47,190 nt of DNA. Origin: a virus. Where the stretch lies: positions 1 to 47,190 of the IMG/VR virus record IMGVR_UViG_3300030202_003733; one strand, given 5' to 3'. Of the stretch, positions 1 through 47,190 are shown in pieces (positions within the stretch are counted from its first letter, which is position 1; every line of letters starts with the position of its first letter). The notes beneath the pieces were generated by a model that was not told the origin of the DNA, did no database searches, and was given only the letters and a program-made list of their open reading frames with translations. Both the position numbers and the translations under genes were made by a program.

Positions 1-224
1 ACATGCTTATGAAGATGCTCCCGGCAGGGTGGGATATGTCAGTAGATTCTAAAACACCAAATGCTATTTGGTTTTTTAACGAAAAAGAACTCGGCAATTT
101 ATCAGAAGATGAAGAAAGATTTATTAGTAGTATGGGCGGGGACATAAAAGATATAAAGAACAAGATAAAAATGCCAGGTGTTCAGGGTATGCCAGGAGGT
201 GAAGAAAATGAAGCTTCTATTTGA
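1..224 (+). CDS. 3' end of a gene cut by the window edge, unknown function
   Basis: An open frame enters from the window edge and ends at 224. The first ATG in the window is at position 3, but nothing shows that this is the true start, so the gene probably begins upstream. The visible 73 residues are charged and end in a Gly/Met-rich stretch (MPGVQGMPGG). The frame overlaps the start of the next gene (208) by 17 bases and contains that gene's Shine-Dalgarno sequence (GGAGGT), which suggests translational coupling. No family was recognised. Confidence 0.55.
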   Translation, partial: MLMKMLPAGWDMSVDSKTPNAIWFFNEKELGNLSEDEERFISSMGGDIKDIKNKIKMPGVQGMPGGEENEASI

Positions 225-2112
225 AAATTGGCGTAGATATATATTAAATGAAATAACCCTAGATCAAGCTAGAGAGAGACTCGAAACCAAAGTAATTAAA
301 AAAATAATTAAATCTTCAATATATGACCTCAAACAAGAATACGGCGATCCCTTCAATCTCGCTGATGACGAACTTGAAGACATGGTGGTTTTTGAAAAAC
401 TCTTGGAAAGTGAAGCATATGTAAAGGTATTTGCAAAAATATACGGTTATGTTTTAGATAAAATTATAATGTCATTAGACCTAGATGATAGGGAAAAAGG
501 AACGGCACTTAATTGGCTTATCTCTGTCAGTAGGACCGACAAAAAGATCCCGGACGCCGTCTACAGTGAAAATCCGCAAGAATTTTCGTATAATTTTGCA
601 CAAGCAATAACCTCTGAAATAATGCAATCAATTATTGATATTGCAGATTCGGCTGACGCTCGTGAAATTAAAGGACGGGCAGGACGGGCCAGCAAAATTT
701 ATGACATAAATTACTTGGCTGGTATTGTAGATGATTCCTACGACCCCCGGTATCCCCCCTCTACAACGACACAATACTCAGTGGATTCCGAGGAATTCCA
801 GATTAGAAATGATCTATTTAGAAAGTCAGCCCCATTCAAAGCCGTCGCCGCTGAAGTATACAGCGTCAGCCGTGATCATCTATACGAATATATTCGATAT
901 ATAAAAGGCCCAATGGAAAAGTTCTTTCATTATCAACAGTTCATGCCGGAGAAAGATATAAACAAAATAAAAACATTTGAAGAGTTTGTAAAAAACACGG
1001 AAGATGCAAGTGACGCCATAGAAAGGTATCAAAATAAAAAATCTTATGAAGACGTTGACCAAGGCACTGAAATTTTTAGAGATGATGACGATTTCTTTAT
1101 TGCTGCCATTCATAATAAAGGGGCTGCTTGTCATTGGGGCAAGGAAACTGACTGGTGTACAGCCGCACCGGGCTTAGATTATTTTAGGCAGTACTATAGT
1201 ATAGCAAGCCCAATAATTGTTTTAATTGATAAAAAAGCAAAGTTCATGTCTTCTGCGGGAAGGCCAGGCGGCCCGCATCGTAAATATCAATTTCATTATG
1301 CTACGGAACAATTTATGGATGCGAGAGACATGCTGGTTAAACAGCCGCAACAAAGTTATATACACCGCGAGATTATGAAAACGGACATACCACACAAGTA
1401 TGCCAATATTAAAAGTGATTTCCTAGAGATGGTAAGCCAGTCCCGCGATTACTACTGGGCCGCGTATACCGATCTCGGGTGGCCAGCTCTCGATAAAGTG
1501 CTTGCTGGAAAAATACCAAGTGGCCTTATGGTACTGTCGCGTCTTGAGGCAAGAGATCAGGCATATCAATACAACTATAAAGTGTACGAAAATTATATAA
1601 CAAACAAGATCAAACAAAGAGACTTGGGAGCCATAACAACAATCATTATAGCTCGATATATTTTCGACGCTTTTGGCCTCTCCCTCTCCCCGGCGAGCAA
1701 TAGGGGGCCTATGCTCATGGCCCATCAATTTATATTAGACAACATAGAAGATGTGTTGGAAGCCATACCGGAAGACAAAGATTTCTTTAAAGCGTTCCCG
1801 AGGGAGGCTCAAAAGTCAGGCGTGCTCATGATGTCGTCGAAACTTTCAGCAGCGGCGGATTCTGTGGAATCGTTTCTTAGGAACAGGGAATACTATGAAA
1901 AACTACCAAATAATTTAAAGGAAAAGTATGTTAGATTAATAAATATAGCTGACGAAGCATCGCGAGAAACAACAAATGTATCCTGGGCTCGGTCAGCGCT
2001 CAGAACAATTGGCGTTCCGCAGGATCGCCAAAATGGCGGCGAAGAAGAGAAAGAAGATAAAACAGAAATAACAGAAAGATGGAAAAAGCTTTCAGGAGTG
2101 AGGGGAAAATAA
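208..2112 (+). CDS. Large protein with capsid-targeting-like leader and a GKxTxWCTA motif
   Basis: The gene encodes 634 aa. The start at ATG 208 is preferred over the upstream GTG at 178 because a GGAGGT site lies 7 bases before it and because the protein then begins with the shared leader MKLLFENWRRYILNE. By analogy with T4 internal proteins, the LNE end of that leader would be the cleavage site of a prohead protease. The middle (about residues 300-345) contains GAACHWGKETDWCTAAPG followed by a hydrophobic strand (PIIVLID). Similar G-x-x-T-x-W-C-T motifs recur in phage proteins of unknown function. Most of the rest is predicted helical. It heads a run of four leader-bearing rightward genes. 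The function is unknown; being a packaged internal protein is an inference from the leader. Confidence 0.85.
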   Translation: MKLLFENWRRYILNEITLDQARERLETKVIKKIIKSSIYDLKQEYGDPFNLADDELEDMVVFEKLLESEAYVKVFAKIYGYVLDKIIMSLDLDDREKGTALNWLISVSRTDKKIPDAVYSENPQEFSYNFAQAITSEIMQSIIDIADSADAREIKGRAGRASKIYDINYLAGIVDDSYDPRYPPSTTTQYSVDSEEFQIRNDLFRKSAPFKAVAAEVYSVSRDHLYEYIRYIKGPMEKFFHYQQFMPEKDINKIKTFEEFVKNTEDASDAIERYQNKKSYEDVDQGTEIFRDDDDFFIAAIHNKGAACHWGKETDWCTAAPGLDYFRQYYSIASPIIVLIDKKAKFMSSAGRPGGPHRKYQFHYATEQFMDARDMLVKQPQQSYIHREIMKTDIPHKYANIKSDFLEMVSQSRDYYWAAYTDLGWPALDKVLAGKIPSGLMVLSRLEARDQAYQYNYKVYENYITNKIKQRDLGAITTIIIARYIFDAFGLSLSPASNRGPMLMAHQFILDNIEDVLEAIPEDKDFFKAFPREAQKSGVLMMSSKLSAAADSVESFLRNREYYEKLPNNLKEKYVRLINIADEASRETTNVSWARSALRTIGVPQDRQNGGEEEKEDKTEITERWKKLSGVRGK

Positions 2113-2113
2113 A

Positions 2114-2431
2114 ATGAAACTATTAATTGAAAATTGGCAAAATTATCTCAATGAAGCCCACGGCTTAAACCAGAAAGATCTCGACTACGTTAAAAACTTT
2201 ATTGATAAAACTGATGATAAAGAATTAAAACGAATTTTAAATTTTATTGTTAAGTCCAATGTCCTAGTAGATAAGACCCAAGACGTAACCAAAATAAATA
2301 ATAAAAAAAAAGTAGAGGATCTTGAGGAAAAGTGTCAAAAAGGATATAAAACACATGAGACTAGAAAAACAAAAAAAATGTTCGGCAAAACGTATCGCAA
2401 TTGTGTTAAGGCAGAGGGTATAGATGAATGA
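2114..2431 (+). CDS. Small leader-peptide protein with C-terminal KGYKTH...MFGKTYRNCVK motif
   Basis: This 105-aa protein begins MKLLIENWQNYLNE, the shared leader ending in the LxE site, and starts one base after the preceding stop. The body is Lys/Asp-rich and helical. The C-terminus has two cysteines in the string C-x-K-G-Y-K-T-H ... MFGKTYRNCVKAE, which looks like a compact conserved module. The stop overlaps the next ATG (ATGA at 2428). Function unknown. Confidence 0.85.
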   Translation: MKLLIENWQNYLNEAHGLNQKDLDYVKNFIDKTDDKELKRILNFIVKSNVLVDKTQDVTKINNKKKVEDLEEKCQKGYKTHETRKTKKMFGKTYRNCVKAEGIDE

Positions 2432-2865
2432 AACTACTATTTGAAAATTGGAAAAAATTTATAAATGAAGCAAAAGAATTGGTTTGCCCAAAAGCGACAC
2501 AAGACCTTGAGCTTAATACAAAAAATCGTAATGCTGCCATAAAGGCAGAACATATACAGTATGGCCCCTTAAACCTTTCCGATCAAGATTATTGGGTTAA
2601 AGCAGCAGAACATTGGAACACAAAACCGGAAGTTGCAAAAAAATCTAGGTGTGGGAACTGCATTGCTTTTGATATCTCACCCAGGATGCTAGACTGCCTA
2701 CCAGGGCCTGTTTCGGAGCCAATCGAAGATGCGGAGGGCAAACTTGGTTATTGTTGGATGCATCATTTTAAGTGCCATTCCGCCAGATCGTGTTATACTT
2801 GGGCTGGAGGAGGTCCCATAACAAAGGACTCAATATCAGCAGAGTGGCAAAACAAAAATCAGTAG
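2428..2865 (+). CDS. Cysteine-rich leader-peptide protein, probable metal or Fe-S binder
   Basis: The product is 145 aa, begins MKLLFENWKKFINE (shared leader, INE site), and its ATG overlaps the preceding stop. After the leader, residues about 70-130 contain CGNC, MLDC, GYCWMHHFKC and RSCYTW followed by AGGGPI. The six-cysteine pattern ending in W-x-x-GGPI recurs in proteins of marine phages and suggests a metal site or HiPIP-like Fe-S site. The binding itself is inferred and has not been shown. If the leader is cleaved, this would be a packaged metalloprotein. Confidence 0.85.
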   Translation: MKLLFENWKKFINEAKELVCPKATQDLELNTKNRNAAIKAEHIQYGPLNLSDQDYWVKAAEHWNTKPEVAKKSRCGNCIAFDISPRMLDCLPGPVSEPIEDAEGKLGYCWMHHFKCHSARSCYTWAGGGPITKDSISAEWQNKNQ

Positions 2866-2874
2866 GAGGGGCAA

Positions 2875-3552
2875 ATGAAACTTTTAGTCGAAAACTGGCG
2901 TCAATATTTGAACGAAAACGAACAGCAGTTCCAGATATATTGCGATATGGACGGAGTTTTGGTAGATTTTATGAAGGCAGCCGTTGAAACAATTAACAAT
3001 GATGTCACTGACATGTCTATCCCAAGTCATAAGGAAACAGGCGGTATAACCACCCTCGGACGCGTGCGCCGAGCCCTTGAACAGGAGGGCAGAAGTTTTA
3101 TTACAAGAGAGGATATTGAAACCAAAAAAAATCAGACAAAAGTGCAAAAAACGGCTAACTCGTACATGTATAGAAGGGTTGAGGACGACTTTGATTGGTG
3201 GGCTAAACTAGAATGGATGCCCGATGGAAAAGAGTTGTGGGATCATATTAAAGTTCTTAATCCATATATTCTCACTTCTCCGATGAAACAAGAGGGCTCG
3301 CGAGAGGGCAAGAGAGCATGGGTTGCAAAAAATTTAAAATTGCCCAACGGTGGACAACCGGAGAAAGTAATTTTAAATTCAAAAAAATATTTGTACGCAA
3401 ATGTTGGATCAACCAAAAACATTCTTATTGATGATATGACAAAAAATACAATTCCGTGGAATGAGGTAAGCAAGGACACAGGCAGTGTGGCGATACTTCA
3501 TACCTCAACCGCAGATACAATAAGACAGTTAGACAAGATCCTTAGAAAGTAA
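2875..3552 (+). CDS. HAD-superfamily hydrolase with capsid-targeting-like leader
   Basis: The product is 225 aa. The shared leader MKLLVENWRQYLNE is followed directly by a HAD motif I, IYCDMDGVLVDF (nucleophile Asp24, acid/base Asp26). ILTSP near the middle fits motif II, a later Lys motif III, and ILIDDMTKN near the C-terminus motif IV. HAD enzymes of this type are phosphatases such as 5'(3')-nucleotidases; the substrate cannot be read from sequence. GGAGGGGC lies before the ATG. Because the HAD fold starts exactly where the leader would be cut, leader removal would leave an intact enzyme, which supports the packaging idea. Confidence 0.88.
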   Translation: MKLLVENWRQYLNENEQQFQIYCDMDGVLVDFMKAAVETINNDVTDMSIPSHKETGGITTLGRVRRALEQEGRSFITREDIETKKNQTKVQKTANSYMYRRVEDDFDWWAKLEWMPDGKELWDHIKVLNPYILTSPMKQEGSREGKRAWVAKNLKLPNGGQPEKVILNSKKYLYANVGSTKNILIDDMTKNTIPWNEVSKDTGSVAILHTSTADTIRQLDKILRK

Positions 3553-3553
3553 A

Positions 3554-4036
3554 TTAAGCGTTCTTTTTCGCTTGTTTCGTCGCCGTAGCGTACATCACGC
3601 TTTCGGCGTCTTTGCCATATCTGTTCTTAAAATCTTTTTTATTTTTTTTCATGCCTTTGACGATTTTCTCTTTCTCTTTTTTCTCTGGTTTGGTCAACTC
3701 TCTTTCAGACAATTGTTGGCCTCTCATATGATTCATAACAGTCGATAAATAATCATGAGCTTTTGTAATTTTTGATTCTACCCACTCCTCTAAATCGCTT
3801 TCCTCGGCAATCATATCTTGGATCATCAGACCAAGTTCAGAGATCCGACCCAACTGACTGCGAGCCATGGACCCCTCGCCGTGTTGTCCCTCGTCAAGAG
3901 CCTGTTCTATCTCTTCGCCAAACATTTCACTGGCTTCTTCATTGGTTAGAACAACTTCTAAATCCTCTTTAATAAGATAACTACGCCAACTATTAAACAG
4001 TGTTTGATTCTTTGTATACGAACTAAATTTGCTCAT
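3554..4036 (-). CDS. Leader-variant protein with C-terminal RYGKDAESVMYATATKQAKK motif
   Basis: This leftward gene of 160 aa is convergent with the preceding one, with a single base between them. The start at 4036 is fixed by a TAATG overlap with the upstream gene. Near the N-terminus TLFNSWRSYLIKE resembles the leader family, with an IKE site about 24 residues in. The middle is acidic and helical. The C-terminus (FKNRYGKDAESVMYATATK) matches a short basic module found at the ends of many marine-phage proteins. Probably virion-associated by analogy; function unknown. Confidence 0.8.
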   Translation of the reverse strand: MSKFSSYTKNQTLFNSWRSYLIKEDLEVVLTNEEASEMFGEEIEQALDEGQHGEGSMARSQLGRISELGLMIQDMIAEESDLEEWVESKITKAHDYLSTVMNHMRGQQLSERELTKPEKKEKEKIVKGMKKNKKDFKNRYGKDAESVMYATATKQAKKNA

Positions 4037-4338
4037 TAGATAATATCTCTCGGGCATTCTTTAGGCAAATAAGACTTTGGCCTTTCTTTATAAACTTCAA
4101 GGGATGGTTGTTTCCATTTTAAGTTAGGACAAACTCTCTCATGATATTTTTTATCTTTTAAATAAAACTCTAAACCCAAAACTCCATTTTTCAAACCCTT
4201 AACACCTTCTTCACATTTTTTAACTTCCCCACCCGAGTCATTATCCGGTTCGTTAACGGTTTCTTCAGACCTGGCCTCGATAGGCTCGGGGACCTCAGGG
4301 GTGGACGATAATATCATGGAAAGAAACAAAGTATTCAT
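4036..4338 (-). CDS. Small secreted or membrane-anchored protein, unknown
   Basis: The product is 100 aa and is linked by TAATG overlaps at both ends, making the middle gene of a three-gene leftward unit. The N-terminus (MNTLFLSMILSS) is hydrophobic like a short signal or anchor, followed by an acidic Pro/Glu-rich linker and a Lys-rich C-terminal half with two cysteines (KKC..., RVCPN, KECPRD). No cysteine follows the hydrophobic stretch, so it is not an obvious lipoprotein. Function unknown. Confidence 0.72.
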   Translation of the reverse strand: MNTLFLSMILSSTPEVPEPIEARSEETVNEPDNDSGGEVKKCEEGVKGLKNGVLGLEFYLKDKKYHERVCPNLKWKQPSLEVYKERPKSYLPKECPRDII

Positions 4339-4607
4339 TACTCGGCCACCAACTTTTCGATGCGAGTTAAAGTAGCTTTCATATATTCTATGTCTTTTTC
4401 AATAGAGATAATCGATCTAGAATTGTCCTCTGCTTCTTCAAATTTCTGCTCTAGGGTCACGATAGTATCCTCAGCATCAATAAGATCGTCACTGATCTGA
4501 GCTAGGGAAACATTTGTATTCCAGACCCAGCCAAAAAGGGGCAATACAACTGTGCCTAAGACGACAGTGAACACTTTCCAGAGTTTGTCAATACTAGTAT
4601 TAGACAT
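4338..4607 (-). CDS. One-TM coiled-coil protein, possible spanin/holin accessory
   Basis: From ATG 4607 this is 89 aa; a GTG at 4655 would add 16 residues, but its GAGG is only one base away. A transmembrane segment (VFTVVLGTVVLPLFGWVW, about 10-28) is followed by an acidic helical coiled coil to the end. N-in membrane anchor plus coiled coil resembles i-spanins and small phage lysis accessory proteins, but no family signature is visible. First gene of the leftward trio, divergent from the 4705 lipoprotein. Confidence 0.65.
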   Translation of the reverse strand: MSNTSIDKLWKVFTVVLGTVVLPLFGWVWNTNVSLAQISDDLIDAEDTIVTLEQKFEEAEDNSRSIISIEKDIEYMKATLTRIEKLVAE

Positions 4608-4704
4608 TCTGTTTATAATTAGTACGTAAAAATTATAAGAAACTATTTTTTTCACCCCTCGAAGTTAAAGGTTGTAACTAGTTAATTATAGGGGGGGCGA
4701 TGAA

Positions 4705-5997
4705 ATGATAGTATTTTTTACTTTCTTATTAAGTTGTGTGAGTGAGTATGATATAGGGAAAGAGCGAGATATACCAAGCGTTGTATTAGACAGCGTGCAA
4801 CAGGACACGGGTCATCCACCCTTGGTTGTAGAGCCACCTAGCAACAACGTTGAACCGGATCCATTTGCTGAAATACATATTGAACCATACGATTATGATT
4901 TTGGTGAAGTTCATGTCAACTGCAAATATGAATATGATGTTACTGTTTCAAGTGTCGGAACTGCCCCGCTTATAATAGATAACATAACATATAACGCCAC
5001 GCCAGAACTTTCACTGGTAACAGGGTATTCCTTACCTATAATAATTCCGCCCGGTGATAGCATCGTTCTGACTTTTGAGTTTAATGAGGTGGACACCATC
5101 CAAGACTCGGGGCATATGTACATTTATTCTAATGCCCTTGGTAAAACAACACAAAAAGTAACCAATAGTGGCATTGGGGCGGTTAGTGGCACATACACAG
5201 ATGTGTTTAAACAGGTGGAGATAAGTAAAGCAGATATTTTATTTGTTATTGATAACTCTTGTTCGATGGGTGAAGAACAAGAAGACCTGGCTGCTGAGGC
5301 AGAGGATTTTATCAATACCCTCATAACAAAGGGGACAGATTTTCAAATTGGGATTGTTACAACAGACAACTGGGTAGATGTTGTTGGTTTGATTACTCCG
5401 CTAAGCGCAGATCCAGTGGGCGAGTTCGCCGCAGGCGTTATGGTGGGAACAGGAGGAAACGCATTTGAGAAGGGACAAGAGTATGCTATGCAGGCATTGG
5501 ATTTGGGCTCACTAAGCAGCAGTCGATACGGCCGAGAAGATGCAGCACTGTCTGTAGTTGTTGTTTCCGACGAGGACGATCAAAGTCCACTTACCGAGAT
5601 CGAATATAACGATTATTTTTTCTCTATAAAAGACCCCGACTTATTTTTCTTTCACACAATTACCGGCACTGATATTTCATGTGTTTCTTCGGATGTTGGT
5701 TTAAGGTATATAACACAAAGTACCATGACGGGCGGCAGTGTTTTAGACATCTGCGGATCATGGGGAAACAATTTAACTACAATAGCAAATTCAAATTATA
5801 TTATTGAAGATATTTACCCTCTTACAAAAACGGCTGTTAGGGGGACAGTTGAAGTTTTCCTCGATGGTACCCCCCTAAAGTCAGGATGGTATTATGACAC
5901 TGGCTCTAACTCTGTTATCCTGGAAGACAAAAGTCTTGTTGTAGGAAACGAGTTATTTCAAATTATGTATGACTACTTAGACGACTGCCCCTACTGA
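4705..5997 (+). CDS. VWA-domain lipoprotein with HYDIN/ASH-like domain
   Basis: The product is 430 aa. The N-terminus is a lipoprotein signal with lipobox LLSC (Cys11), followed by a Pro/Asp-rich linker (QDTGHPP). Residues about 53-157 form a beta-sandwich of the choice-of-anchor/HYDIN type (DFGEVHVNCKYEYDVTVSSVGTAPL, with PPG before the later strands). Residues about 175-370 are a von Willebrand A domain with MIDAS DNSCS at 183-187. This architecture is familiar from Myxococcota and related bacteria and unusual for a phage. A G-run (GGGGGGG) precedes the ATG. Probable location is the periplasm or outer membrane; possible roles are host-surface modification or exclusion (inference). It is the only rightward gene between two leftward groups, consistent with host capture. 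Confidence 0.88.
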   Translation: MIVFFTFLLSCVSEYDIGKERDIPSVVLDSVQQDTGHPPLVVEPPSNNVEPDPFAEIHIEPYDYDFGEVHVNCKYEYDVTVSSVGTAPLIIDNITYNATPELSLVTGYSLPIIIPPGDSIVLTFEFNEVDTIQDSGHMYIYSNALGKTTQKVTNSGIGAVSGTYTDVFKQVEISKADILFVIDNSCSMGEEQEDLAAEAEDFINTLITKGTDFQIGIVTTDNWVDVVGLITPLSADPVGEFAAGVMVGTGGNAFEKGQEYAMQALDLGSLSSSRYGREDAALSVVVVSDEDDQSPLTEIEYNDYFFSIKDPDLFFFHTITGTDISCVSSDVGLRYITQSTMTGGSVLDICGSWGNNLTTIANSNYIIEDIYPLTKTAVRGTVEVFLDGTPLKSGWYYDTGSNSVILEDKSLVVGNELFQIMYDYLDDCPY

Positions 5998-6039
5998 TAT
6001 AAAACTTCCGAATAACAGTTTTGTTACTAGTTATAGTAC

Positions 6040-6067
6040 TTGCTTTTTAATGTAAATGTGTTATATT
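6040..6067 (+). promoter_or_regulatory. sigma70-like promoter for the 6094 gene group
   Basis: TTGCTT at 6040-6045 and TATATT at 6062-6067 are separated by 16 bases in the only intergenic gap upstream of the rightward genes 6094-8095. The -35 is weaker than in the leftward promoter family of this genome. Confidence 0.5.
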
Positions 6068-6093
6068 AAAAAGTTACCTGTGGGTATCACTAT

Positions 6094-6828
6094 ATGAAAA
6101 ACATACTTGAAAATTGGGGTTCTTTCCTAACGGAGATGGCGTCGTATGCTAGAGTCAAGAAAAAAATAGACGATGAAAATATGGAGTTTGTGGCCATCTC
6201 GGCGTTCAGGGCATACCGCAGTAATAAAGAAAATCTTAACCACGACAAACAAATGAAAATCTATTTATCAAATATGGGCTTTTCATATACAAAGACGTTA
6301 GGTGGTTACTCGGAGCCGATGGTGAACCCTGAAACCGGGGAACCCGTTGTAAGAACCGACCCGGAAACCGGAGAGGAAGAAGAATTAAAAACTGATGTGG
6401 TGGAGAAATCAATTATCATCACAAAAGAGCCAAGGCCAGATGTAGCTTCTCCCGAAGGTGCCCCTTCTCTATTTGAAGTAGGGATGATACTGAGCCAGGC
6501 TCACGATCAAGATTCTTTTATTCATGGCGGCCCCAACACAATCACCAACCCTAAAACAGGTGAGAGTGAACAGACTATGTTTATCGCCGGCTACAGTCGT
6601 GAAGGTGATAGGATTAGGGAACCGTGGGCCGGACCCTGGTCTTCCTTTGAGGAGGCAACAAAGGACGATGTGTATTGGACAAAGGTTGCTGGTGTCAAAG
6701 GAAAGTTTGTGGAAGAGAATTATAAAGTAAAGTTAGCCGAGGCCAAGAAAATAAAAGTAGAGAGTGGATTCGATGCCCTCAAGAGAAAATATTATATCGA
6801 TAGATATAAAGCAATACTAGGGAACTAA
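6094..6828 (+). CDS. Leader-peptide protein with DUF3293-like body
   Basis: The product is 244 aa and begins MKNILENWGSFLTE, a leader variant ending LTE. The body pattern (ISAFRAYRSNKENLNHDKQMKIYLSNMGF...GGYSE...EKSIIITK...LSQAHDQDSFIHGG) resembles DUF3293-type proteins, in which a conserved AYR...L...G-F...E core and a late QDSF occur; this match is from memory and moderate. It starts a rightward operon with the 6833 and 7496 genes. Function unknown. Confidence 0.82.
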   Translation: MKNILENWGSFLTEMASYARVKKKIDDENMEFVAISAFRAYRSNKENLNHDKQMKIYLSNMGFSYTKTLGGYSEPMVNPETGEPVVRTDPETGEEEELKTDVVEKSIIITKEPRPDVASPEGAPSLFEVGMILSQAHDQDSFIHGGPNTITNPKTGESEQTMFIAGYSREGDRIREPWAGPWSSFEEATKDDVYWTKVAGVKGKFVEENYKVKLAEAKKIKVESGFDALKRKYYIDRYKAILGN

Positions 6829-6832
6829 AACA

Positions 6833-7462
6833 ATGAAGTTGATATTAGAGAATTGGAGAGAGTTTGTAAATAAGGAGCCCGAACGTTTAGACGAAGGCGT
6901 TATGGGTGGACTCGTAATACAGAAAATGATGGCCAAGGTTGATGATCTTATTCAATCTAACAACTTAAACGAAGTAGATAATATCATACCGTTACTCAAA
7001 AATCTAAGCCGTGAAACACAGCACCAAATTATAAAAGCACTTGACGGGGTTTTGTATGGAGAGGTGCCGTCAGTCGAATTCGCCAACTGCGGTGCAGGAG
7101 AGGGAACCCCGTACTACGACCCTGCTCCAACATACGAACCACAACAGTCGCTTAGAGAGCGACCCCTGCGCTCCCCGACTCGGGTTGCCACTGATGTAAC
7201 TTCAGTAAGGAATCTTGGGCGGGGTTCATCCACAGGAGCAGATACTGGGCCCACTTGGAAAGACTGCTATAACAAGGGTTTGGTTTTAAAAACCGGCCCA
7301 GACGGTAAAGGTTATTGCGGCGAAGAAGGAGAGGACCAATTGGGAGAAAACATTAGGGCAATGGTGGAAAAACTTAAGCGCTTAGGGCGCAGAGCAAAGG
7401 AAAAAATTATAAAGGGTCTCGATGGGTTTGTAGAATCAGAACTTGAGGGCTGCTCGGGCTGA
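6833..7462 (+). CDS. Leader-peptide protein with low-complexity middle, unknown
   Basis: The product is 209 aa, starting four bases after the preceding stop. It opens MKLILENWREFVNKEPERLDE, the shared leader but with VNK in place of the LNE site, so cleavage may be lost or shifted (RLDE lies shortly after). Two short repeated helices can be seen: HQIIKALDGVLYGE (about 64-77) and EKIIKGLDGFVESE (near the C-terminus). Between them is a Pro/Arg/Thr-rich linker. Four cysteines are scattered. Function unknown. Confidence 0.8.
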   Translation: MKLILENWREFVNKEPERLDEGVMGGLVIQKMMAKVDDLIQSNNLNEVDNIIPLLKNLSRETQHQIIKALDGVLYGEVPSVEFANCGAGEGTPYYDPAPTYEPQQSLRERPLRSPTRVATDVTSVRNLGRGSSTGADTGPTWKDCYNKGLVLKTGPDGKGYCGEEGEDQLGENIRAMVEKLKRLGRRAKEKIIKGLDGFVESELEGCSG

Positions 7463-7495
7463 CCCCCGTGCTCATTAAATAAAGGAATTAGAACA

Positions 7496-8095
7496 ATGAG
7501 GATACGCATCAGAGAAAGTAAGAAAATAGAAGAAGAGTTTGATTTAGGTTCTACGGCAACCTCTATCAGCAACATGTCTTCCGCCATACAGGCAATAAAA
7601 AATGGGGAATCATTCTCCTTTCCGGTTAACACCGAAACGCTCTCGAAATTTGAAGCTCTGACACCCCAGTCAGAATTTGGTGAGTCTGGCGATTTGACAT
7701 CTGTGGATCCAAAATTAATTCTTGCTATCGGTGGAACGATCGCAGTCCTTATCTTGGTAGCATTCGCACTTAACTATGCTGTCAAATTAAAAGCAAAAGT
7801 CCCCGGAGGTGAGGGAGAAATTGTTTTTGAGCCGAGAAACGGCAATGAAGAGCCACTAGACGAGGGCGTGTTTGACTTTGTTTCTGATAAGGTTGACGAC
7901 ACCAAGGCCAAGATGAGAGCGCAGGCGAAGGCATCGCTAACGGAGTTCTTTAGAAATAGTGCGGACAGTTTGGCTGCTCAAATAATTCCTGGCGACAATA
8001 TGCTAACCAGGCCGTTTGAAAGAATGCTCGCGAACGCCATGAGAGAAAGGTCAGATGAGATGGCGGACTGTGTGCTAGACATCTCAGGCTTCTAA
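7496..8095 (+). CDS. Single-pass membrane protein, unknown
   Basis: The product is 199 aa with AAAGGAA as ribosome site. It has an N-terminal basic/acidic segment without the shared leader (MRIRIRESKK), a central transmembrane helix (LILAIGGTIAVLILVAFALNY, about 73-93), then an acidic and helical C-terminal domain with several Met/Glu pairs. Last gene of the rightward unit, followed at once by a terminator. Function unknown. Confidence 0.8.
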   Translation: MRIRIRESKKIEEEFDLGSTATSISNMSSAIQAIKNGESFSFPVNTETLSKFEALTPQSEFGESGDLTSVDPKLILAIGGTIAVLILVAFALNYAVKLKAKVPGGEGEIVFEPRNGNEEPLDEGVFDFVSDKVDDTKAKMRAQAKASLTEFFRNSADSLAAQIIPGDNMLTRPFERMLANAMRERSDEMADCVLDISGF

Positions 8096-8096
8096 A

Positions 8097-8120
8097 GCGC
8101 GAAGCGCCAAAATTTTTTTT
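8097..8120 (+). terminator. Terminator between convergent gene groups
   Basis: The short hairpin GCGC-GAA-GCGC (8097-8107) is followed after five bases by a run of eight T. It sits exactly between the convergent rightward (ends 8095) and leftward (ends 8122) genes. The stem is short, so efficiency is uncertain. Confidence 0.55.
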
Positions 8121-8121
8121 C

Positions 8122-8427
8122 TTACCGTTGGGCGTCGAGCTTAAGTTTGAGAACATTATTTTCTCGCTTCACATATTCAAGCTCGACCTTCATAGCGGAG
8201 ATGTCTGTTTTGAGTAAGATGAGGGCAGCGGTTAAATTTTCCCTTTCCTTCTCTAGTTTATCCACACGCTTTATAAGGTCGTCCCTATAAGCAGTGCGGC
8301 TTAAGTTTTCTTCCTTACGACGTTCAGCACGTTGTTTCAGGACAGCCTCATAGAACTTCCAGCCTCCAGCAGACAGAAGCCCGCCTACGACACAAGTAAC
8401 AATTGCAGTGATCGTTGCGTTATCCAT
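8122..8427 (-). CDS. One-TM coiled-coil protein, spanin-like candidate
   Basis: The product is 101 aa. A hydrophobic N-terminal helix (ITAIVTCVVGGLLSAGGW, about 6-23) is followed by a long charged coiled coil (about 30-98) with heptad leucines. This is the shape of i-spanin/Rz-type and BhlA-like phage membrane proteins, but there is no diagnostic motif. It overlaps the upstream 8420 gene by eight bases. Confidence 0.72.
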   Translation of the reverse strand: MDNATITAIVTCVVGGLLSAGGWKFYEAVLKQRAERRKEENLSRTAYRDDLIKRVDKLEKERENLTAALILLKTDISAMKVELEYVKRENNVLKLKLDAQR

Positions 8428-8842
8428 TAACTTTTTTATGTACCGCCTCTTTTTTCATTTTAACATATATCCAAGACCAGAGAACAAAGTATACAAATGT
8501 GACTGTCAGGTTTTTAACGATGACCATCTCAAAGACTAGCTCAGGGTCAGATAGGAGATCCACACAGTAGCGCATGGTAGAAAACACATGCAACATTAAG
8601 TATGTTGCAACAAAGCGAACACACCACTCTATTTTGTTCAGTGTAAGCAGCGTCCCTAGACTAACAAATAGATATACCATATATAAATAGTAAGTCTCAG
8701 GCTGCCCTAGTTCAGTCCAGAAAGAAAGCTTGGTCCAAAGCACTTGGTTATTACAAAGATCGCTCACACTCCAAAAGAATAACAAGGGGTGGTAATCGTA
8801 ATAAATGAGTATATCTTTGTACTTTGCTAATAATTTGCTCAC
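8420..8842 (-). CDS. Multi-pass membrane protein, unknown
   Basis: The product is 140 aa with a GTG start at 8842 (no clear Shine-Dalgarno, so the start is provisional). Four hydrophobic stretches can be seen: HPLLFFWSVSDL, TYYLYMVYLFVSLGTLL, FVATYLMLHVFS and VTFVYFVLWSWIYV, ending in a Lys-rich tail, which predicts an inner-membrane protein. It could be a holin, but the sequence does not decide this. Confidence 0.7.
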   Translation of the reverse strand: MSKLLAKYKDILIYYDYHPLLFFWSVSDLCNNQVLWTKLSFWTELGQPETYYLYMVYLFVSLGTLLTLNKIEWCVRFVATYLMLHVFSTMRYCVDLLSDPELVFEMVIVKNLTVTFVYFVLWSWIYVKMKKEAVHKKVNG

Positions 8843-8874
8843 AGGTGGGTAAGTAGTTAGCTAAAAGCGCAGCT

Positions 8875-9207
8875 TCAAAAATATTTTTCCGCTAATCCTT
8901 CCGAAAGTAGAAGTTGGTTTATGTTTTTTTCGTCGATGTAAATCGTACCTATGCAACGACCATATTTACCCACACCATGGGATACCAACACAAATTCGCC
9001 TTCTGTTGCCCCTAGAAGGCTTTCAAGGCGTTGCTTGGTTGCAAGACCCCTAGACTTCTCTTCCAAGTCCTTGGTGCGTGTCTCAGGGGCATCTATGCCC
9101 TCCAATCGAATACGCTTCTTAACCCACACATCAAACCCCAAGTCAACCAAGGCATCAACGGTATCACCATCGACTACTCTGTCTAGCTTTGCTTTATACT
9201 CATACAT
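8875..9207 (-). CDS. Thermonuclease (SNase) family nuclease
   Basis: The 110-aa protein carries the micrococcal-nuclease signatures in order: VVDGDT (11-16), KKRIRLEGIDAPETR (31-44, catalytic Arg and acidic residues) and GVGKYGRCIG with a catalytic-type Arg near residue 85. SNase enzymes cut DNA or RNA with Ca2+. Family members are usually 120-180 aa, so this is a minimal core. No signal peptide is evident, so it is predicted cytoplasmic. Four bases separate it from the upstream 9211 gene, and it is likely cotranscribed with the membrane-protein genes around it. Confidence 0.92.
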   Translation of the reverse strand: MYEYKAKLDRVVDGDTVDALVDLGFDVWVKKRIRLEGIDAPETRTKDLEEKSRGLATKQRLESLLGATEGEFVLVSHGVGKYGRCIGTIYIDEKNINQLLLSEGLAEKYF

Positions 9208-9210
9208 ACT

Positions 9211-9489
9211 TTATTTATCACCCTTCATACGAAGCAGACGGTCCTCTGCATACTTCTCTCTAACCATGGCAAGACCGCCCTCAATCTTTTCGATTGCTTT
9301 TTGAAGCATATGCCTTTGCTCACGCATAGCTTCAACAATATTTTCCTGATGGTATTGAATACGTTCTTGAGCAATCCGCTCATCTTCCTTTTGATCTCTA
9401 CGCTGCTGCCAATTCATAAAAAGAAGGGACGCAGTCCATAAACCAAGCGGCCCGTACTGCGCTAGGCCCTCTATAAGTGTCGTTTCCAT
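9211..9489 (-). CDS. Small one-TM protein resembling BhlA/UviB holin-like proteins
   Basis: The 92-aa product has a strong AGGAGG site before the ATG. A membrane segment (GPLGLWTASLLFMNW, about 13-27) is followed by a long charged helix rich in Gln/Glu/Arg. The layout (short exposed N-terminus with QYGPLG, one helix, coiled coil) resembles BhlA/UviB-type holin-like proteins; this assignment is moderate. It lies between the SNase gene and a micro-lipoprotein gene, which would suit a lysis or envelope cassette. Confidence 0.78.
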   Translation of the reverse strand: METTLIEGLAQYGPLGLWTASLLFMNWQQRRDQKEDERIAQERIQYHQENIVEAMREQRHMLQKAIEKIEGGLAMVREKYAEDRLLRMKGDK

Positions 9490-9520
9490 ACATAAGACCT
9501 CCTATATAACTAAATAGTTT

Positions 9521-9664
9521 TTACCCTGCTGTATCGCCAAGAAAACCGGAGTCCGGAGATTGATCGACGGGAATCGTCGAAGCCGAATTCTCCAAGTCTA
9601 CGGTTAGTGCCGGCGAATTGATACAGGCAGATAAAACAAGTAGTAGAACTAAGGAGTATTGCAT
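9521..9664 (-). CDS. 47-aa micro-lipoprotein (o-spanin-like size)
   Basis: A reading frame of 47 codons starts at ATG 9664, five bases after the stop of the upstream gene. The N-terminus MQYSLVLLLVLSAC is a textbook lipoprotein signal with lipobox LSAC (Cys14), followed by a short Ser/Pro/Asp-rich tail ending GDTAG. Size and design match o-spanins (Rz1-like), but it is not embedded in an i-spanin gene, so that role is an inference. Confidence 0.7.
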   Translation of the reverse strand: MQYSLVLLLVLSACINSPALTVDLENSASTIPVDQSPDSGFLGDTAG

Positions 9665-9669
9665 TAAAC

Positions 9670-10167
9670 TTATTTCAAGCCCGCGCTTCTGCGATATTCG
9701 TCAGCCGTGGCATCAAGCTGTGGATTTACTCGCACTATATACTGAACTTCCACTTTATCTTCGTCCCATACGTATCGTACTTTTCGAAGTTGGTCACTGG
9801 CTGTTCCGGTGGGCCACCCCGCGTCCATCAATTCCCTTCTTAGTTCGGTATGGATAAAGGGCATTGGTGGTGTATTGTGAGGCCAATCCTCAAGTCCAAG
9901 AACTATGGTCTTCCTGGCTTCCCCCACCTTCGTGGCAGGGTCGTAGCTAGCCCCGTCCGGGGGAAGTGGTGGGTCATTCGGTGGAACGGTCTCTGCGGGT
10001 TTTCTTTTTAGTTTACCCACAGCCTGCTTTATACCTTGCCCAACTTTCTGTGAAGTTCTTTTTATGTCTTGGCCAATCTTTTTGAATGGGCCATGCTCAG
10101 TCTCAGATAGTACAGCTTCTATCTCCTCTTTGATAATCTGCTCTAACTCAATTGATGTAAGTATCAT
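9670..10167 (-). CDS. Protein with MILTSIELEQIIKEE leader, unknown
   Basis: The product is 165 aa and is ATGA-coupled to the 10164 gene. The first about 22 residues (MILTSIELEQIIKEEIEAVL) form an amphipathic helix that resembles the start of its upstream partner (MIVTKSDIEKILSEELDKVF). This hints at a second class of N-terminal sorting helices in this genome. A basic stretch and a Pro-rich linker follow, then a C-terminal alpha/beta domain (YVWDEDKVEVQYIVRVNP). Function unknown. Confidence 0.78.
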   Translation of the reverse strand: MILTSIELEQIIKEEIEAVLSETEHGPFKKIGQDIKRTSQKVGQGIKQAVGKLKRKPAETVPPNDPPLPPDGASYDPATKVGEARKTIVLGLEDWPHNTPPMPFIHTELRRELMDAGWPTGTASDQLRKVRYVWDEDKVEVQYIVRVNPQLDATADEYRRSAGLK

Positions 10168-11378
10168 AATTTTTGTCCTTGTAAAAGTGGGTATAGATCA
10201 CGTTCGATGAGTGCTATTTGTTCTCGTTCCAAAAGTCTCTTCAAGGGGAGCTTCTGAAACTGCACCAATAAGTAGTGGCCAAGTTCAGCCACGCCGTAAG
10301 TTTGGCCACTAAACCTTATGGTGGTGACACCACGCTCTAAAGCCCTCAGGAGTATAATAGCGCCTTTTGCTGGCACGTCCACACCTGGGAGTACAGACGC
10401 CGCGTTTAGAACTGCCTCCAACGGTTTACGCCGCTCTGTAGAGATGGCAGCATTGACCAGATCAAACGGCTCACCAATTCCAGGCGCAAACCCAAGCACA
10501 CCAAGACTAAATTGCAGGGCATCCAAAGCACCTTCAGACCACGGGGTATGCCGTTTGGAAGAACGTTGACCCAATCTTCCCAAATCATCAACTTCATTTA
10601 CGGGTGCTTTCATTGGCACATTCTTATTCAAGCCTGGATATCTCTTCCCGCTCGCGATTTTTTCTAGTTCTGGTGGAAGTCCGCCATAAGCAACACGCAT
10701 CAGCGAGAAAGCAAACGAGTTGCTGTTCATGGCTGGACCATATGCTGTGGTTGGACCATACGGTACGTTGTTCTGGTAGCTACCGAACACTGCCCGCAAC
10801 CTTTCATGGAATTGTTGTCCTGTCATGCCCCCTGGTGGCTTTATTAAAACTCTTACGTCTGCGGTGCTGGGGTTATCCTTGCGCCAATTGACAATTTTCT
10901 CTAAGTTTTTCCAAGTTGTATCCTCAAGTGCTTGCTTCACTTGTGCATAAGCTTCCTTGGTGCCAATTCTTTTTGCGTTCTCTGTTGCTTTTTCCCAAAC
11001 CTCGTCTGCTTCTTCATCTCTCCCAAAGTCTAATAAGCCAAAGCTCATGCCTCTGGGTGAGGCCATGCCTGCCCTAGCAAGATCTTTCCAATCTATGCGA
11101 AGTATTTTGTCTATTGCAACAGCCCCTGCTGTCTTGCCGCTGAGGTTTGTGACACCATCCGGCCCAAGAAGCATAACCCAAGCGTGATGCACTGGTGACC
11201 AATCCGGTCCCAATGCTCTAGACGCAAAGTAGACCTTGTAGTTCTCATCGTATTCTGCAAAGTCTGATCTTTGACCTCTGGTTGTGCTTTGCTCGTTTAG
11301 TATTTTTCTTTTTTCTTCAAATACTTTGTCAAGCTCTTCACTAAGAATTTTTTCAATATCACTTTTCGTAACGATCAT
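10164..11378 (-). CDS. Large protein with permuted-papain-like and pretoxin-like segments
   Basis: The product is 404 aa. After an N-terminal helix (MIVTKSDIEKILSEELDKVF, with ILNEQ shortly after) come an HHAWVMLL segment (about 64) and later GPAMNSNSFAFSLM (about 212-225). The H...GPxxNSNxF order recalls circularly permuted NlpC/P60-like folds and DUF3750-type GPNSNTF proteins. A serine sits where the nucleophilic Cys of true peptidases would be. About residues 295-345, FAPGIGEPFDLVNAA...LEAVLNAASVLPG resembles the hydrophobic pretoxin segments of polymorphic toxins. All three comparisons are inferences from motifs. A TTGAGA-N17-TAATTA promoter may precede it. Packaging or delivery of this protein is possible. 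Confidence 0.78.
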   Translation of the reverse strand: MIVTKSDIEKILSEELDKVFEEKRKILNEQSTTRGQRSDFAEYDENYKVYFASRALGPDWSPVHHAWVMLLGPDGVTNLSGKTAGAVAIDKILRIDWKDLARAGMASPRGMSFGLLDFGRDEEADEVWEKATENAKRIGTKEAYAQVKQALEDTTWKNLEKIVNWRKDNPSTADVRVLIKPPGGMTGQQFHERLRAVFGSYQNNVPYGPTTAYGPAMNSNSFAFSLMRVAYGGLPPELEKIASGKRYPGLNKNVPMKAPVNEVDDLGRLGQRSSKRHTPWSEGALDALQFSLGVLGFAPGIGEPFDLVNAAISTERRKPLEAVLNAASVLPGVDVPAKGAIILLRALERGVTTIRFSGQTYGVAELGHYLLVQFQKLPLKRLLEREQIALIERDLYPLLQGQKL

Positions 11379-11414
11379 GCTTTAATTAGTTTTTATATTT
11401 GCAAATCTCAAAAT

Positions 11415-11495
11415 TTACTTTGGTGGTTTTTTGCCTTTCCATTTGTCAAGCATGTTTAATATTTTATTGCCTATCTTTTGTAACACCTTACGCAT
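11415..11495 (-). CDS. 26-aa basic amphipathic peptide
   Basis: ATG 11495 follows GGAGTGAG at suitable spacing. The product is MRKVLQKIGNKILNMLDKWK plus a KKPPK-type tail: strongly cationic, with leucine and isoleucine spaced as on one helix face. It resembles membrane-active or nucleic-acid-binding micropeptides. With so few residues, coding status rests on the ribosome site and composition only. Confidence 0.45.
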   Translation of the reverse strand: MRKVLQKIGNKILNMLDKWKGKKPPK

Positions 11496-12011
11496 ATTCT
11501 CACTCCTTTAATCTAGAAAATTTTTACCGCCGTTTTTTCTTGCCGAGACCAGTGAAACCTCCATTTTGTTTAATATCGCCCAGGGGGAGATAGAACTCAC
11601 TTGGGGTAGTGGGGGGTAGTATACTCTCGTGGGGTTAGTAAGAGCAACATACGCATTTCTAAATCTCCAAATTTTTTATGCGTACCGCTCGTGTACCAGG
11701 GGCTGGGCGCGGGTAGCGGGCTAGGGTAGCACTCACATTCCGGGGGGAGGGGGTAGTAGCTCCTCCCACTAACATTATAACACACTTGCCCTAGTAAGGC
11801 AAGCACAAACTTGTCAAGCTAAAATAAAACGTATGTCAACTCCCCCTAGTAGCTATTGACAAAGGGGGAGTAAGGGGATAGTGAGCTGATCTGCTCCTAC
11901 CCTCCTCTCGCACCCCATCTCTACCCCATAGAAAACAATAAACTTTTTCTTGTTGCGGAGTGAAGGGGACCACTAGGGTCCACCCTCCCCCACTTCCTCC
12001 CACTTCTCCCC
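11496..12011 (-). other. G/C-run-rich non-coding stretch with GGGGTAGT repeats
   Basis: No convincing gene lies in these about 515 bases. On the plus strand GGGGTAG(T) and related runs recur (near 11601, 11609, 11630, 11717, 11750), with CTAG tetranucleotides and C-runs on the other side (near 11840 and 11995). Short inverted repeats include CTTGCC...GGCAAG (about 11788-11805) and GGACCACTAGGGTCC (about 11968). Possible uses are an origin, a packaging or recombination site, or a long regulatory region separating the structural-type genes from the early array. Two short frames (11597-11806, 11836-12048) cross it but lack ribosome sites and credible composition. Confidence 0.45.
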
Positions 12012-12206
12012 CTAGAGGAAAAGATTCTTGTTGTGGCTTACGAGCCATGTACCGTTACGCCCCTTCATGGCACGAAAGATACTCTCTCCCGTGCGTGGGA
12101 TGGTGACCAGTACGGTCGTGCGCTCACGCTCTACTGGGAGTCCAGCCGAGCGAAGTGCTTTGACCATAGCGTTGAGGTTCGTGCTGTCCGCGATGAATGA
12201 AACCAT
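12012..12206 (-). CDS. Small early-type protein, unknown (64 aa)
   Basis: The start is set at ATG 12206 because GGGAGAGACAAC precedes it, with an array promoter (TTGCAT at 12253-12258) upstream; the longer frame to 12311 would run through that promoter. The protein has an alpha/beta look: an N-terminal helix (LNAMVKALRSAGL), a strand (TTVLVTIPR), then a basic stretch. Last gene of the leftward array. Function unknown. Confidence 0.75.
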   Translation of the reverse strand: MVSFIADSTNLNAMVKALRSAGLPVERERTTVLVTIPRTGESIFRAMKGRNGTWLVSHNKNLFL

Positions 12207-12268
12207 GTTGTCTCTCCCTTGTTGCATATATCTATTAACCGTTTGAGTAGAAGATGCAAGTTTTATTT

Positions 12269-13105
12269 TTATGACCTCGGTTGTACTTCTACTGCATCTG
12301 CACTTAGCCACTCAACATCTTTCCAACCTCCACGAGTAGGCTCCTCCCCAAACCCGATACCGATGCGTCCTTCCTTCGCCCAGAATATTTTTCCTACCTC
12401 TCCGGTGCGCTCTCCTTCGAGGACACAAACAAGTTCTCCCTTCTGCGGTAGCGCCTTGGTGCGCTCGACTCGCTCGTCGCACAGGGCGTTCATGTAGTCA
12501 ACCCACGTCATGCCCTCTGGCTTGTTGGCTACTGCCTCAACGTTACGCAGGTACGTCCAGTGCTTGTTGCCCTCGTCGTCACGGATGCCGATGCGGGTTC
12601 CGTACTGTCCCTCGCGCTCCCAGAAAAGAATACCTTCTGTACCCACAGCAACCTTACGTCCCCGTGCGACCACGACGCGGGAGTTCGTGTGAACCGTCTT
12701 GCACCAGCGCTCTGCGTCCTCCTCAGCGCGTTGTGCTGCCCTCTCTGCGTTCTCCTGCTCAATGACCGCAAGTTCGGCCAGAGCGCCCTCCTCGCCACCC
12801 TCACGGAAGGCAAGCACCGTGCGGCTACCACCCTTGGTGAACCACTCGACCTCAACCAGCACTTCCTCGCTGGCGTCCACGACAACCTTCTTGGAGCGGT
12901 TCGGGTCTTCGGAGTGACCTACCTCAATCTCGCAGATGGTCGCGCTCTCACGGTCCCAGACGTTGGTGTACCACTGTGTCCCCCAGACGGAGAAGAACAC
13001 GCGGATGGCGCGAGAAGCCTGTGGGCGTCCGTTGCCCATGCCAAGCACCGCGTCCTGAAAGTCTGCAACCGTCTCGCCCGCTTCGTTCGTATAGATGATA
13101 GCCAT
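12269..13105 (-). CDS. Protein with two KOW/SH3-like segments, GC-rich gene
   Basis: The 278-aa protein has two related beta-barrel segments in its C-terminal half: GRKVAVGTEGILFWEREGQYGTRIGI (about 148-174) and GELVCVLEGERTGEVGKIFWAKEGRIGIGF (about 223-252). Both follow the KOW pattern (polar-hydrophobic strand, G-x-x-G-x-I/V). The N-terminal half has FFSVWGTQWYTNVWDRE and an Ala/Glu-rich helix. Such barrels usually bind RNA, DNA or RNA polymerase. The gene is clearly GC-richer than the flanking AT-rich regions. It has its own promoter (TTGCGT about 13149) and a GGAGGGAAC ribosome site. Confidence 0.8.
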   Translation of the reverse strand: MAIIYTNEAGETVADFQDAVLGMGNGRPQASRAIRVFFSVWGTQWYTNVWDRESATICEIEVGHSEDPNRSKKVVVDASEEVLVEVEWFTKGGSRTVLAFREGGEEGALAELAVIEQENAERAAQRAEEDAERWCKTVHTNSRVVVARGRKVAVGTEGILFWEREGQYGTRIGIRDDEGNKHWTYLRNVEAVANKPEGMTWVDYMNALCDERVERTKALPQKGELVCVLEGERTGEVGKIFWAKEGRIGIGFGEEPTRGGWKDVEWLSADAVEVQPRS

Positions 13106-13144
13106 GTTCCCTCCTGTTGTGTACTACACTTAACCGATTGAGAA

Positions 13145-13173
13145 GAGGACGCAAGTTTATTTTTTGCGTCCTC
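13145..13173 (-). promoter_or_regulatory. Hairpin embedding the -35 box of the 12269-13105 gene
   Basis: The 9-base inverted repeat GAGGACGCA/TGCGTCCTC flanks an A/T-rich spacer, so that on the minus strand the TTGCGT -35 box lies inside the 3' arm. It follows the stop of the upstream basic-protein gene (13181) by a few bases. It may act as an attenuator/terminator for that gene, as an operator for the promoter, or both. Confidence 0.5.
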
Positions 13174-13180
13174 GCTTTCT

Positions 13181-13423
13181 TTACGCTGTGCGCCGCCAGA
13201 CACGGATGCGGGAGTCAGTGCTGCCTGTGTCCGACTCGCGGGAGAGTCGGTCCAACTCCGAGTCCAGTTCACGCATGAGCGCGGCGTGTGCCCTGCGACG
13301 GTCCTCGCGGAAGACTGCACGGAGTGCCCTGTCTTCGATGTTGGATGCGCGGGAGATGCTGCGCCCCTTCGCGTTTGCGCTGCGGTTGGTGCGGGGGTTT
13401 GCGGTGATTCGACGACGTGCCAT
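13181..13423 (-). CDS. Small highly basic protein (80 aa)
   Basis: The sequence is rich in Arg (MARRRITANPRTNRSANAKGR, then DRRRAHAALMRELD) with a helical C-terminal half. CAGAGGTCAAC precedes ATG 13423, and a TTGACA (13476-13481)-N16-TATATT (13454-13459) promoter lies upstream. It probably binds nucleic acid, as many early phage basic proteins do. No family recognised. Confidence 0.75.
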   Translation of the reverse strand: MARRRITANPRTNRSANAKGRSISRASNIEDRALRAVFREDRRRAHAALMRELDSELDRLSRESDTGSTDSRIRVWRRTA

Positions 13424-13477
13424 GTTGACCTCTGCTGTTGTTGTTGTGCTTACAATATAATCGATTGGGTTAGGCTG

Positions 13478-13645
13478 TCAAGTATTTTTTGTTTCTAGTT
13501 CTACAATCCCGTGTGTCTCACAGATGACCTGTGCCTTGGCGTAGCCCGCCTTGGTAGCGATAGCCCATGCCAACCCGTAGGGCATACCCTCGCGAGTCGT
13601 CGGTTGTCCCTGTGGGCTATTCCAAGTCTTAATCGTGTACATCAT
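13478..13645 (-). CDS. 55-aa early protein, unknown
   Basis: The frame starts at the double ATG 13645/13642 after GCGGGGGA, downstream of an array promoter (TTGACA about 13691, TATTAG). The protein reads MMYTIKTWNSPQGQPTTREG..., with a helical AWAIATKAGYAKAQVI core. Its TGA stop (13478-13480) lies inside the TTGACA -35 box of the next gene. Function unknown. Confidence 0.68.
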   Translation of the reverse strand: MMYTIKTWNSPQGQPTTREGMPYGLAWAIATKAGYAKAQVICETHGIVELETKNT

Positions 13646-13680
13646 TCCCCCGCTGTTGTGTGATAACTAATAACAAGCCC

Positions 13681-13902
13681 TCAGTCGCCTGTCAACCCAT
13701 CCTCGGTAAGAGTGATGCGACCGTGCTGGCTAACCGTGTGCCCACAGTCCTCACACTTGCTAGCTGCAACGAGCACCGCATCACCCGATGGCCCGCAGCA
13801 GTCATACTTCCGAGCAGGAGCGCCGCGTCTCCCACCGCTGGTGTTGACATTTTGAAGCGCCACGCCTTTCCCCATGTACCCACCGCACTCTCGACACTCC
13901 AT
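13681..13902 (-). CDS. Zinc-ribbon protein (73 aa)
   Basis: The start at ATG 13902 follows AAGGAGAAAAGAAC and a TTGCAC promoter. Cysteine pairs CRECGG (3-6) and CEDCGH (50-53) with a CC in between suggest a zinc ribbon. The longer frame to 14040 would cross the promoter and is not used. Function unknown. Confidence 0.72.
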   Translation of the reverse strand: MECRECGGYMGKGVALQNVNTSGGRRGAPARKYDCCGPSGDAVLVAASKCEDCGHTVSQHGRITLTEDGLTGD

Positions 13903-13957
13903 GTTCTTTTCTCCTTGTGTGTTCCTCTTAACTGGTCTGGGAACAGGTGCAAGTTTT

Positions 13958-14293
13958 TTATTCGTTGTTGATAAGTCTTCGTTCCAGATAACCAGTCTCG
14001 TTGGTTTCGTAATCCTCGGAGACACGGCAGGTGATACCAACTCTCTTTTGCTCGTACTGCCCCTGAGCAGACAAAGTTTTCTGCATCTCCTCTACCACTT
14101 TCTTGGCGCTGCGTAGGCTAGGCACCACTGGATTGCAGTTCATGTCATGCGCCAAGGGTGCCAACTTGTGCATCTCTCTCCATATCTTAATAGCGCTAAT
14201 CTTGTGGCGGGTGCAGCGCCACATGGTGTCTGTGAACGGGTAGTAAGTAAGGTCTTCTGGGCGGGGTTTAATATCGATGACTGTGATGTCCAT
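13958..14293 (-). CDS. Early protein, unknown (111 aa)
   Basis: ATG 14293 follows GTAGGAGGTAGC and an array promoter (TTGCAC about 14334-14339, TTAATAG). The product contains MDITVIDIKPRPEDLTYYPF, a central Lys/Met-rich helix and a polar C-terminus with CRVSEDYETNETGYLE. Nothing recognisable. Confidence 0.72.
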   Translation of the reverse strand: MDITVIDIKPRPEDLTYYPFTDTMWRCTRHKISAIKIWREMHKLAPLAHDMNCNPVVPSLRSAKKVVEEMQKTLSAQGQYEQKRVGITCRVSEDYETNETGYLERRLINNE

Positions 14294-14348
14294 GCTACCT
14301 CCTACAAACATCTATTAACCGTTCCACGTCAGTGTGCAAGTTTTTTAT

Positions 14349-14855
14349 TTACTCCCTCCGCAAAGTAATCTTACCACCACAGCCCTTATGAGTAAAGGTA
14401 ACTCCTCGCTGCTTATAGCCTCGCGGCATGCGTGCGCGATGCCCAAGGTTCCCGCAGACCTGACAATGCACCGCGATGGTCCTTTTCTGGCGGACTGCCG
14501 ACACATCATAGCTGTGGCACCGATGGTTTTTCTTCACGCCTGTGATGCGCGTCATTATTTCTTGAAACCTTCGCGTGTGTCCACGCTCATTGTACTTATG
14601 CACAAGATACGCATGAGTCATCTCATGAACCAAAGTGTTCTCAATCTTGTCGATTGGGTAGCCCAAGCTACTGAACAACTTATCAGAGAGGGAGATTTCC
14701 GTAGGCTCAAGCTCTTCACCGTTCCGAGAATATCTGCAATACCCAGAAGTTGTGGTGAGCCTGCGGTTCCACCTTAGCTTAATCGCTGGGACTTCGCAGT
14801 TGAAGTGTTCGATGTTGAGTTTCACAAACATGCGGTGTAGGTTTGGTTGTTCCAT
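14349..14855 (-). CDS. SprT-like zinc metalloprotease
   Basis: The 168-aa protein from ATG 14855 has the SprT/WSS1 layout: an N-terminal strand-helix region (AIKLRWNRRLTTTSGYCRYS), the HExxH zinc site VHEMTHAYLV (HEMTH 77-81) with a downstream GHTRRFQEIM, and a C-terminal zinc ribbon (CQVCG... and CGGKI). Eukaryotic SPRTN removes DNA-protein crosslinks; bacterial and phage roles are less clear. A role in stripping host proteins from DNA or repair is an inference. Promoter TTGCTC and the array leader precede it. Confidence 0.9.
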   Translation of the reverse strand: MEQPNLHRMFVKLNIEHFNCEVPAIKLRWNRRLTTTSGYCRYSRNGEELEPTEISLSDKLFSSLGYPIDKIENTLVHEMTHAYLVHKYNERGHTRRFQEIMTRITGVKKNHRCHSYDVSAVRQKRTIAVHCQVCGNLGHRARMPRGYKQRGVTFTHKGCGGKITLRRE

Positions 14856-14914
14856 GCTGCTCTCCTGTGTTGTGAATACCACTTAACTGATTGGGTCGAA
14901 GGAGCAAGTTTTTT

Positions 14915-15346
14915 TTAGGTGAAAGCGTGAGCGGGGATAACTACCTCCTCCCCAGAACCAGTATCGGCAGTATCCAGTTCATACCCCGCTGCCATCAACT
15001 CTGCGGTGTGCATTTCGTTGGTAGGGGCGTCGTCAATCGATTCGACCCCATTACACTCACCAGAGATTCGGGGGGTGCCATTAATCGGTGGGTAAACGAT
15101 GCGATTGGTGTCATGAACCTCGACCTCGCTCCCCCTCACCACTCGCTTGTGTACTGCGATGATGTATCTGGTGCAGTCATTAAAGATGTGGTGTTCGTCT
15201 GGGTTGGTGACCCCAATGACCTCTCCCTCGACGTAGTACCACCTATCGCGCTTTCCATCGGGAAAGTCATGCGAGCGCACCACCGTCCCAATAAGTGCCT
15301 TCGCGTTTTTAAGATTGACATAGTGTCGTTCGCCTGCTGTTGCCAT
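14915..15346 (-). CDS. SH3-like early protein, unknown (143 aa)
   Basis: Starts at ATG 15346 after GGGGGATAAC, with promoter TTGACA-N17-TAAAAG. The sequence is beta-rich (ALIGTVVRSHDFPDGKRDRWYYVEGEVIGVTNPDEHH) in the style of small SH3/KOW barrels. The acidic C-terminal tail ends HAFT. Its promoter lies within the 3' part of the 15367 micropeptide gene. Function unknown. Confidence 0.75.
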   Translation of the reverse strand: MATAGERHYVNLKNAKALIGTVVRSHDFPDGKRDRWYYVEGEVIGVTNPDEHHIFNDCTRYIIAVHKRVVRGSEVEVHDTNRIVYPPINGTPRISGECNGVESIDDAPTNEMHTAELMAAGYELDTADTGSGEEVVIPAHAFT

Positions 15347-15366
15347 GTTATCCCCCTGTTGTCTGC

Positions 15367-15507
15367 TTATCTTTTATCAAAGAATCTTGTAACTGTCAAG
15401 AACAAATATTTAAAACCTTCTGTAGTCTCTCGCAACGCTTGTTCGCTCCAAGGTAGCACAGCGATAGCAAGTAGCGAAAGAGCGGAAACGGCAACCAACT
15501 CAAACAC
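15367..15507 (-). CDS. 46-aa membrane micropeptide, GTG start
   Basis: GTG 15507 overlaps the stop of the 15500-15640 gene and follows GAGGAAGG at five bases, so translational coupling is likely. The N-terminus is strongly hydrophobic (LVAVSALSLLAIAVLPW) and predicts one membrane helix, followed by a mixed amphipathic tail. The 3' part of the gene contains the TTGACA promoter of the 15346 gene. Confidence 0.58.
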   Translation of the reverse strand: MFELVAVSALSLLAIAVLPWSEQALRETTEGFKYLFLTVTRFFDKR

Positions 15508-15640
15508 GGACCCTTCCTCGGCATGCTTTCTTGCTCGCCTGCTTCCTGCGGTCAGGATGACGACCCGCCTTTGCAGACCGTGCCATCATAGCCAACACCA
15601 GTGGGTTTCGGCGCTTGGGTGCTTTGTTTTTCTTTGCCAT
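15500..15640 (-). CDS. 46-aa very basic protein
   Basis: ATG 15640 follows GAGGGAGAGAAC, with promoter TTGCCA-N17-TAGATT upstream. The sequence begins MAKKNKAPKRRNPLVLAMM and is about one-third Lys/Arg. Likely nucleic-acid binding or ribosome/polymerase directed (inference). Confidence 0.65.
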   Translation of the reverse strand: MAKKNKAPKRRNPLVLAMMARSAKAGRHPDRRKQASKKACRGRVRV

Positions 15641-15666
15641 GTTCTCTCCCTCGTTGTATTTACAAT

Positions 15667-15975
15667 CTAACAAGCAATCGGACTCTTGGCAAGTTTTTCT
15701 TCCCACTCCTCAAGTCGAGCCATAGCCGTAGGCGATTCATACTCAACAGCCATCTCCATCCTAAGCTGCTCCCAACGCCGTGCCCACTGAACCGCGTCTT
15801 GAGGAGTGGCGTCCTTTGCGAAGGCGGTCTGGAACGTCTCAATGAGTTCTTGCTCGCCCCACGCCTCGTCAATCGAGGTGCAGCTTCCACGACCCACCAT
15901 CGCATCGCTACGAATGGCGTCAATCATGCTTTGCTCTTTTGCCGTGGGAATCATCTTCCAGTGTTCTACTGCCAT
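15667..15975 (-). CDS. Helical early protein, unknown (102 aa)
   Basis: Starts at ATG 15975 after CAGGAGAACAGC; promoter TTGACT-N17-TAAGAT. It is rich in Trp, Glu and Ala (DAVQWARRWEQLRMEMAVEYE...RLEEWEEKLAKS), consistent with a helical bundle. No family recognised. Confidence 0.74.
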   Translation of the reverse strand: MAVEHWKMIPTAKEQSMIDAIRSDAMVGRGSCTSIDEAWGEQELIETFQTAFAKDATPQDAVQWARRWEQLRMEMAVEYESPTAMARLEEWEEKLAKSPIAC

Positions 15976-16037
15976 GCTGTTCTCCTGTGTTGTGTAAACA
16001 TCTTAATGGGTTCTGGTTTAAGAGTCAAGGATTTTTT

Positions 16038-16475
16038 TTAGTAACGCCCTCGCATATTATTATGGTAGATTGTTTGGTAGCACTCATGCTCAGTGACCTC
16101 GCGGCCCAACTCCCTAAAGAGGGTCTTCAGTTTTGTGTTCAGTCCACGCGCCTTCATCATGGCGGCGGTGCGACTAATCTCCCCGTCACAGTGGAGGTTC
16201 TCTGGCGAGAGTGCGGCATAAATGCTATCAATCTCTTTAATAATCTCCAGTTCTGTGCGATATGGTCGCTCATATGTATTCGACAGCGAAGGGCTGTCGT
16301 GCCACACAAGACTCTTTGGCACTCGCCATGACCCACCGCTGTCGTACTGACCACGGGTGCCGCGAGTTTCCATCGCGGTAATCTTGTAGCTCTTCTGGTT
16401 CACCTTGGTGATGCGACCACGGGTCTTCTCACCATTGGGGCGACCAAACAATACTGTGTCTCCAACTCTAAACAT
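16038..16475 (-). CDS. Small SH3/KOW-like protein (145 aa)
   Basis: The N-terminus MFRVGDTVLFGRPNGEKTRGRITKVN is a classical SH3-like opening (hydrophobic-x-VGDxV...G-x-I). It is followed by MKARGLNTKLKTLFRELGREV and a C-terminal Tyr/Asn-rich end. Array leader GGAGAGAACATG and promoter TTGACA precede it. Such modules often bind RNA or polymerase; here function is unknown. Confidence 0.77.
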   Translation of the reverse strand: MFRVGDTVLFGRPNGEKTRGRITKVNQKSYKITAMETRGTRGQYDSGGSWRVPKSLVWHDSPSLSNTYERPYRTELEIIKEIDSIYAALSPENLHCDGEISRTAAMMKARGLNTKLKTLFRELGREVTEHECYQTIYHNNMRGRY

Positions 16476-16504
16476 GTTCTCTCCTCTGTTGTTGTGTATA
16501 CTAC

Positions 16505-16771
16505 TTAACTGGTTGTTGATTGGTTGTCAAGGGCTGGAGAGAGCACGTCGCCGATGCGCCGGTCGAAGGTGCGGCTGGGGTCGTCAATGTTTTCTACAAC
16601 CCTCAACTCCCACTCCCAAGCCTCACTAATGAGGTTGGCCCACCTAACAGTGCATAGAATATCTTCTGTGTCCGTGGGGTTCACCATCCGCACACCAATA
16701 ATCACGCCAAAGTCTTCCTCTAGTTCTTGTGTAGTTTCGTTAAAGTATCTTACTGTGTTGCCTACTTGCAT
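16505..16771 (-). CDS. Small SH3-like early protein (88 aa)
   Basis: The start at ATG 16771 follows GGGGGACGAC. The protein begins MQVGNTVRYFNETTQELEED and continues FGVIIGVRMVN...CTVRWANL, again an SH3-like beta pattern. Promoter TTGACA-N16-TAAGTA is upstream. Function unknown. Confidence 0.74.
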   Translation of the reverse strand: MQVGNTVRYFNETTQELEEDFGVIIGVRMVNPTDTEDILCTVRWANLISEAWEWELRVVENIDDPSRTFDRRIGDVLSPALDNQSTTS

Positions 16772-16796
16772 GTCGTCCCCCGTTGTTCCGTACTGT

Positions 16797-16952
16797 CTAC
16801 TTAACCGACTGTAGCTTCTTGTCAATGTTTGATGCGAGAAAACGTGCGGTGGCACGGTTGTGGCACTTCACCTTATCTCCATTGGGGCTAACTACCCAGA
16901 AGGAGTTACCCGAAAGAAAAATCTTTGCTCCACTCTTAACCTTGCTGCTCAT
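16797..16952 (-). CDS. 51-aa basic early protein
   Basis: ATG 16952 follows GGGAGGGAGC. The protein MSSKVKSGAKIFLSGNSFWV...GDKVKCHNRATARFLASN is basic with a beta-rich first half. It is the second gene of a two-gene transcript with 16963. Function unknown. Confidence 0.66.
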   Translation of the reverse strand: MSSKVKSGAKIFLSGNSFWVVSPNGDKVKCHNRATARFLASNIDKKLQSVK

Positions 16953-16962
16953 GCTCCCTCCC

Positions 16963-17079
16963 TTAACTAACATCATAGACAACATATTTACCCCACTCAA
17001 GAAGGACGATTAGGTCGTCGTTACCAGAGACGAAGGTCATCGCTTCTGCTTCCCATAAAAAACTCTTTACTTCTTTCAT
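16963..17079 (-). CDS. 38-aa acidic early peptide
   Basis: ATG 17079 follows the standard leader AGGAGAGAAC and a promoter TTGACG (about 17127). The frame reads MKEVKSFLWEAEAMTFVSGN...LLEWGKYVVYDVS and ends 10 bases before the start of the 16952 gene. The perfect leader argues that it is translated. Confidence 0.6.
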   Translation of the reverse strand: MKEVKSFLWEAEAMTFVSGNDDLIVLLEWGKYVVYDVS

Positions 17080-17106
17080 GTTCTCTCCTGTTGTTGTACT
17101 AGTAGT

Positions 17107-17346
17107 TTAATGGGTCGGCTGGGATGCGTCAAGCATTTTCGCATTTTCATATACTCGGATGTACTCCCAACAGGAGCCTACCTGCCTACTGCCTTCGCCG
17201 CCCACACAGTGCCTCCATGCTGACTTGGCTCCCTTTTGTTTGCTGTACCTGCGAGCCGAGATGTCGCTGTGAAGGAATACGTCCTGCACGCCATGTTCAA
17301 AACAGATTTTGTAGGTACGCCCAACGCTTGTGTAGTTAAGTGGCAT
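17107..17346 (-). CDS. Early protein with scattered Cys/His (79 aa)
   Basis: The start at ATG 17346 overlaps the stop of the 17346-17447 micropeptide (TGATG). The sequence contains CFEHGVQDVFLHSD, RHCVGGEG and GSCWEYIRVYENAK; the cysteines and histidines could bind a metal. Function unknown. Confidence 0.7.
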   Translation of the reverse strand: MPLNYTSVGRTYKICFEHGVQDVFLHSDISARRYSKQKGAKSAWRHCVGGEGSRQVGSCWEYIRVYENAKMLDASQPTH

Positions 17347-17447
17347 CAGATAACTCCGTGGACTGTGAGGTTAGCCCAGACGAGCACGGTGCCGTAGACC
17401 CAGAGCAGCATCATAGCTGGGTGGGTGATAAAGTCTGCTAAGTCCAT
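17346..17447 (-). CDS. 33-aa membrane micropeptide
   Basis: ATG 17447 lies behind GCAGAGAGAGAAACAAA and a TTGACA promoter (about 17499). The sequence MDLADFITHPAMMLLWVYG then TVLVWANLTVHGVI makes one hydrophobic segment. TGA overlaps the next ATG. It is likely a membrane peptide translated first on this transcript. Confidence 0.58.
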   Translation of the reverse strand: MDLADFITHPAMMLLWVYGTVLVWANLTVHGVI

Positions 17448-17478
17448 TTTGTTTCTCTCTCTGCTTGGGTTGTGAAGT

Positions 17479-17886
17479 CTATTTAACCGATTTCAGAACC
17501 TTGTCAACCTCTTTCCAGTTAACAAGTCCAGATACATCTCGGTCATAAGCGTCCATAGTGCCGGGATCAGCAACCATATCCTTGGCCTGCTCGTCACTAA
17601 TACTATCGATACCGTGACTCCAAAGGTACGCACCAGCCCAACGCCAACCGTCCTCATAAGTCCAGCCACCAGTAAACTTTCCATGATAGCTTCGGGCAAG
17701 TTCCCAGATTCTTTTGTGGTTTTGGGAGGTGTCCGCAACGCTAGCGAGCAACTTCCGATTACTTTCTCCACGCCGGTAGACAGCAAAACTGTCGCTCATG
17801 CAAGCGGACCAATCATGATAGCGACACAGCCGCGCATACTCAGACAGGTTACACTTCGCTTTTGTTACATCAACCAAACCAATCAT
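17479..17886 (-). CDS. Early protein, unknown (135 aa)
   Basis: ATG 17886 follows GGGAGAGAACA and an array promoter (TTGACA about 17934). The N-terminus MIGLVDVTKAKCN resembles the MIGFVTHNEEE start of the 18894 gene. The middle is rich in aromatic residues (GGWTYEDGWRWAGAYLWSHG); the C-terminus is an acidic helix. Function unknown. Confidence 0.74.
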   Translation of the reverse strand: MIGLVDVTKAKCNLSEYARLCRYHDWSACMSDSFAVYRRGESNRKLLASVADTSQNHKRIWELARSYHGKFTGGWTYEDGWRWAGAYLWSHGIDSISDEQAKDMVADPGTMDAYDRDVSGLVNWKEVDKVLKSVK

Positions 17887-17936
17887 TGTTCTCTCCCGTT
17901 GTTGTGTATATATCTTAATGTATTGAGCGACCCCTG

Positions 17937-18224
17937 TCAAGCATTAATGATTGTTTGAATCACATCCTGCCCCAAAGTATTTGTGCCACCGTGAGCATCG
18001 ATAACCTTTTGCACCACTTCGATGGGCACCCAACCATAAACGGTGTCGGTTGGTTTATCTGGCTCCTCAGCGTATTCCATAAGCAGTTCTTCTCTCTGGG
18101 AAGGGAACCCCACCTCCACAGCGGTCCACGGTCCCACGTCGCTGCGAGGCGAACAGTAGCAAAACCCATTTGCTTGCACGCTCATAGTAAAACCATCATT
18201 ACATCGAATCTGTGGGAAGTTCAT
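17937..18224 (-). CDS. Early protein, unknown (95 aa)
   Basis: ATG 18224 is chosen over the GTG at 18230 because GGGAGG is correctly spaced and the start overlaps the upstream stop as ATGA. The protein includes CNDGF, FCYCSPRSD and VYGWVPIEVVQKVIDAHGG. Second gene of a two-gene transcript. Confidence 0.72.
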   Translation of the reverse strand: MNFPQIRCNDGFTMSVQANGFCYCSPRSDVGPWTAVEVGFPSQREELLMEYAEEPDKPTDTVYGWVPIEVVQKVIDAHGGTNTLGQDVIQTIINA

Positions 18225-18454
18225 GTCCACCCTCCCGCGATGGCAACGGACGCTACCTCTTCATAGGAAGGAACACCGTCACCGTCATCATGCCACGGGC
18301 TACCTTCATTAAGGCACACACCATGCTCGTCATAAAAGTCATAAAACCTATCGTCGTCGTTCTCTGGCTCCTTGCCTTGCCAGCATAGCTCTACGTCGAT
18401 AGTGCGGCCACCCATCTTATATTGTGCGACCACTTCGGTGTGTAGTTTTGACAT
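18221..18454 (-). CDS. Acidic early protein (77 aa)
   Basis: Begins MSKLHTEVVAQYKMGGRTID after AGGAGAGAACACA and a TTGACA promoter (about 18504). It is acidic, with a DDDRFYDFYDEHG stretch. Charge and size are typical of phage host-takeover proteins or DNA mimics, but nothing more specific can be said. Confidence 0.74.
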   Translation of the reverse strand: MSKLHTEVVAQYKMGGRTIDVELCWQGKEPENDDDRFYDFYDEHGVCLNEGSPWHDDGDGVPSYEEVASVAIAGGWT

Positions 18455-18476
18455 TGTGTTCTCTCCTGTCTTGTGT

Positions 18477-18692
18477 TTATATCTTAACGGGTTGTGTCTT
18501 GGTTGTCAAGGCATAAAAGTCTTGCCACGTCATGAAGCCTACACCATCTACCGCCATCCCACGAGGGCTGATAAATATATTCTCTTTCCTTTCGTCGTCT
18601 CTGCCTGAAACATTAAACCTCACAGACGACCACTTCTCCGTGCCCTGATCCGTCTCTTCATCAGTACCATCGGTCATAAAAATACGAAGCAT
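18477..18692 (-). CDS. Early protein, unknown (71 aa)
   Basis: Starts at ATG 18692 after AGGAGAAGAGAACA with promoter TTGACA about 18740. The sequence MLRIFMTDGTDEETDQGTEK...FNVSGRDDERKENIFISPRG suggests an alternating beta pattern. Function unknown. Confidence 0.73.
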   Translation of the reverse strand: MLRIFMTDGTDEETDQGTEKWSSVRFNVSGRDDERKENIFISPRGMAVDGVGFMTWQDFYALTTKTQPVKI

Positions 18693-18744
18693 TGTTCTCT
18701 TCTCCTGTTGTGTTTACTACTTAACAAGTTGTTGTTTGGTTGTC

Positions 18745-18893
18745 AACCAGAATGTGGGGGGTTCCCAACTTCCCCCCACCGAGCACAGCCTGACCTGAGA
18801 ATCACTCTCACGCTTACGCAACCACGAGATAGCTTACTGCTCGTAAGACTTACCCACTATCTCTCTGGCCTGTGCCCCCCACGGCCCTCCTTC
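18745..18893 (-). ncRNA. Candidate structured RNA between two array genes
   Basis: This stretch has no credible frame but several nested inverted repeats on the minus strand. GAGATAG...CTATCTC (7 bp) encloses CTTAC-GAGCA-GTAAG (5 bp). CACAGgCC...GGcaCTGTG-type pairing brackets that domain, and a GTGGGGGG...CCCCCCAC hairpin (8 bp, about 18751-18776) lies at the 3' side, next to the promoter of the 18692 gene. It may be a small RNA or a processed/terminator element of the 18894 transcript. No strong own promoter is seen. Confidence 0.5.
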
Positions 18894-19223
18894 TTATCCC
18901 TCAAGAGCGGAGTTTAAGGATGCTAGCATCTTTTCAACATTACGAAGTGCCCGCCCGTCCCGACCACCAACATTCCAAGTTTTAATCTGGCCTGGGCCTA
19001 CGTCGTAGTAACCATAGTTCGGTCCAGACTTCCAGTTGTAGATGGTAGCGACCGAGCCATCATCAAACTTAATATCCCATTCCCAGTCTACTTTGTAGCC
19101 ATCACTCTCATGAGGTTTGCCAAGCAGTTTAAGCAAATCCTGATAGTCCGCTTGGACATATCCCCGACGTGAAGTCATATTAACATTAACTTCTTCTTCA
19201 TTGTGTGTGACGAAACCAATCAT
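18894..19223 (-). CDS. Conserved phage hypothetical (109 aa)
   Basis: Starts at ATG 19223 after the exemplary leader ACAACAGGAGAGAACA and promoter TTGACA-N17-TAAGAT. The pattern WEWDIKFDDGSVATIYNWKSG...WNVGGRDGRALRNVEKML is a motif I recall from conserved hypothetical proteins of cyanophages and other marine myoviruses (DG-VATIYNW ... GG). Function unknown. Confidence 0.78.
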   Translation of the reverse strand: MIGFVTHNEEEVNVNMTSRRGYVQADYQDLLKLLGKPHESDGYKVDWEWDIKFDDGSVATIYNWKSGPNYGYYDVGPGQIKTWNVGGRDGRALRNVEKMLASLNSALEG

Positions 19224-19278
19224 TGTTCTCTCCTGTTGTTGTGTATACATCTTAATGTGTTTTGTTCCGGTTGTCAAG

Positions 19279-19386
19279 TGTTGCGGTTTCGGGATTTGAA
19301 CCCTCTCCTGATAGTGCTAGGGCACACACCCTTTTCCTATCGGTTCCCTACCAGACTGCTGTGTGGCAGCGGGAAACCCGCATAAA
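19279..19386 (-). ncRNA. tRNA-like small RNA with its own promoter
   Basis: The RNA read leftward from about 19394 is roughly 100 nt. The 3' part has a T-loop-like GGGTTCAAATCCC; its outer two pairs would be a tandem G-A/A-G. A 7-bp end pairing TGCGG(G)TT/AACCGCA follows, with one bulged G. Inside, CCGATAG pairs with CTATC(A)GG around a GGG-TGTGTG-CCC hairpin. No canonical anticodon arm can be drawn, so it is not a standard tRNA. It ends just before the promoter of the 19223 gene. Confidence 0.6.
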
Positions 19387-19400
19387 GTTGTTATATTCGT

Positions 19401-19429
19401 ATCTTAACTGGTAACCTTTCTATTGTCAA
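19401..19429 (-). promoter_or_regulatory. Promoter of the tRNA-like RNA
   Basis: TTGACA (19424-19429) and TAAGAT (19401-19406) are spaced by 17 bases, the same form as the mRNA promoters of the array. The -10 box contains the TAA stop of the 19404-19580 gene. Confidence 0.72.
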
Positions 19430-19580
19430 GGCTGCCTGTTGAATCCACGGCACCGTAGAACGTAAAGACCGCTGTCTCGCAGTCCTCACAGTGGTTAGGC
19501 CACTGTGCCCTGTTCTCTTCGTTCAGCTTGCAGCCACAGACCACACACTTGAACGGGTTTGACACTGGGCGGTGGGACAT
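19404..19580 (-). CDS. Zinc-ribbon protein (58 aa)
   Basis: ATG 19580 lies three bases after the stop of the 19584 gene. The product MSHRPVSNPFKCVVCGCKLN...HCEDCETAVFTFYG has CVVC...CEDC spaced for a zinc ribbon. The last codons overlap the promoter of the tRNA-like RNA, and the TAA stop is part of its -10 box. Confidence 0.68.
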   Translation of the reverse strand: MSHRPVSNPFKCVVCGCKLNEENRAQWPNHCEDCETAVFTFYGAVDSTGSLDNRKVTS

Positions 19581-19583
19581 GCG

Positions 19584-19856
19584 TCACCGCTTTTTAGGCT
19601 TAGTGACGAGTCCGTTAACCATCTTGTAGGCTTGCACGCGGCGAGAAAACTCCTCTCCGTTGCCAGCTTCGTCGTGATAGGCATGAATAATGCCACCGGA
19701 CGACACGCCAATCCATCGGCTACGACGGTTAGTCCATGCAAACTTAACCCACTGCCCGACCCTAAGTCTGGTCCGACCAGACGTAAACCTGTCAATGTTG
19801 TTATCATCAATATAGATGGTGGAAGTGAAACTCCCCAAGTTCTTACTCGCTTTCAT
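19584..19856 (-). CDS. Basic early protein (90 aa)
   Basis: Starts at ATG 19856 after AAGGAGGAAAT and promoter TTGACA-N17-TAAATA (-35 near 19898). The sequence has a beta-rich middle (LRVGQWVKFAWTNRRSRWIGV) and a Lys-rich end. Possibly an SH3-like nucleic-acid binder. Confidence 0.74.
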   Translation of the reverse strand: MKASKNLGSFTSTIYIDDNNIDRFTSGRTRLRVGQWVKFAWTNRRSRWIGVSSGGIIHAYHDEAGNGEEFSRRVQAYKMVNGLVTKPKKR

Positions 19857-19879
19857 ATTTCCTCCTTGTGTGAAACTAT

Positions 19880-20119
19880 TTATCCTGTTGGCTGTTGACT
19901 GTCAACACTTTCTTCAAATAAATCCTTTAGCTGGTCCTTGTACATCTCTACATCATAAGACCAGCCCTCGTCTGCTGCGAGTTTGCCAACAACGTCTGCA
20001 TCCCATGCGTCCCTTAGCTTGGCCTCCGCAAACAGAACCAAGTCTTTCATGTCCCAATACGAAACAATAAGTTCCGCCAAAGTCTCTCGGTTCTCAATGT
20101 TGTTCTCAAGGTCAATCAT
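19880..20119 (-). CDS. Acidic helical early protein (79 aa)
   Basis: Coupled to the upstream gene by TAATG at 20119. MIDLENNIENRETLAELIVSY then a Asp/Glu-rich helix (DVEMYKDQLKDLFEES) suggest a small acidic helical protein. Function unknown. Confidence 0.74.
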   Translation of the reverse strand: MIDLENNIENRETLAELIVSYWDMKDLVLFAEAKLRDAWDADVVGKLAADEGWSYDVEMYKDQLKDLFEESVDSQQPTG

Positions 20120-20532
20120 TATGCCCCCTTTTCATTCGGAGTAGGAAGGACTGGGGTTGCGGGAGGGACATGCAGGAACGCCTGCTCCTCGTCCCACTCA
20201 AGCGACACGGTATAGTTCTTGATGATGTCCCAAGGGTTCTCGTACCAACCCCCCACGTTACCCTCTGTGGACTCTGGGTAGTCGTGACAAGCCTCCACAA
20301 TAAGATAATCCTCATCGTCGAAGACACTGACTAGTTCGCTATAGAGATTTATCAAACCGTTGTCGCTGGTGTTATACCATTTAATATGCTCTTCATAGAA
20401 AAGAACATGGCCATCCTGTGACACGCTTGCTGGCTGTACGAACCACTCATCAAGAGTCTTCCTAGACTTTGCGCTAAGATTATCAAACACTTCTTTTTTT
20501 AATGCTACTGCGACATCACTACGGATACCCAT
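20119..20532 (-). CDS. Early protein, unknown (137 aa)
   Basis: Starts at ATG 20532 after ACAGGGAGCTAACA and promoter TTGACG-N17-TAAACT. It contains MGIRSDVAVALKKEVFDNL, an acidic domain with VFDDEDYLIVEACHDYPE and a GGWYENPWDIIKN segment. It looks like conserved phage hypothetical proteins that begin MGIRADV; identity not established. Confidence 0.76.
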   Translation of the reverse strand: MGIRSDVAVALKKEVFDNLSAKSRKTLDEWFVQPASVSQDGHVLFYEEHIKWYNTSDNGLINLYSELVSVFDDEDYLIVEACHDYPESTEGNVGGWYENPWDIIKNYTVSLEWDEEQAFLHVPPATPVLPTPNEKGA

Positions 20533-20590
20533 TGTTAGCTCCCTGTTGTTGTATTTACAGTTTAATGAATAAAGTTTGCGCCGTCAAGTA

Positions 20591-20797
20591 TTAATCGTCA
20601 TAGACTACTGCGTAGCCGTTTGACTCGATATAGTCAATAGCGTCTGCTTCCAAAGCATCGATGGTGTCAGGATTTGTGTCATCATCTACATCTTCTAGCC
20701 AGTCCACCCAGCCAAGGCTCTCGGCGAAGCTAAGTGTCTCACCGAAGCACTCGTAAGTGTAGATTGTTTTTAACTGCCCTTGTATGATCTCTGTCAT
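20591..20797 (-). CDS. Small acidic early protein (68 aa)
   Basis: Starts at ATG 20797 after CAGGGGGAAAAC and promoter TTGACT-N17-TAAGAT. Strongly acidic (GWVDWLEDVDDDTNPDTIDA). It might mimic DNA or bind a basic host protein; this is speculation from charge only. Confidence 0.73.
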   Translation of the reverse strand: MTEIIQGQLKTIYTYECFGETLSFAESLGWVDWLEDVDDDTNPDTIDALEADAIDYIESNGYAVVYDD

Positions 20798-20854
20798 GTT
20801 TTCCCCCTGTTGTGTTTATATCTTAATCTGTCGTTTCAGTTAAGTCAAGAAGTT

Positions 20855-21220
20855 TTATGCTTCGATGGGTTCTGGGGGGATGATGACAATCGTGTTTTTG
20901 GGATCCTTCATGACCTCAGAAAACTTCTGGGGGTTGAGGACTCTCATGTCTTCGTCAACTACGACTTGAAGAGCCGCAGCGGGTCCATAGTTTTGGCGGC
21001 GCTCTTCTGCGGCTGCGTCCACAATAAGACCAGTAAGTTGCTTTGCTAAGTCACCAATCGCGTCAGTCAACTCTGCGGTAGCCTCTTTGCTAGAGTCTTT
21101 GTCTACTCCGCTCAAGACAAGGTGACCCGTCTCCAAACCAGACTTAACATAAACTAAAGCGTCGGCCAAGTCCAAAACAGTCTCGACGTCCATGCTCACT
21201 TTTGCTTCACTATCTTTCAT
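20855..21220 (-). CDS. Early protein, unknown (121 aa)
   Basis: Starts at ATG 21220 after AAGGGGAGCACACA with promoter TTGACA-N17-TAAGTA (-35 about 21266). A helical acidic first half (VETVLDLADALVYVKSGLE) is followed by AAAEERRQNYGPAAALQVVVD and a Pro-rich end. It is the gene immediately downstream of the large RNA locus. Function unknown. Confidence 0.75.
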   Translation of the reverse strand: MKDSEAKVSMDVETVLDLADALVYVKSGLETGHLVLSGVDKDSSKEATAELTDAIGDLAKQLTGLIVDAAAEERRQNYGPAAALQVVVDEDMRVLNPQKFSEVMKDPKNTIVIIPPEPIEA

Positions 21221-21274
21221 TGTGTGCTCCCCTTTGGAAACTACTTATTGTTTAATACTGAACCTGTCAAGAAA

Positions 21275-21918
21275 AAATATAAAGGGTAGGAGCTTTAGCA
21301 TATGTAGTCTCCATACTTGTGACCATCTGCGGTAGATGTATACACACCGGGGTTTAAGTCCGTTCACAAGTTTCCTCCCTGTTCTTACTATCTCTAGCAC
21401 GGAACAGCACGCTGTACTATCGGCAAATGTTCTGCGTTTAATCAGAGAGCTAGCTACTCTCTCATCAAGTGCGCCTTACACTTCAACAGCTTGGTACTGC
21501 ATCCATGCAAGCCCTTTCGGGACGATTGTCAAGTTGCCCCAACAACCAGAGAGGCTTCCACCCCCGATAGTTTGACTCTGCGGAACGACCCGCTTACCAA
21601 GAAACCGTTCTTAGTAGTTTGGTGTTTACCGTTGCCGCGATGAATCAACAAGTCCGCGACTTTCATTGGCAGCACTCCAGCGGTGGTACGCTGACTCTTG
21701 CCTTCAAGCACTGAGCAATGTTCGGGACTACCACGTCCTTTAACCTGCTCCCCTTCAAGTGTAGGCCCCAGCACTTGCTTGAACAAGCTACTATCCTACA
21801 AGGGTTTTCTCTATTGTCCGATATGGACACCCAAAGAGCGGTAAACAACTCACGGGGGTTTATCGACCGGAGAACTCGGTCACGTTAGTAATGTTAAAGA
21901 TCAATAAAACTTTCTGTT
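21275..21918 (-). ncRNA. Large structured RNA (~640 nt), ornate-RNA class candidate
   Basis: About 640 bases with no credible gene lie between a near-consensus promoter and a final hairpin/T-rich end (about 21275-21290). Many clean stems fall along the minus strand. Examples are GACCG/CGGTC (21881-21865), TGTAGG/CCTACA around GCTTG/CAAGC, GAGCA/TGCTC (21750-21746/21717-21713), AGAGAG/CTCTCT (21462-21444) and an 8-bp ACTTGTGA/TCACAAGT (21371-21364/21322-21315). Two hairpins, GGAC-GTGGTA-GTCC (21738-21725) and CAGCG-TACCAC-CGCTG (21693-21678), have perfectly complementary 6-nt loops, a kissing-loop geometry. Size, independence and phage/tRNA-rich context recall GOLLD/ROOL giant RNAs; a sequence match to either was not tested. 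Confidence 0.72.
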
Positions 21919-21924
21919 TCCATC

Positions 21925-21953
21925 AATGTAATGTGTTGTGTATTAACTGTCAA
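21925..21953 (-). promoter_or_regulatory. Promoter of the large structured RNA
   Basis: TTGACA (21948-21953) is followed by 17 bases and TACATT (21925-21930); predicted start near 21918. An A/T-rich block (AATATTAT) lies directly upstream, as for most array promoters. Confidence 0.72.
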
Positions 21954-21966
21954 TAATATTTTTTAA

Positions 21967-22158
21967 AAAAGATGAGGGGTGTCAAGACCACCATAGCAAC
22001 CTGCTTGACTTCAGGCCACAACACAACAGAGAACAACTGCTATGGTGGAGGATACCTTTCGTAGTACCCTTAGAAAATGTAGTAGCCTACTTGACGATTA
22101 TTGTTTGAATCCCAACATCGGTACGCGGTCTACGTTACACTCCCTAATCCCTCACTTG
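21967..22158 (-). ncRNA. Small RNA with a leader-antisense hairpin loop
   Basis: About 190 nt from a promoter (TATATT at 22166-22171) to an oligo-U end (21965-21970). The 5' TGAGGG (22154-22149) can pair with 3' CCCTCA (21978-21973), closing the molecule. A perfect 11-bp stem CCACCATAGCA/TGCTATGGTGG (22048-22038/21998-21988) presents a 39-nt loop. The loop starts with bases 22037-22017, GTTGTTCTCT then GTTGTGTTGTG. These are antisense to the shared mRNA leader (ACAACAG + AGAACA, with the GAG of the Shine-Dalgarno bulged out). A trans-acting regulator of the early gene array is the obvious hypothesis. Confidence 0.66.
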
Positions 22159-22165
22159 TATTTAC

Positions 22166-22193
22166 AATATAACCTGTCTATAAACCCTGTCAA
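22166..22193 (-). promoter_or_regulatory. Promoter of the leader-antisense RNA
   Basis: TTGACA (22188-22193), a 16-base spacer and TATATT (22166-22171): one of the best matches to sigma70 consensus in the window. Confidence 0.75.
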
Positions 22194-22417
22194 GTATAAT
22201 CTGGAAAAGAAAGAACATTATCTTTGTCGTCCATCTCGGACCCATCTTCCTCTTCGACTTCTTCGACTTCTTGTGCGTGAGCGTCTAGTTCTTTATACCT
22301 CTCCAGAATGGAGCGCACGCCCCGCGCTGCCAGAACAGACTCTTTGGCACAAGACTCTAGGTACTCTGCCATACTCTCGAAAAACTCTAAGGGCAACTCA
22401 ATCGTTTCTTGATTCAT
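22190..22417 (-). CDS. Acidic helical protein (75 aa)
   Basis: Overlaps the stop of the 22414 gene by ATGA. MNQETIELPLEFFESMAEYLE...RYKELDAHAQEVEEVEEEDG is helical and very acidic at the C-terminus. Its stop region overlaps the -35 of the leader-antisense RNA. It is cotranscribed with the ArdC-like gene and could be its partner or inhibitor (inference). Confidence 0.76.
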   Translation of the reverse strand: MNQETIELPLEFFESMAEYLESCAKESVLAARGVRSILERYKELDAHAQEVEEVEEEDGSEMDDKDNVLSFPDYT

Positions 22418-23283
22418 GCGGCCTTCTCCTTTTTAATATCGTGCTCCATAATAAGATTTGAAGCCAACTGTGCAGCCTTAGCCGCACGGTACACAGCCCT
22501 CTTATCATTACGAAGCAAATCTAGCCATGAAGAAATGTAACTTTCTTGGTTTTGCATCACCTCTGGGCGTTCGATGCCCAGTTTGGCGCACAAGAACGCC
22601 GAACCCATAGAGGCAATCATCTCCTCAAGAGCGAAGGCCTCTTCGTCTTTGCCAAAGTTATCGCGGTTGAGCCTGCTTTTGTGGCCGGTACTGTGAACCA
22701 TCTCTTGCAGAAGAGTAGCCCAGTAGTGGTCCGCTGTGTGAAACTGCTCTGGGTCCGGTAACCCAATGAGATCAGTGTGAGCTTTGTACCACGCGCTGTC
22801 CTGTCCGTGCAGAACTTTAGCACCATAGCCGCCCAAAATAGCCGAGCATCGTTCATAACCGACACTTGGGTCTTGAGGACAAGACTCAACCACTGGGGGG
22901 TTCTCGCACTGCTCCGCATTGTAGACACGGTAGTACCGCAAGAAAGGAATCTTCTGGACGGTGCCATCCCCGTTATCCTTGTCAAACATATTCCAGAATA
23001 CGATTGGGGTCCAGTTCTTGGCCTCATCGGACTTAATAGTGATTTTAGCCTTCTTAGCTTGATTCCAAGTGATCCAACGAGAGTCGTCGTAACCAGACGC
23101 CCAGAGAAGCGGAACATTAATACCTGTGTAGGTCTGCCCCTCCTCCGGGTCCATCGAGGTCATGTTAAAAGGAAGTCCTGCCATCGCACCATTCTTCCAA
23201 GGCTTACTCCACGGGGGAGTGCCAGCCTCAAGAGCAGTAATGATGCGGTCAGTAACCATTTGATATACATCGACTTTAGCCAT
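22414..23283 (-). CDS. ArdC-like antirestriction/ssDNA-binding protein with altered zinc site
   Basis: The product is 289 aa. The N-terminal region fits the ArdC ssDNA-binding domain (MVTDRIITALEAGTPPWSKPW, then TYTGINVPLLW and YYRVYNAEQ). The C-terminal part fits the zincin-like domain, but the usual HExxH reads QEMVHSTGHKSRL (QEMVH 193-197): the first zinc ligand is Gln. A downstream acidic helix (FALEEMIASMGSAFLCAKLG) is kept. ArdC proteins protect incoming DNA from restriction and can be delivered with plasmids. The Gln suggests reduced or lost peptidase activity with the DNA-binding role retained (inference). Own promoter TTGACA (23331-23336)/TAATAT (23308-23313). Confidence 0.9.
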   Translation of the reverse strand: MAKVDVYQMVTDRIITALEAGTPPWSKPWKNGAMAGLPFNMTSMDPEEGQTYTGINVPLLWASGYDDSRWITWNQAKKAKITIKSDEAKNWTPIVFWNMFDKDNGDGTVQKIPFLRYYRVYNAEQCENPPVVESCPQDPSVGYERCSAILGGYGAKVLHGQDSAWYKAHTDLIGLPDPEQFHTADHYWATLLQEMVHSTGHKSRLNRDNFGKDEEAFALEEMIASMGSAFLCAKLGIERPEVMQNQESYISSWLDLLRNDKRAVYRAAKAAQLASNLIMEHDIKKEKAA

Positions 23284-23307
23284 TTGCCTCTCCTTACTTA
23301 CAATAAC

Positions 23308-23341
23308 ATATTAACAAAGTGTCGCTTAGCTGTCAAGCGAC
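23308..23341 (-). promoter_or_regulatory. Promoter of the ArdC-like gene with inverted repeat over the -35
   Basis: TTGACA (23331-23336), 17 bases, TAATAT (23308-23313). The -35 is wrapped in the inverted repeat GTCGCTT...AAGCGAC (23321-23341), an operator-like arrangement. The stop codon of the upstream 23326 gene lies inside. Confidence 0.62.
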
Positions 23342-23457
23342 TCTGTGGGTTCCCAATACCAGTGGTCTTTATGTTCAGAGTAGCTATCGGACTCGATATA
23401 CTCTAACCACTGTTCTTCTAGTTCAAGTTCTTCGTTGTCTTCCGGGTCGTTGTTCAT
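23326..23457 (-). CDS. 43-aa very acidic peptide
   Basis: ATG 23457 follows AAGAGGAGATTGGTC and an array promoter TTGACG-N17-TAAGTT. The peptide MNNDPEDNEELELEEQWLEY continues with Glu, Asp, His and Trp. Net charge is strongly negative. Its last codons overlap the promoter of the next gene. Possibly a DNA mimic or inhibitor, by charge alone. Confidence 0.6.
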   Translation of the reverse strand: MNNDPEDNEELELEEQWLEYIESDSYSEHKDHWYWEPTESLDS

Positions 23458-23516
23458 GACCAATCTCCTCTTGCTTTCAAAATAAACTTAACCGACACAC
23501 TTTGGTGCGTCAAGGA

Positions 23517-24692
23517 TTAATCTTTACCAATCGCTAGAATCTTCTCATTCGTCTGGAAGTACGGGTTCTTTGCGTAGTAGGGTGTAGTGATCCAGAGTCG
23601 CTGGCACTTAGAGGCGACCGGCTTTGCTGCACACATGTCCGTAAGAACAATATGCCCATCGAAGTTACGCTGGTTGACCCACTTGGTAGGGGGGTTGAAG
23701 TCGGTCCCGCCGTACCTGACGCGAGTCCAGTCTTTAGTCTCTCCCTTACGCCAGACATATACAGAGTCCTCACATACCTCGCTGTCGAAAGGAACGACTG
23801 TGAAGGTCGCTAGCTTCGCAAACTTGTTCAGCAGGGAAAAGAATGTTTTAAGCATCTCGTCATTCACGGAACCAGACTGGTCGATGGAGATGGCGATGTT
23901 TGCCACCCTCTTCACCCTCTTTGCGGGCCACTGATAGGGTGCTCGCTTGTTTACTCTACGAACCGTGCTCTGCTTGTTGCTAGCCTGCGATGTCTTGATG
24001 AAGTAACGCAGAACCTTCGCAGGGTCAATCGTTTTGCTGATAGACTTCCTGAGTTTATTCCTGACTTCGCTTGGCACGGAGCCATAAGATTTATTCTCTT
24101 TCTCACACTCTTGGACTGCTTCGGCGATTACCTCTCGCAATCGTTCCTCGACCACATCCTTCATTCCTTCGGGCACCTCGCCCCACCCGTCATGGCTGTC
24201 GAGAGTGTCAGGGAGACTGTTGCCTCCCTCGCCTTCGCCGTCGTCAGACTCCTCTTGCTCCTGCTGCTCCTGCTTCAGCTTTTCGAAATACCACTCGGCA
24301 GCCATGCCAGAGGGCCAACCTTCAAAGTGGCCCACGCCTGGAATACAGCCCTCTTGCGGTAGCTTATCTGCGATGTGACCATTGATGGCTAAGTCCGCAG
24401 CTACGTTCCACAGCTTTGTCATACCCTCTTCGGGGAGTCGCGTAGTGACGTGCTTAAAGAGGAGGTGGTAAAACTCGTGCATGAGCACACCAGTGCGCTC
24501 AACATCTGTTAGTCCTTCCATCCAAGTCGGGTTGTAAAGCATCTGTAGCTTACCCGTCTCTTTGTCGGCCCAGACCCCAGCAGTGGGGACCGCCGTGCTT
24601 GGCTTCTTGCTGACCCTGCGGGATATTGCCGCGAAGAACGGCTCGTCCAGCAGAAGTCTATGTGTGTGCCTGTTAAGATCAAACTTGGACAT
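23517..24692 (-). CDS. VWA-domain metallopeptidase-like protein (DUF2201 type)
   Basis: The product is 391 aa. The N-terminal zincin-like domain has HEFYHLLFKH (HEFYH 72-76), an acidic Gln/Glu-rich linker follows (about 135-160), and the C-terminal VWA domain has MIDAS DQSGS at 271-275, then TDFNP and LTDM strands. This is the arrangement of putative metallopeptidases that pair with MoxR AAA+ ATPases, and such an ATPase gene is directly upstream (24751). The pair probably works as a substrate-remodelling chaperone/peptidase. Promoter TTGACA-N17-TATAGT at 24715-24743. Confidence 0.9.
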   Translation of the reverse strand: MSKFDLNRHTHRLLLDEPFFAAISRRVSKKPSTAVPTAGVWADKETGKLQMLYNPTWMEGLTDVERTGVLMHEFYHLLFKHVTTRLPEEGMTKLWNVAADLAINGHIADKLPQEGCIPGVGHFEGWPSGMAAEWYFEKLKQEQQEQEESDDGEGEGGNSLPDTLDSHDGWGEVPEGMKDVVEERLREVIAEAVQECEKENKSYGSVPSEVRNKLRKSISKTIDPAKVLRYFIKTSQASNKQSTVRRVNKRAPYQWPAKRVKRVANIAISIDQSGSVNDEMLKTFFSLLNKFAKLATFTVVPFDSEVCEDSVYVWRKGETKDWTRVRYGGTDFNPPTKWVNQRNFDGHIVLTDMCAAKPVASKCQRLWITTPYYAKNPYFQTNEKILAIGKD

Positions 24693-24714
24693 GCTTGCCT
24701 CCTGTTGTGTTTAT

Positions 24715-24743
24715 ACTATAGCTCATGCGGTTGAAGGTGTCAA
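24715..24743 (-). promoter_or_regulatory. Promoter of the VWA metallopeptidase-like gene
   Basis: TTGACA (24738-24743), 17 bases, TATAGT (24715-24720), then leader ACACAACAGGAGGCAAGC before ATG 24692. Confidence 0.72.
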
Positions 24744-24750
24744 CCAACTA

Positions 24751-25851
24751 TTAGTTAATCGACACGCCGCTGAGTAGCTCGACCATAACGTTCTTAACAC
24801 TAGACCCACTAGAGGTCGTAGCGTTGTGGAAGTTATGACTATTCTGCTTGGCAACAGAACCATCACCCTCCGTTGTCTTTCCAAGGGTGTACCACAAGCG
24901 CATTGCGACCTCAGAAGGCAACTTGGCGAAGTAGTTGGCGAGATTTCCAACTTGCTCGTCGGTGAGAACTGACTTCACATAAGAACTGTTTTCGATACCG
25001 TCAACCATAGCGGTGTGCTGATTAATGTCCCAGTCATCGGTCAGGTGGTACATACCCCCATCCACAATATCCTCGACCGTTACAATCTTTTCGTAGGTTG
25101 AGACAAAATCAGTGAACGCCAAGGCACCCTCAAGGCCAACAAAGCCACATGCAAGGTCACGAATCACGTTCAAGTTTGACTTCGGAGAGTTCATAAGTCC
25201 ACTCCGTGTGATTACTTGGTTGAGACGGTCCCAAGAACGACGACTTGGGTAGACCTTATTGGGTTCAAAGTCATCCGTATGCTCAAGGTGGCCACGGTTG
25301 TTGTTAATAAAGTCCCAGATAATCGGTGCCACCTCAGCCTTTGCCCACAACAGCCAGTCCTCAATCGAAGGCTCAAGGTCGTAAACAATCCAACGATCAA
25401 GAGCCGCTGGGTCCATCTCGCCAACCTGATAGTGTGCGGCGTGCTCACCACCATTCACGGCAGAAAAGATGATGGTGCCGGGATGAAGATGCCACCCGTT
25501 CAACTTGCGGGAGTCCCCAAGTTCAAAGATAGACTGGCGGACTTCGTGGGTGCCACGGTCCACCTCATCAAGAAACAAGAGACGAGGGTTGTCGCAGCAG
25601 TCCTTGAACCAGTCGGGTGGGTTCCAAGTAGTAGTTTCCTCCTCCATCTTTGGTAGGCCGAGAATATCACCCTCGGTCATCTGGCTAATGCGCCGCTCAA
25701 CTACCTGCAAGCCGAACTTCTCGGCGTACTGGTAGACGACTTGGCTTTTGCCAACACCGTGGCGTCCCCGAATCATCACGGAATAGTTTTCCGCGTCAGT
25801 GTTGATGACGCTGTTGATGACAGTATCAAAGGTTTGAAAATCAATAGACAT
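24751..25851 (-). CDS. MoxR-family AAA+ ATPase
   Basis: The product is 366 aa. Walker A is GRHGVGKS (29-36), Walker B LLFLDEVDR (91-99), followed by IFSAVN and a Tyr/Arg-rich region with LDRWIVYDLEPS (sensor/arginine-finger area). MoxR ATPases act with VWA proteins to activate or remodel complexes; the VWA partner is the next gene downstream. The C-terminal about 100 residues are helical. Promoter TTGACA-N17-TAAACT (-35 about 25915). The ATP-binding residues are all present, so an active ATPase is expected. Confidence 0.93.
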   Translation of the reverse strand: MSIDFQTFDTVINSVINTDAENYSVMIRGRHGVGKSQVVYQYAEKFGLQVVERRISQMTEGDILGLPKMEEETTTWNPPDWFKDCCDNPRLLFLDEVDRGTHEVRQSIFELGDSRKLNGWHLHPGTIIFSAVNGGEHAAHYQVGEMDPAALDRWIVYDLEPSIEDWLLWAKAEVAPIIWDFINNNRGHLEHTDDFEPNKVYPSRRSWDRLNQVITRSGLMNSPKSNLNVIRDLACGFVGLEGALAFTDFVSTYEKIVTVEDIVDGGMYHLTDDWDINQHTAMVDGIENSSYVKSVLTDEQVGNLANYFAKLPSEVAMRLWYTLGKTTEGDGSVAKQNSHNFHNATTSSGSSVKNVMVELLSGVSIN

Positions 25852-25920
25852 ATTTACCTCTCAAGTGATTGTGGTTTTGGTTTGTGCTCTAAGTTTATCT
25901 TAGGGCAACGTCGTTGTCAA

Positions 25921-26733
25921 CTAATATTTTTTATTAAGTGTTATGAGGTGATGTCCGGATCGGGCCACACCTGCGAAGAGTATGGTTTCATGGTCATCCA
26001 CAAAGCCTGTACCATCGCGCCTGATCTCACGAATCCACTCCTGTAGGTCATAAGAATCATCGTCGGAGTTAGCCTTGAGGAAGTCTTTCACCAACTGGGT
26101 CGAGCCACTCAGCCACTTTTTTGGCATAAGCTGGGCGATTGCAGCTTCGGGTGCCGTGCTAAAGACTTTGATTGTCGGTCGCCACCTACTGTCATTAACA
26201 AAAAGTTCCTCTGCAATAAACTCTGGCATGGCAATATCATACTTCTTACCTCTGGCGTCTGTGCAGGTAAACCAAGGTACGTTCCTGTGCAGCCGAAAGC
26301 GGTTCAGCAAGCTGATGTTTTCCCAATGCACAGCCGTGACAACGCCATGCATAAGCGCAGAGTATTTGTTCCACTCCAGCACAGCACCAACACCAAGACC
26401 GTGCTTCTTCAGCACCTCTAACATGCGTGGCCTGTACTGCGTATCCATATCGAGCAGTAATTCCTTATCACTCACCGCGTGAGGACAGTTACGCCGATTA
26501 TGTCCTGTCTCAAGAGAGTTGCGCCGAATGCGACAATAGGAGCAGTGTCGGGGACCACTGCTTTTCCTCTTAAACTTAGCGTCCTCTTCCAGCAGATCTC
26601 GACACCGCCATGAACGCTCCTCGTGTGGTATTTCCATAGCCTTAGCTACATGTTCTTTCCGCTCTGGGCAGGTAACTCGGTTGTGACCTCGCGCACCGCA
26701 GTAACTACAAGTAACAGTTCCGTTCCAAGACAT
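25921..26733 (-). CDS. Protein with two CCHC zinc knuckles
   Basis: The product is 270 aa. Residues 10-23 (CSYCGARGHNRVTC) form a perfect C-x2-C-x4-H-x4-C retroviral-type knuckle. A second, longer one (CSYCRIRR...GHNRRNC) lies around 63-82. The rest is alpha/beta with HRNVPWFTCTDARGKKYDI and a C-terminal HETILFAGVARSGHH. Zinc knuckles bind single-stranded RNA or DNA, so an RNA-binding role in takeover is likely (inference). Its TTGACG-N17-TAAGAA promoter overlaps the end of the TadE-like gene. Confidence 0.85.
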   Translation of the reverse strand: MSWNGTVTCSYCGARGHNRVTCPERKEHVAKAMEIPHEERSWRCRDLLEEDAKFKRKSSGPRHCSYCRIRRNSLETGHNRRNCPHAVSDKELLLDMDTQYRPRMLEVLKKHGLGVGAVLEWNKYSALMHGVVTAVHWENISLLNRFRLHRNVPWFTCTDARGKKYDIAMPEFIAEELFVNDSRWRPTIKVFSTAPEAAIAQLMPKKWLSGSTQLVKDFLKANSDDDSYDLQEWIREIRRDGTGFVDDHETILFAGVARSGHHLITLNKKY

Positions 26734-26781
26734 TTTTACCTCATGTTGTGTTTGGGTTTTCTTGTCGCTTACATTTTATTC

Positions 26782-27225
26782 TTAACCGGGTGCATCTAAA
26801 TCGTCAAGTGCTGGAAGCTCAATTGGCCAAGAAACACTGTAGGTCAGCGTTTCTGGCAGCATAGGGACGATGCCGGTTATTATATTAGATGATGTTGTCA
26901 CCGTGCAGTCCATCCAAGGGACTGTCTCGGTTGTTAGTGAAGAAGCGTATGCAGCTACGGTACAGGAGGAAGTTGAGCAGTCAAGCATCCCATTCAACCC
27001 CATAGCATCTTTAATCTTTTGCTCTGCTATCTCGTAAGGGTTTGTATAGATGTCAACCATACTCATCGAACCCGCCTTACATCCAGCGGATACTGCATCT
27101 TGGAGACTATGTTTCTGAAGTAACAGCCACATAAAGTCGATTCCACCAAATATTAGTGCTACGAAGACGGGTAGTATTAAAGCAAATTCTACAGCAACAC
27201 CACCTCTTCTATTATTCATACTCAT
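26782..27225 (-). CDS. TadE-like pseudopilin-type protein
   Basis: The product is 147 aa. The N-terminus NRRGGVAVEFALILPVFVALIFGGIDF is the TadE/TadG signature: basic residues, G-x-x-x-x-E-F with Glu13, then one long membrane helix. The C-terminal part is a Thr/Ser-rich extracellular-type domain with CSTSSC and a third Cys. Such proteins are minor pilins of Tad/Flp pili; a phage copy is unusual. A TTGACG-N17-TATAGT promoter sits so close that the mRNA would be almost leaderless. Read-through from the tRNA unit is also possible. The TAA stop is part of the next gene's -10 region. Confidence 0.85.
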   Translation of the reverse strand: MSMNNRRGGVAVEFALILPVFVALIFGGIDFMWLLLQKHSLQDAVSAGCKAGSMSMVDIYTNPYEIAEQKIKDAMGLNGMLDCSTSSCTVAAYASSLTTETVPWMDCTVTTSSNIITGIVPMLPETLTYSVSWPIELPALDDLDAPG

Positions 27226-27281
27226 ACTATAACTACTCTGCTAACTTGCGTCAACAACCTTTTGTCATATAAATATAAGAG

Positions 27282-27365
27282 TGCCCAAGGCGGGACTCGA
27301 ACCCGCAAGCCCAATGGGGCGACAGATTTTAAGTCTGTTGTGTATACCTATTCCACCACTTGGGC
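27282..27365 (-). tRNA. tRNA-Leu (UAA)
   Basis: The minus strand folds into a cloverleaf with acceptor GCCCAAG/CTTGGGC, anticodon loop CTTAAAA (anticodon TAA), a long variable arm and T-loop GGGTTCGAGTCCC. About 84 nt, no encoded CCA. Confidence 0.95.
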
Positions 27366-27369
27366 AAAG

Positions 27370-27446
27370 TGGTACGCCCTAGAGGATTCGAACCTCTGAC
27401 CCTCGGCTTAGAAGGCCGATGCTCTATCCAACTGAGCTAAGGGCGC
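27370..27446 (-). tRNA. tRNA-Arg (UCU) with encoded CCA
   Basis: Acceptor GCGCCCT/AGGGCGT, anticodon loop CTTCTAA (anticodon TCT), T-arm GAGGTTCGAATCCTC, followed by discriminator A and an encoded CCA (27370-27372). Confidence 0.95.
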
Positions 27447-27453
27447 AAAATCC

Positions 27454-27645
27454 CTAAGCTCTTAACTTGTCGAGGTGTTGCCTCTGTTCCTCGTACTTTC
27501 CAAGATTAGCCTCGACGTAATCTTTTACCTTCAATAGTTTATCAAGATAATGATATTTTGTCCAGCCATCATTTCGTGGACTTTCAACTTCTATAATCCA
27601 TCGCTGTAGCTGTCCGATAACTTCCGTCTCAGAAAATCTGTTCAT
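27454..27645 (-). CDS. Small helical protein (63 aa)
   Basis: ATG 27645 overlaps the TGA of the 27642 micropeptide and follows GGGAGTAGTAGG. MNRFSETEVIGQLQRWIIEVE and a Lys/Leu-rich helical remainder suggest a small soluble protein. It ends eight bases before tRNA-Arg, so it is probably cotranscribed with it. Function unknown. Confidence 0.68.
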   Translation of the reverse strand: MNRFSETEVIGQLQRWIIEVESPRNDGWTKYHYLDKLLKVKDYVEANLGKYEEQRQHLDKLRA

Positions 27646-27716
27646 CCTACTACTCCCGTAAAAAGAATAACGTAGAAGCCCAAAAGAGCCATCATAGAAT
27701 ATTCAGCGTAATCCAT
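27642..27716 (-). CDS. 24-aa membrane micropeptide
   Basis: ATG 27716 follows GGAGGGAGT, and the stop overlaps the next start (ATGA). MDYAEYSMMALLGFYVILFT then GVVG: one membrane helix. Promoter TTGACA (27758-27763)-N17-TAATAT (27735-27740) is directly upstream. Confidence 0.55.
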   Translation of the reverse strand: MDYAEYSMMALLGFYVILFTGVVG

Positions 27717-27766
27717 ACTCCCTCCATACATAAAATATTAACGTCTTGGTTACAGGCTGTCAAATC

Positions 27767-27919
27767 TTATTTGCCCTGACCCCGATACTTTTTTCGGTAA
27801 CCCTTCGGAACAGTGCCGTTTGAGTTGAGGGCTTTAAATTTTGTCCTCTTCCCATTTCCAATGCTTGTTTTCTTACCAAGACCGTGTTTAGTGGCCCTCT
27901 TATTATTGCCTTTAGCCAT
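27767..27919 (-). CDS. 50-aa very basic protein
   Basis: ATG 27919 follows AAGGAGTAAAAA. The sequence MAKGNNKRATKHGLGKKTSI continues as Lys/Arg/Gly-rich to GYRKKYRGQGK. It is likely an RNA- or DNA-binding protein of ribosomal-protein-like composition. Longer frames over this region are shadows. Confidence 0.65.
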   Translation of the reverse strand: MAKGNNKRATKHGLGKKTSIGNGKRTKFKALNSNGTVPKGYRKKYRGQGK

Positions 27920-27922
27920 TTT

Positions 27923-28111
27923 TTACTCCTTATAATAGTTAGAAAATCCCATAAAGGTTGGTGCCCAAAGCCCAACAAAAAGTGCTAACCGCTCAATATG
28001 AGCCGCGTCTACACCACCTGTGTTCCAGATAACAACTGAGCCTGCAATCGACACAATTGTTGCCACTAGAAACCCATTCGAGATTTTATTATTCTTTTCT
28101 AAATACTTCAT
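27923..28111 (-). CDS. Small two-TM membrane protein (62 aa)
   Basis: ATG 28111 is preferred over 28114 because of the distance to CAGGAGGA. Two hydrophobic stretches (FLVATIVSIAGSVVIW and LALFVGLWAPTFMGF) predict two helices around HIERL. Promoter TTGACA-N16-TATTAC upstream. Function unknown. Confidence 0.72.
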   Translation of the reverse strand: MKYLEKNNKISNGFLVATIVSIAGSVVIWNTGGVDAAHIERLALFVGLWAPTFMGFSNYYKE

Positions 28112-28162
28112 CATTCCTCCTGTTATTGTAATAACCTATTTACATTTCTTGTCAACTAAAAA

Positions 28163-28235
28163 TGAGTCTTCAGGGACTCGAACCCTGAACCTACGGATTA
28201 AAAGTCCGGTGCTCTACCAATTGAGCTAAAGACTC
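28163..28235 (-). tRNA. tRNA-Lys (UUU)
   Basis: Acceptor GAGTCTT/AAGACTC, anticodon loop CTTTTAA (anticodon TTT), T-arm CAGGGTTCGAGTCCCTG; 73 nt, no encoded CCA. Confidence 0.96.
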
Positions 28236-28241
28236 GTAAAG

Positions 28242-28318
28242 TGGTGGGCCTACTGGGACTTGAACCCAGGACCGCAGCTTTATAAGAACTGTGCTCTAAC
28301 CACCTGAGCTATAGGCCC
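28242..28318 (-). tRNA. tRNA-Ile (UAU) with encoded CCA
   Basis: Acceptor GGGCCTA/TAGGCCC, anticodon stem CAGTT/AGCTG around CTTATAA (anticodon TAT), T-arm TGGGTTCAAGTCCCA, then A and CCA (28242-28244). A UAU anticodon reads the AUA codon directly, without the lysidine-modified CAU tRNA that most bacteria use. Confidence 0.93.
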
Positions 28319-28396
28319 ATAAGGGTGCCGGTGGTTATCTCTGAACACATGAGACAGTGACCGGAGTATGTCTCGCTTAGGTTCTATGTGCGGTCG
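28319..28396 (-). ncRNA. Structured 5' leader of the tRNA-Ile/Lys transcript
   Basis: About 75 nt between the promoter start and tRNA-Ile contain GAGACA...TGTCTC (6 bp) inside CACAT...ATGTG plus GAA/TTC pairing. It is either a processing leader or a degenerate RNA gene. No frame is present. Confidence 0.4.
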
Positions 28397-28402
28397 TTCA
28401 AT

Positions 28403-28430
28403 AACATAATAGTTAAAATTTATTTGTCAA
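28403..28430 (-). promoter_or_regulatory. Promoter of the tRNA-Ile/tRNA-Lys unit
   Basis: TTGACA (28425-28430), 16 bases, TATGTT (28403-28408). The -35 contains the TGA stop of the 28427 micropeptide gene. Confidence 0.72.
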
Positions 28431-28516
28431 TCAGAATAGTTACATTCGTATTTTCCGTAAACGTAACCTACCCAGAACGCTATAAAGTGCGTTCCCAACA
28501 TAAGACATAAACTCAA
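28427..28516 (-). CDS. 29-aa membrane micropeptide, TTG start
   Basis: AGGAGGTGTCAT precedes TTG 28516. The product MSLCLMLGTHFIAFWVGYVY then GKYECNYSD has one hydrophobic helix and three Cys. The stop lies inside the TTGACA of the tRNA promoter. The strong ribosome site is the main argument. Confidence 0.5.
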   Translation of the reverse strand: MSLCLMLGTHFIAFWVGYVYGKYECNYSD

Positions 28517-28530
28517 ATGACACCTCCTAT

Positions 28531-28737
28531 TTACATAATATAATTACCATAACCGTTTTCACTAGCACACTCTCGCGAACAATATCCGTGATACAAAATG
28601 TGCTCAGGATCTTTTTTGGCTCCAGACCATTTGGGTAACGACTTACCGCAAGTCGTACAAATCGTAAACTTCCCATACAGAAGACGATTGTCTTCGTCCA
28701 TCTGTCCGTGCCAAGGCTTCCAAGCGCCATCGCTCAT
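28531..28737 (-). CDS. Small zinc-finger-like protein (68 aa)
   Basis: ATG 28737 follows GGGGGAGATA. The sequence has CTTCGKSLPKW and, 20 residues later, YCSRECASENG: a C-x2-C...C-x3-C arrangement typical of small zinc-binding proteins. It lies just downstream of tRNA-Asn. Function unknown. Confidence 0.72.
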   Translation of the reverse strand: MSDGAWKPWHGQMDEDNRLLYGKFTICTTCGKSLPKWSGAKKDPEHILYHGYCSRECASENGYGNYIM

Positions 28738-28761
28738 TATCTCCCCCACCAATATAAATTG

Positions 28762-28835
28762 CGCCCCTTACTGGATTTGAACCAATGACACGCGGATTAA
28801 CAGTCCGCTGCTCTAACCAACTGAGCTAAAGGGGC
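28762..28835 (-). tRNA. tRNA-Asn (GUU)
   Basis: Acceptor GCCCCTT/AAGGGGC, anticodon loop CTGTTAA (anticodon GTT), T-arm ATTGGTTCAAATCCAGT; 74 nt, discriminator G, no encoded CCA. Confidence 0.95.
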
Positions 28836-29038
28836 TAAACCTTGTAGTCCACTTCGGTGGACCCTCTCTTCTCTATTGGTTTATCCGACTGCGAGGAGCC
28901 TGTCAAATAATTTTTATGAAGCGGAGCATAAAGCGGAATACGTTTGTCTTCGCTCCTCTTCTCTCGGGATGGACGGTAATAAACGCTCATACTATTAGTA
29001 ATTAGAGTATAATTGCCTTTATCCCTTAAATACCGCAT
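28835..29038 (-). CDS. Small basic protein abutting tRNA-Asn (67 aa)
   Basis: The frame overlaps the end of the 29026 gene by 13 bases and its TAG touches the tRNA-Asn 5' end. MRYLRDKGNYTLITNSMSVY and a Lys/Arg/Ser-rich rest. No clear ribosome site, so the start is provisional. An internal TTGACA-N17-TAAACC (-35 about 28899-28904) may drive tRNA-Asn. Confidence 0.5.
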   Translation of the reverse strand: MRYLRDKGNYTLITNSMSVYYRPSREKRSEDKRIPLYAPLHKNYLTGSSQSDKPIEKRGSTEVDYKV

Positions 29039-29220
29039 GGATCAACCAATGCGACTAGTTTAATGTGTCTCAAAGAATCAATAATTTCCGCTTGGGTCGG
29101 ATGTGCATGTCTCCAAGTTGCCACCGCATCATGCGCGTCGTATGCAACACAGTGAGCTAAAAACTCATACTCGCGTTCTCCGTCTGCCTCTTTAAAAGCA
29201 TAAACCGCATATTCGGTCAT
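29026..29220 (-). CDS. Small protein, unknown (64 aa)
   Basis: ATG 29220 follows CGGGAGGACTAGCG. MTEYAVYAFKEADGEREYEF and AYDAHDAVATWRHAHPTQAE suggest an alpha/beta protein with several His. Function unknown. Confidence 0.7.
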   Translation of the reverse strand: MTEYAVYAFKEADGEREYEFLAHCVAYDAHDAVATWRHAHPTQAEIIDSLRHIKLVALVDPCGI

Positions 29221-29222
29221 CG

Positions 29223-29285
29223 CTAGTCCTCCCGATACAGAGCGTACAAAAGAATGATAGTTCCGATTAACAAAATAAAAGTCAT
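29223..29285 (-). CDS. 20-aa membrane micropeptide
   Basis: ATG 29285 follows AGGAGAGAG. The whole product is MTFILLIGTIILLYALYRED, one membrane helix with a short polar tail. The ribosome site of the next gene lies inside its last codons. Confidence 0.5.
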   Translation of the reverse strand: MTFILLIGTIILLYALYRED

Positions 29286-29294
29286 CTCTCTCTC

Positions 29295-29945
29295 CTAATA
29301 AGGTTTACCTTTCTTTAACCACTTCTCTTGCACAAGGCAAGGCTTTGTTCTTCCCACTGGTAATACAAGATACCATTTTGAACCCTTATTGGGCGAAGAA
29401 ATTGGTTTTGCGTTTACTCCTATGACGTAGCCGCCACTAACCAGCGCGTTTCTGGTTCCCGGCATAAACTCTTTGCCCCGTTGCGTCATGGCGATGAGAT
29501 CACCAACAGAAAACTTTGGTTCCGCGTGATGTTCATGCAGAACTTTCTTGGCAATCGCTGACTCGCAAAGCCTGTCGTACAGTTCTTTACTGGGCACCCA
29601 ATCCTCTTCTCTCAGTGCTACTTCCGCAATCGGCACCATATTTTGTCGCTCATATGGTGAGAGACTGCTCTCATGAAGCGCCTCAATGTAGTAGCCAGAC
29701 ATGATGCGAACTTTCTCTTTCATCTCCGGAGTGTAAGACTCCTTCCATTTATTGTACCGTTCCTCTACGCTCAGTTTCTCTGTTTTTATCGCACGAAAGG
29801 CCTTCTTTTGGCCAGGACTTAGCTGTCCGCCTTCCTCAAGAACTTTCTTTAAGGCGGCGACATATTGCATGGCAGCAGAGGTAGCTGTTTTATTAGGGTT
29901 CTGGAGGTAGTCTTCCAGTTCTTCTAGGTCGTAGGCACCACTCAT
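29295..29945 (-). CDS. Two-part protein with C-terminal SH3-like domain (216 aa)
   Basis: The N-terminal two-thirds are helical (LEELEDYLQNPNK...KKVLEEGGQLSPGQKKAFRAI). The C-terminal part from about 144 (KFSVGDLIAMTQRGKEFMPG...YVIGVNAKP...WYLVLPVGRTKPCLV) is an SH3-like barrel. It starts at ATG 29945, just after the upstream stop, in an operon with two other small barrel proteins. Function unknown. Confidence 0.78.
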   Translation of the reverse strand: MSGAYDLEELEDYLQNPNKTATSAAMQYVAALKKVLEEGGQLSPGQKKAFRAIKTEKLSVEERYNKWKESYTPEMKEKVRIMSGYYIEALHESSLSPYERQNMVPIAEVALREEDWVPSKELYDRLCESAIAKKVLHEHHAEPKFSVGDLIAMTQRGKEFMPGTRNALVSGGYVIGVNAKPISSPNKGSKWYLVLPVGRTKPCLVQEKWLKKGKPY

Positions 29946-30152
29946 TTAATAACCCTCCCACAGTAATAGATCCTTTTCGTTGAATGTAACCTCATAGGGG
30001 GAAGCTCGCCACGATTCAGTAAAAGAATCTAAGCGCATGACCCATTTAAGAGTGCAAAATTCTGCTCCTCCCACCCGCTTCTTAGCAAGAATGAGGCCAA
30101 CATTATTATCATTCCCGAACTTAGACGTTACTAAATCGCCTACTTCAAGCAT
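29946..30152 (-). CDS. Small SH3-like protein (68 aa)
   Basis: MLEVGDLVTSKFGNDNNVGLILAKKR is the SH3-like opening; CTLKWVMR and the Leu-rich end complete a short barrel. GGGGTAAAACA precedes the ATG. Common in large phages; partners unknown. Confidence 0.75.
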   Translation of the reverse strand: MLEVGDLVTSKFGNDNNVGLILAKKRVGGAEFCTLKWVMRLDSFTESWRASPYEVTFNEKDLLLWEGY

Positions 30153-30156
30153 TGTT

Positions 30157-30429
30157 TTACCCCATAACAGAAAAGATTTCTACATTATTTAATTCTTTAA
30201 CCATAATGGGCACCTTCTTTCCTGCCTTTTGAAAGAAAATCTCAGCGGTTTCAGCCCAGCGACCCGGCTGCATATCTCTAACAATATCAACTACTAGGCC
30301 GATGTCGCCTTTTTTTATTTGTGCATGCACGCTCCAACGCCGGTCAGGACGCACAGTGGCCACCTGTCCACTGGAGTGATGAAATACATCCACGTTAACG
30401 AAAATAGCTGTGCCAACTTCAATAGCCAT
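30157..30429 (-). CDS. Small SH3-like protein (90 aa)
   Basis: ATG 30429 is chosen because GGAGGCACTG precedes it and because the longer frame would include the TTGACG (30469-30474)/TAATAT (30446-30451) promoter. MAIEVGTAIFVNVDVFHHSS, then IKKGDIGLVVDIV: a barrel pattern. First gene of a short operon. Confidence 0.75.
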   Translation of the reverse strand: MAIEVGTAIFVNVDVFHHSSGQVATVRPDRRWSVHAQIKKGDIGLVVDIVRDMQPGRWAETAEIFFQKAGKKVPIMVKELNNVEIFSVMG

Positions 30430-30445
30430 CAGTGCCTCCACTGAC

Positions 30446-30474
30446 ATATTAACAAAACGATCAGCGTGCGTCAA
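30446..30474 (-). promoter_or_regulatory. Promoter of the 30157-29295 operon
   Basis: TTGACG (30469-30474), 17 bases, TAATAT (30446-30451). It lies within the last codons of the nucleotidyltransferase gene. Confidence 0.68.
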
Positions 30475-31375
30475 ACAAGTTTTCGTCTAAGGACATAATT
30501 TTATCCCTGGACTGGTTCATTAAACTAAACAATCTTTCGAGTTCTCCGTTTCTCCTGAGAACTTTAAAAGTAAGGTTCTCGTTGGAGAACACCCCAGATC
30601 TATCCAAACCAGATTTTCTCATCTTTTTAATTTTATTCTTTAATCTCTTGGCTGACTCAAGGGCATCCTCATAATCGCCGTCATCATATTTGGTTTGAAT
30701 ATTATCTATCTCTTGCATTTTGTCAAGAGACTTTTTGGTGACACCCTCATAATCTATCTCCCCCTCCTCTCTCACAGGTTCGATGATCCATTTTTCGTTA
30801 TGCAGGGAGTAAACGCCAGTGGATACATGCGGTTCACCCACGTCCTCCAAGTATATTTCAACCTCATAGCCTTTTATAAGTATTTGTCGCTTGTTATTCC
30901 ACGCGGAGCGGAGAGAGTTTAAAAACTTTCTGCCCATCTCCTCGCCCACTAACAAGTCTTTGTATTCTATGACTATGTGAAGATCAAAATCAGAATAAGA
31001 GGACCAGTTGTAGTTAGCTAAAGAGCCAGTTAAAACAACATCTTTTGCCTCAATGTCAATATCCGTTTCTTTTAAAAAGTCATTCGCTATTTGCAATAAA
31101 CGTTTTCGAATTTTGTCACTCATTTGAGAGCTATTAACCCATATATCTGGATTAAGTGTGTCTTGTAGTTCTAGGCTAGAGATGTTTAAATTGTCGATCT
31201 CCTCCCTAATGCCCTCAAAGCGTAGTCTGTCTCTGCCAGCACCTTTGGGTTTAACCGTATAAGGGGAGCCAATCTTGGGATTTTTATGGCCCCCCCTACC
31301 GGAAAGATCGTTTTTTCTACGCAGTTTTTTGTACCTTTTTTGAGCAGCACTCTTAAAGGGAGTCGGTTCTCTCAT
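30461..31375 (-). CDS. Nucleotidyltransferase-domain protein
   Basis: The product is 304 aa. The pol-beta-type signature is GSLANYNWSSYSDFDLHI: GS at 117-118 and metal ligands D129 and D131, with a third acidic strand (YEVEIYLED) further on. The N-terminus is basic (FKSAAQKRYKKLRRKN), the C-terminus a Lys-rich helical bundle. Members transfer NMP to RNA, small molecules or proteins; the substrate is unknown. ATGA overlap with the upstream lipoprotein gene. Confidence 0.88.
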   Translation of the reverse strand: MREPTPFKSAAQKRYKKLRRKNDLSGRGGHKNPKIGSPYTVKPKGAGRDRLRFEGIREEIDNLNISSLELQDTLNPDIWVNSSQMSDKIRKRLLQIANDFLKETDIDIEAKDVVLTGSLANYNWSSYSDFDLHIVIEYKDLLVGEEMGRKFLNSLRSAWNNKRQILIKGYEVEIYLEDVGEPHVSTGVYSLHNEKWIIEPVREEGEIDYEGVTKKSLDKMQEIDNIQTKYDDGDYEDALESAKRLKNKIKKMRKSGLDRSGVFSNENLTFKVLRRNGELERLFSLMNQSRDKIMSLDENLFDAR

Positions 31376-32475
31376 TCGCTGTCCTCAATAATAATTTCAT
31401 AAGTGTATATGGCACCGCCCGTCGCCGTGATCATTTTAGTGGCATCACGAGAAATGGAGAAATCAAACATCCCATCCCAAGCGATTCCATCGCCCCAAAC
31501 TGTCCCCTGTGCGCCGTCAAAAGCTACAAAAGAGCCGGGCATACTTAAATCTTCGTACACTAAAGCGAACACTGCGCCAGTGTCACCAACGGATGCTAAG
31601 TCATAAATGGCACCGTCTGCCATCGTGCTCCACAAAAGTTGACCCGCATTATTGACCGCGCCAATAGCGGTGTCGCCCTCCCATGCGATCACGGCAACGT
31701 TGCGTTTGGCATCGTGCGCGACCATATCACCTGCACCAAGCGCGACACGGCGATAACCATCGATGGCCACAGCATAAACGTCACCGTTTGCAAGATAGAT
31801 AACGTCGCTGACTTCATTCACAGAAATCATAGGCTCATTAGTACACAAATCGCTGGGTACTTCCACGGAGACCACACCACCTGTATGGTCACGACGGGAA
31901 ACCTGACAAACCTCGGCAGCCTCAACAGTCACAAAACCATCGGCTGTGACCTTAGCTGCAACCAGACCGGGCACGATATAATGCTGGTCGCCGTATGTTG
32001 GGGACCAAAAGCCAATATCATCGTCGCAAAGGAACATAACGCGGCCTTGCTCGTCATAGTCCACGGGAACATCTGGGCACGACTGGTTTGAAAAGTCTGC
32101 GCCTGCCAAGTAGCCGCCGGGGTTATACTCACAAGAGTTTCCGCCAGACATGCCTAACATGCCCGTGCTTCCATCATGCGAAAGGGCGAGTCCGTTAATA
32201 CTGTACCAGCCTAAAGCTGTTTGAACCGTTGATAAAGTAGGGACCGGGTCGGGTTCCTCAATTTCCACTTCGGGTCGTTCGGGTCTTTCAAAATTAACAT
32301 CACCGGGTAAAAATACATTTGGCTCCTCAGCCTCTGCAAGTTCCGGTTCATTCTCTAAAATTACCGTCTCTTGGTACACCTCTGTTGAATCACCCAAGAA
32401 AGTGAGTTCATTAAACTGTTGAGTTTCTGGTGTTGTCGCACATCCAGCAAGCAATAAAGATAAAAATAACCGCAT
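31372..32475 (-). CDS. Lipoprotein with beta-propeller-like repeats
   Basis: The product is 367 aa. Signal MRLFLSLLLAGC has lipobox LAGC (Cys12). A Glu/Pro-rich linker (about 25-80) is followed by repeated short beta units (for example VKVTADG-type turns, AVAIDGYRRVALGAGDMVAHD, AVIAWEGDTAIGAVNNAGQLLW), as in beta-propellers. No catalytic motif. Predicted at the outer membrane or periplasm. A phage-encoded lipoprotein of this type could alter the infected cell surface (inference). Confidence 0.82.
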   Translation of the reverse strand: MRLFLSLLLAGCATTPETQQFNELTFLGDSTEVYQETVILENEPELAEAEEPNVFLPGDVNFERPERPEVEIEEPDPVPTLSTVQTALGWYSINGLALSHDGSTGMLGMSGGNSCEYNPGGYLAGADFSNQSCPDVPVDYDEQGRVMFLCDDDIGFWSPTYGDQHYIVPGLVAAKVTADGFVTVEAAEVCQVSRRDHTGGVVSVEVPSDLCTNEPMISVNEVSDVIYLANGDVYAVAIDGYRRVALGAGDMVAHDAKRNVAVIAWEGDTAIGAVNNAGQLLWSTMADGAIYDLASVGDTGAVFALVYEDLSMPGSFVAFDGAQGTVWGDGIAWDGMFDFSISRDATKMITATGGAIYTYEIIIEDSE

Positions 32476-32503
32476 TTATCTGTCCTCCATGTTATTAAAT
32501 AGT

Positions 32504-32845
32504 CTAAAATTCTTCTTGTCGTCCATCAGACCAAGTAATAATTGTTTTGTTATCTGGATGAGGGTTTATATGCACCTTTTTAAAATCAGTAAGACTTTCA
32601 AAAATTGAAATCGAACCTCTTGGGACAGGCGTTAACCAGTGTAGTACAACCTGGCCTGTCGCATACTGGACCCCTTCGATCACCACACCTGTGCCAGAAA
32701 CTCCGCTTTCGTCTGCTTGTCGGCAAATAGTGAAAGTTTCAATCCCTCGCGGTGCGAATTTTGTTGGTGGCTTTGGTTTTAATACCTCAGCATTTGTGGG
32801 AATTTTTTCAGGTAAATCATCACCAATTTCAATTTCGTCTTCCAT
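32504..32845 (-). CDS. Conserved phage hypothetical (113 aa)
   Basis: TAGGAGTTACAA precedes ATG 32845. An acidic, disordered N-terminus is followed by RQADESGVSGTGVVIEGVQYATGQVVLHWL and SLTDFKKVHINPHPDNKTIITW, a beta-rich pattern I recall from many phage hypothetical proteins. Function unknown. Confidence 0.78.
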   Translation of the reverse strand: MEDEIEIGDDLPEKIPTNAEVLKPKPPTKFAPRGIETFTICRQADESGVSGTGVVIEGVQYATGQVVLHWLTPVPRGSISIFESLTDFKKVHINPHPDNKTIITWSDGRQEEF

Positions 32846-32862
32846 TTGTAACTCCTAGTGGC

Positions 32863-33081
32863 CTATGCCTCGCCCACGGGCTTTATGTTTTTCAACCAAT
32901 CATCTTGAAATTCCGACTCCATGAGTTCCACAAGAATATCACCTACAGAAACCTTGGACGCCTTCCCGTCTTCCAAGTAACACCAGAGTGTTTCATTTTC
33001 TTCTTTTAGCGCTAACACTTCTTCTGTTAACACTCTAATGGTTTTTTTTAGATCATCAATTTTTTGTTTGCTATCGTCCAT
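32863..33081 (-). CDS. Coiled-coil protein (72 aa)
   Basis: MDDSKQKIDDLKKTIRVLTE and EEVLALKEENETLW form a heptad coiled coil, followed by a short alpha/beta tail. Starts behind TTGGAGGCGATGGA. Its promoter TTGACG (33120-33125)-N17-TATACT (33097-33102) overlaps the stop of the protease gene. Confidence 0.75.
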   Translation of the reverse strand: MDDSKQKIDDLKKTIRVLTEEVLALKEENETLWCYLEDGKASKVSVGDILVELMESEFQDDWLKNIKPVGEA

Positions 33082-33096
33082 TCCATCGCCTCCAAC

Positions 33097-33125
33097 AGTA
33101 TAACACTATAACTAATTAGCGTCAA
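33097..33125 (-). promoter_or_regulatory. Promoter of the 32863 gene
   Basis: TTGACG, 17 bases, TATACT. The TGA stop of the 33122 gene is part of the -35 box. Confidence 0.7.
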
Positions 33126-33796
33126 CTACCCAATAAAGCATTATCTAAAACATTATAATCTAGCTTGGCTACCGGTACGACCATGACAACGTCTTCTATG
33201 ATTGTTGGGTTGCCCATATAGTCAGCGCCGACATCTATCGCAGAAACGACACCAATTATTTTGCCTCTCTTATTAAAAACAGCAGACCCCGACGCGCCGC
33301 TCCAAGCGTATGAATTTATTATTAAATCACCACCTCTTGTATAGCCAGCAACTTTCCCAGTAAGAGTCATCATTGTTTTATCGTTGGGAAAACCTGAATA
33401 ATAACATTCCTCTCCCACGACAACTTTTTTATTGGATAAAGAATATTTTGTCGGCTTCCAATCAGTCAGAGTTGGTACAGACAAAACTGCCAAATCGGAA
33501 TTAGTATCCAGATAAACAATATCTGCCATCAAAAGAACCTTGTCTTTGGACACAAATACACTGTCGGCACCCTCCACCACATGCGCGGCTGTAAGGATAA
33601 CCGGCTTTCCTTTGTAAATAAAATAGAACCCACTACCCTTATATCTTTGATCACCCACATAAGCTGATATTCTTATGGTTGAATCGCGGCTACCCTGTTC
33701 GCTGCCTCGAACATAAAATGGAGCCTCTATCTCACCCAAATTATTATAATTTATACACCCAGAACACACTGCCAAAAGCATCATTAACGCTATCAT
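33122..33796 (-). CDS. Trypsin-like serine protease lipoprotein
   Basis: The product is 224 aa. A lipoprotein-type signal (ALMMLLAVCSGC; Cys11 or Cys14) is followed by a trypsin/HtrA-like fold with a complete triad: His72 (ILTAAHVV), Asp101 (NSDLAVL) and Ser171 (GASGSAVF). No PDZ domain. The size matches single-domain proteases. Predicted periplasmic, attached by lipid. GGGGGG precedes the ATG. Possible role in envelope remodelling, lysis timing or removal of host factors (inference). Confidence 0.9.
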   Translation of the reverse strand: MIALMMLLAVCSGCINYNNLGEIEAPFYVRGSEQGSRDSTIRISAYVGDQRYKGSGFYFIYKGKPVILTAAHVVEGADSVFVSKDKVLLMADIVYLDTNSDLAVLSVPTLTDWKPTKYSLSNKKVVVGEECYYSGFPNDKTMMTLTGKVAGYTRGGDLIINSYAWSGASGSAVFNKRGKIIGVVSAIDVGADYMGNPTIIEDVVMVVPVAKLDYNVLDNALLGS

Positions 33797-33841
33797 AAAA
33801 GAACCCCCCCTTAATAAATAGGGGTTCTAAGTCTTTTATCG

Positions 33842-35095
33842 TCAATACCAAATAATTTTATCAAATTGTTTAATGGCTGAGAAGAATTCATCTAACATGT
33901 TTTTAGCTTCCTCGTCGTAGTCACCATTTCTTGATAGAATCATTTTATCGTTTCCAAACTTGCTCCCACCCTTCAAATCTAAAAACTTTTTATTATAAGG
34001 GACATGCCCAACTGGAAAGAGGCTGGTGTCCTTGCTACTGGCTCCGGGCATGAGGATAACATCCCAACCCATGCCATCCGCTGGGTTGACTAGCATGGGA
34101 TATTCGCCGTAATCAAAGGGTAAAATGTACGGAGTATCTCCGCCAAACATTTTTGTAGAACCTTTGGGACCATCTATAGATATTGTTTGTTTTGGATCCA
34201 TTAAAACCATATCAACCAAATCTTTTTTTGTCGGAACAATAATCTTTTTATTAACTGCCTCGTCAATCTTAGACAGTATATAGGGGGCTGGCGGCGTTCT
34301 TGGTTTTTCCCGCTTGAAGTGCCTCTCTATATCTACCCCAGTTTTTTCCTGTGCTTTGTTCAGCATGTGTGTGTGGGTGCTTAGCCCTTGGAAATCTTTA
34401 ACAAAAGCTAGAAACCTTTTATCTTTATTTGTTTCCAAAAACTTTGATATTACCTCTGATAACCTTGCAATCGCCTGTTCATATGCCTGGCCATCAAACG
34501 GCACTATTAATTTAGTGTCAAAACCATACTTCGCCCAATCCCTCGTAAACAAGCCAGACCTCTGCGCGTCATCCCTAAACAAACCTGGGTTGTCGTACTG
34601 TGGGAAATCGCCCCACTTGTCCTGTGGAACTATGCCTAACGGCTCACTTATTGTAACAAAATACACAGGGTCTATTTCCCCGGCCTTTACCATATTTATA
34701 ATTTGGTTGTATGACTTGTATATACCTCTTGTTGCACAAGCCCAAGGTTTTGTTTTAGCACATGGCACAAAAATAACTGTGCCATACTCCTCAGGCACTT
34801 GGAACGATGCAATGGAGTCGTGCCATTTTTTAATCTTAGGGTGACTAAATAACTTTAGTGTTTCTCCCGGCGTATACGCTGTTAGTTCCGGTTCGAGTTG
34901 CGGGTTACTGTCTTGACTCCTCTGCACTAGGATGTCCCTAAGTTGTCCCCACTCCTGTTCGGTGGCGTAGCTGTACCTTGATTGCTTTCCTGTCCGCAAA
35001 ACCTTGGGTGTGCCGAGCTGATTTTTCTCCGCGTCGGACAACTTACTTATATCTTCATTTATAAAACTGCGCCAGTTTTCAAACAAAAGTTTCAT
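33842..35095 (-). CDS. DUF5591-like protein with capsid-targeting-like leader
   Basis: The product is 417 aa from ATG 35095, which overlaps the upstream stop (TAATG). The start at 35110 is rejected because 35095 gives the shared leader MKLLFENWRSFINE. The body (TVIFVPCAKTKPWACA...IYKSYNQII...VYFVTISEPLGIVPQ...FPQYDNPGLF...) resembles DUF5591/DUF6884-type domains known from archaeosine synthase partners and phage 7-deazaguanine loci. This is inferred from motif order. The C-terminus has FGGDTPYILPFDYGEYPMLV. If the leader is cut, this would be an injected protein. Possible role in DNA or tRNA base modification. Confidence 0.82.
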   Translation of the reverse strand: MKLLFENWRSFINEDISKLSDAEKNQLGTPKVLRTGKQSRYSYATEQEWGQLRDILVQRSQDSNPQLEPELTAYTPGETLKLFSHPKIKKWHDSIASFQVPEEYGTVIFVPCAKTKPWACATRGIYKSYNQIINMVKAGEIDPVYFVTISEPLGIVPQDKWGDFPQYDNPGLFRDDAQRSGLFTRDWAKYGFDTKLIVPFDGQAYEQAIARLSEVISKFLETNKDKRFLAFVKDFQGLSTHTHMLNKAQEKTGVDIERHFKREKPRTPPAPYILSKIDEAVNKKIIVPTKKDLVDMVLMDPKQTISIDGPKGSTKMFGGDTPYILPFDYGEYPMLVNPADGMGWDVILMPGASSKDTSLFPVGHVPYNKKFLDLKGGSKFGNDKMILSRNGDYDEEAKNMLDEFFSAIKQFDKIIWY

Positions 35096-35286
35096 TACAA
35101 CTCTTCCCAAACTTCCATTATTGCTCGCTTCTTAGAATAACCTTTTTTAACAAGCTCGACAACCTGCCGAGCAGCGTTGTTACCTCAAGTGGGGCGTAGA
35201 CCCTCTTTATAAAAAATATCATAGACCTCTTCATAAAGATCACTCTCGTTTAAAAAAGTCTGCCAGCTTTGCATTAAGTCTTTCAT
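35095..35286 (-). pseudogene. Leader-peptide gene interrupted by in-frame TGA
   Basis: From ATG 35286 the frame reads the leader MKDLMQSWQTFLNE, then SDLYEEVYDIFYKEGLRPT. A TGA at 35185-35187 follows, then GNNAARQVVELVKKGYSKKR and a short tail to TAA, which overlaps the next ATG. Both halves look coding: composition, reading frame and the coupled end are intact. Either a single TGG-to-TGA change has broken the gene, or the TGA is read through. TGA is an ordinary stop elsewhere in the window. Confidence 0.6.
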
Positions 35287-35294
35287 ATTAATAA

Positions 35295-36131
35295 TTAGGC
35301 TTGGTTTCGTAAAGCGGCCATTCTTTTATGTCTCCGAACGCCCTTTTCTTTTCTTGACTTACGCCTTCGTCGTCTGTGTTTCTTTATCGCTTCTCCCGAA
35401 AAAAACTTGGTAATATCCCTCTCCTTATCTTTTTCGAATAGACCTAACATTCCAATAAGAACCCCCATTAGCATATATACATCAGCGATAGCAGAGTGCC
35501 ACTGGTCGTTCTTAACGCCGAATGCTAGGGCTAGGTGGCCCAGTCTTATTGATAAGTCCCTCTTGCCCGCTAAAACATCAGCCAAATTTATATAGTATTC
35601 TTCACCAGACTCTGCGCCTGCTTTAATGAGAGGCTTTAAGAACAATTTGGCTACAGTATATGTATCTAAAACATCGCGTTTGCTCATTTTCATGCCGTAC
35701 TTTGCCGCTCTAACAGAGACATATTTCATATCAAAAGAAGCGTTGTGCGCGATAAGTAAAGAGTTTTCATATTTGCCTATAAAGTCAAGAAAACCTTTTA
35801 TAAGTTCATCCTCATTTATGTACTGGAATGATCCGGGGGACTCGCCATAGCGGGTCATGCTCATAATATCCGAATATGACATGCCTCTCCCTTGAAACGG
35901 GTAGCACATTCTAAGTCTGGTCATTGACAGCAGTCTTGACTTTTCTCTGTATGAGTCAACTACTATCGGGTGCTTCGGGTTACTCATGTCAACAACTATC
36001 GCACCGATCTCTGTTAGCTGATGTTTATGGGAATTGAACCCTAGAGTTTCCGTATCAAAAAAGATCCAAAACTTTTGTTTTTTTTCTTCGATACTCCGTA
36101 AAAATAGTTCTGTTGTAGCTTTAAAAAGCAA
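35295..36131 (-). CDS. DnaQ-like DEDDh exonuclease
   Basis: The product is 278 aa. Exo I is FFDTETLGF (D26, E28), Exo II LLIAHNASFDMKYV, Exo III WHSAIADVYML with the His-x4-Asp of the DEDDh class. A very basic C-terminal tail (KKHRRRRRKSRKEKG) may bind nucleic acid. TTG start at 36131 with GGGGGAAA before it. 3'-5' exonuclease, proofreading- or RNase T-like; substrate not clear. Confidence 0.9.
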   Translation of the reverse strand: MLFKATTELFLRSIEEKKQKFWIFFDTETLGFNSHKHQLTEIGAIVVDMSNPKHPIVVDSYREKSRLLSMTRLRMCYPFQGRGMSYSDIMSMTRYGESPGSFQYINEDELIKGFLDFIGKYENSLLIAHNASFDMKYVSVRAAKYGMKMSKRDVLDTYTVAKLFLKPLIKAGAESGEEYYINLADVLAGKRDLSIRLGHLALAFGVKNDQWHSAIADVYMLMGVLIGMLGLFEKDKERDITKFFSGEAIKKHRRRRRKSRKEKGVRRHKRMAALRNQA

Positions 36132-36140
36132 ATTTCCCCC

Positions 36141-36509
36141 TTAAATCTCTTTTAACGATCTCCACCTTACATATCTCACGGACGCGTTGGGCACGCCGAC
36201 AGCCCTCAAATTACTATTTATATGCGGTACAAGAACTGTCTTAATATATTGTATCGCGGCCTTGCCAAGAGACATAAATTTGACTGATGTGTCAATGACA
36301 TAATATTGTTCATAATTAACAGCGTTCTCGTTTTGAGATATAACAGTAACCCCTGGGATCGTCCTGATCTTATTTAACACGTCGTTAATGTCCACGCCAC
36401 CCATTTTATTTAGTCGCAGTACCATGTCAACTTTAAACACCCTGTTCTCAGGTGATTTCCTGTCTTGCTCGTTTATATATGTTTTAAAGCCCTCTAACAA
36501 ATTTTTCAT
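36141..36509 (-). CDS. Leader-peptide protein, unknown (122 aa)
   Basis: MKNLLEGFKTYINEQDRKSP is a leader variant (EGF for ENW) with the INE site. The body KVDMVLRLNKMGGVDINDVLNKIRTIPGVTVISQ looks like a small ferredoxin-like alpha/beta fold. Probable packaged protein; function unknown. Confidence 0.8.
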   Translation of the reverse strand: MKNLLEGFKTYINEQDRKSPENRVFKVDMVLRLNKMGGVDINDVLNKIRTIPGVTVISQNENAVNYEQYYVIDTSVKFMSLGKAAIQYIKTVLVPHINSNLRAVGVPNASVRYVRWRSLKEI

Positions 36510-36540
36510 GGCACTTCCCTCTTAAGTAATTAGAAGCAGT

Positions 36541-36978
36541 TTACTCTAGTTCCCGAATATATTTATCCCAATCGTGTGTTCTATCTTGGGCATCCCTTCC
36601 ATATTCGTCAAGCATACGCACTACTCGATCAGATCCCCTGTTGCCAATCTCAATCATTTGAGACTCCTCTAGTGCCGTTATTCTATAAGGAGAGCCACCT
36701 TGTATAATCATACAGTCACCAGGCATCAATATCCGTCTCTCAAAGGGATACTTTTCCGGATTGGTTAGTGTCTTGGACCTGCCGTGAATTACCTCTATCT
36801 TACCTTCCAATAGAAAAAACACCTCATCTTTAATCTGGTGGTATTTTAGGCTGGTGCTGTGGCCCTTCCTGACATTTAACAGCTTCCCGTGCAGAGTATT
36901 TAGCGCGGACCAAACCACCTCGGATCCCCAGGGTTGTGGCACACCCTTACTGTTTGTGGGCCAAGACATTTTATTCAT
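36541..36978 (-). CDS. Cupin-domain protein
   Basis: The product is 145 aa. The cupin core has VRKGHSTSLKYHQIKDEVFFLLEGKIEVI (motif 1 pattern G(x)5HxHx3-4Ex6G, with Tyr-His in the second position) and ILMPGDCMIIQGGSPYRITAL (motif 2-like). It resembles mannose-6-phosphate isomerase/GDP-mannose-type cupins. Sugar-nucleotide or small-molecule binding is likely; enzyme activity uncertain. Confidence 0.85.
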   Translation of the reverse strand: MNKMSWPTNSKGVPQPWGSEVVWSALNTLHGKLLNVRKGHSTSLKYHQIKDEVFFLLEGKIEVIHGRSKTLTNPEKYPFERRILMPGDCMIIQGGSPYRITALEESQMIEIGNRGSDRVVRMLDEYGRDAQDRTHDWDKYIRELE

Positions 36979-36979
36979 G

Positions 36980-37330
36980 TTATCTCCAAAAAATCTGTAT
37001 ACATATTATCATGAATGATAATATTATGCAAGCAATAGTTTTATAAGTAAGTATCGTCTCGCCCAGCAAGAGCCAGGTTATGATCGGAAAAACAAGGTAC
37101 GAAGTGCCAAACCCTAGAAATCTGACGGCCCAGAGTTCGCCATTAAAAAACTTTAGGCCATGAATTGTGGCATACCAAAAAGATAAAGTTGTTGGTATAC
37201 CGAACACCAAGGAAGCCAGAACGGGCTTATTAGCCCACCAGGACCACACGGCATGAGAGTTGGTGGCAAACCATGCGCTAATGTGCCCAAGGATCATTAG
37301 CGCACTTGCAATCACAAAATTTCTATCCAC
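36980..37330 (-). CDS. Four-TM membrane protein, phage type
   Basis: The product is 116 aa, GTG start at 37330. Four hydrophobic segments can be seen (VIASALMILGHISAWF, VLASLVFGIPTTLSFWYATIH, VRFLGFGTSYLVFPIITWLLL, IACIILSFMIICIQIFW). The GETILTYKT loop before the last helix recalls half-size DMT-like membrane proteins in marine phages. Overlaps the 37323 gene by eight bases. Function unknown. Confidence 0.78.
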   Translation of the reverse strand: MDRNFVIASALMILGHISAWFATNSHAVWSWWANKPVLASLVFGIPTTLSFWYATIHGLKFFNGELWAVRFLGFGTSYLVFPIITWLLLGETILTYKTIACIILSFMIICIQIFWR

Positions 37331-37730
37331 CGTTGACCCCCCACTTTATATAATCATATATTTGTTTTTTTGAATACCTGTCCCATTTCTTTATGTTTAT
37401 TTCAATACCAATTTGCCTTGCTAGCCTAAGGCCGTATTCCCAAGCATGTATCTCTTCAGATATTACATTTACCCTTTTGGATATGGTCTTAAAAGATCCT
37501 TTGGGGTCGAACGCTTGACCAGTGATCCCCCTCTCAGTTCTGTATATATGGTGTCCAGCTTCATGAAGTAAGCAAAAAATCTGTATTTCCTTCGAATGTT
37601 TAGTGCTTATCCCTATGCATTGGGCATCACAATAATAGGCATCGAACTCGTCTCTGCCAAAAACAACATTTACGCTATACCTTTCTAACAAGTGTGCTTC
37701 AAGGTGTGTTAAATCTTCTGAAAAACTCAT
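37323..37730 (-). CDS. ImmA/IrrE-like HExxH protein
   Basis: The product is 135 aa. LLHEAGHHIYR is a HExxH zinc site (HEAGH), followed about 35 residues later by EEIHAWEYGLRLARQ, the acidic helix that supplies the third ligand in ImmA-type metallopeptidases. ImmA proteins cleave repressors; here the target is unknown. ATGA overlap with the upstream gene. Confidence 0.85.
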   Translation of the reverse strand: MSFSEDLTHLEAHLLERYSVNVVFGRDEFDAYYCDAQCIGISTKHSKEIQIFCLLHEAGHHIYRTERGITGQAFDPKGSFKTISKRVNVISEEIHAWEYGLRLARQIGIEINIKKWDRYSKKQIYDYIKWGVNGG

Positions 37731-38140
37731 ACATTAGTATATAGTTTTTGCCCCTTCCCCCAGAAACTTTTGTTTCTCTTTTTATTTGTTATTAGTGCAA
37801 CACTTATGTATGTAACACCCATTTCATCCTTCAGAAACTTGTATGTATGAACGACTAGTTTATCTCCGTATCGAGGCTTCCTCGCCCTTTTTCTTGGGGG
37901 CCTATTTAAGTCTTGTAAGCAGCCCTTGACAATATCTTCCTCACTGTGGCCCATAGATAAATATTTGTCTATGTCACCAATAATATGTGCGGCGACGATC
38001 CATGATGTTTTGCCGAACCCCGGCACGCCGAAATTAGAACTGTGGTATCTGCCCCACCTCTCTTCTATCTCCTCACCTTCATATATACTACCCCATTCTC
38101 GCACGGGTCTAAAATCACAAGTAAGATTCATTTGTTCCAC
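37727..38140 (-). CDS. Unknown protein (137 aa)
   Basis: GTG 38140 with GGGGGTAGTT upstream; ATG 38131 is the alternative start. The sequence includes NFGVPGFGKTSWIVAAHIIG, where FGKT recalls a P-loop end but lacks its full pattern. A basic middle (PPRKRARKPRYG) and a beta-rich C-terminus follow. Function unknown. Confidence 0.72.
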   Translation of the reverse strand: MEQMNLTCDFRPVREWGSIYEGEEIEERWGRYHSSNFGVPGFGKTSWIVAAHIIGDIDKYLSMGHSEEDIVKGCLQDLNRPPRKRARKPRYGDKLVVHTYKFLKDEMGVTYISVALITNKKRNKSFWGKGQKLYTNV

Positions 38141-38142
38141 AA

Positions 38143-38472
38143 CTACCCCCTGAGTAATTTTTTCTGGGATTCGAACAGCTTGGACTCGACCGTTTCAGCG
38201 GAGCCAACAACAACCATGTCCAAGCCAACTTGTCCCTTGTTTAAATACAGTCTAGTAAATCCTTGCTCTTCATGTAGCCCATCGGGGTAAGCACCCTCGG
38301 TAAGCATTTTATTCTTTAACGTGTCTTCCGGACGAATGCAAACAACATGAGTAGGATTTATAAAAACCTCCCTCAGGCCATACTTGGTTGGTATGGTGGT
38401 GCCCTTGCAACTTGTGCAACCTTTCTTCTTCCCTCTTGATTGAACATACAACTCAGCAAATTTAATAACCAT
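38143..38472 (-). CDS. Conserved phage hypothetical (109 aa)
   Basis: ATG 38472 follows GGAGGATCCAA and overlaps the upstream end by 11 bases. It contains CTSCKG (possible metal site) and REVFINPTHVVCIRPED...FTRLYLNKGQVGLDMVVVG, a strand-rich core. Function unknown. Confidence 0.76.
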   Translation of the reverse strand: MVIKFAELYVQSRGKKKGCTSCKGTTIPTKYGLREVFINPTHVVCIRPEDTLKNKMLTEGAYPDGLHEEQGFTRLYLNKGQVGLDMVVVGSAETVESKLFESQKKLLRG

Positions 38473-38695
38473 TTGGATCCTCCATTTCATAAATATTTCT
38501 AGATGTTAAATAATACTTTTTGCCATCGATAAGAACTGCCGAGTCCCATAAAATAGGGTCTTCTCTAAAACAGTCAACAAATAATCCCACTCTTGGAATC
38601 TTAGGTTTCCACACTCCCAGACCAGTCTCATTAACTTCGCCTAAACGATACAGAATCGTGTCGGCGGGAATGTGAACCAAGTCACCCCTCTTCAT
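38462..38695 (-). CDS. SH3-like protein (77 aa)
   Basis: MKRGDLVHIPADTILYRLG and later SAVLIDGKKYYLTSRNIYEM follow the small barrel pattern of phage proteins. The start overlaps the end of the upstream gene. Function unknown. Confidence 0.75.
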   Translation of the reverse strand: MKRGDLVHIPADTILYRLGEVNETGLGVWKPKIPRVGLFVDCFREDPILWDSAVLIDGKKYYLTSRNIYEMEDPNGY

Positions 38696-39023
38696 CTATG
38701 GTTTCCTCGGGCATGTCGTATGGGTCTACTGCTCCAAATTCTTGAGCAGTTTCGTTAGACTTAGTGCTTACATAGCCTAAAAGTATACCCATGCCATCCT
38801 CTAATAGGTAATCCACACCAGCCAGAATATCTCTAGCCTCCCTCATATACTCTATGCTAGACAGGGCCGCTCCCTTGGTCAATGAACTCGCTGCTTGGTT
38901 CAAAAGCTCGTTTGCTTGAGATAAGTCTGGCCTGCTTTTAGCCCCGATGAGACGGGCAACTTCCTCCAGAACTTCATTGAAATCCACAGAGTATGTAATC
39001 TTAACTCGTTTTGGTGTCGTCAT
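38682..39023 (-). CDS. Helical protein (113 aa)
   Basis: A beta-rich start (RVKITYSVDFNEVLEEVARL) is followed by a Leu/Ala/Ser-rich helical middle and an acidic C-terminus (MPEETIDEEG). It lies between GroEL (four bases upstream) and small barrel genes. Function unknown. Confidence 0.74.
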   Translation of the reverse strand: MTTPKRVKITYSVDFNEVLEEVARLIGAKSRPDLSQANELLNQAASSLTKGAALSSIEYMREARDILAGVDYLLEDGMGILLGYVSTKSNETAQEFGAVDPYDMPEETIDEEG

Positions 39024-39027
39024 ATTT

Positions 39028-40593
39028 TCACTCAGTTTCCACTATGGCGAAATTAGTCGTTAATAGGGTTGATGCAGCGGACGCTGCGTTTTGTAAGGCA
39101 CACCTTGTGACCTTAACAGGGTCTATTACACCAGCTTCAAACATATTAACAACTTCATCTTGCACAAAATCATAACCCGTCTCGGGACCTTCGTCAACAA
39201 TCCTCGACGTAATTATGTCTGGTGACAGTCCGGCGTTTTGGCACATCTTCCTAAGGGGCTCGTACACTGATGACATAATAACATCAACACCGACCTGTTG
39301 TTCAGGGTTATCTACAGTAATTTCCAAGTCTTTAGATGCCCTTATGAGCGCTATTCCACCGCCGGGAACCATTCCCTCCATCCTGGCCGACTTAACCGCC
39401 TCTAGTGCATCTTCTACTCGGTGTTTCTTCTCAATCATTTCAACCTCAGTTGCAGCACCGACTTTAATGATTGCTACCCCGCTGGCCAGTCGCGTCACCC
39501 TTTCCTGGACCAACTCCGCCTCGCGGATAGAATCTGTTTGGCCCAATACAGCTTTAAGGGTCTCGATTCTATTATCGATCTCCTCCAGATCGCCCTTGCC
39601 TCCAACAATAATTGTTTCATTCTTTTTGATGAAAATTCTTTGAGCAAGCCCCAGGTGTTCGAGTTTGGCATTCTTTAATTTGATAGAACTGTCAATATAC
39701 TTTGCGTTTGTGGCAACACAAAGATCCATCAAAATGTTTTTCCTCTCCTCCCCATATTTGGGAGCTTTAACAGCAACGACCTTCATGGAGCCGCGCATTG
39801 AATTCATAATCAGTGCCGCTAGTGCCTGCCCCTCGATCTCAGGCGAGATAATAACGAGGGCCCTGGCTTCTCTGGCTACCACCTCTAGGATTGGCAGCAA
39901 GTCCTGTAGGTTGTCAACCTTCTCCTCAGTGACCAAAATTAAAGGATCGTCATATTTAACTGATGCCGATCTCTCGTCAGTTATGAATGCTGTCGCCGCG
40001 TAACCAGAATCAAACCTAAAACCCTCAACCAAATCAAGGGTAGTATCAATAGACTTGGCCTCTTCCACCGTTACTGAGCCATCTTTCCCGGCACAGCTAA
40101 TTGCCTTAGCAACTAAAGCGCCTATGTGTACGTCGTTGTTAGAAGAGATGGTGGCAATGTGACGTATGTCGTCCTCAGTTCTGATTGGAGTAGACATCTC
40201 GGCCAAACGATCAACCAACCCTGCCACAGCCTTATCTATCCCCCTCTTTAGCTCTATGGGGGATACTCCCGATAGAACATACTTTTGTGATTGTTCTAAA
40301 ATAGCCCTTGCAAGCACAGTTGCGGTAGTAGTTCCGTCACCCGCCAAAGAGTTGGTTTCTTCGGATGCCTGTTTGAGAATTTGTACCGCTGCGTTTTCGA
40401 AAGGATCTTCCAATTCAATAAATTTTGCAACCGTAACTCCATCTTTAGTTATGATCGGATTTTTATTTTTTGCAGCCAAGATAACATTTCTGCCCCTCGG
40501 ACCTAGTGTAGATGCGACATTGTCAGTCAGCTTTTTGACACCACTTAAAATTTTGCTTGTTAAAATATTACCGTCACTGTAAATCTTGCTCAT
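39028..40593 (-). CDS. groEL: Phage GroEL-type chaperonin
   Basis: The product is 521 aa from ATG 40593, which overlaps the upstream stop (ATGA). Group I chaperonin signatures are present: LGPRGRNVIL with KDGVTVAK (30-57), the ATP site GDGTTTATV (85-93) and a C-terminal MVPGGGIALIRA. The apical domain is present in full length. The normal GGM-repeat tail is absent (ends FAIVETE). No GroES gene is visible in the window. Phage chaperonins of phiKZ/EL-type viruses can work without a co-chaperonin; whether this one does is unknown. Likely helps fold phage proteins. Confidence 0.96.
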   Translation of the reverse strand: MSKIYSDGNILTSKILSGVKKLTDNVASTLGPRGRNVILAAKNKNPIITKDGVTVAKFIELEDPFENAAVQILKQASEETNSLAGDGTTTATVLARAILEQSQKYVLSGVSPIELKRGIDKAVAGLVDRLAEMSTPIRTEDDIRHIATISSNNDVHIGALVAKAISCAGKDGSVTVEEAKSIDTTLDLVEGFRFDSGYAATAFITDERSASVKYDDPLILVTEEKVDNLQDLLPILEVVAREARALVIISPEIEGQALAALIMNSMRGSMKVVAVKAPKYGEERKNILMDLCVATNAKYIDSSIKLKNAKLEHLGLAQRIFIKKNETIIVGGKGDLEEIDNRIETLKAVLGQTDSIREAELVQERVTRLASGVAIIKVGAATEVEMIEKKHRVEDALEAVKSARMEGMVPGGGIALIRASKDLEITVDNPEQQVGVDVIMSSVYEPLRKMCQNAGLSPDIITSRIVDEGPETGYDFVQDEVVNMFEAGVIDPVKVTRCALQNAASAASTLLTTNFAIVETE

Positions 40594-41168
40594 GATACCT
40601 CCATATTTTCTGTATGATTTGGCAAGGTCAAAACACCCACAGAGAACCCGCGCAAGCCAGCATCTCCTTCCCACGCGCCTTCGTTCATTCTGTAACCCTT
40701 CTTTATGCTGCTTTGTATAATTTTAACTCCCAAGTCGGGGGAGTTCTCCGTAGGACAATACGCTAAATAAGTGTGCCCATACGAGCCATTCACCACCTCA
40801 TCGTCCTCCATCGTTTCCTTGTCATTCAACTCAAGTTTGCGCCATCGCTGTATGACATGCCATCTACCAGGAGTTAGCGGTGGGGCCTCGTCCTCAACAA
40901 TGGCACAATAAGATATGTCTCCACCCAATTTTTCTCGGATTGCTTCCAAGGCACTCCAGGGTTTATCGCGATCATAAACATTTGCTCGCTTCCACCAATC
41001 AAGGTCTTGACCAGCGTAGCGTGACACTGAGCTTTCGCGAACGTCATCCGCTATACTAAGACACCACATTGCACAAAGCGTGCAACATGGCAAGTTTTCT
41101 TTAGTGGCGATATGGTTTAATGCGCCACCTTTGTTCAGGGCAGTCCAACCCTTTATATCTATGTTCAT
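40590..41168 (-). CDS. Possible papain-fold (NlpC/P60-like) protein
   Basis: The product is 192 aa. The N-terminal part has PCCTLCAMWCLSIADD, with several Cys candidates. Later GRWHVIQRWRKLEL and NGSYGHTYLAYCP give a Cys...His order seen in papain-like folds. The assignment is tentative. It lies between clpP and groEL with tight spacing, so a role in protein processing is possible. Confidence 0.7.
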   Translation of the reverse strand: MNIDIKGWTALNKGGALNHIATKENLPCCTLCAMWCLSIADDVRESSVSRYAGQDLDWWKRANVYDRDKPWSALEAIREKLGGDISYCAIVEDEAPPLTPGRWHVIQRWRKLELNDKETMEDDEVVNGSYGHTYLAYCPTENSPDLGVKIIQSSIKKGYRMNEGAWEGDAGLRGFSVGVLTLPNHTENMEVS

Positions 41169-41179
41169 CTTATAAACTC

Positions 41180-41791
41180 CTAAAAAACTTCATCTGCTAT
41201 ACCTAGCTCAACCGCTTCTTCAGCAGTTAAATACACGTTAACCTTCTTCTTTAAAAGCCTGTTTAAATATGTCTTAGACATATTGGTTTCTTGAACCAAG
41301 GCATTTAAGTATTGGTCCTGTATCTTTTTAAATTCGGTCACTTCGTTCAGCATCTGGTGCATCGGCCCGACATGGCCGCCAATGACTGAGTGTATCATGA
41401 CTCTACAGTTTTTACCAATCCGGCGTTTGCCTTTAGTACCGGCGGCCAGCAGCAAAACTCCAGCGGACATAACCTTTCCAACGCCTGTGACCTTAATATC
41501 ACACTCGTCTTTTACTAATCTCATTACATCATATATAGCAAACATGTCATCTGCGTTACCGCCCGGTGTCGATATGAACATTTCTATTTCACACTCTTGT
41601 TCTTTATCGGCCTCATCATCGGCAATGTCTCCGACCACGGTCTTGATTGTTTCCTTTAGGGTGGTCATTGCAAAAATTACTTCATTGCTCGTCTCTTCGG
41701 TTATCTCGCCAACTAGACCTATTGTGTTGAACGCGCTCAGCACAACTGGCTTTGACCCTTTCTCTGAGTCACTTTCTTCTGGGATTGTCAC
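41180..41791 (-). CDS. clpP: ClpP-type serine protease
   Basis: The product is 203 aa. Oxyanion region STPGGNADD (74-82), nucleophile Ser109 in GKVMSAGVLLLAAGT, catalytic His134 in VMIHSVIGG. Length is near the usual about 200 aa. No Clp ATPase gene is in the window, so it would use host ClpX/ClpA or work alone; prohead-protease-like use is possible. It overlaps the 41769 gene by 23 bases. Confidence 0.94.
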   Translation of the reverse strand: MTIPEESDSEKGSKPVVLSAFNTIGLVGEITEETSNEVIFAMTTLKETIKTVVGDIADDEADKEQECEIEMFISTPGGNADDMFAIYDVMRLVKDECDIKVTGVGKVMSAGVLLLAAGTKGKRRIGKNCRVMIHSVIGGHVGPMHQMLNEVTEFKKIQDQYLNALVQETNMSKTYLNRLLKKKVNVYLTAEEAVELGIADEVF

Positions 41792-42077
41792 GCTTTCTCC
41801 TTTTGTTTATCACTTTCTCTTTGCCATTATTAACACCAATTTCTGTTATTTGATATGGAAAAGTCTGTGCCCACGTGAGCCAATCACCGGGACTTTCAAA
41901 CTTTTTATCAAAAATTAAGACGTATTGGTTGTTCTTAGAATCGAACCCCTCTCCAGAATTGTTCCATCCATTTATCTGGTTGAAGATTTTGTTTCTCATC
42001 CGCTTACCAGAAATATTAGATATTTGCAATCTGTAACAAGGATTATTTTTACTTACTTTCCAAGCATATGCTATCAC
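41769..42077 (-). CDS. First gene of the ClpP-GroEL operon, unknown (102 aa)
   Basis: The start is placed at GTG 42077 after AGAGGGGGAAGAA because the longer frame (to 42131) would contain the promoter itself. MIAYAWKVSKNNPCYRLQIS, KIFNQINGWNNSGEG and a basic tail (VINKRRKRDNPRRK) are visible. Function unknown. Confidence 0.7.
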   Translation of the reverse strand: MIAYAWKVSKNNPCYRLQISNISGKRMRNKIFNQINGWNNSGEGFDSKNNQYVLIFDKKFESPGDWLTWAQTFPYQITEIGVNNGKEKVINKRRKRDNPRRK

Positions 42078-42095
42078 TTCTTCCCCCTCTGCCAA

Positions 42096-42124
42096 AGTAT
42101 AACCCCCCTCAATAATTTTGTCAA
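42096..42124 (-). promoter_or_regulatory. Near-consensus promoter of the ClpP-GroEL operon
   Basis: TTGACA (42119-42124), 17 bases, TATACT (42096-42101): six of six and five of six to sigma70 consensus. No other promoter of this quality is seen down to 33842, so it may drive about 15 genes. Confidence 0.75.
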
Positions 42125-42137
42125 GCCACAAATAATA

Positions 42138-42178
42138 AAAGCCGTGGATCCAATTTAAATAGGCAAATCCACGGCTTT
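42138..42178 (-). terminator. Bidirectional-type terminator
   Basis: A perfect 12-bp inverted repeat AAAGCCGTGGAT/ATCCACGGCTTT with a 17-base loop lies between the stop of the scaffold-like gene (42201) and the next promoter. It ends in TTTTATT on the minus strand and probably isolates the two transcription units. Confidence 0.85.
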
Positions 42179-42200
42179 AGTTACAAAAATGTATAAATTT

Positions 42201-42884
42201 TTATTTGTCAGACAGCAATTTTTTCTTAAGACGATTCTTGACTCTCTTGTAAACTTCGTTCATAACTTCTTCTTCATCAATGAAGTCAATCTCGTCAAGC
42301 GGCTCTTCTTCGCCCATGTCGCCCATGTCGCCCAAGTCAGCCAAATCAGCAGCCATGTCCTCATCTCCAGCAGTGTCAGCCATCATGTCTGCGTCCATGC
42401 CACCCATATCGCCAAAGTCAACTTCAACGCCAGCTAAATCAGCCAAAGTGGCTATCGCGCTAGCAAATTTAGTCTCTTTCTCGGAGGTTCCACCTTCAGG
42501 GGCGGGCTCTTCGAGGTCCAAAGCGGCATCTTCGGGGCCTTCGTCCTCGGGTGCTTCCTCGTGCTCACCCTCAAGAACTTCTTTGTCAGCATCATCTTCG
42601 TACATGCCGTGGCCCTCTTCCATATCATCTTCATGCATTCCACCATGAGCCTCTCCCATTTCATGCCCCATTTCGGCCATGCCAGGTTTCATCATGCCAT
42701 GACCCTCTTCCATGTCATCTTCGTCTTCCTGCATGCCATAGCCTTCTTCCACGCTATGTTCGTCCTCATCCATGTAGGTGCCATATTTTTCAGTCAAAAA
42801 ATTGCTGGTGAGGGGGCCGCCAAGAGATGCTAACTTCATCATCTGACGGACTTGTGTTTCATTTAAGAGTGCCTTCTTGCTCAT
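42201..42884 (-). CDS. Acidic Met/Gly-rich scaffold or prohead-core-like protein
   Basis: The product is 227 aa. An N-terminal helix MSKKALLNETQVRQMMKLAS carries an LNE motif near the start. A very acidic middle has repeated units (MEEGHGM at least twice, with related GMHEDDMEEGHGMYEDD). The C-terminus is a basic helix (NEVYKRVKNRLKKKLLSDK). Charge pattern and helix ends match phage scaffold/prohead-core proteins that are degraded during maturation (inference). TAGGAGATAT precedes the ATG. It is followed by a strong terminator, consistent with a highly expressed gene. Confidence 0.78.
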   Translation of the reverse strand: MSKKALLNETQVRQMMKLASLGGPLTSNFLTEKYGTYMDEDEHSVEEGYGMQEDEDDMEEGHGMMKPGMAEMGHEMGEAHGGMHEDDMEEGHGMYEDDADKEVLEGEHEEAPEDEGPEDAALDLEEPAPEGGTSEKETKFASAIATLADLAGVEVDFGDMGGMDADMMADTAGDEDMAADLADLGDMGDMGEEEPLDEIDFIDEEEVMNEVYKRVKNRLKKKLLSDK

Positions 42885-42959
42885 ATCTATATATCTCCTA
42901 ACAGTGTTAAAGCTGTTTTAACAATAATAAATAGTAACTTAACCATCTAAAGGTATTTT

Positions 42960-42967
42960 TATTTATA
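42960..42967 (-). promoter_or_regulatory. T4-late-like TATAAATA box
   Basis: TATAAATA lies 76 bases upstream of the scaffold-like gene and overlaps the stop of the 42963 gene. The octamer also occurs inside genes here (about 34692, 36206), so this is suggestive only. Confidence 0.35.
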
Positions 42968-43289
42968 AATCTGGCCTGTGTTTCTCTAGTATATCAAAGA
43001 TATTTTCAATCGTATCCTCGTCTAGTGCAAACTTCTTTTGAGTTTCTCTGCCTTCGTCCATAGTTTTCTTGGAAATTTCTACTTTTGATTTGCTTTGTTT
43101 ACCGTTTTCCAGCCTCCACTCATTTAAGTAATCCATAACACGGGTGTCGCCGTTTATATAAGCCGTCACCAAGGCACGGAAAAAGTCGTTTTGGGACATG
43201 TCATCGTTTTGCAGTCTTATTTTTAAATCTGCATGTCTTTTATCGGTATCATAAAAGACAACTTTTTTTGTGTTGTTCCCGTAACCCAT
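42963..43289 (-). CDS. Conserved phage hypothetical (108 aa)
   Basis: MGYGNNTKKVVFYDTDKRHA, then LKIRLQNDDMSQNDFFRALVTAYINGD, resembles ribbon-helix-helix-type starts followed by a Lys-rich helix and an acidic end. Possibly a DNA- or RNA-binding regulator. Two bases separate it from the IMPDH-like gene. Confidence 0.74.
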   Translation of the reverse strand: MGYGNNTKKVVFYDTDKRHADLKIRLQNDDMSQNDFFRALVTAYINGDTRVMDYLNEWRLENGKQSKSKVEISKKTMDEGRETQKKFALDEDTIENIFDILEKHRPDL

Positions 43290-43291
43290 AC

Positions 43292-44311
43292 TTATCTTCC
43301 CATTATGTGTGTCGAACTTTCCGCCTGTCCGCTAGTAGTTTGTCGCAGAAATACCGCCCTATTTTGTAACTCTTGTATACATCGGGAGCCAGAATAAGAC
43401 AGGCCACTCCTGATGCCAACATGTAACTCTCTGATAACATCTTTTACATCTCCTTTAAAGGGAACGGTTGTTGTGACACCTTCGATTGAAGAAACTTTAC
43501 CTCGCCAATCTCTCTGTGCCCCTTTGCTCGCCATCCCTCTATACATCTTCCTTTTCCTACCTTGACTATCAGTTATCACATCTCCTGGGGTCTGTTCGGT
43601 GCCAGATATAAGGCTGCCAACCATAACCATATCGGCCCCTGCCGCCAGGGCCTTAACTATATCCCCGCTGTTCTTCATCCCGCCATCGGCAATGATTAAA
43701 GATTTCCTATCAGTGCGCGACACATCCATAATAGTTTGTATCGTGGGAACCCCGTGACCCGTTTGAATACGTGTCGAACATATCGAGCCACCCCCGATTC
43801 CGCATCGGATAGAGTCAGCTCCCCAGTCTGATAGATCGTTAAAGGCCTCAAGCGTGGCAATGTTGCCAGCCATGATGTGTACTTTGTCTACTCTGTCCTT
43901 TATAGTTTTTATAGCTCTTTCCACCATAATGTGGTGTCCGTGAGCAACGTCGATGCATATAACTTCTACTCCATACGAAGCAAGTTTCACCGCTCTGTCT
44001 AAGTAGTCCCCAGTGGCCCCAACGGCAGCGGCAATCGGAGAATTATTCATGTTTGCTGCCAAGGCTACGCGAGCTATTTCACACTGTTCATTAATTGTAT
44101 TGTATCTATGAATAATTGGCAACAAACCCATGTTTGCAAACGTGGATGTCATATCCTCGCCGCAAATCGTATCCATAGGCGCGGACACAATAGGAGAAGA
44201 CAAGCGGCCCGCGAACCCTAAGTCAACAGATATGTCCACCTCTTTCCTGCTTTCGATATCACTATACTGTGGTTCTAGTAGTAAATCATCACTGCTTAGA
44301 GTTTTTCTCAT
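43292..44311 (-). CDS. IMP dehydrogenase/GMP reductase family enzyme
   Basis: The product is 339 aa, a TIM barrel without CBS domains. The active-site loop is GIGGGSICSTR (Cys178), preceded by DVAHGHH (121-127) and followed by IIADGGMKNSGDIVKALAAGADMVMVGS. Length fits GMP reductase and CBS-less IMPDH; the loop GGSICSTR is closer to IMPDH, so the direction (IMP to XMP, or GMP to IMP) is not settled. It forms a purine-supply group with the nucleosidase and APRT genes. ATG overlaps the end of the upstream zinc-protein gene. Confidence 0.93.
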   Translation of the reverse strand: MRKTLSSDDLLLEPQYSDIESRKEVDISVDLGFAGRLSSPIVSAPMDTICGEDMTSTFANMGLLPIIHRYNTINEQCEIARVALAANMNNSPIAAAVGATGDYLDRAVKLASYGVEVICIDVAHGHHIMVERAIKTIKDRVDKVHIMAGNIATLEAFNDLSDWGADSIRCGIGGGSICSTRIQTGHGVPTIQTIMDVSRTDRKSLIIADGGMKNSGDIVKALAAGADMVMVGSLISGTEQTPGDVITDSQGRKRKMYRGMASKGAQRDWRGKVSSIEGVTTTVPFKGDVKDVIRELHVGIRSGLSYSGSRCIQELQNRAVFLRQTTSGQAESSTHIMGR

Positions 44312-44570
44312 TTAGGGCCTCCTGTACTTCCTCTATGAACTTCAAACTTTTTTCCCAACATTGCGGGCAATATAAGTTAACACGGTTTTCCTTTTCGCGC
44401 ACCACAACATTCCATGACATGACTTGTTCCCTATCCCTTTTATCAAAGTCTTTTTCGCATACCAGACAATGGTCTGGCATCTTACCAAACAAACCAATCT
44501 TCTCCTCCAACTCCTGATTCCCCTGGCTCTTGGCCTGTTTGGCGGCCTCTCGCCTTTGTTTCCTGTTCAT
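44289..44570 (-). CDS. Conserved phage zinc-binding protein (93 aa)
   Basis: MNRKQRREAAKQAKSQGNQE is a basic helix, then CLVCEKDFDKRDREQVMSW and LYCPQCWEKSLKF: two Cys pairs for a zinc ribbon. The same layout is familiar from phage hypothetical proteins. Function unknown. Confidence 0.8.
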   Translation of the reverse strand: MNRKQRREAAKQAKSQGNQELEEKIGLFGKMPDHCLVCEKDFDKRDREQVMSWNVVVREKENRVNLYCPQCWEKSLKFIEEVQEALNEKNSKQ

Positions 44571-44833
44571 TGTTCCCTCCAGGGGATCACTTTAATAAAA
44601 ATAGGCGTGCCTTCGCCCATATAAGCACTTACAACATTAAACTCCATCCATTCAATGGCCTCCTCATGAGACATTCCTTGGCTCATGAATATTTCCACAC
44701 ATTTATCATAGTCATATACAAGCAAGGGTTCTCTTGGGAACTGTTGCCCGTATCCTATAATAGCGTCGTCTAAACCATCTGCCGCAAGAGCACCGGGGTT
44801 TAACAAGCTCACTTCTTCTCTAGCTGGGTTCAT
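44567..44833 (-). CDS. Conserved phage hypothetical (88 aa)
   Basis: ATG 44833 after AGGAGCAGTG; the GTG at 44836 is less well spaced. The pattern ADGLDDAIIGYGQQF...PLLVYDYDKCVEIFM...MSHEEAIEWMEFNVVSAYMGEGTPIF is highly typical of a conserved phage/bacterial small protein of unknown function. Confidence 0.82.
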   Translation of the reverse strand: MNPAREEVSLLNPGALAADGLDDAIIGYGQQFPREPLLVYDYDKCVEIFMSQGMSHEEAIEWMEFNVVSAYMGEGTPIFIKVIPWREQ

Positions 44834-45419
44834 CACTGCTCCTAGTTATTTCTTTCAAGACCATCTCTTTAAAAGCACTTAAACCGTCTGTCAAGTTTTC
44901 TGTCCAATCTTTATCCGCAGTGCTGTCTGCATTATCACTTATATATTTATAAGATATGAATGGCACACTTTGTAAATAGCAAACCTTTGCCAAGGCGTAT
45001 GCCTCCATATCAAAAACATCTATATTGCATATTTCTTGGTTAACGTCTTGAACAAAGTTGTCGCCGGTCCCGCAGACATAGTTTTTGCCTATTAAATTAT
45101 TCTTTACATGAGAAAAATCTAACATGGTTGGTATATGGTTTTCGAAGGCAGTTTGGCCTCTCTCGAAACCCAAAGGAGTTGCATCCATGTCCCTTTGTAA
45201 GAACTTTGTGCAGTCAACCAACTCACCAATTTTTAAGTCTCTACTTCCAGCAGTGCCGTAATTTATTACATACCTTGGTGTATGAGAAAACAGATATTTG
45301 ACCAAAGCAAGAGTGGCGTTTACTTTACCCACACCCGTATAGAGAGTGTTCCAACCCTCCAACTTACCCTGGGTTTCCGCCTCAAGGGCGCAGACTATTA
45401 GTATATTTTCTTTATTCAT
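44820..45419 (-). CDS. MTA/SAH nucleosidase-like (nucleoside phosphorylase family)
   Basis: The product is 199 aa from ATG 45419. Features of the PNP/UDP-1 fold: YTGVGKVNA (27-35), INYGTAGS (52-59), VFDMEAYALA (135-144, the Met-Glu that binds ribose) and YISDNAD (catalytic Asp). Best fit is 5'-methylthioadenosine/S-adenosylhomocysteine nucleosidase, which releases adenine. APRT, next in the operon, would turn adenine into AMP. Close relatives act on other nucleosides, so substrate is probable rather than certain. Confidence 0.87.
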   Translation of the reverse strand: MNKENILIVCALEAETQGKLEGWNTLYTGVGKVNATLALVKYLFSHTPRYVINYGTAGSRDLKIGELVDCTKFLQRDMDATPLGFERGQTAFENHIPTMLDFSHVKNNLIGKNYVCGTGDNFVQDVNQEICNIDVFDMEAYALAKVCYLQSVPFISYKYISDNADSTADKDWTENLTDGLSAFKEMVLKEITRSSDEPS

Positions 45420-45420
45420 G

Positions 45421-45549
45421 CTATACCCCAAATAGGCCAATAAAAAGTAAGACCAAAAAGAGTAGAACTAGCACCATCGCTACGACTATATTTGCTATGG
45501 TTTTTGCCACAGAGAGAGCAAGGATTTTTTGTCTAATTTTTTTATTCAT
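45421..45549 (-). CDS. 42-aa membrane micropeptide
   Basis: ATG 45549 lies inside the end of the APRT gene; the TAG stop is one base before the next ATG. MNKKIRQKILALSVAKTIAN then a 20-residue run of Val/Leu/Phe/Ile ending FGV predict an N-in membrane anchor. Tight placement between two enzyme genes supports translation. Confidence 0.6.
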   Translation of the reverse strand: MNKKIRQKILALSVAKTIANIVVAMVLVLLFLVLLFIGLFGV

Positions 45550-46033
45550 ATTTCACTAAACTCTTTGCCTCGACGTCAAAACTTTTTGGTATATAAAGGA
45601 GGTCTATCAGGACTAAATTATCAATCACGTCGTACCCCGCGAGCCCACACAGGCGATTCACGGCCCCTAAAGTCCCACCGGTTGCCAACACATCATCAAC
45701 TATTACTACCTTGCCATCGCCGGGGTGGATGCTCAACTCGTCCTCACTGTACTCAGTTTTATACGAGTAAGTTATGGTGGGCGGTGGCAGTTTGCCCGAT
45801 TTCCTGCATAACACAACCCCTCCTCCAAACTGAAGTGCCAACGAAGAAGCAAACAGAAACCCTCTGGCATCGACGCCAACCCAATAATCAGGTGTGTCGT
45901 TCACTAAGCCACCCAAGTCCGTGATCGCGCTTGTATATGCTTTATTGTCGGCCAAGAGAGGCGAAATATCCTTAAAACTTATATCCTGTGAGGGAAAGTT
46001 CATAACTTCTTTTATGTAGTTTTTATAATTCAT
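45542..46033 (-). CDS. apt: Adenine phosphoribosyltransferase
   Basis: The product is 163 aa. PRPP loop VVIVDDVLATGGT (109-121), preceded by VGVDARGFLFA (52-62) and FKDISPLL (20-27), all APRT hallmarks. Converts adenine + PRPP to AMP. ATG overlaps the stop of the 46030 micropeptide. It forms with the nucleosidase a salvage path from MTA/SAH to AMP. Confidence 0.94.
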   Translation of the reverse strand: MNYKNYIKEVMNFPSQDISFKDISPLLADNKAYTSAITDLGGLVNDTPDYWVGVDARGFLFASSLALQFGGGVVLCRKSGKLPPPTITYSYKTEYSEDELSIHPGDGKVVIVDDVLATGGTLGAVNRLCGLAGYDVIDNLVLIDLLYIPKSFDVEAKSLVKYE

Positions 46034-46131
46034 TCCTTATCATCCTTGTATAAGCAGCAATTGGCATCCCGAAAAAGACCCCAGCCAACAAAAAGCCCAA
46101 GACTAAAAAATGTGACGGCTGTTTCAATCAT
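46030..46131 (-). CDS. 33-aa membrane micropeptide
   Basis: ATG 46131 lies in the last codons of thyX behind CGGAGAGGCAAGA. MIETAVTFFSLGLFVGWGLF plus a polar tail with CC; one membrane helix. Overlaps both neighbours (eight and four bases). Confidence 0.6.
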   Translation of the reverse strand: MIETAVTFFSLGLFVGWGLFRDANCCLYKDDKE

Positions 46132-46867
46132 TCTTGCCTCTCCGATAAGCACCAACCGCAACAGGCCACAACCCTTCCGCAATCTCCAGGCAAGCTTCGG
46201 CAACCTTTTGAATTTCCCATTGTGCTCCTTCATGTGTGCGAAGGTCAATAAATTTTAAGAGATTGCTCAGATTAACCGTGCCATAATATTTGGTGTACAT
46301 GTTTTGTGGTAACACGCCACGAGCCTGCTCGCGACAGACACCGGCGTCGATCATTTTATTAAAAAGTCGCATACTGTCTTCATGGTGCTTTTTAACAGCT
46401 TCACTAGTTTTCTGTACTGGTCTGTAGAGAGTCGGGTCCGCCATTTCATTGGGGTTGCTTGCTTGCCGGTTCGACTTGTGTTGAGTGCGAAACTGCTCAG
46501 GCTCATAGAACTGGATGTCTACGTCTGTATACCTACGAGAAATTTCATTATAGCTCCAAGTTCTGTGCCTGTGGTGTTGACTTCGTACAAACAAAGGCAC
46601 AGTAAACCTAAAAGTAACGAGATTATGCTCAAACGTGCTCGTATGCCGATGCTTGACCAAATAATTAATAAGCCTTTCGTCTTTCTCATCTATCGCCTCT
46701 TTGTGTTTGCCAAAGCTAACGCGGGCACTATTAACGATAGTGAGATCAGTACCCATGTGCTCCACGAGGTCAACACAGCCAATTCCGTCTCCATAGACAT
46801 TTATACTCCTTTTTGTTTCTTTTTCAAATGGCACCGCCTGGGGCACCGTCGCACTAATATCTTTCAT
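46124..46867 (-). CDS. thyX: Flavin-dependent thymidylate synthase ThyX
   Basis: The product is 247 aa. The ThyX signature RHRTWSYNEIS (100-110; R-H-R-x7-S) is complete. FEHNLVTFRFTVPLFVRSQHHRHR and ARGVLPQNMYTKYY add the FAD- and dUMP-site segments. Makes dTMP from dUMP with CH2-THF, FADH2 and NADPH. It lies directly downstream of dUTPase, which supplies dUMP. Usual length. Confidence 0.97.
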   Translation of the reverse strand: MKDISATVPQAVPFEKETKRSINVYGDGIGCVDLVEHMGTDLTIVNSARVSFGKHKEAIDEKDERLINYLVKHRHTSTFEHNLVTFRFTVPLFVRSQHHRHRTWSYNEISRRYTDVDIQFYEPEQFRTQHKSNRQASNPNEMADPTLYRPVQKTSEAVKKHHEDSMRLFNKMIDAGVCREQARGVLPQNMYTKYYGTVNLSNLLKFIDLRTHEGAQWEIQKVAEACLEIAEGLWPVAVGAYRRGKND

Positions 46868-46869
46868 TA

Positions 46870-47190
46870 TTAATTCCCAGTAGACCCAAGCGCACCATCT
46901 CCACGACCACTAATTGTGATCGGATGTTCGCTATAAAGATTGTCTTCTGTGGTTTCTACAAAACGAGCATGAACAACAGGAATAAGGACTGCCTGTGCAA
47001 TCTTCATGCCACGGTGAATATCCTGTGCTTCGCTGCCAACATTGTGAAGATTTACAAAGACCTCGCCATTGTAGCCAGAATCAACAACACAAGCACCAAC
47101 CATAAGTTGCTTCTTGGCTGCATTGCCGCTGCGGTTCATAATCTGAAGCATGTAGCCATGTGGGATGCCAAACTTTAAGCCTGTAGAAAG
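46870..47190 (-). CDS. dut: dUTPase, 5' end beyond the window
   Basis: The frame is open to the right window edge, so the N-terminus is missing (106 residues visible). Motifs of trimeric dUTPase are present: STGLKFGIPHGY, MNRSGNAAKKQLMVGACVVDSGYNGEV (with the catalytic-type Asp), KIAQAVLIPV and the C-terminal RGDGALGSTG flap. Converts dUTP to dUMP and PPi. Two bases separate it from thyX. Confidence 0.95.
   Translation of the reverse strand, partial: LSTGLKFGIPHGYMLQIMNRSGNAAKKQLMVGACVVDSGYNGEVFVNLHNVGSEAQDIHRGMKIAQAVLIPVVHARFVETTEDNLYSEHPITISGRGDGALGSTGN

Follow-up and report, generated by a model that had tools for sequence, protein, structure and literature searches.

A candidate gene for a large, structured noncoding phage RNA with a predicted kissing-loop pair

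The window analysed here, which covers positions 1-47190 of an IMG/VR virus record of 183 kb, carries on its minus strand, from 21918 to 21275, what is on sequence grounds a free-standing gene for a large structured noncoding RNA of ~640 nt. A sequence-only reading had proposed a large structured phage RNA with a loop-loop interaction at this place, leaving its family open, and that observation was confirmed in nearly all its details: comparison with a homologue upheld the structured RNA through a fold test with antisense control, the lack of a codon pattern and the degree of conservation, while membership of a known family was not borne out. The joint explanation considered best, and held to be moderately probable, is that of a free-standing phage gene whose product would be a folded large noncoding RNA, transcribed early, secured by a kissing lock and having a scaffold or decoy role.

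The RNA lies within a 969-nt stretch bounded by a 75-aa gene, placed after an ArdC-type antirestriction/metallopeptidase gene (22414-23283, minus strand; Pfam ArdcN and MPTase-PolyVal), and by a 121-aa gene (20855-21220). On the minus strand, this stretch holds a small RNA-like unit (~22165-21975) and then the large RNA. The consensus promoter previously recognised is present at 21953-21925, with TTGACA at 21953-21948, a 17-nt spacer and TACATT at 21930-21925, the RNA start being expected near 21918 and its end near 21275 in UUUAUAUUUUUU. This T-rich run directly follows the stem AGGGAGGA/UCCUACCCU, which is the long-range pairing earlier pointed out near the 3' end, and both belong to a small terminator-like 3' domain (21275-21379, minus strand).

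Use of the neighbouring VWA-metallopeptidase gene as scan query yielded 68 loci, among which the RNA is present only in L002, identical to the window at the RNA, and in L003, which comes from a different phage (ArdC and p75 being 89% and 52% identical at the amino acid level, respectively). RNAs of the window and L003 are 92.9% identical over 536 nt, with 38 substitutions in 539 aligned nt. Identities are lower in the flanking genes, at 83.8% (VWA gene), 81.8% (ardC), 74% (p75) and 70% (p121), and third codon positions differ at 124 of 290 in ardC and at 148 of 392 in the VWA gene. Ten Ns in the L003 scaffold hide ~60-70 nt near the RNA 3' end, including the 5' arm of the 3' stem, and the last 36 nt after this gap agree at 97%. 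The promoter stretch of the window is missing from L003, where the RNA is directly preceded by another promoter, TTGACA-17-TAAGTT; both genomes keep a promoter despite sequence turnover. Comparative evidence from these two lineages indicates that the RNA is real, and that it is far better conserved than its neighbours apparently because its fold matters.

Selection on the fold was evaluated by placing the same types of substitution at random along the window RNA (150 times for the sense strand). When forced onto the window's own fold, a measure that uses the window fold alone and a single comparison, the L003 sequence reaches -193.8, equal to its minimum energy, against -161.2 ± 8.8 for the random placements, none of the 150 being as good. 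Similarly, the consensus energy is -196.7 against -167.6 ± 7.8, again with none of 150 as good. On the contrary, the antisense control showed no effect, since 57 of 100 random placements were as good for the consensus and 84 of 100 for the fixed fold. The best energy reached by the changed sequence, used as a third measure, fails to separate the strands because it is low on both (2 of 150 sense and 5 of 100 antisense placements). At the level of individual pairs, the consensus fold, which is derived from the same two sequences that are counted on it and represents two lineages, as L002 is identical at the RNA, contains no broken pairs, 12-13 one-sided consistent changes and two compensatory A-U to G-C changes; on the window-only fold six pairs are broken in L003, compared with 11.3 ± 2.3 in the random placements. 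Substitutions in the homologue thus keep the fold on one strand only, as looked for in a structured RNA gene, and these comparisons show selection acting on the predicted fold of the minus strand.

The minus strand of the window is predicted to fold at -223.8 kcal/mol, with z = -4.75 (20 shuffles) or -3.7 (30 shuffles), compared with z = -1.9 for the plus strand in the 30-shuffle run. Its minimum-energy fold displays 14 hairpin loops, GUGGUA and UACCAC among them, and the consensus fold with L003 comprises 23 helices, in line with the many hairpins originally described. All its elements lie on the minus strand. An outer long-range stem (21908-21896 with 21395-21384; span 21384-21908) closes the main domain, with 11 pairs kept and one bulged base missing in L003. 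Within it, the long-range stems 21859-21847 with 21572-21560 and 21846-21839 with 21631-21624 close a multi-branched core (21560-21859), in which a CCCCC to CCCTT change between the homologues is retained as G-U pairs. In the two-sequence consensus fold, compensatory A-U to G-C changes fall in the hairpin at 21769-21793 and in the arm at 21713-21750, whose loop is GUGGUA (21734-21729). The arm at 21668-21702 carries its kissing partner UACCAC (21688-21683), and a further hairpin (21438-21468) shows the 7-nt loop UAGCUAG.

Hairpins GGAC-GUGGUA-GUCC (21738-21725) and CAGCG-UACCAC-CGCUG (21693-21678) occur exactly as first reported, both in the unconstrained minimum-energy fold, and their 6-nt loops are complementary throughout. 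A loop-loop match of at least 6 nt was found in 6 of 150 dinucleotide shuffles, and between two short loops (up to 8 nt) in none of the 150. In L003 the pair becomes GUGGUA/UAUCAC, a change to G-U that leaves all six pairs possible; no other complementarity of at least 5 nt between unpaired regions of the consensus fold is kept in both sequences. Considering that the two arms are adjacent (~10 nt apart) and of similar length, the most likely role of the kissing pair is that of a lock inside a single RNA molecule. The sole change in the 7-nt loop (UAGCUAA in L003) falls outside its self-complementary UAGCUA, which is kept; this palindrome is a possible symmetric dimer contact, although a weak indication by itself, and is reminiscent of the symmetric contacts made by loops in OLE and GOLLD (PMC12286853).

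In the preferred explanation, host-type RNA polymerase would probably transcribe the RNA early from its own sigma-70-like promoter, the early timing being suggested by its position next to ArdC, in a block of small genes that have promoters of their own. The transcript would fold into one closed multi-branched domain in which a 6-bp loop-loop contact ties two neighbouring arms, with the small 3' domain doubling as terminator. It may then act as a stable structural RNA, most likely, to judge from its position, as a scaffold or decoy for a host or phage complex to which it would bind while the host is taken over.

The same loops could instead join RNA copies into a ring or cage that encloses or scaffolds something, as in GOLLD and ROOL or in the phi29 packaging RNA. 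The 6-nt loops being paired throughout and conserved, and the palindromic loop changing only outside its palindrome, are consistent with such contacts, and large phage RNAs of similar size homo-oligomerise via kissing and symmetric loops (PMC12286853). Nonetheless, with arms only ~10 nt apart pairing within one molecule is at least as easy, and palindromic loops are not rare by chance, which leaves this reading doubtful, if worth retaining. Self-assembly of the RNA is a real possibility given that GOLLD and ROOL form RNA-only cages via kissing loops and A-minor contacts (PMC12286853), and by this analogy we regard it as rather unlikely but conceivable. The more specific proposal that the RNA represents a new large phage RNA class, sequence-unrelated to GOLLD and ROOL, which would form an early homo-oligomeric particle through GUGGUA/UACCAC and its palindromic loops, we judge unlikely as a whole.

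Whichever way the kissing pair works, the RNA could serve in counter-defence or host takeover, perhaps as a decoy for a host nuclease, a defence RNP or the ribosome. Its location next to ArdC, in a gene block with repeated TTGACA-17-TAAGAT promoters, and its patchy, accessory-gene-like distribution point in this direction. These arguments derive from the neighbourhood, and the ArdC of this type is confined to the same lineages as the RNA, with which it may merely share history; the decoy function is accordingly put forward only tentatively.

To our knowledge, very few classes of large 'ornate' noncoding RNA are known in bacteria and phages. Two phage large-RNA classes are RNA-only cages of unknown purpose (PMC12286853). 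The RNA described here would add an independent phage case, unrelated to these but equally large, in which the fold is conserved and a loop-loop pair defined, and opens concrete tests of whether large phage RNAs generally self-assemble and of their role in host takeover.

Whether the RNA belonged to a known family or was new had been left open by the sequence-only reading, and the outcome is negative for every Rfam 15 family, GOLLD and ROOL included, and positive for novelty within the collections searched. Rfam 15 detected only tRNAs over the window, and cmscan of the RNA stretch at E<=5 with permissive filters returned no family. None of the models named at the outset matches the RNA: GOLLD (RF02032) and ROOL (RF03087), searched alone, gave no match at the RNA in this genome, the former yielding only a 4.9-bit chance match elsewhere in G000 (138 kb), and neither exceeded the cut-off in 24 relatives; the Rfam models of OLE RNA and HEARO likewise found no match at the RNA. 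The same is true of phi29-type pRNA. Group I and II introns gave no Rfam match and there is no interrupted gene, the flanks of the RNA being separate intact genes and the RNA having its own promoter. Five tRNAs are located at 27.3-28.8 kb, and the RNA, at a distance of 5.3-6.9 kb, is near them but outside a tRNA island. Within the limits of Rfam and of the collections searched, the RNA is to be classed as a new family among the large ornate phage RNAs. That it might be a distant, unrecognised member of GOLLD, ROOL, OLE, HEARO or the self-splicing introns is suggested by its size, phage setting and tRNAs within 7 kb, but is very unlikely in view of the empty searches at E<=5 and with GOLLD and ROOL alone, and of the lack of an interrupted gene.

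Among the closest systems, the phi29 packaging RNA (pRNA) is a phage RNA with two mutually complementary loops, a feature that the RNA shares, but at ~170 nt it is far shorter; it is also tied to the phi29 motor, and its Rfam model finds no counterpart here. ROOL resembles the RNA in being phage-encoded, of similar length (574 model positions) and multi-branched with loop-loop contacts; the RNA differs in having no covariance-model match and in tRNAs 5-7 kb off rather than adjacent. GOLLD is also phage-encoded and large with loop-loop contacts, but the RNA is unmatched by its model, is shorter than many GOLLD RNAs (over 800 nt) and has no tRNA inside. GOLLD env-38 is of marine metagenome origin (PMC12286853). 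OLE is similar in size (~600 nt), and its dimer depends in part on a symmetric palindromic loop, which is AGCU in some OLE RNAs (PMC12286853), comparable to the palindromic loop found here; OLE occurs mostly in Gram-positive extremophile bacteria (PMC12054373), in contrast to the RNA, which is phage-borne and has no Rfam match.

That the region is instead a frameshifted protein gene or leader, or a coding sequence in decay, is hardly credible, since the coding score is negative and a decayed gene is not expected to be the best conserved DNA of its locus. No open frame with a positive coding score exists in the 969-nt stretch, and the only long frame of the RNA (85 codons, 21786-21529), whose internal ATG start resembles that of a small-ORF family (MKVADL compared with MKVGDLV), has this ATG changed to ATA and suffers a 1-nt frameshifting insertion in L003, with no third-position excess. 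Substitutions between window and L003 follow no codon period, and indels of a single nucleotide occur. The earlier judgement that no credible protein frame exists is thus supported by both the negative score and the loss of the frame in the homologue, and a homologue that keeps a protein frame over the stems is the opposite of L003, in which the frame is broken and the consensus stems are kept. As the simple gene caller overlooks some real genes, such as a SprT-like-looking one at 14.3-14.9 kb, absence of a gene call was never used as sole evidence. Matches of 20 nt by BLAST to RNA positions 244-281 in many relatives correspond to the MKVGDLV start of the small-ORF family, not to RNA homologues. 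Four relatives (L081, L082, L083 and L084) contain small-ORF arrays starting with MKVGDLV or a near variant, an expanded small-protein family.

The search for homologues, proposed from the start, gave one diverged homologue (L003) and L002, identical at the RNA, and no further copy in IMG/VR, INPHARED and PLSDB. Exact or gapped DNA patterns and frame-derived peptide patterns identified none either. Two covariance models made from the window and L003 sequences were run on another 48 related phage records and identified no third copy. No match to the RNA came from phage and plasmid records, or from GTDB bacterial genomes scanned with a single exact 24-nt pattern. When the 121-aa neighbour, ArdC and the 85-codon frame served as queries, only L002 and L003 were returned, and no ArdC was found in bacterial genome contigs. 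Three other contigs matched the gapped pattern GTGGAAGCC..GGCAACTTGAC, but by chance and in unrelated sequence. Relatives also have long noncoding gaps lying 1-9 kb downstream of the VWA gene; tried as positional homologues, these fall into clusters of their own that have no sequence relationship to the RNA. Within these searches, the known distribution of the RNA appears very narrow.

The small unit upstream of the RNA (21975-22165, minus strand, ~190 nt) is a second structured RNA candidate. It is preceded by a separate promoter (22193-22166), its closing stem encompasses the entire molecule and is followed by T6, and its fold has z = -3.3 (200 shuffles) or -2.0 (30 shuffles); it is absent from L003. 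On the minus strand of 17000-24000, 17 promoter-like sites were counted compared with 7.5 expected, many small genes having their own TTGACA-17-TAAGAT. The stretch 11379-12268 looks noncoding: it contains C/G runs (ctaccccc, ccccccgg) and for the most part lacks a convincing gene. By eye, with no BLAST link, it resembles C-run noncoding stretches common to a cluster of 35 gaps downstream of the VWA gene in relatives, and is perhaps an origin or regulatory region. In a relative, L064, positions 13006-14403 of the plus strand form a long noncoding region with no Rfam match and many clean hairpins (z = -8.1 for a 400-nt piece, 12 shuffles); it also contains imperfect repeats, centred on CGTGCCAA...TTTACATAAC, of which partial copies occur in L064 and L014. 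Finally, the minus strand of the window encodes a GroEL-like phage chaperonin at 39028-40674 (PHROG 5725).
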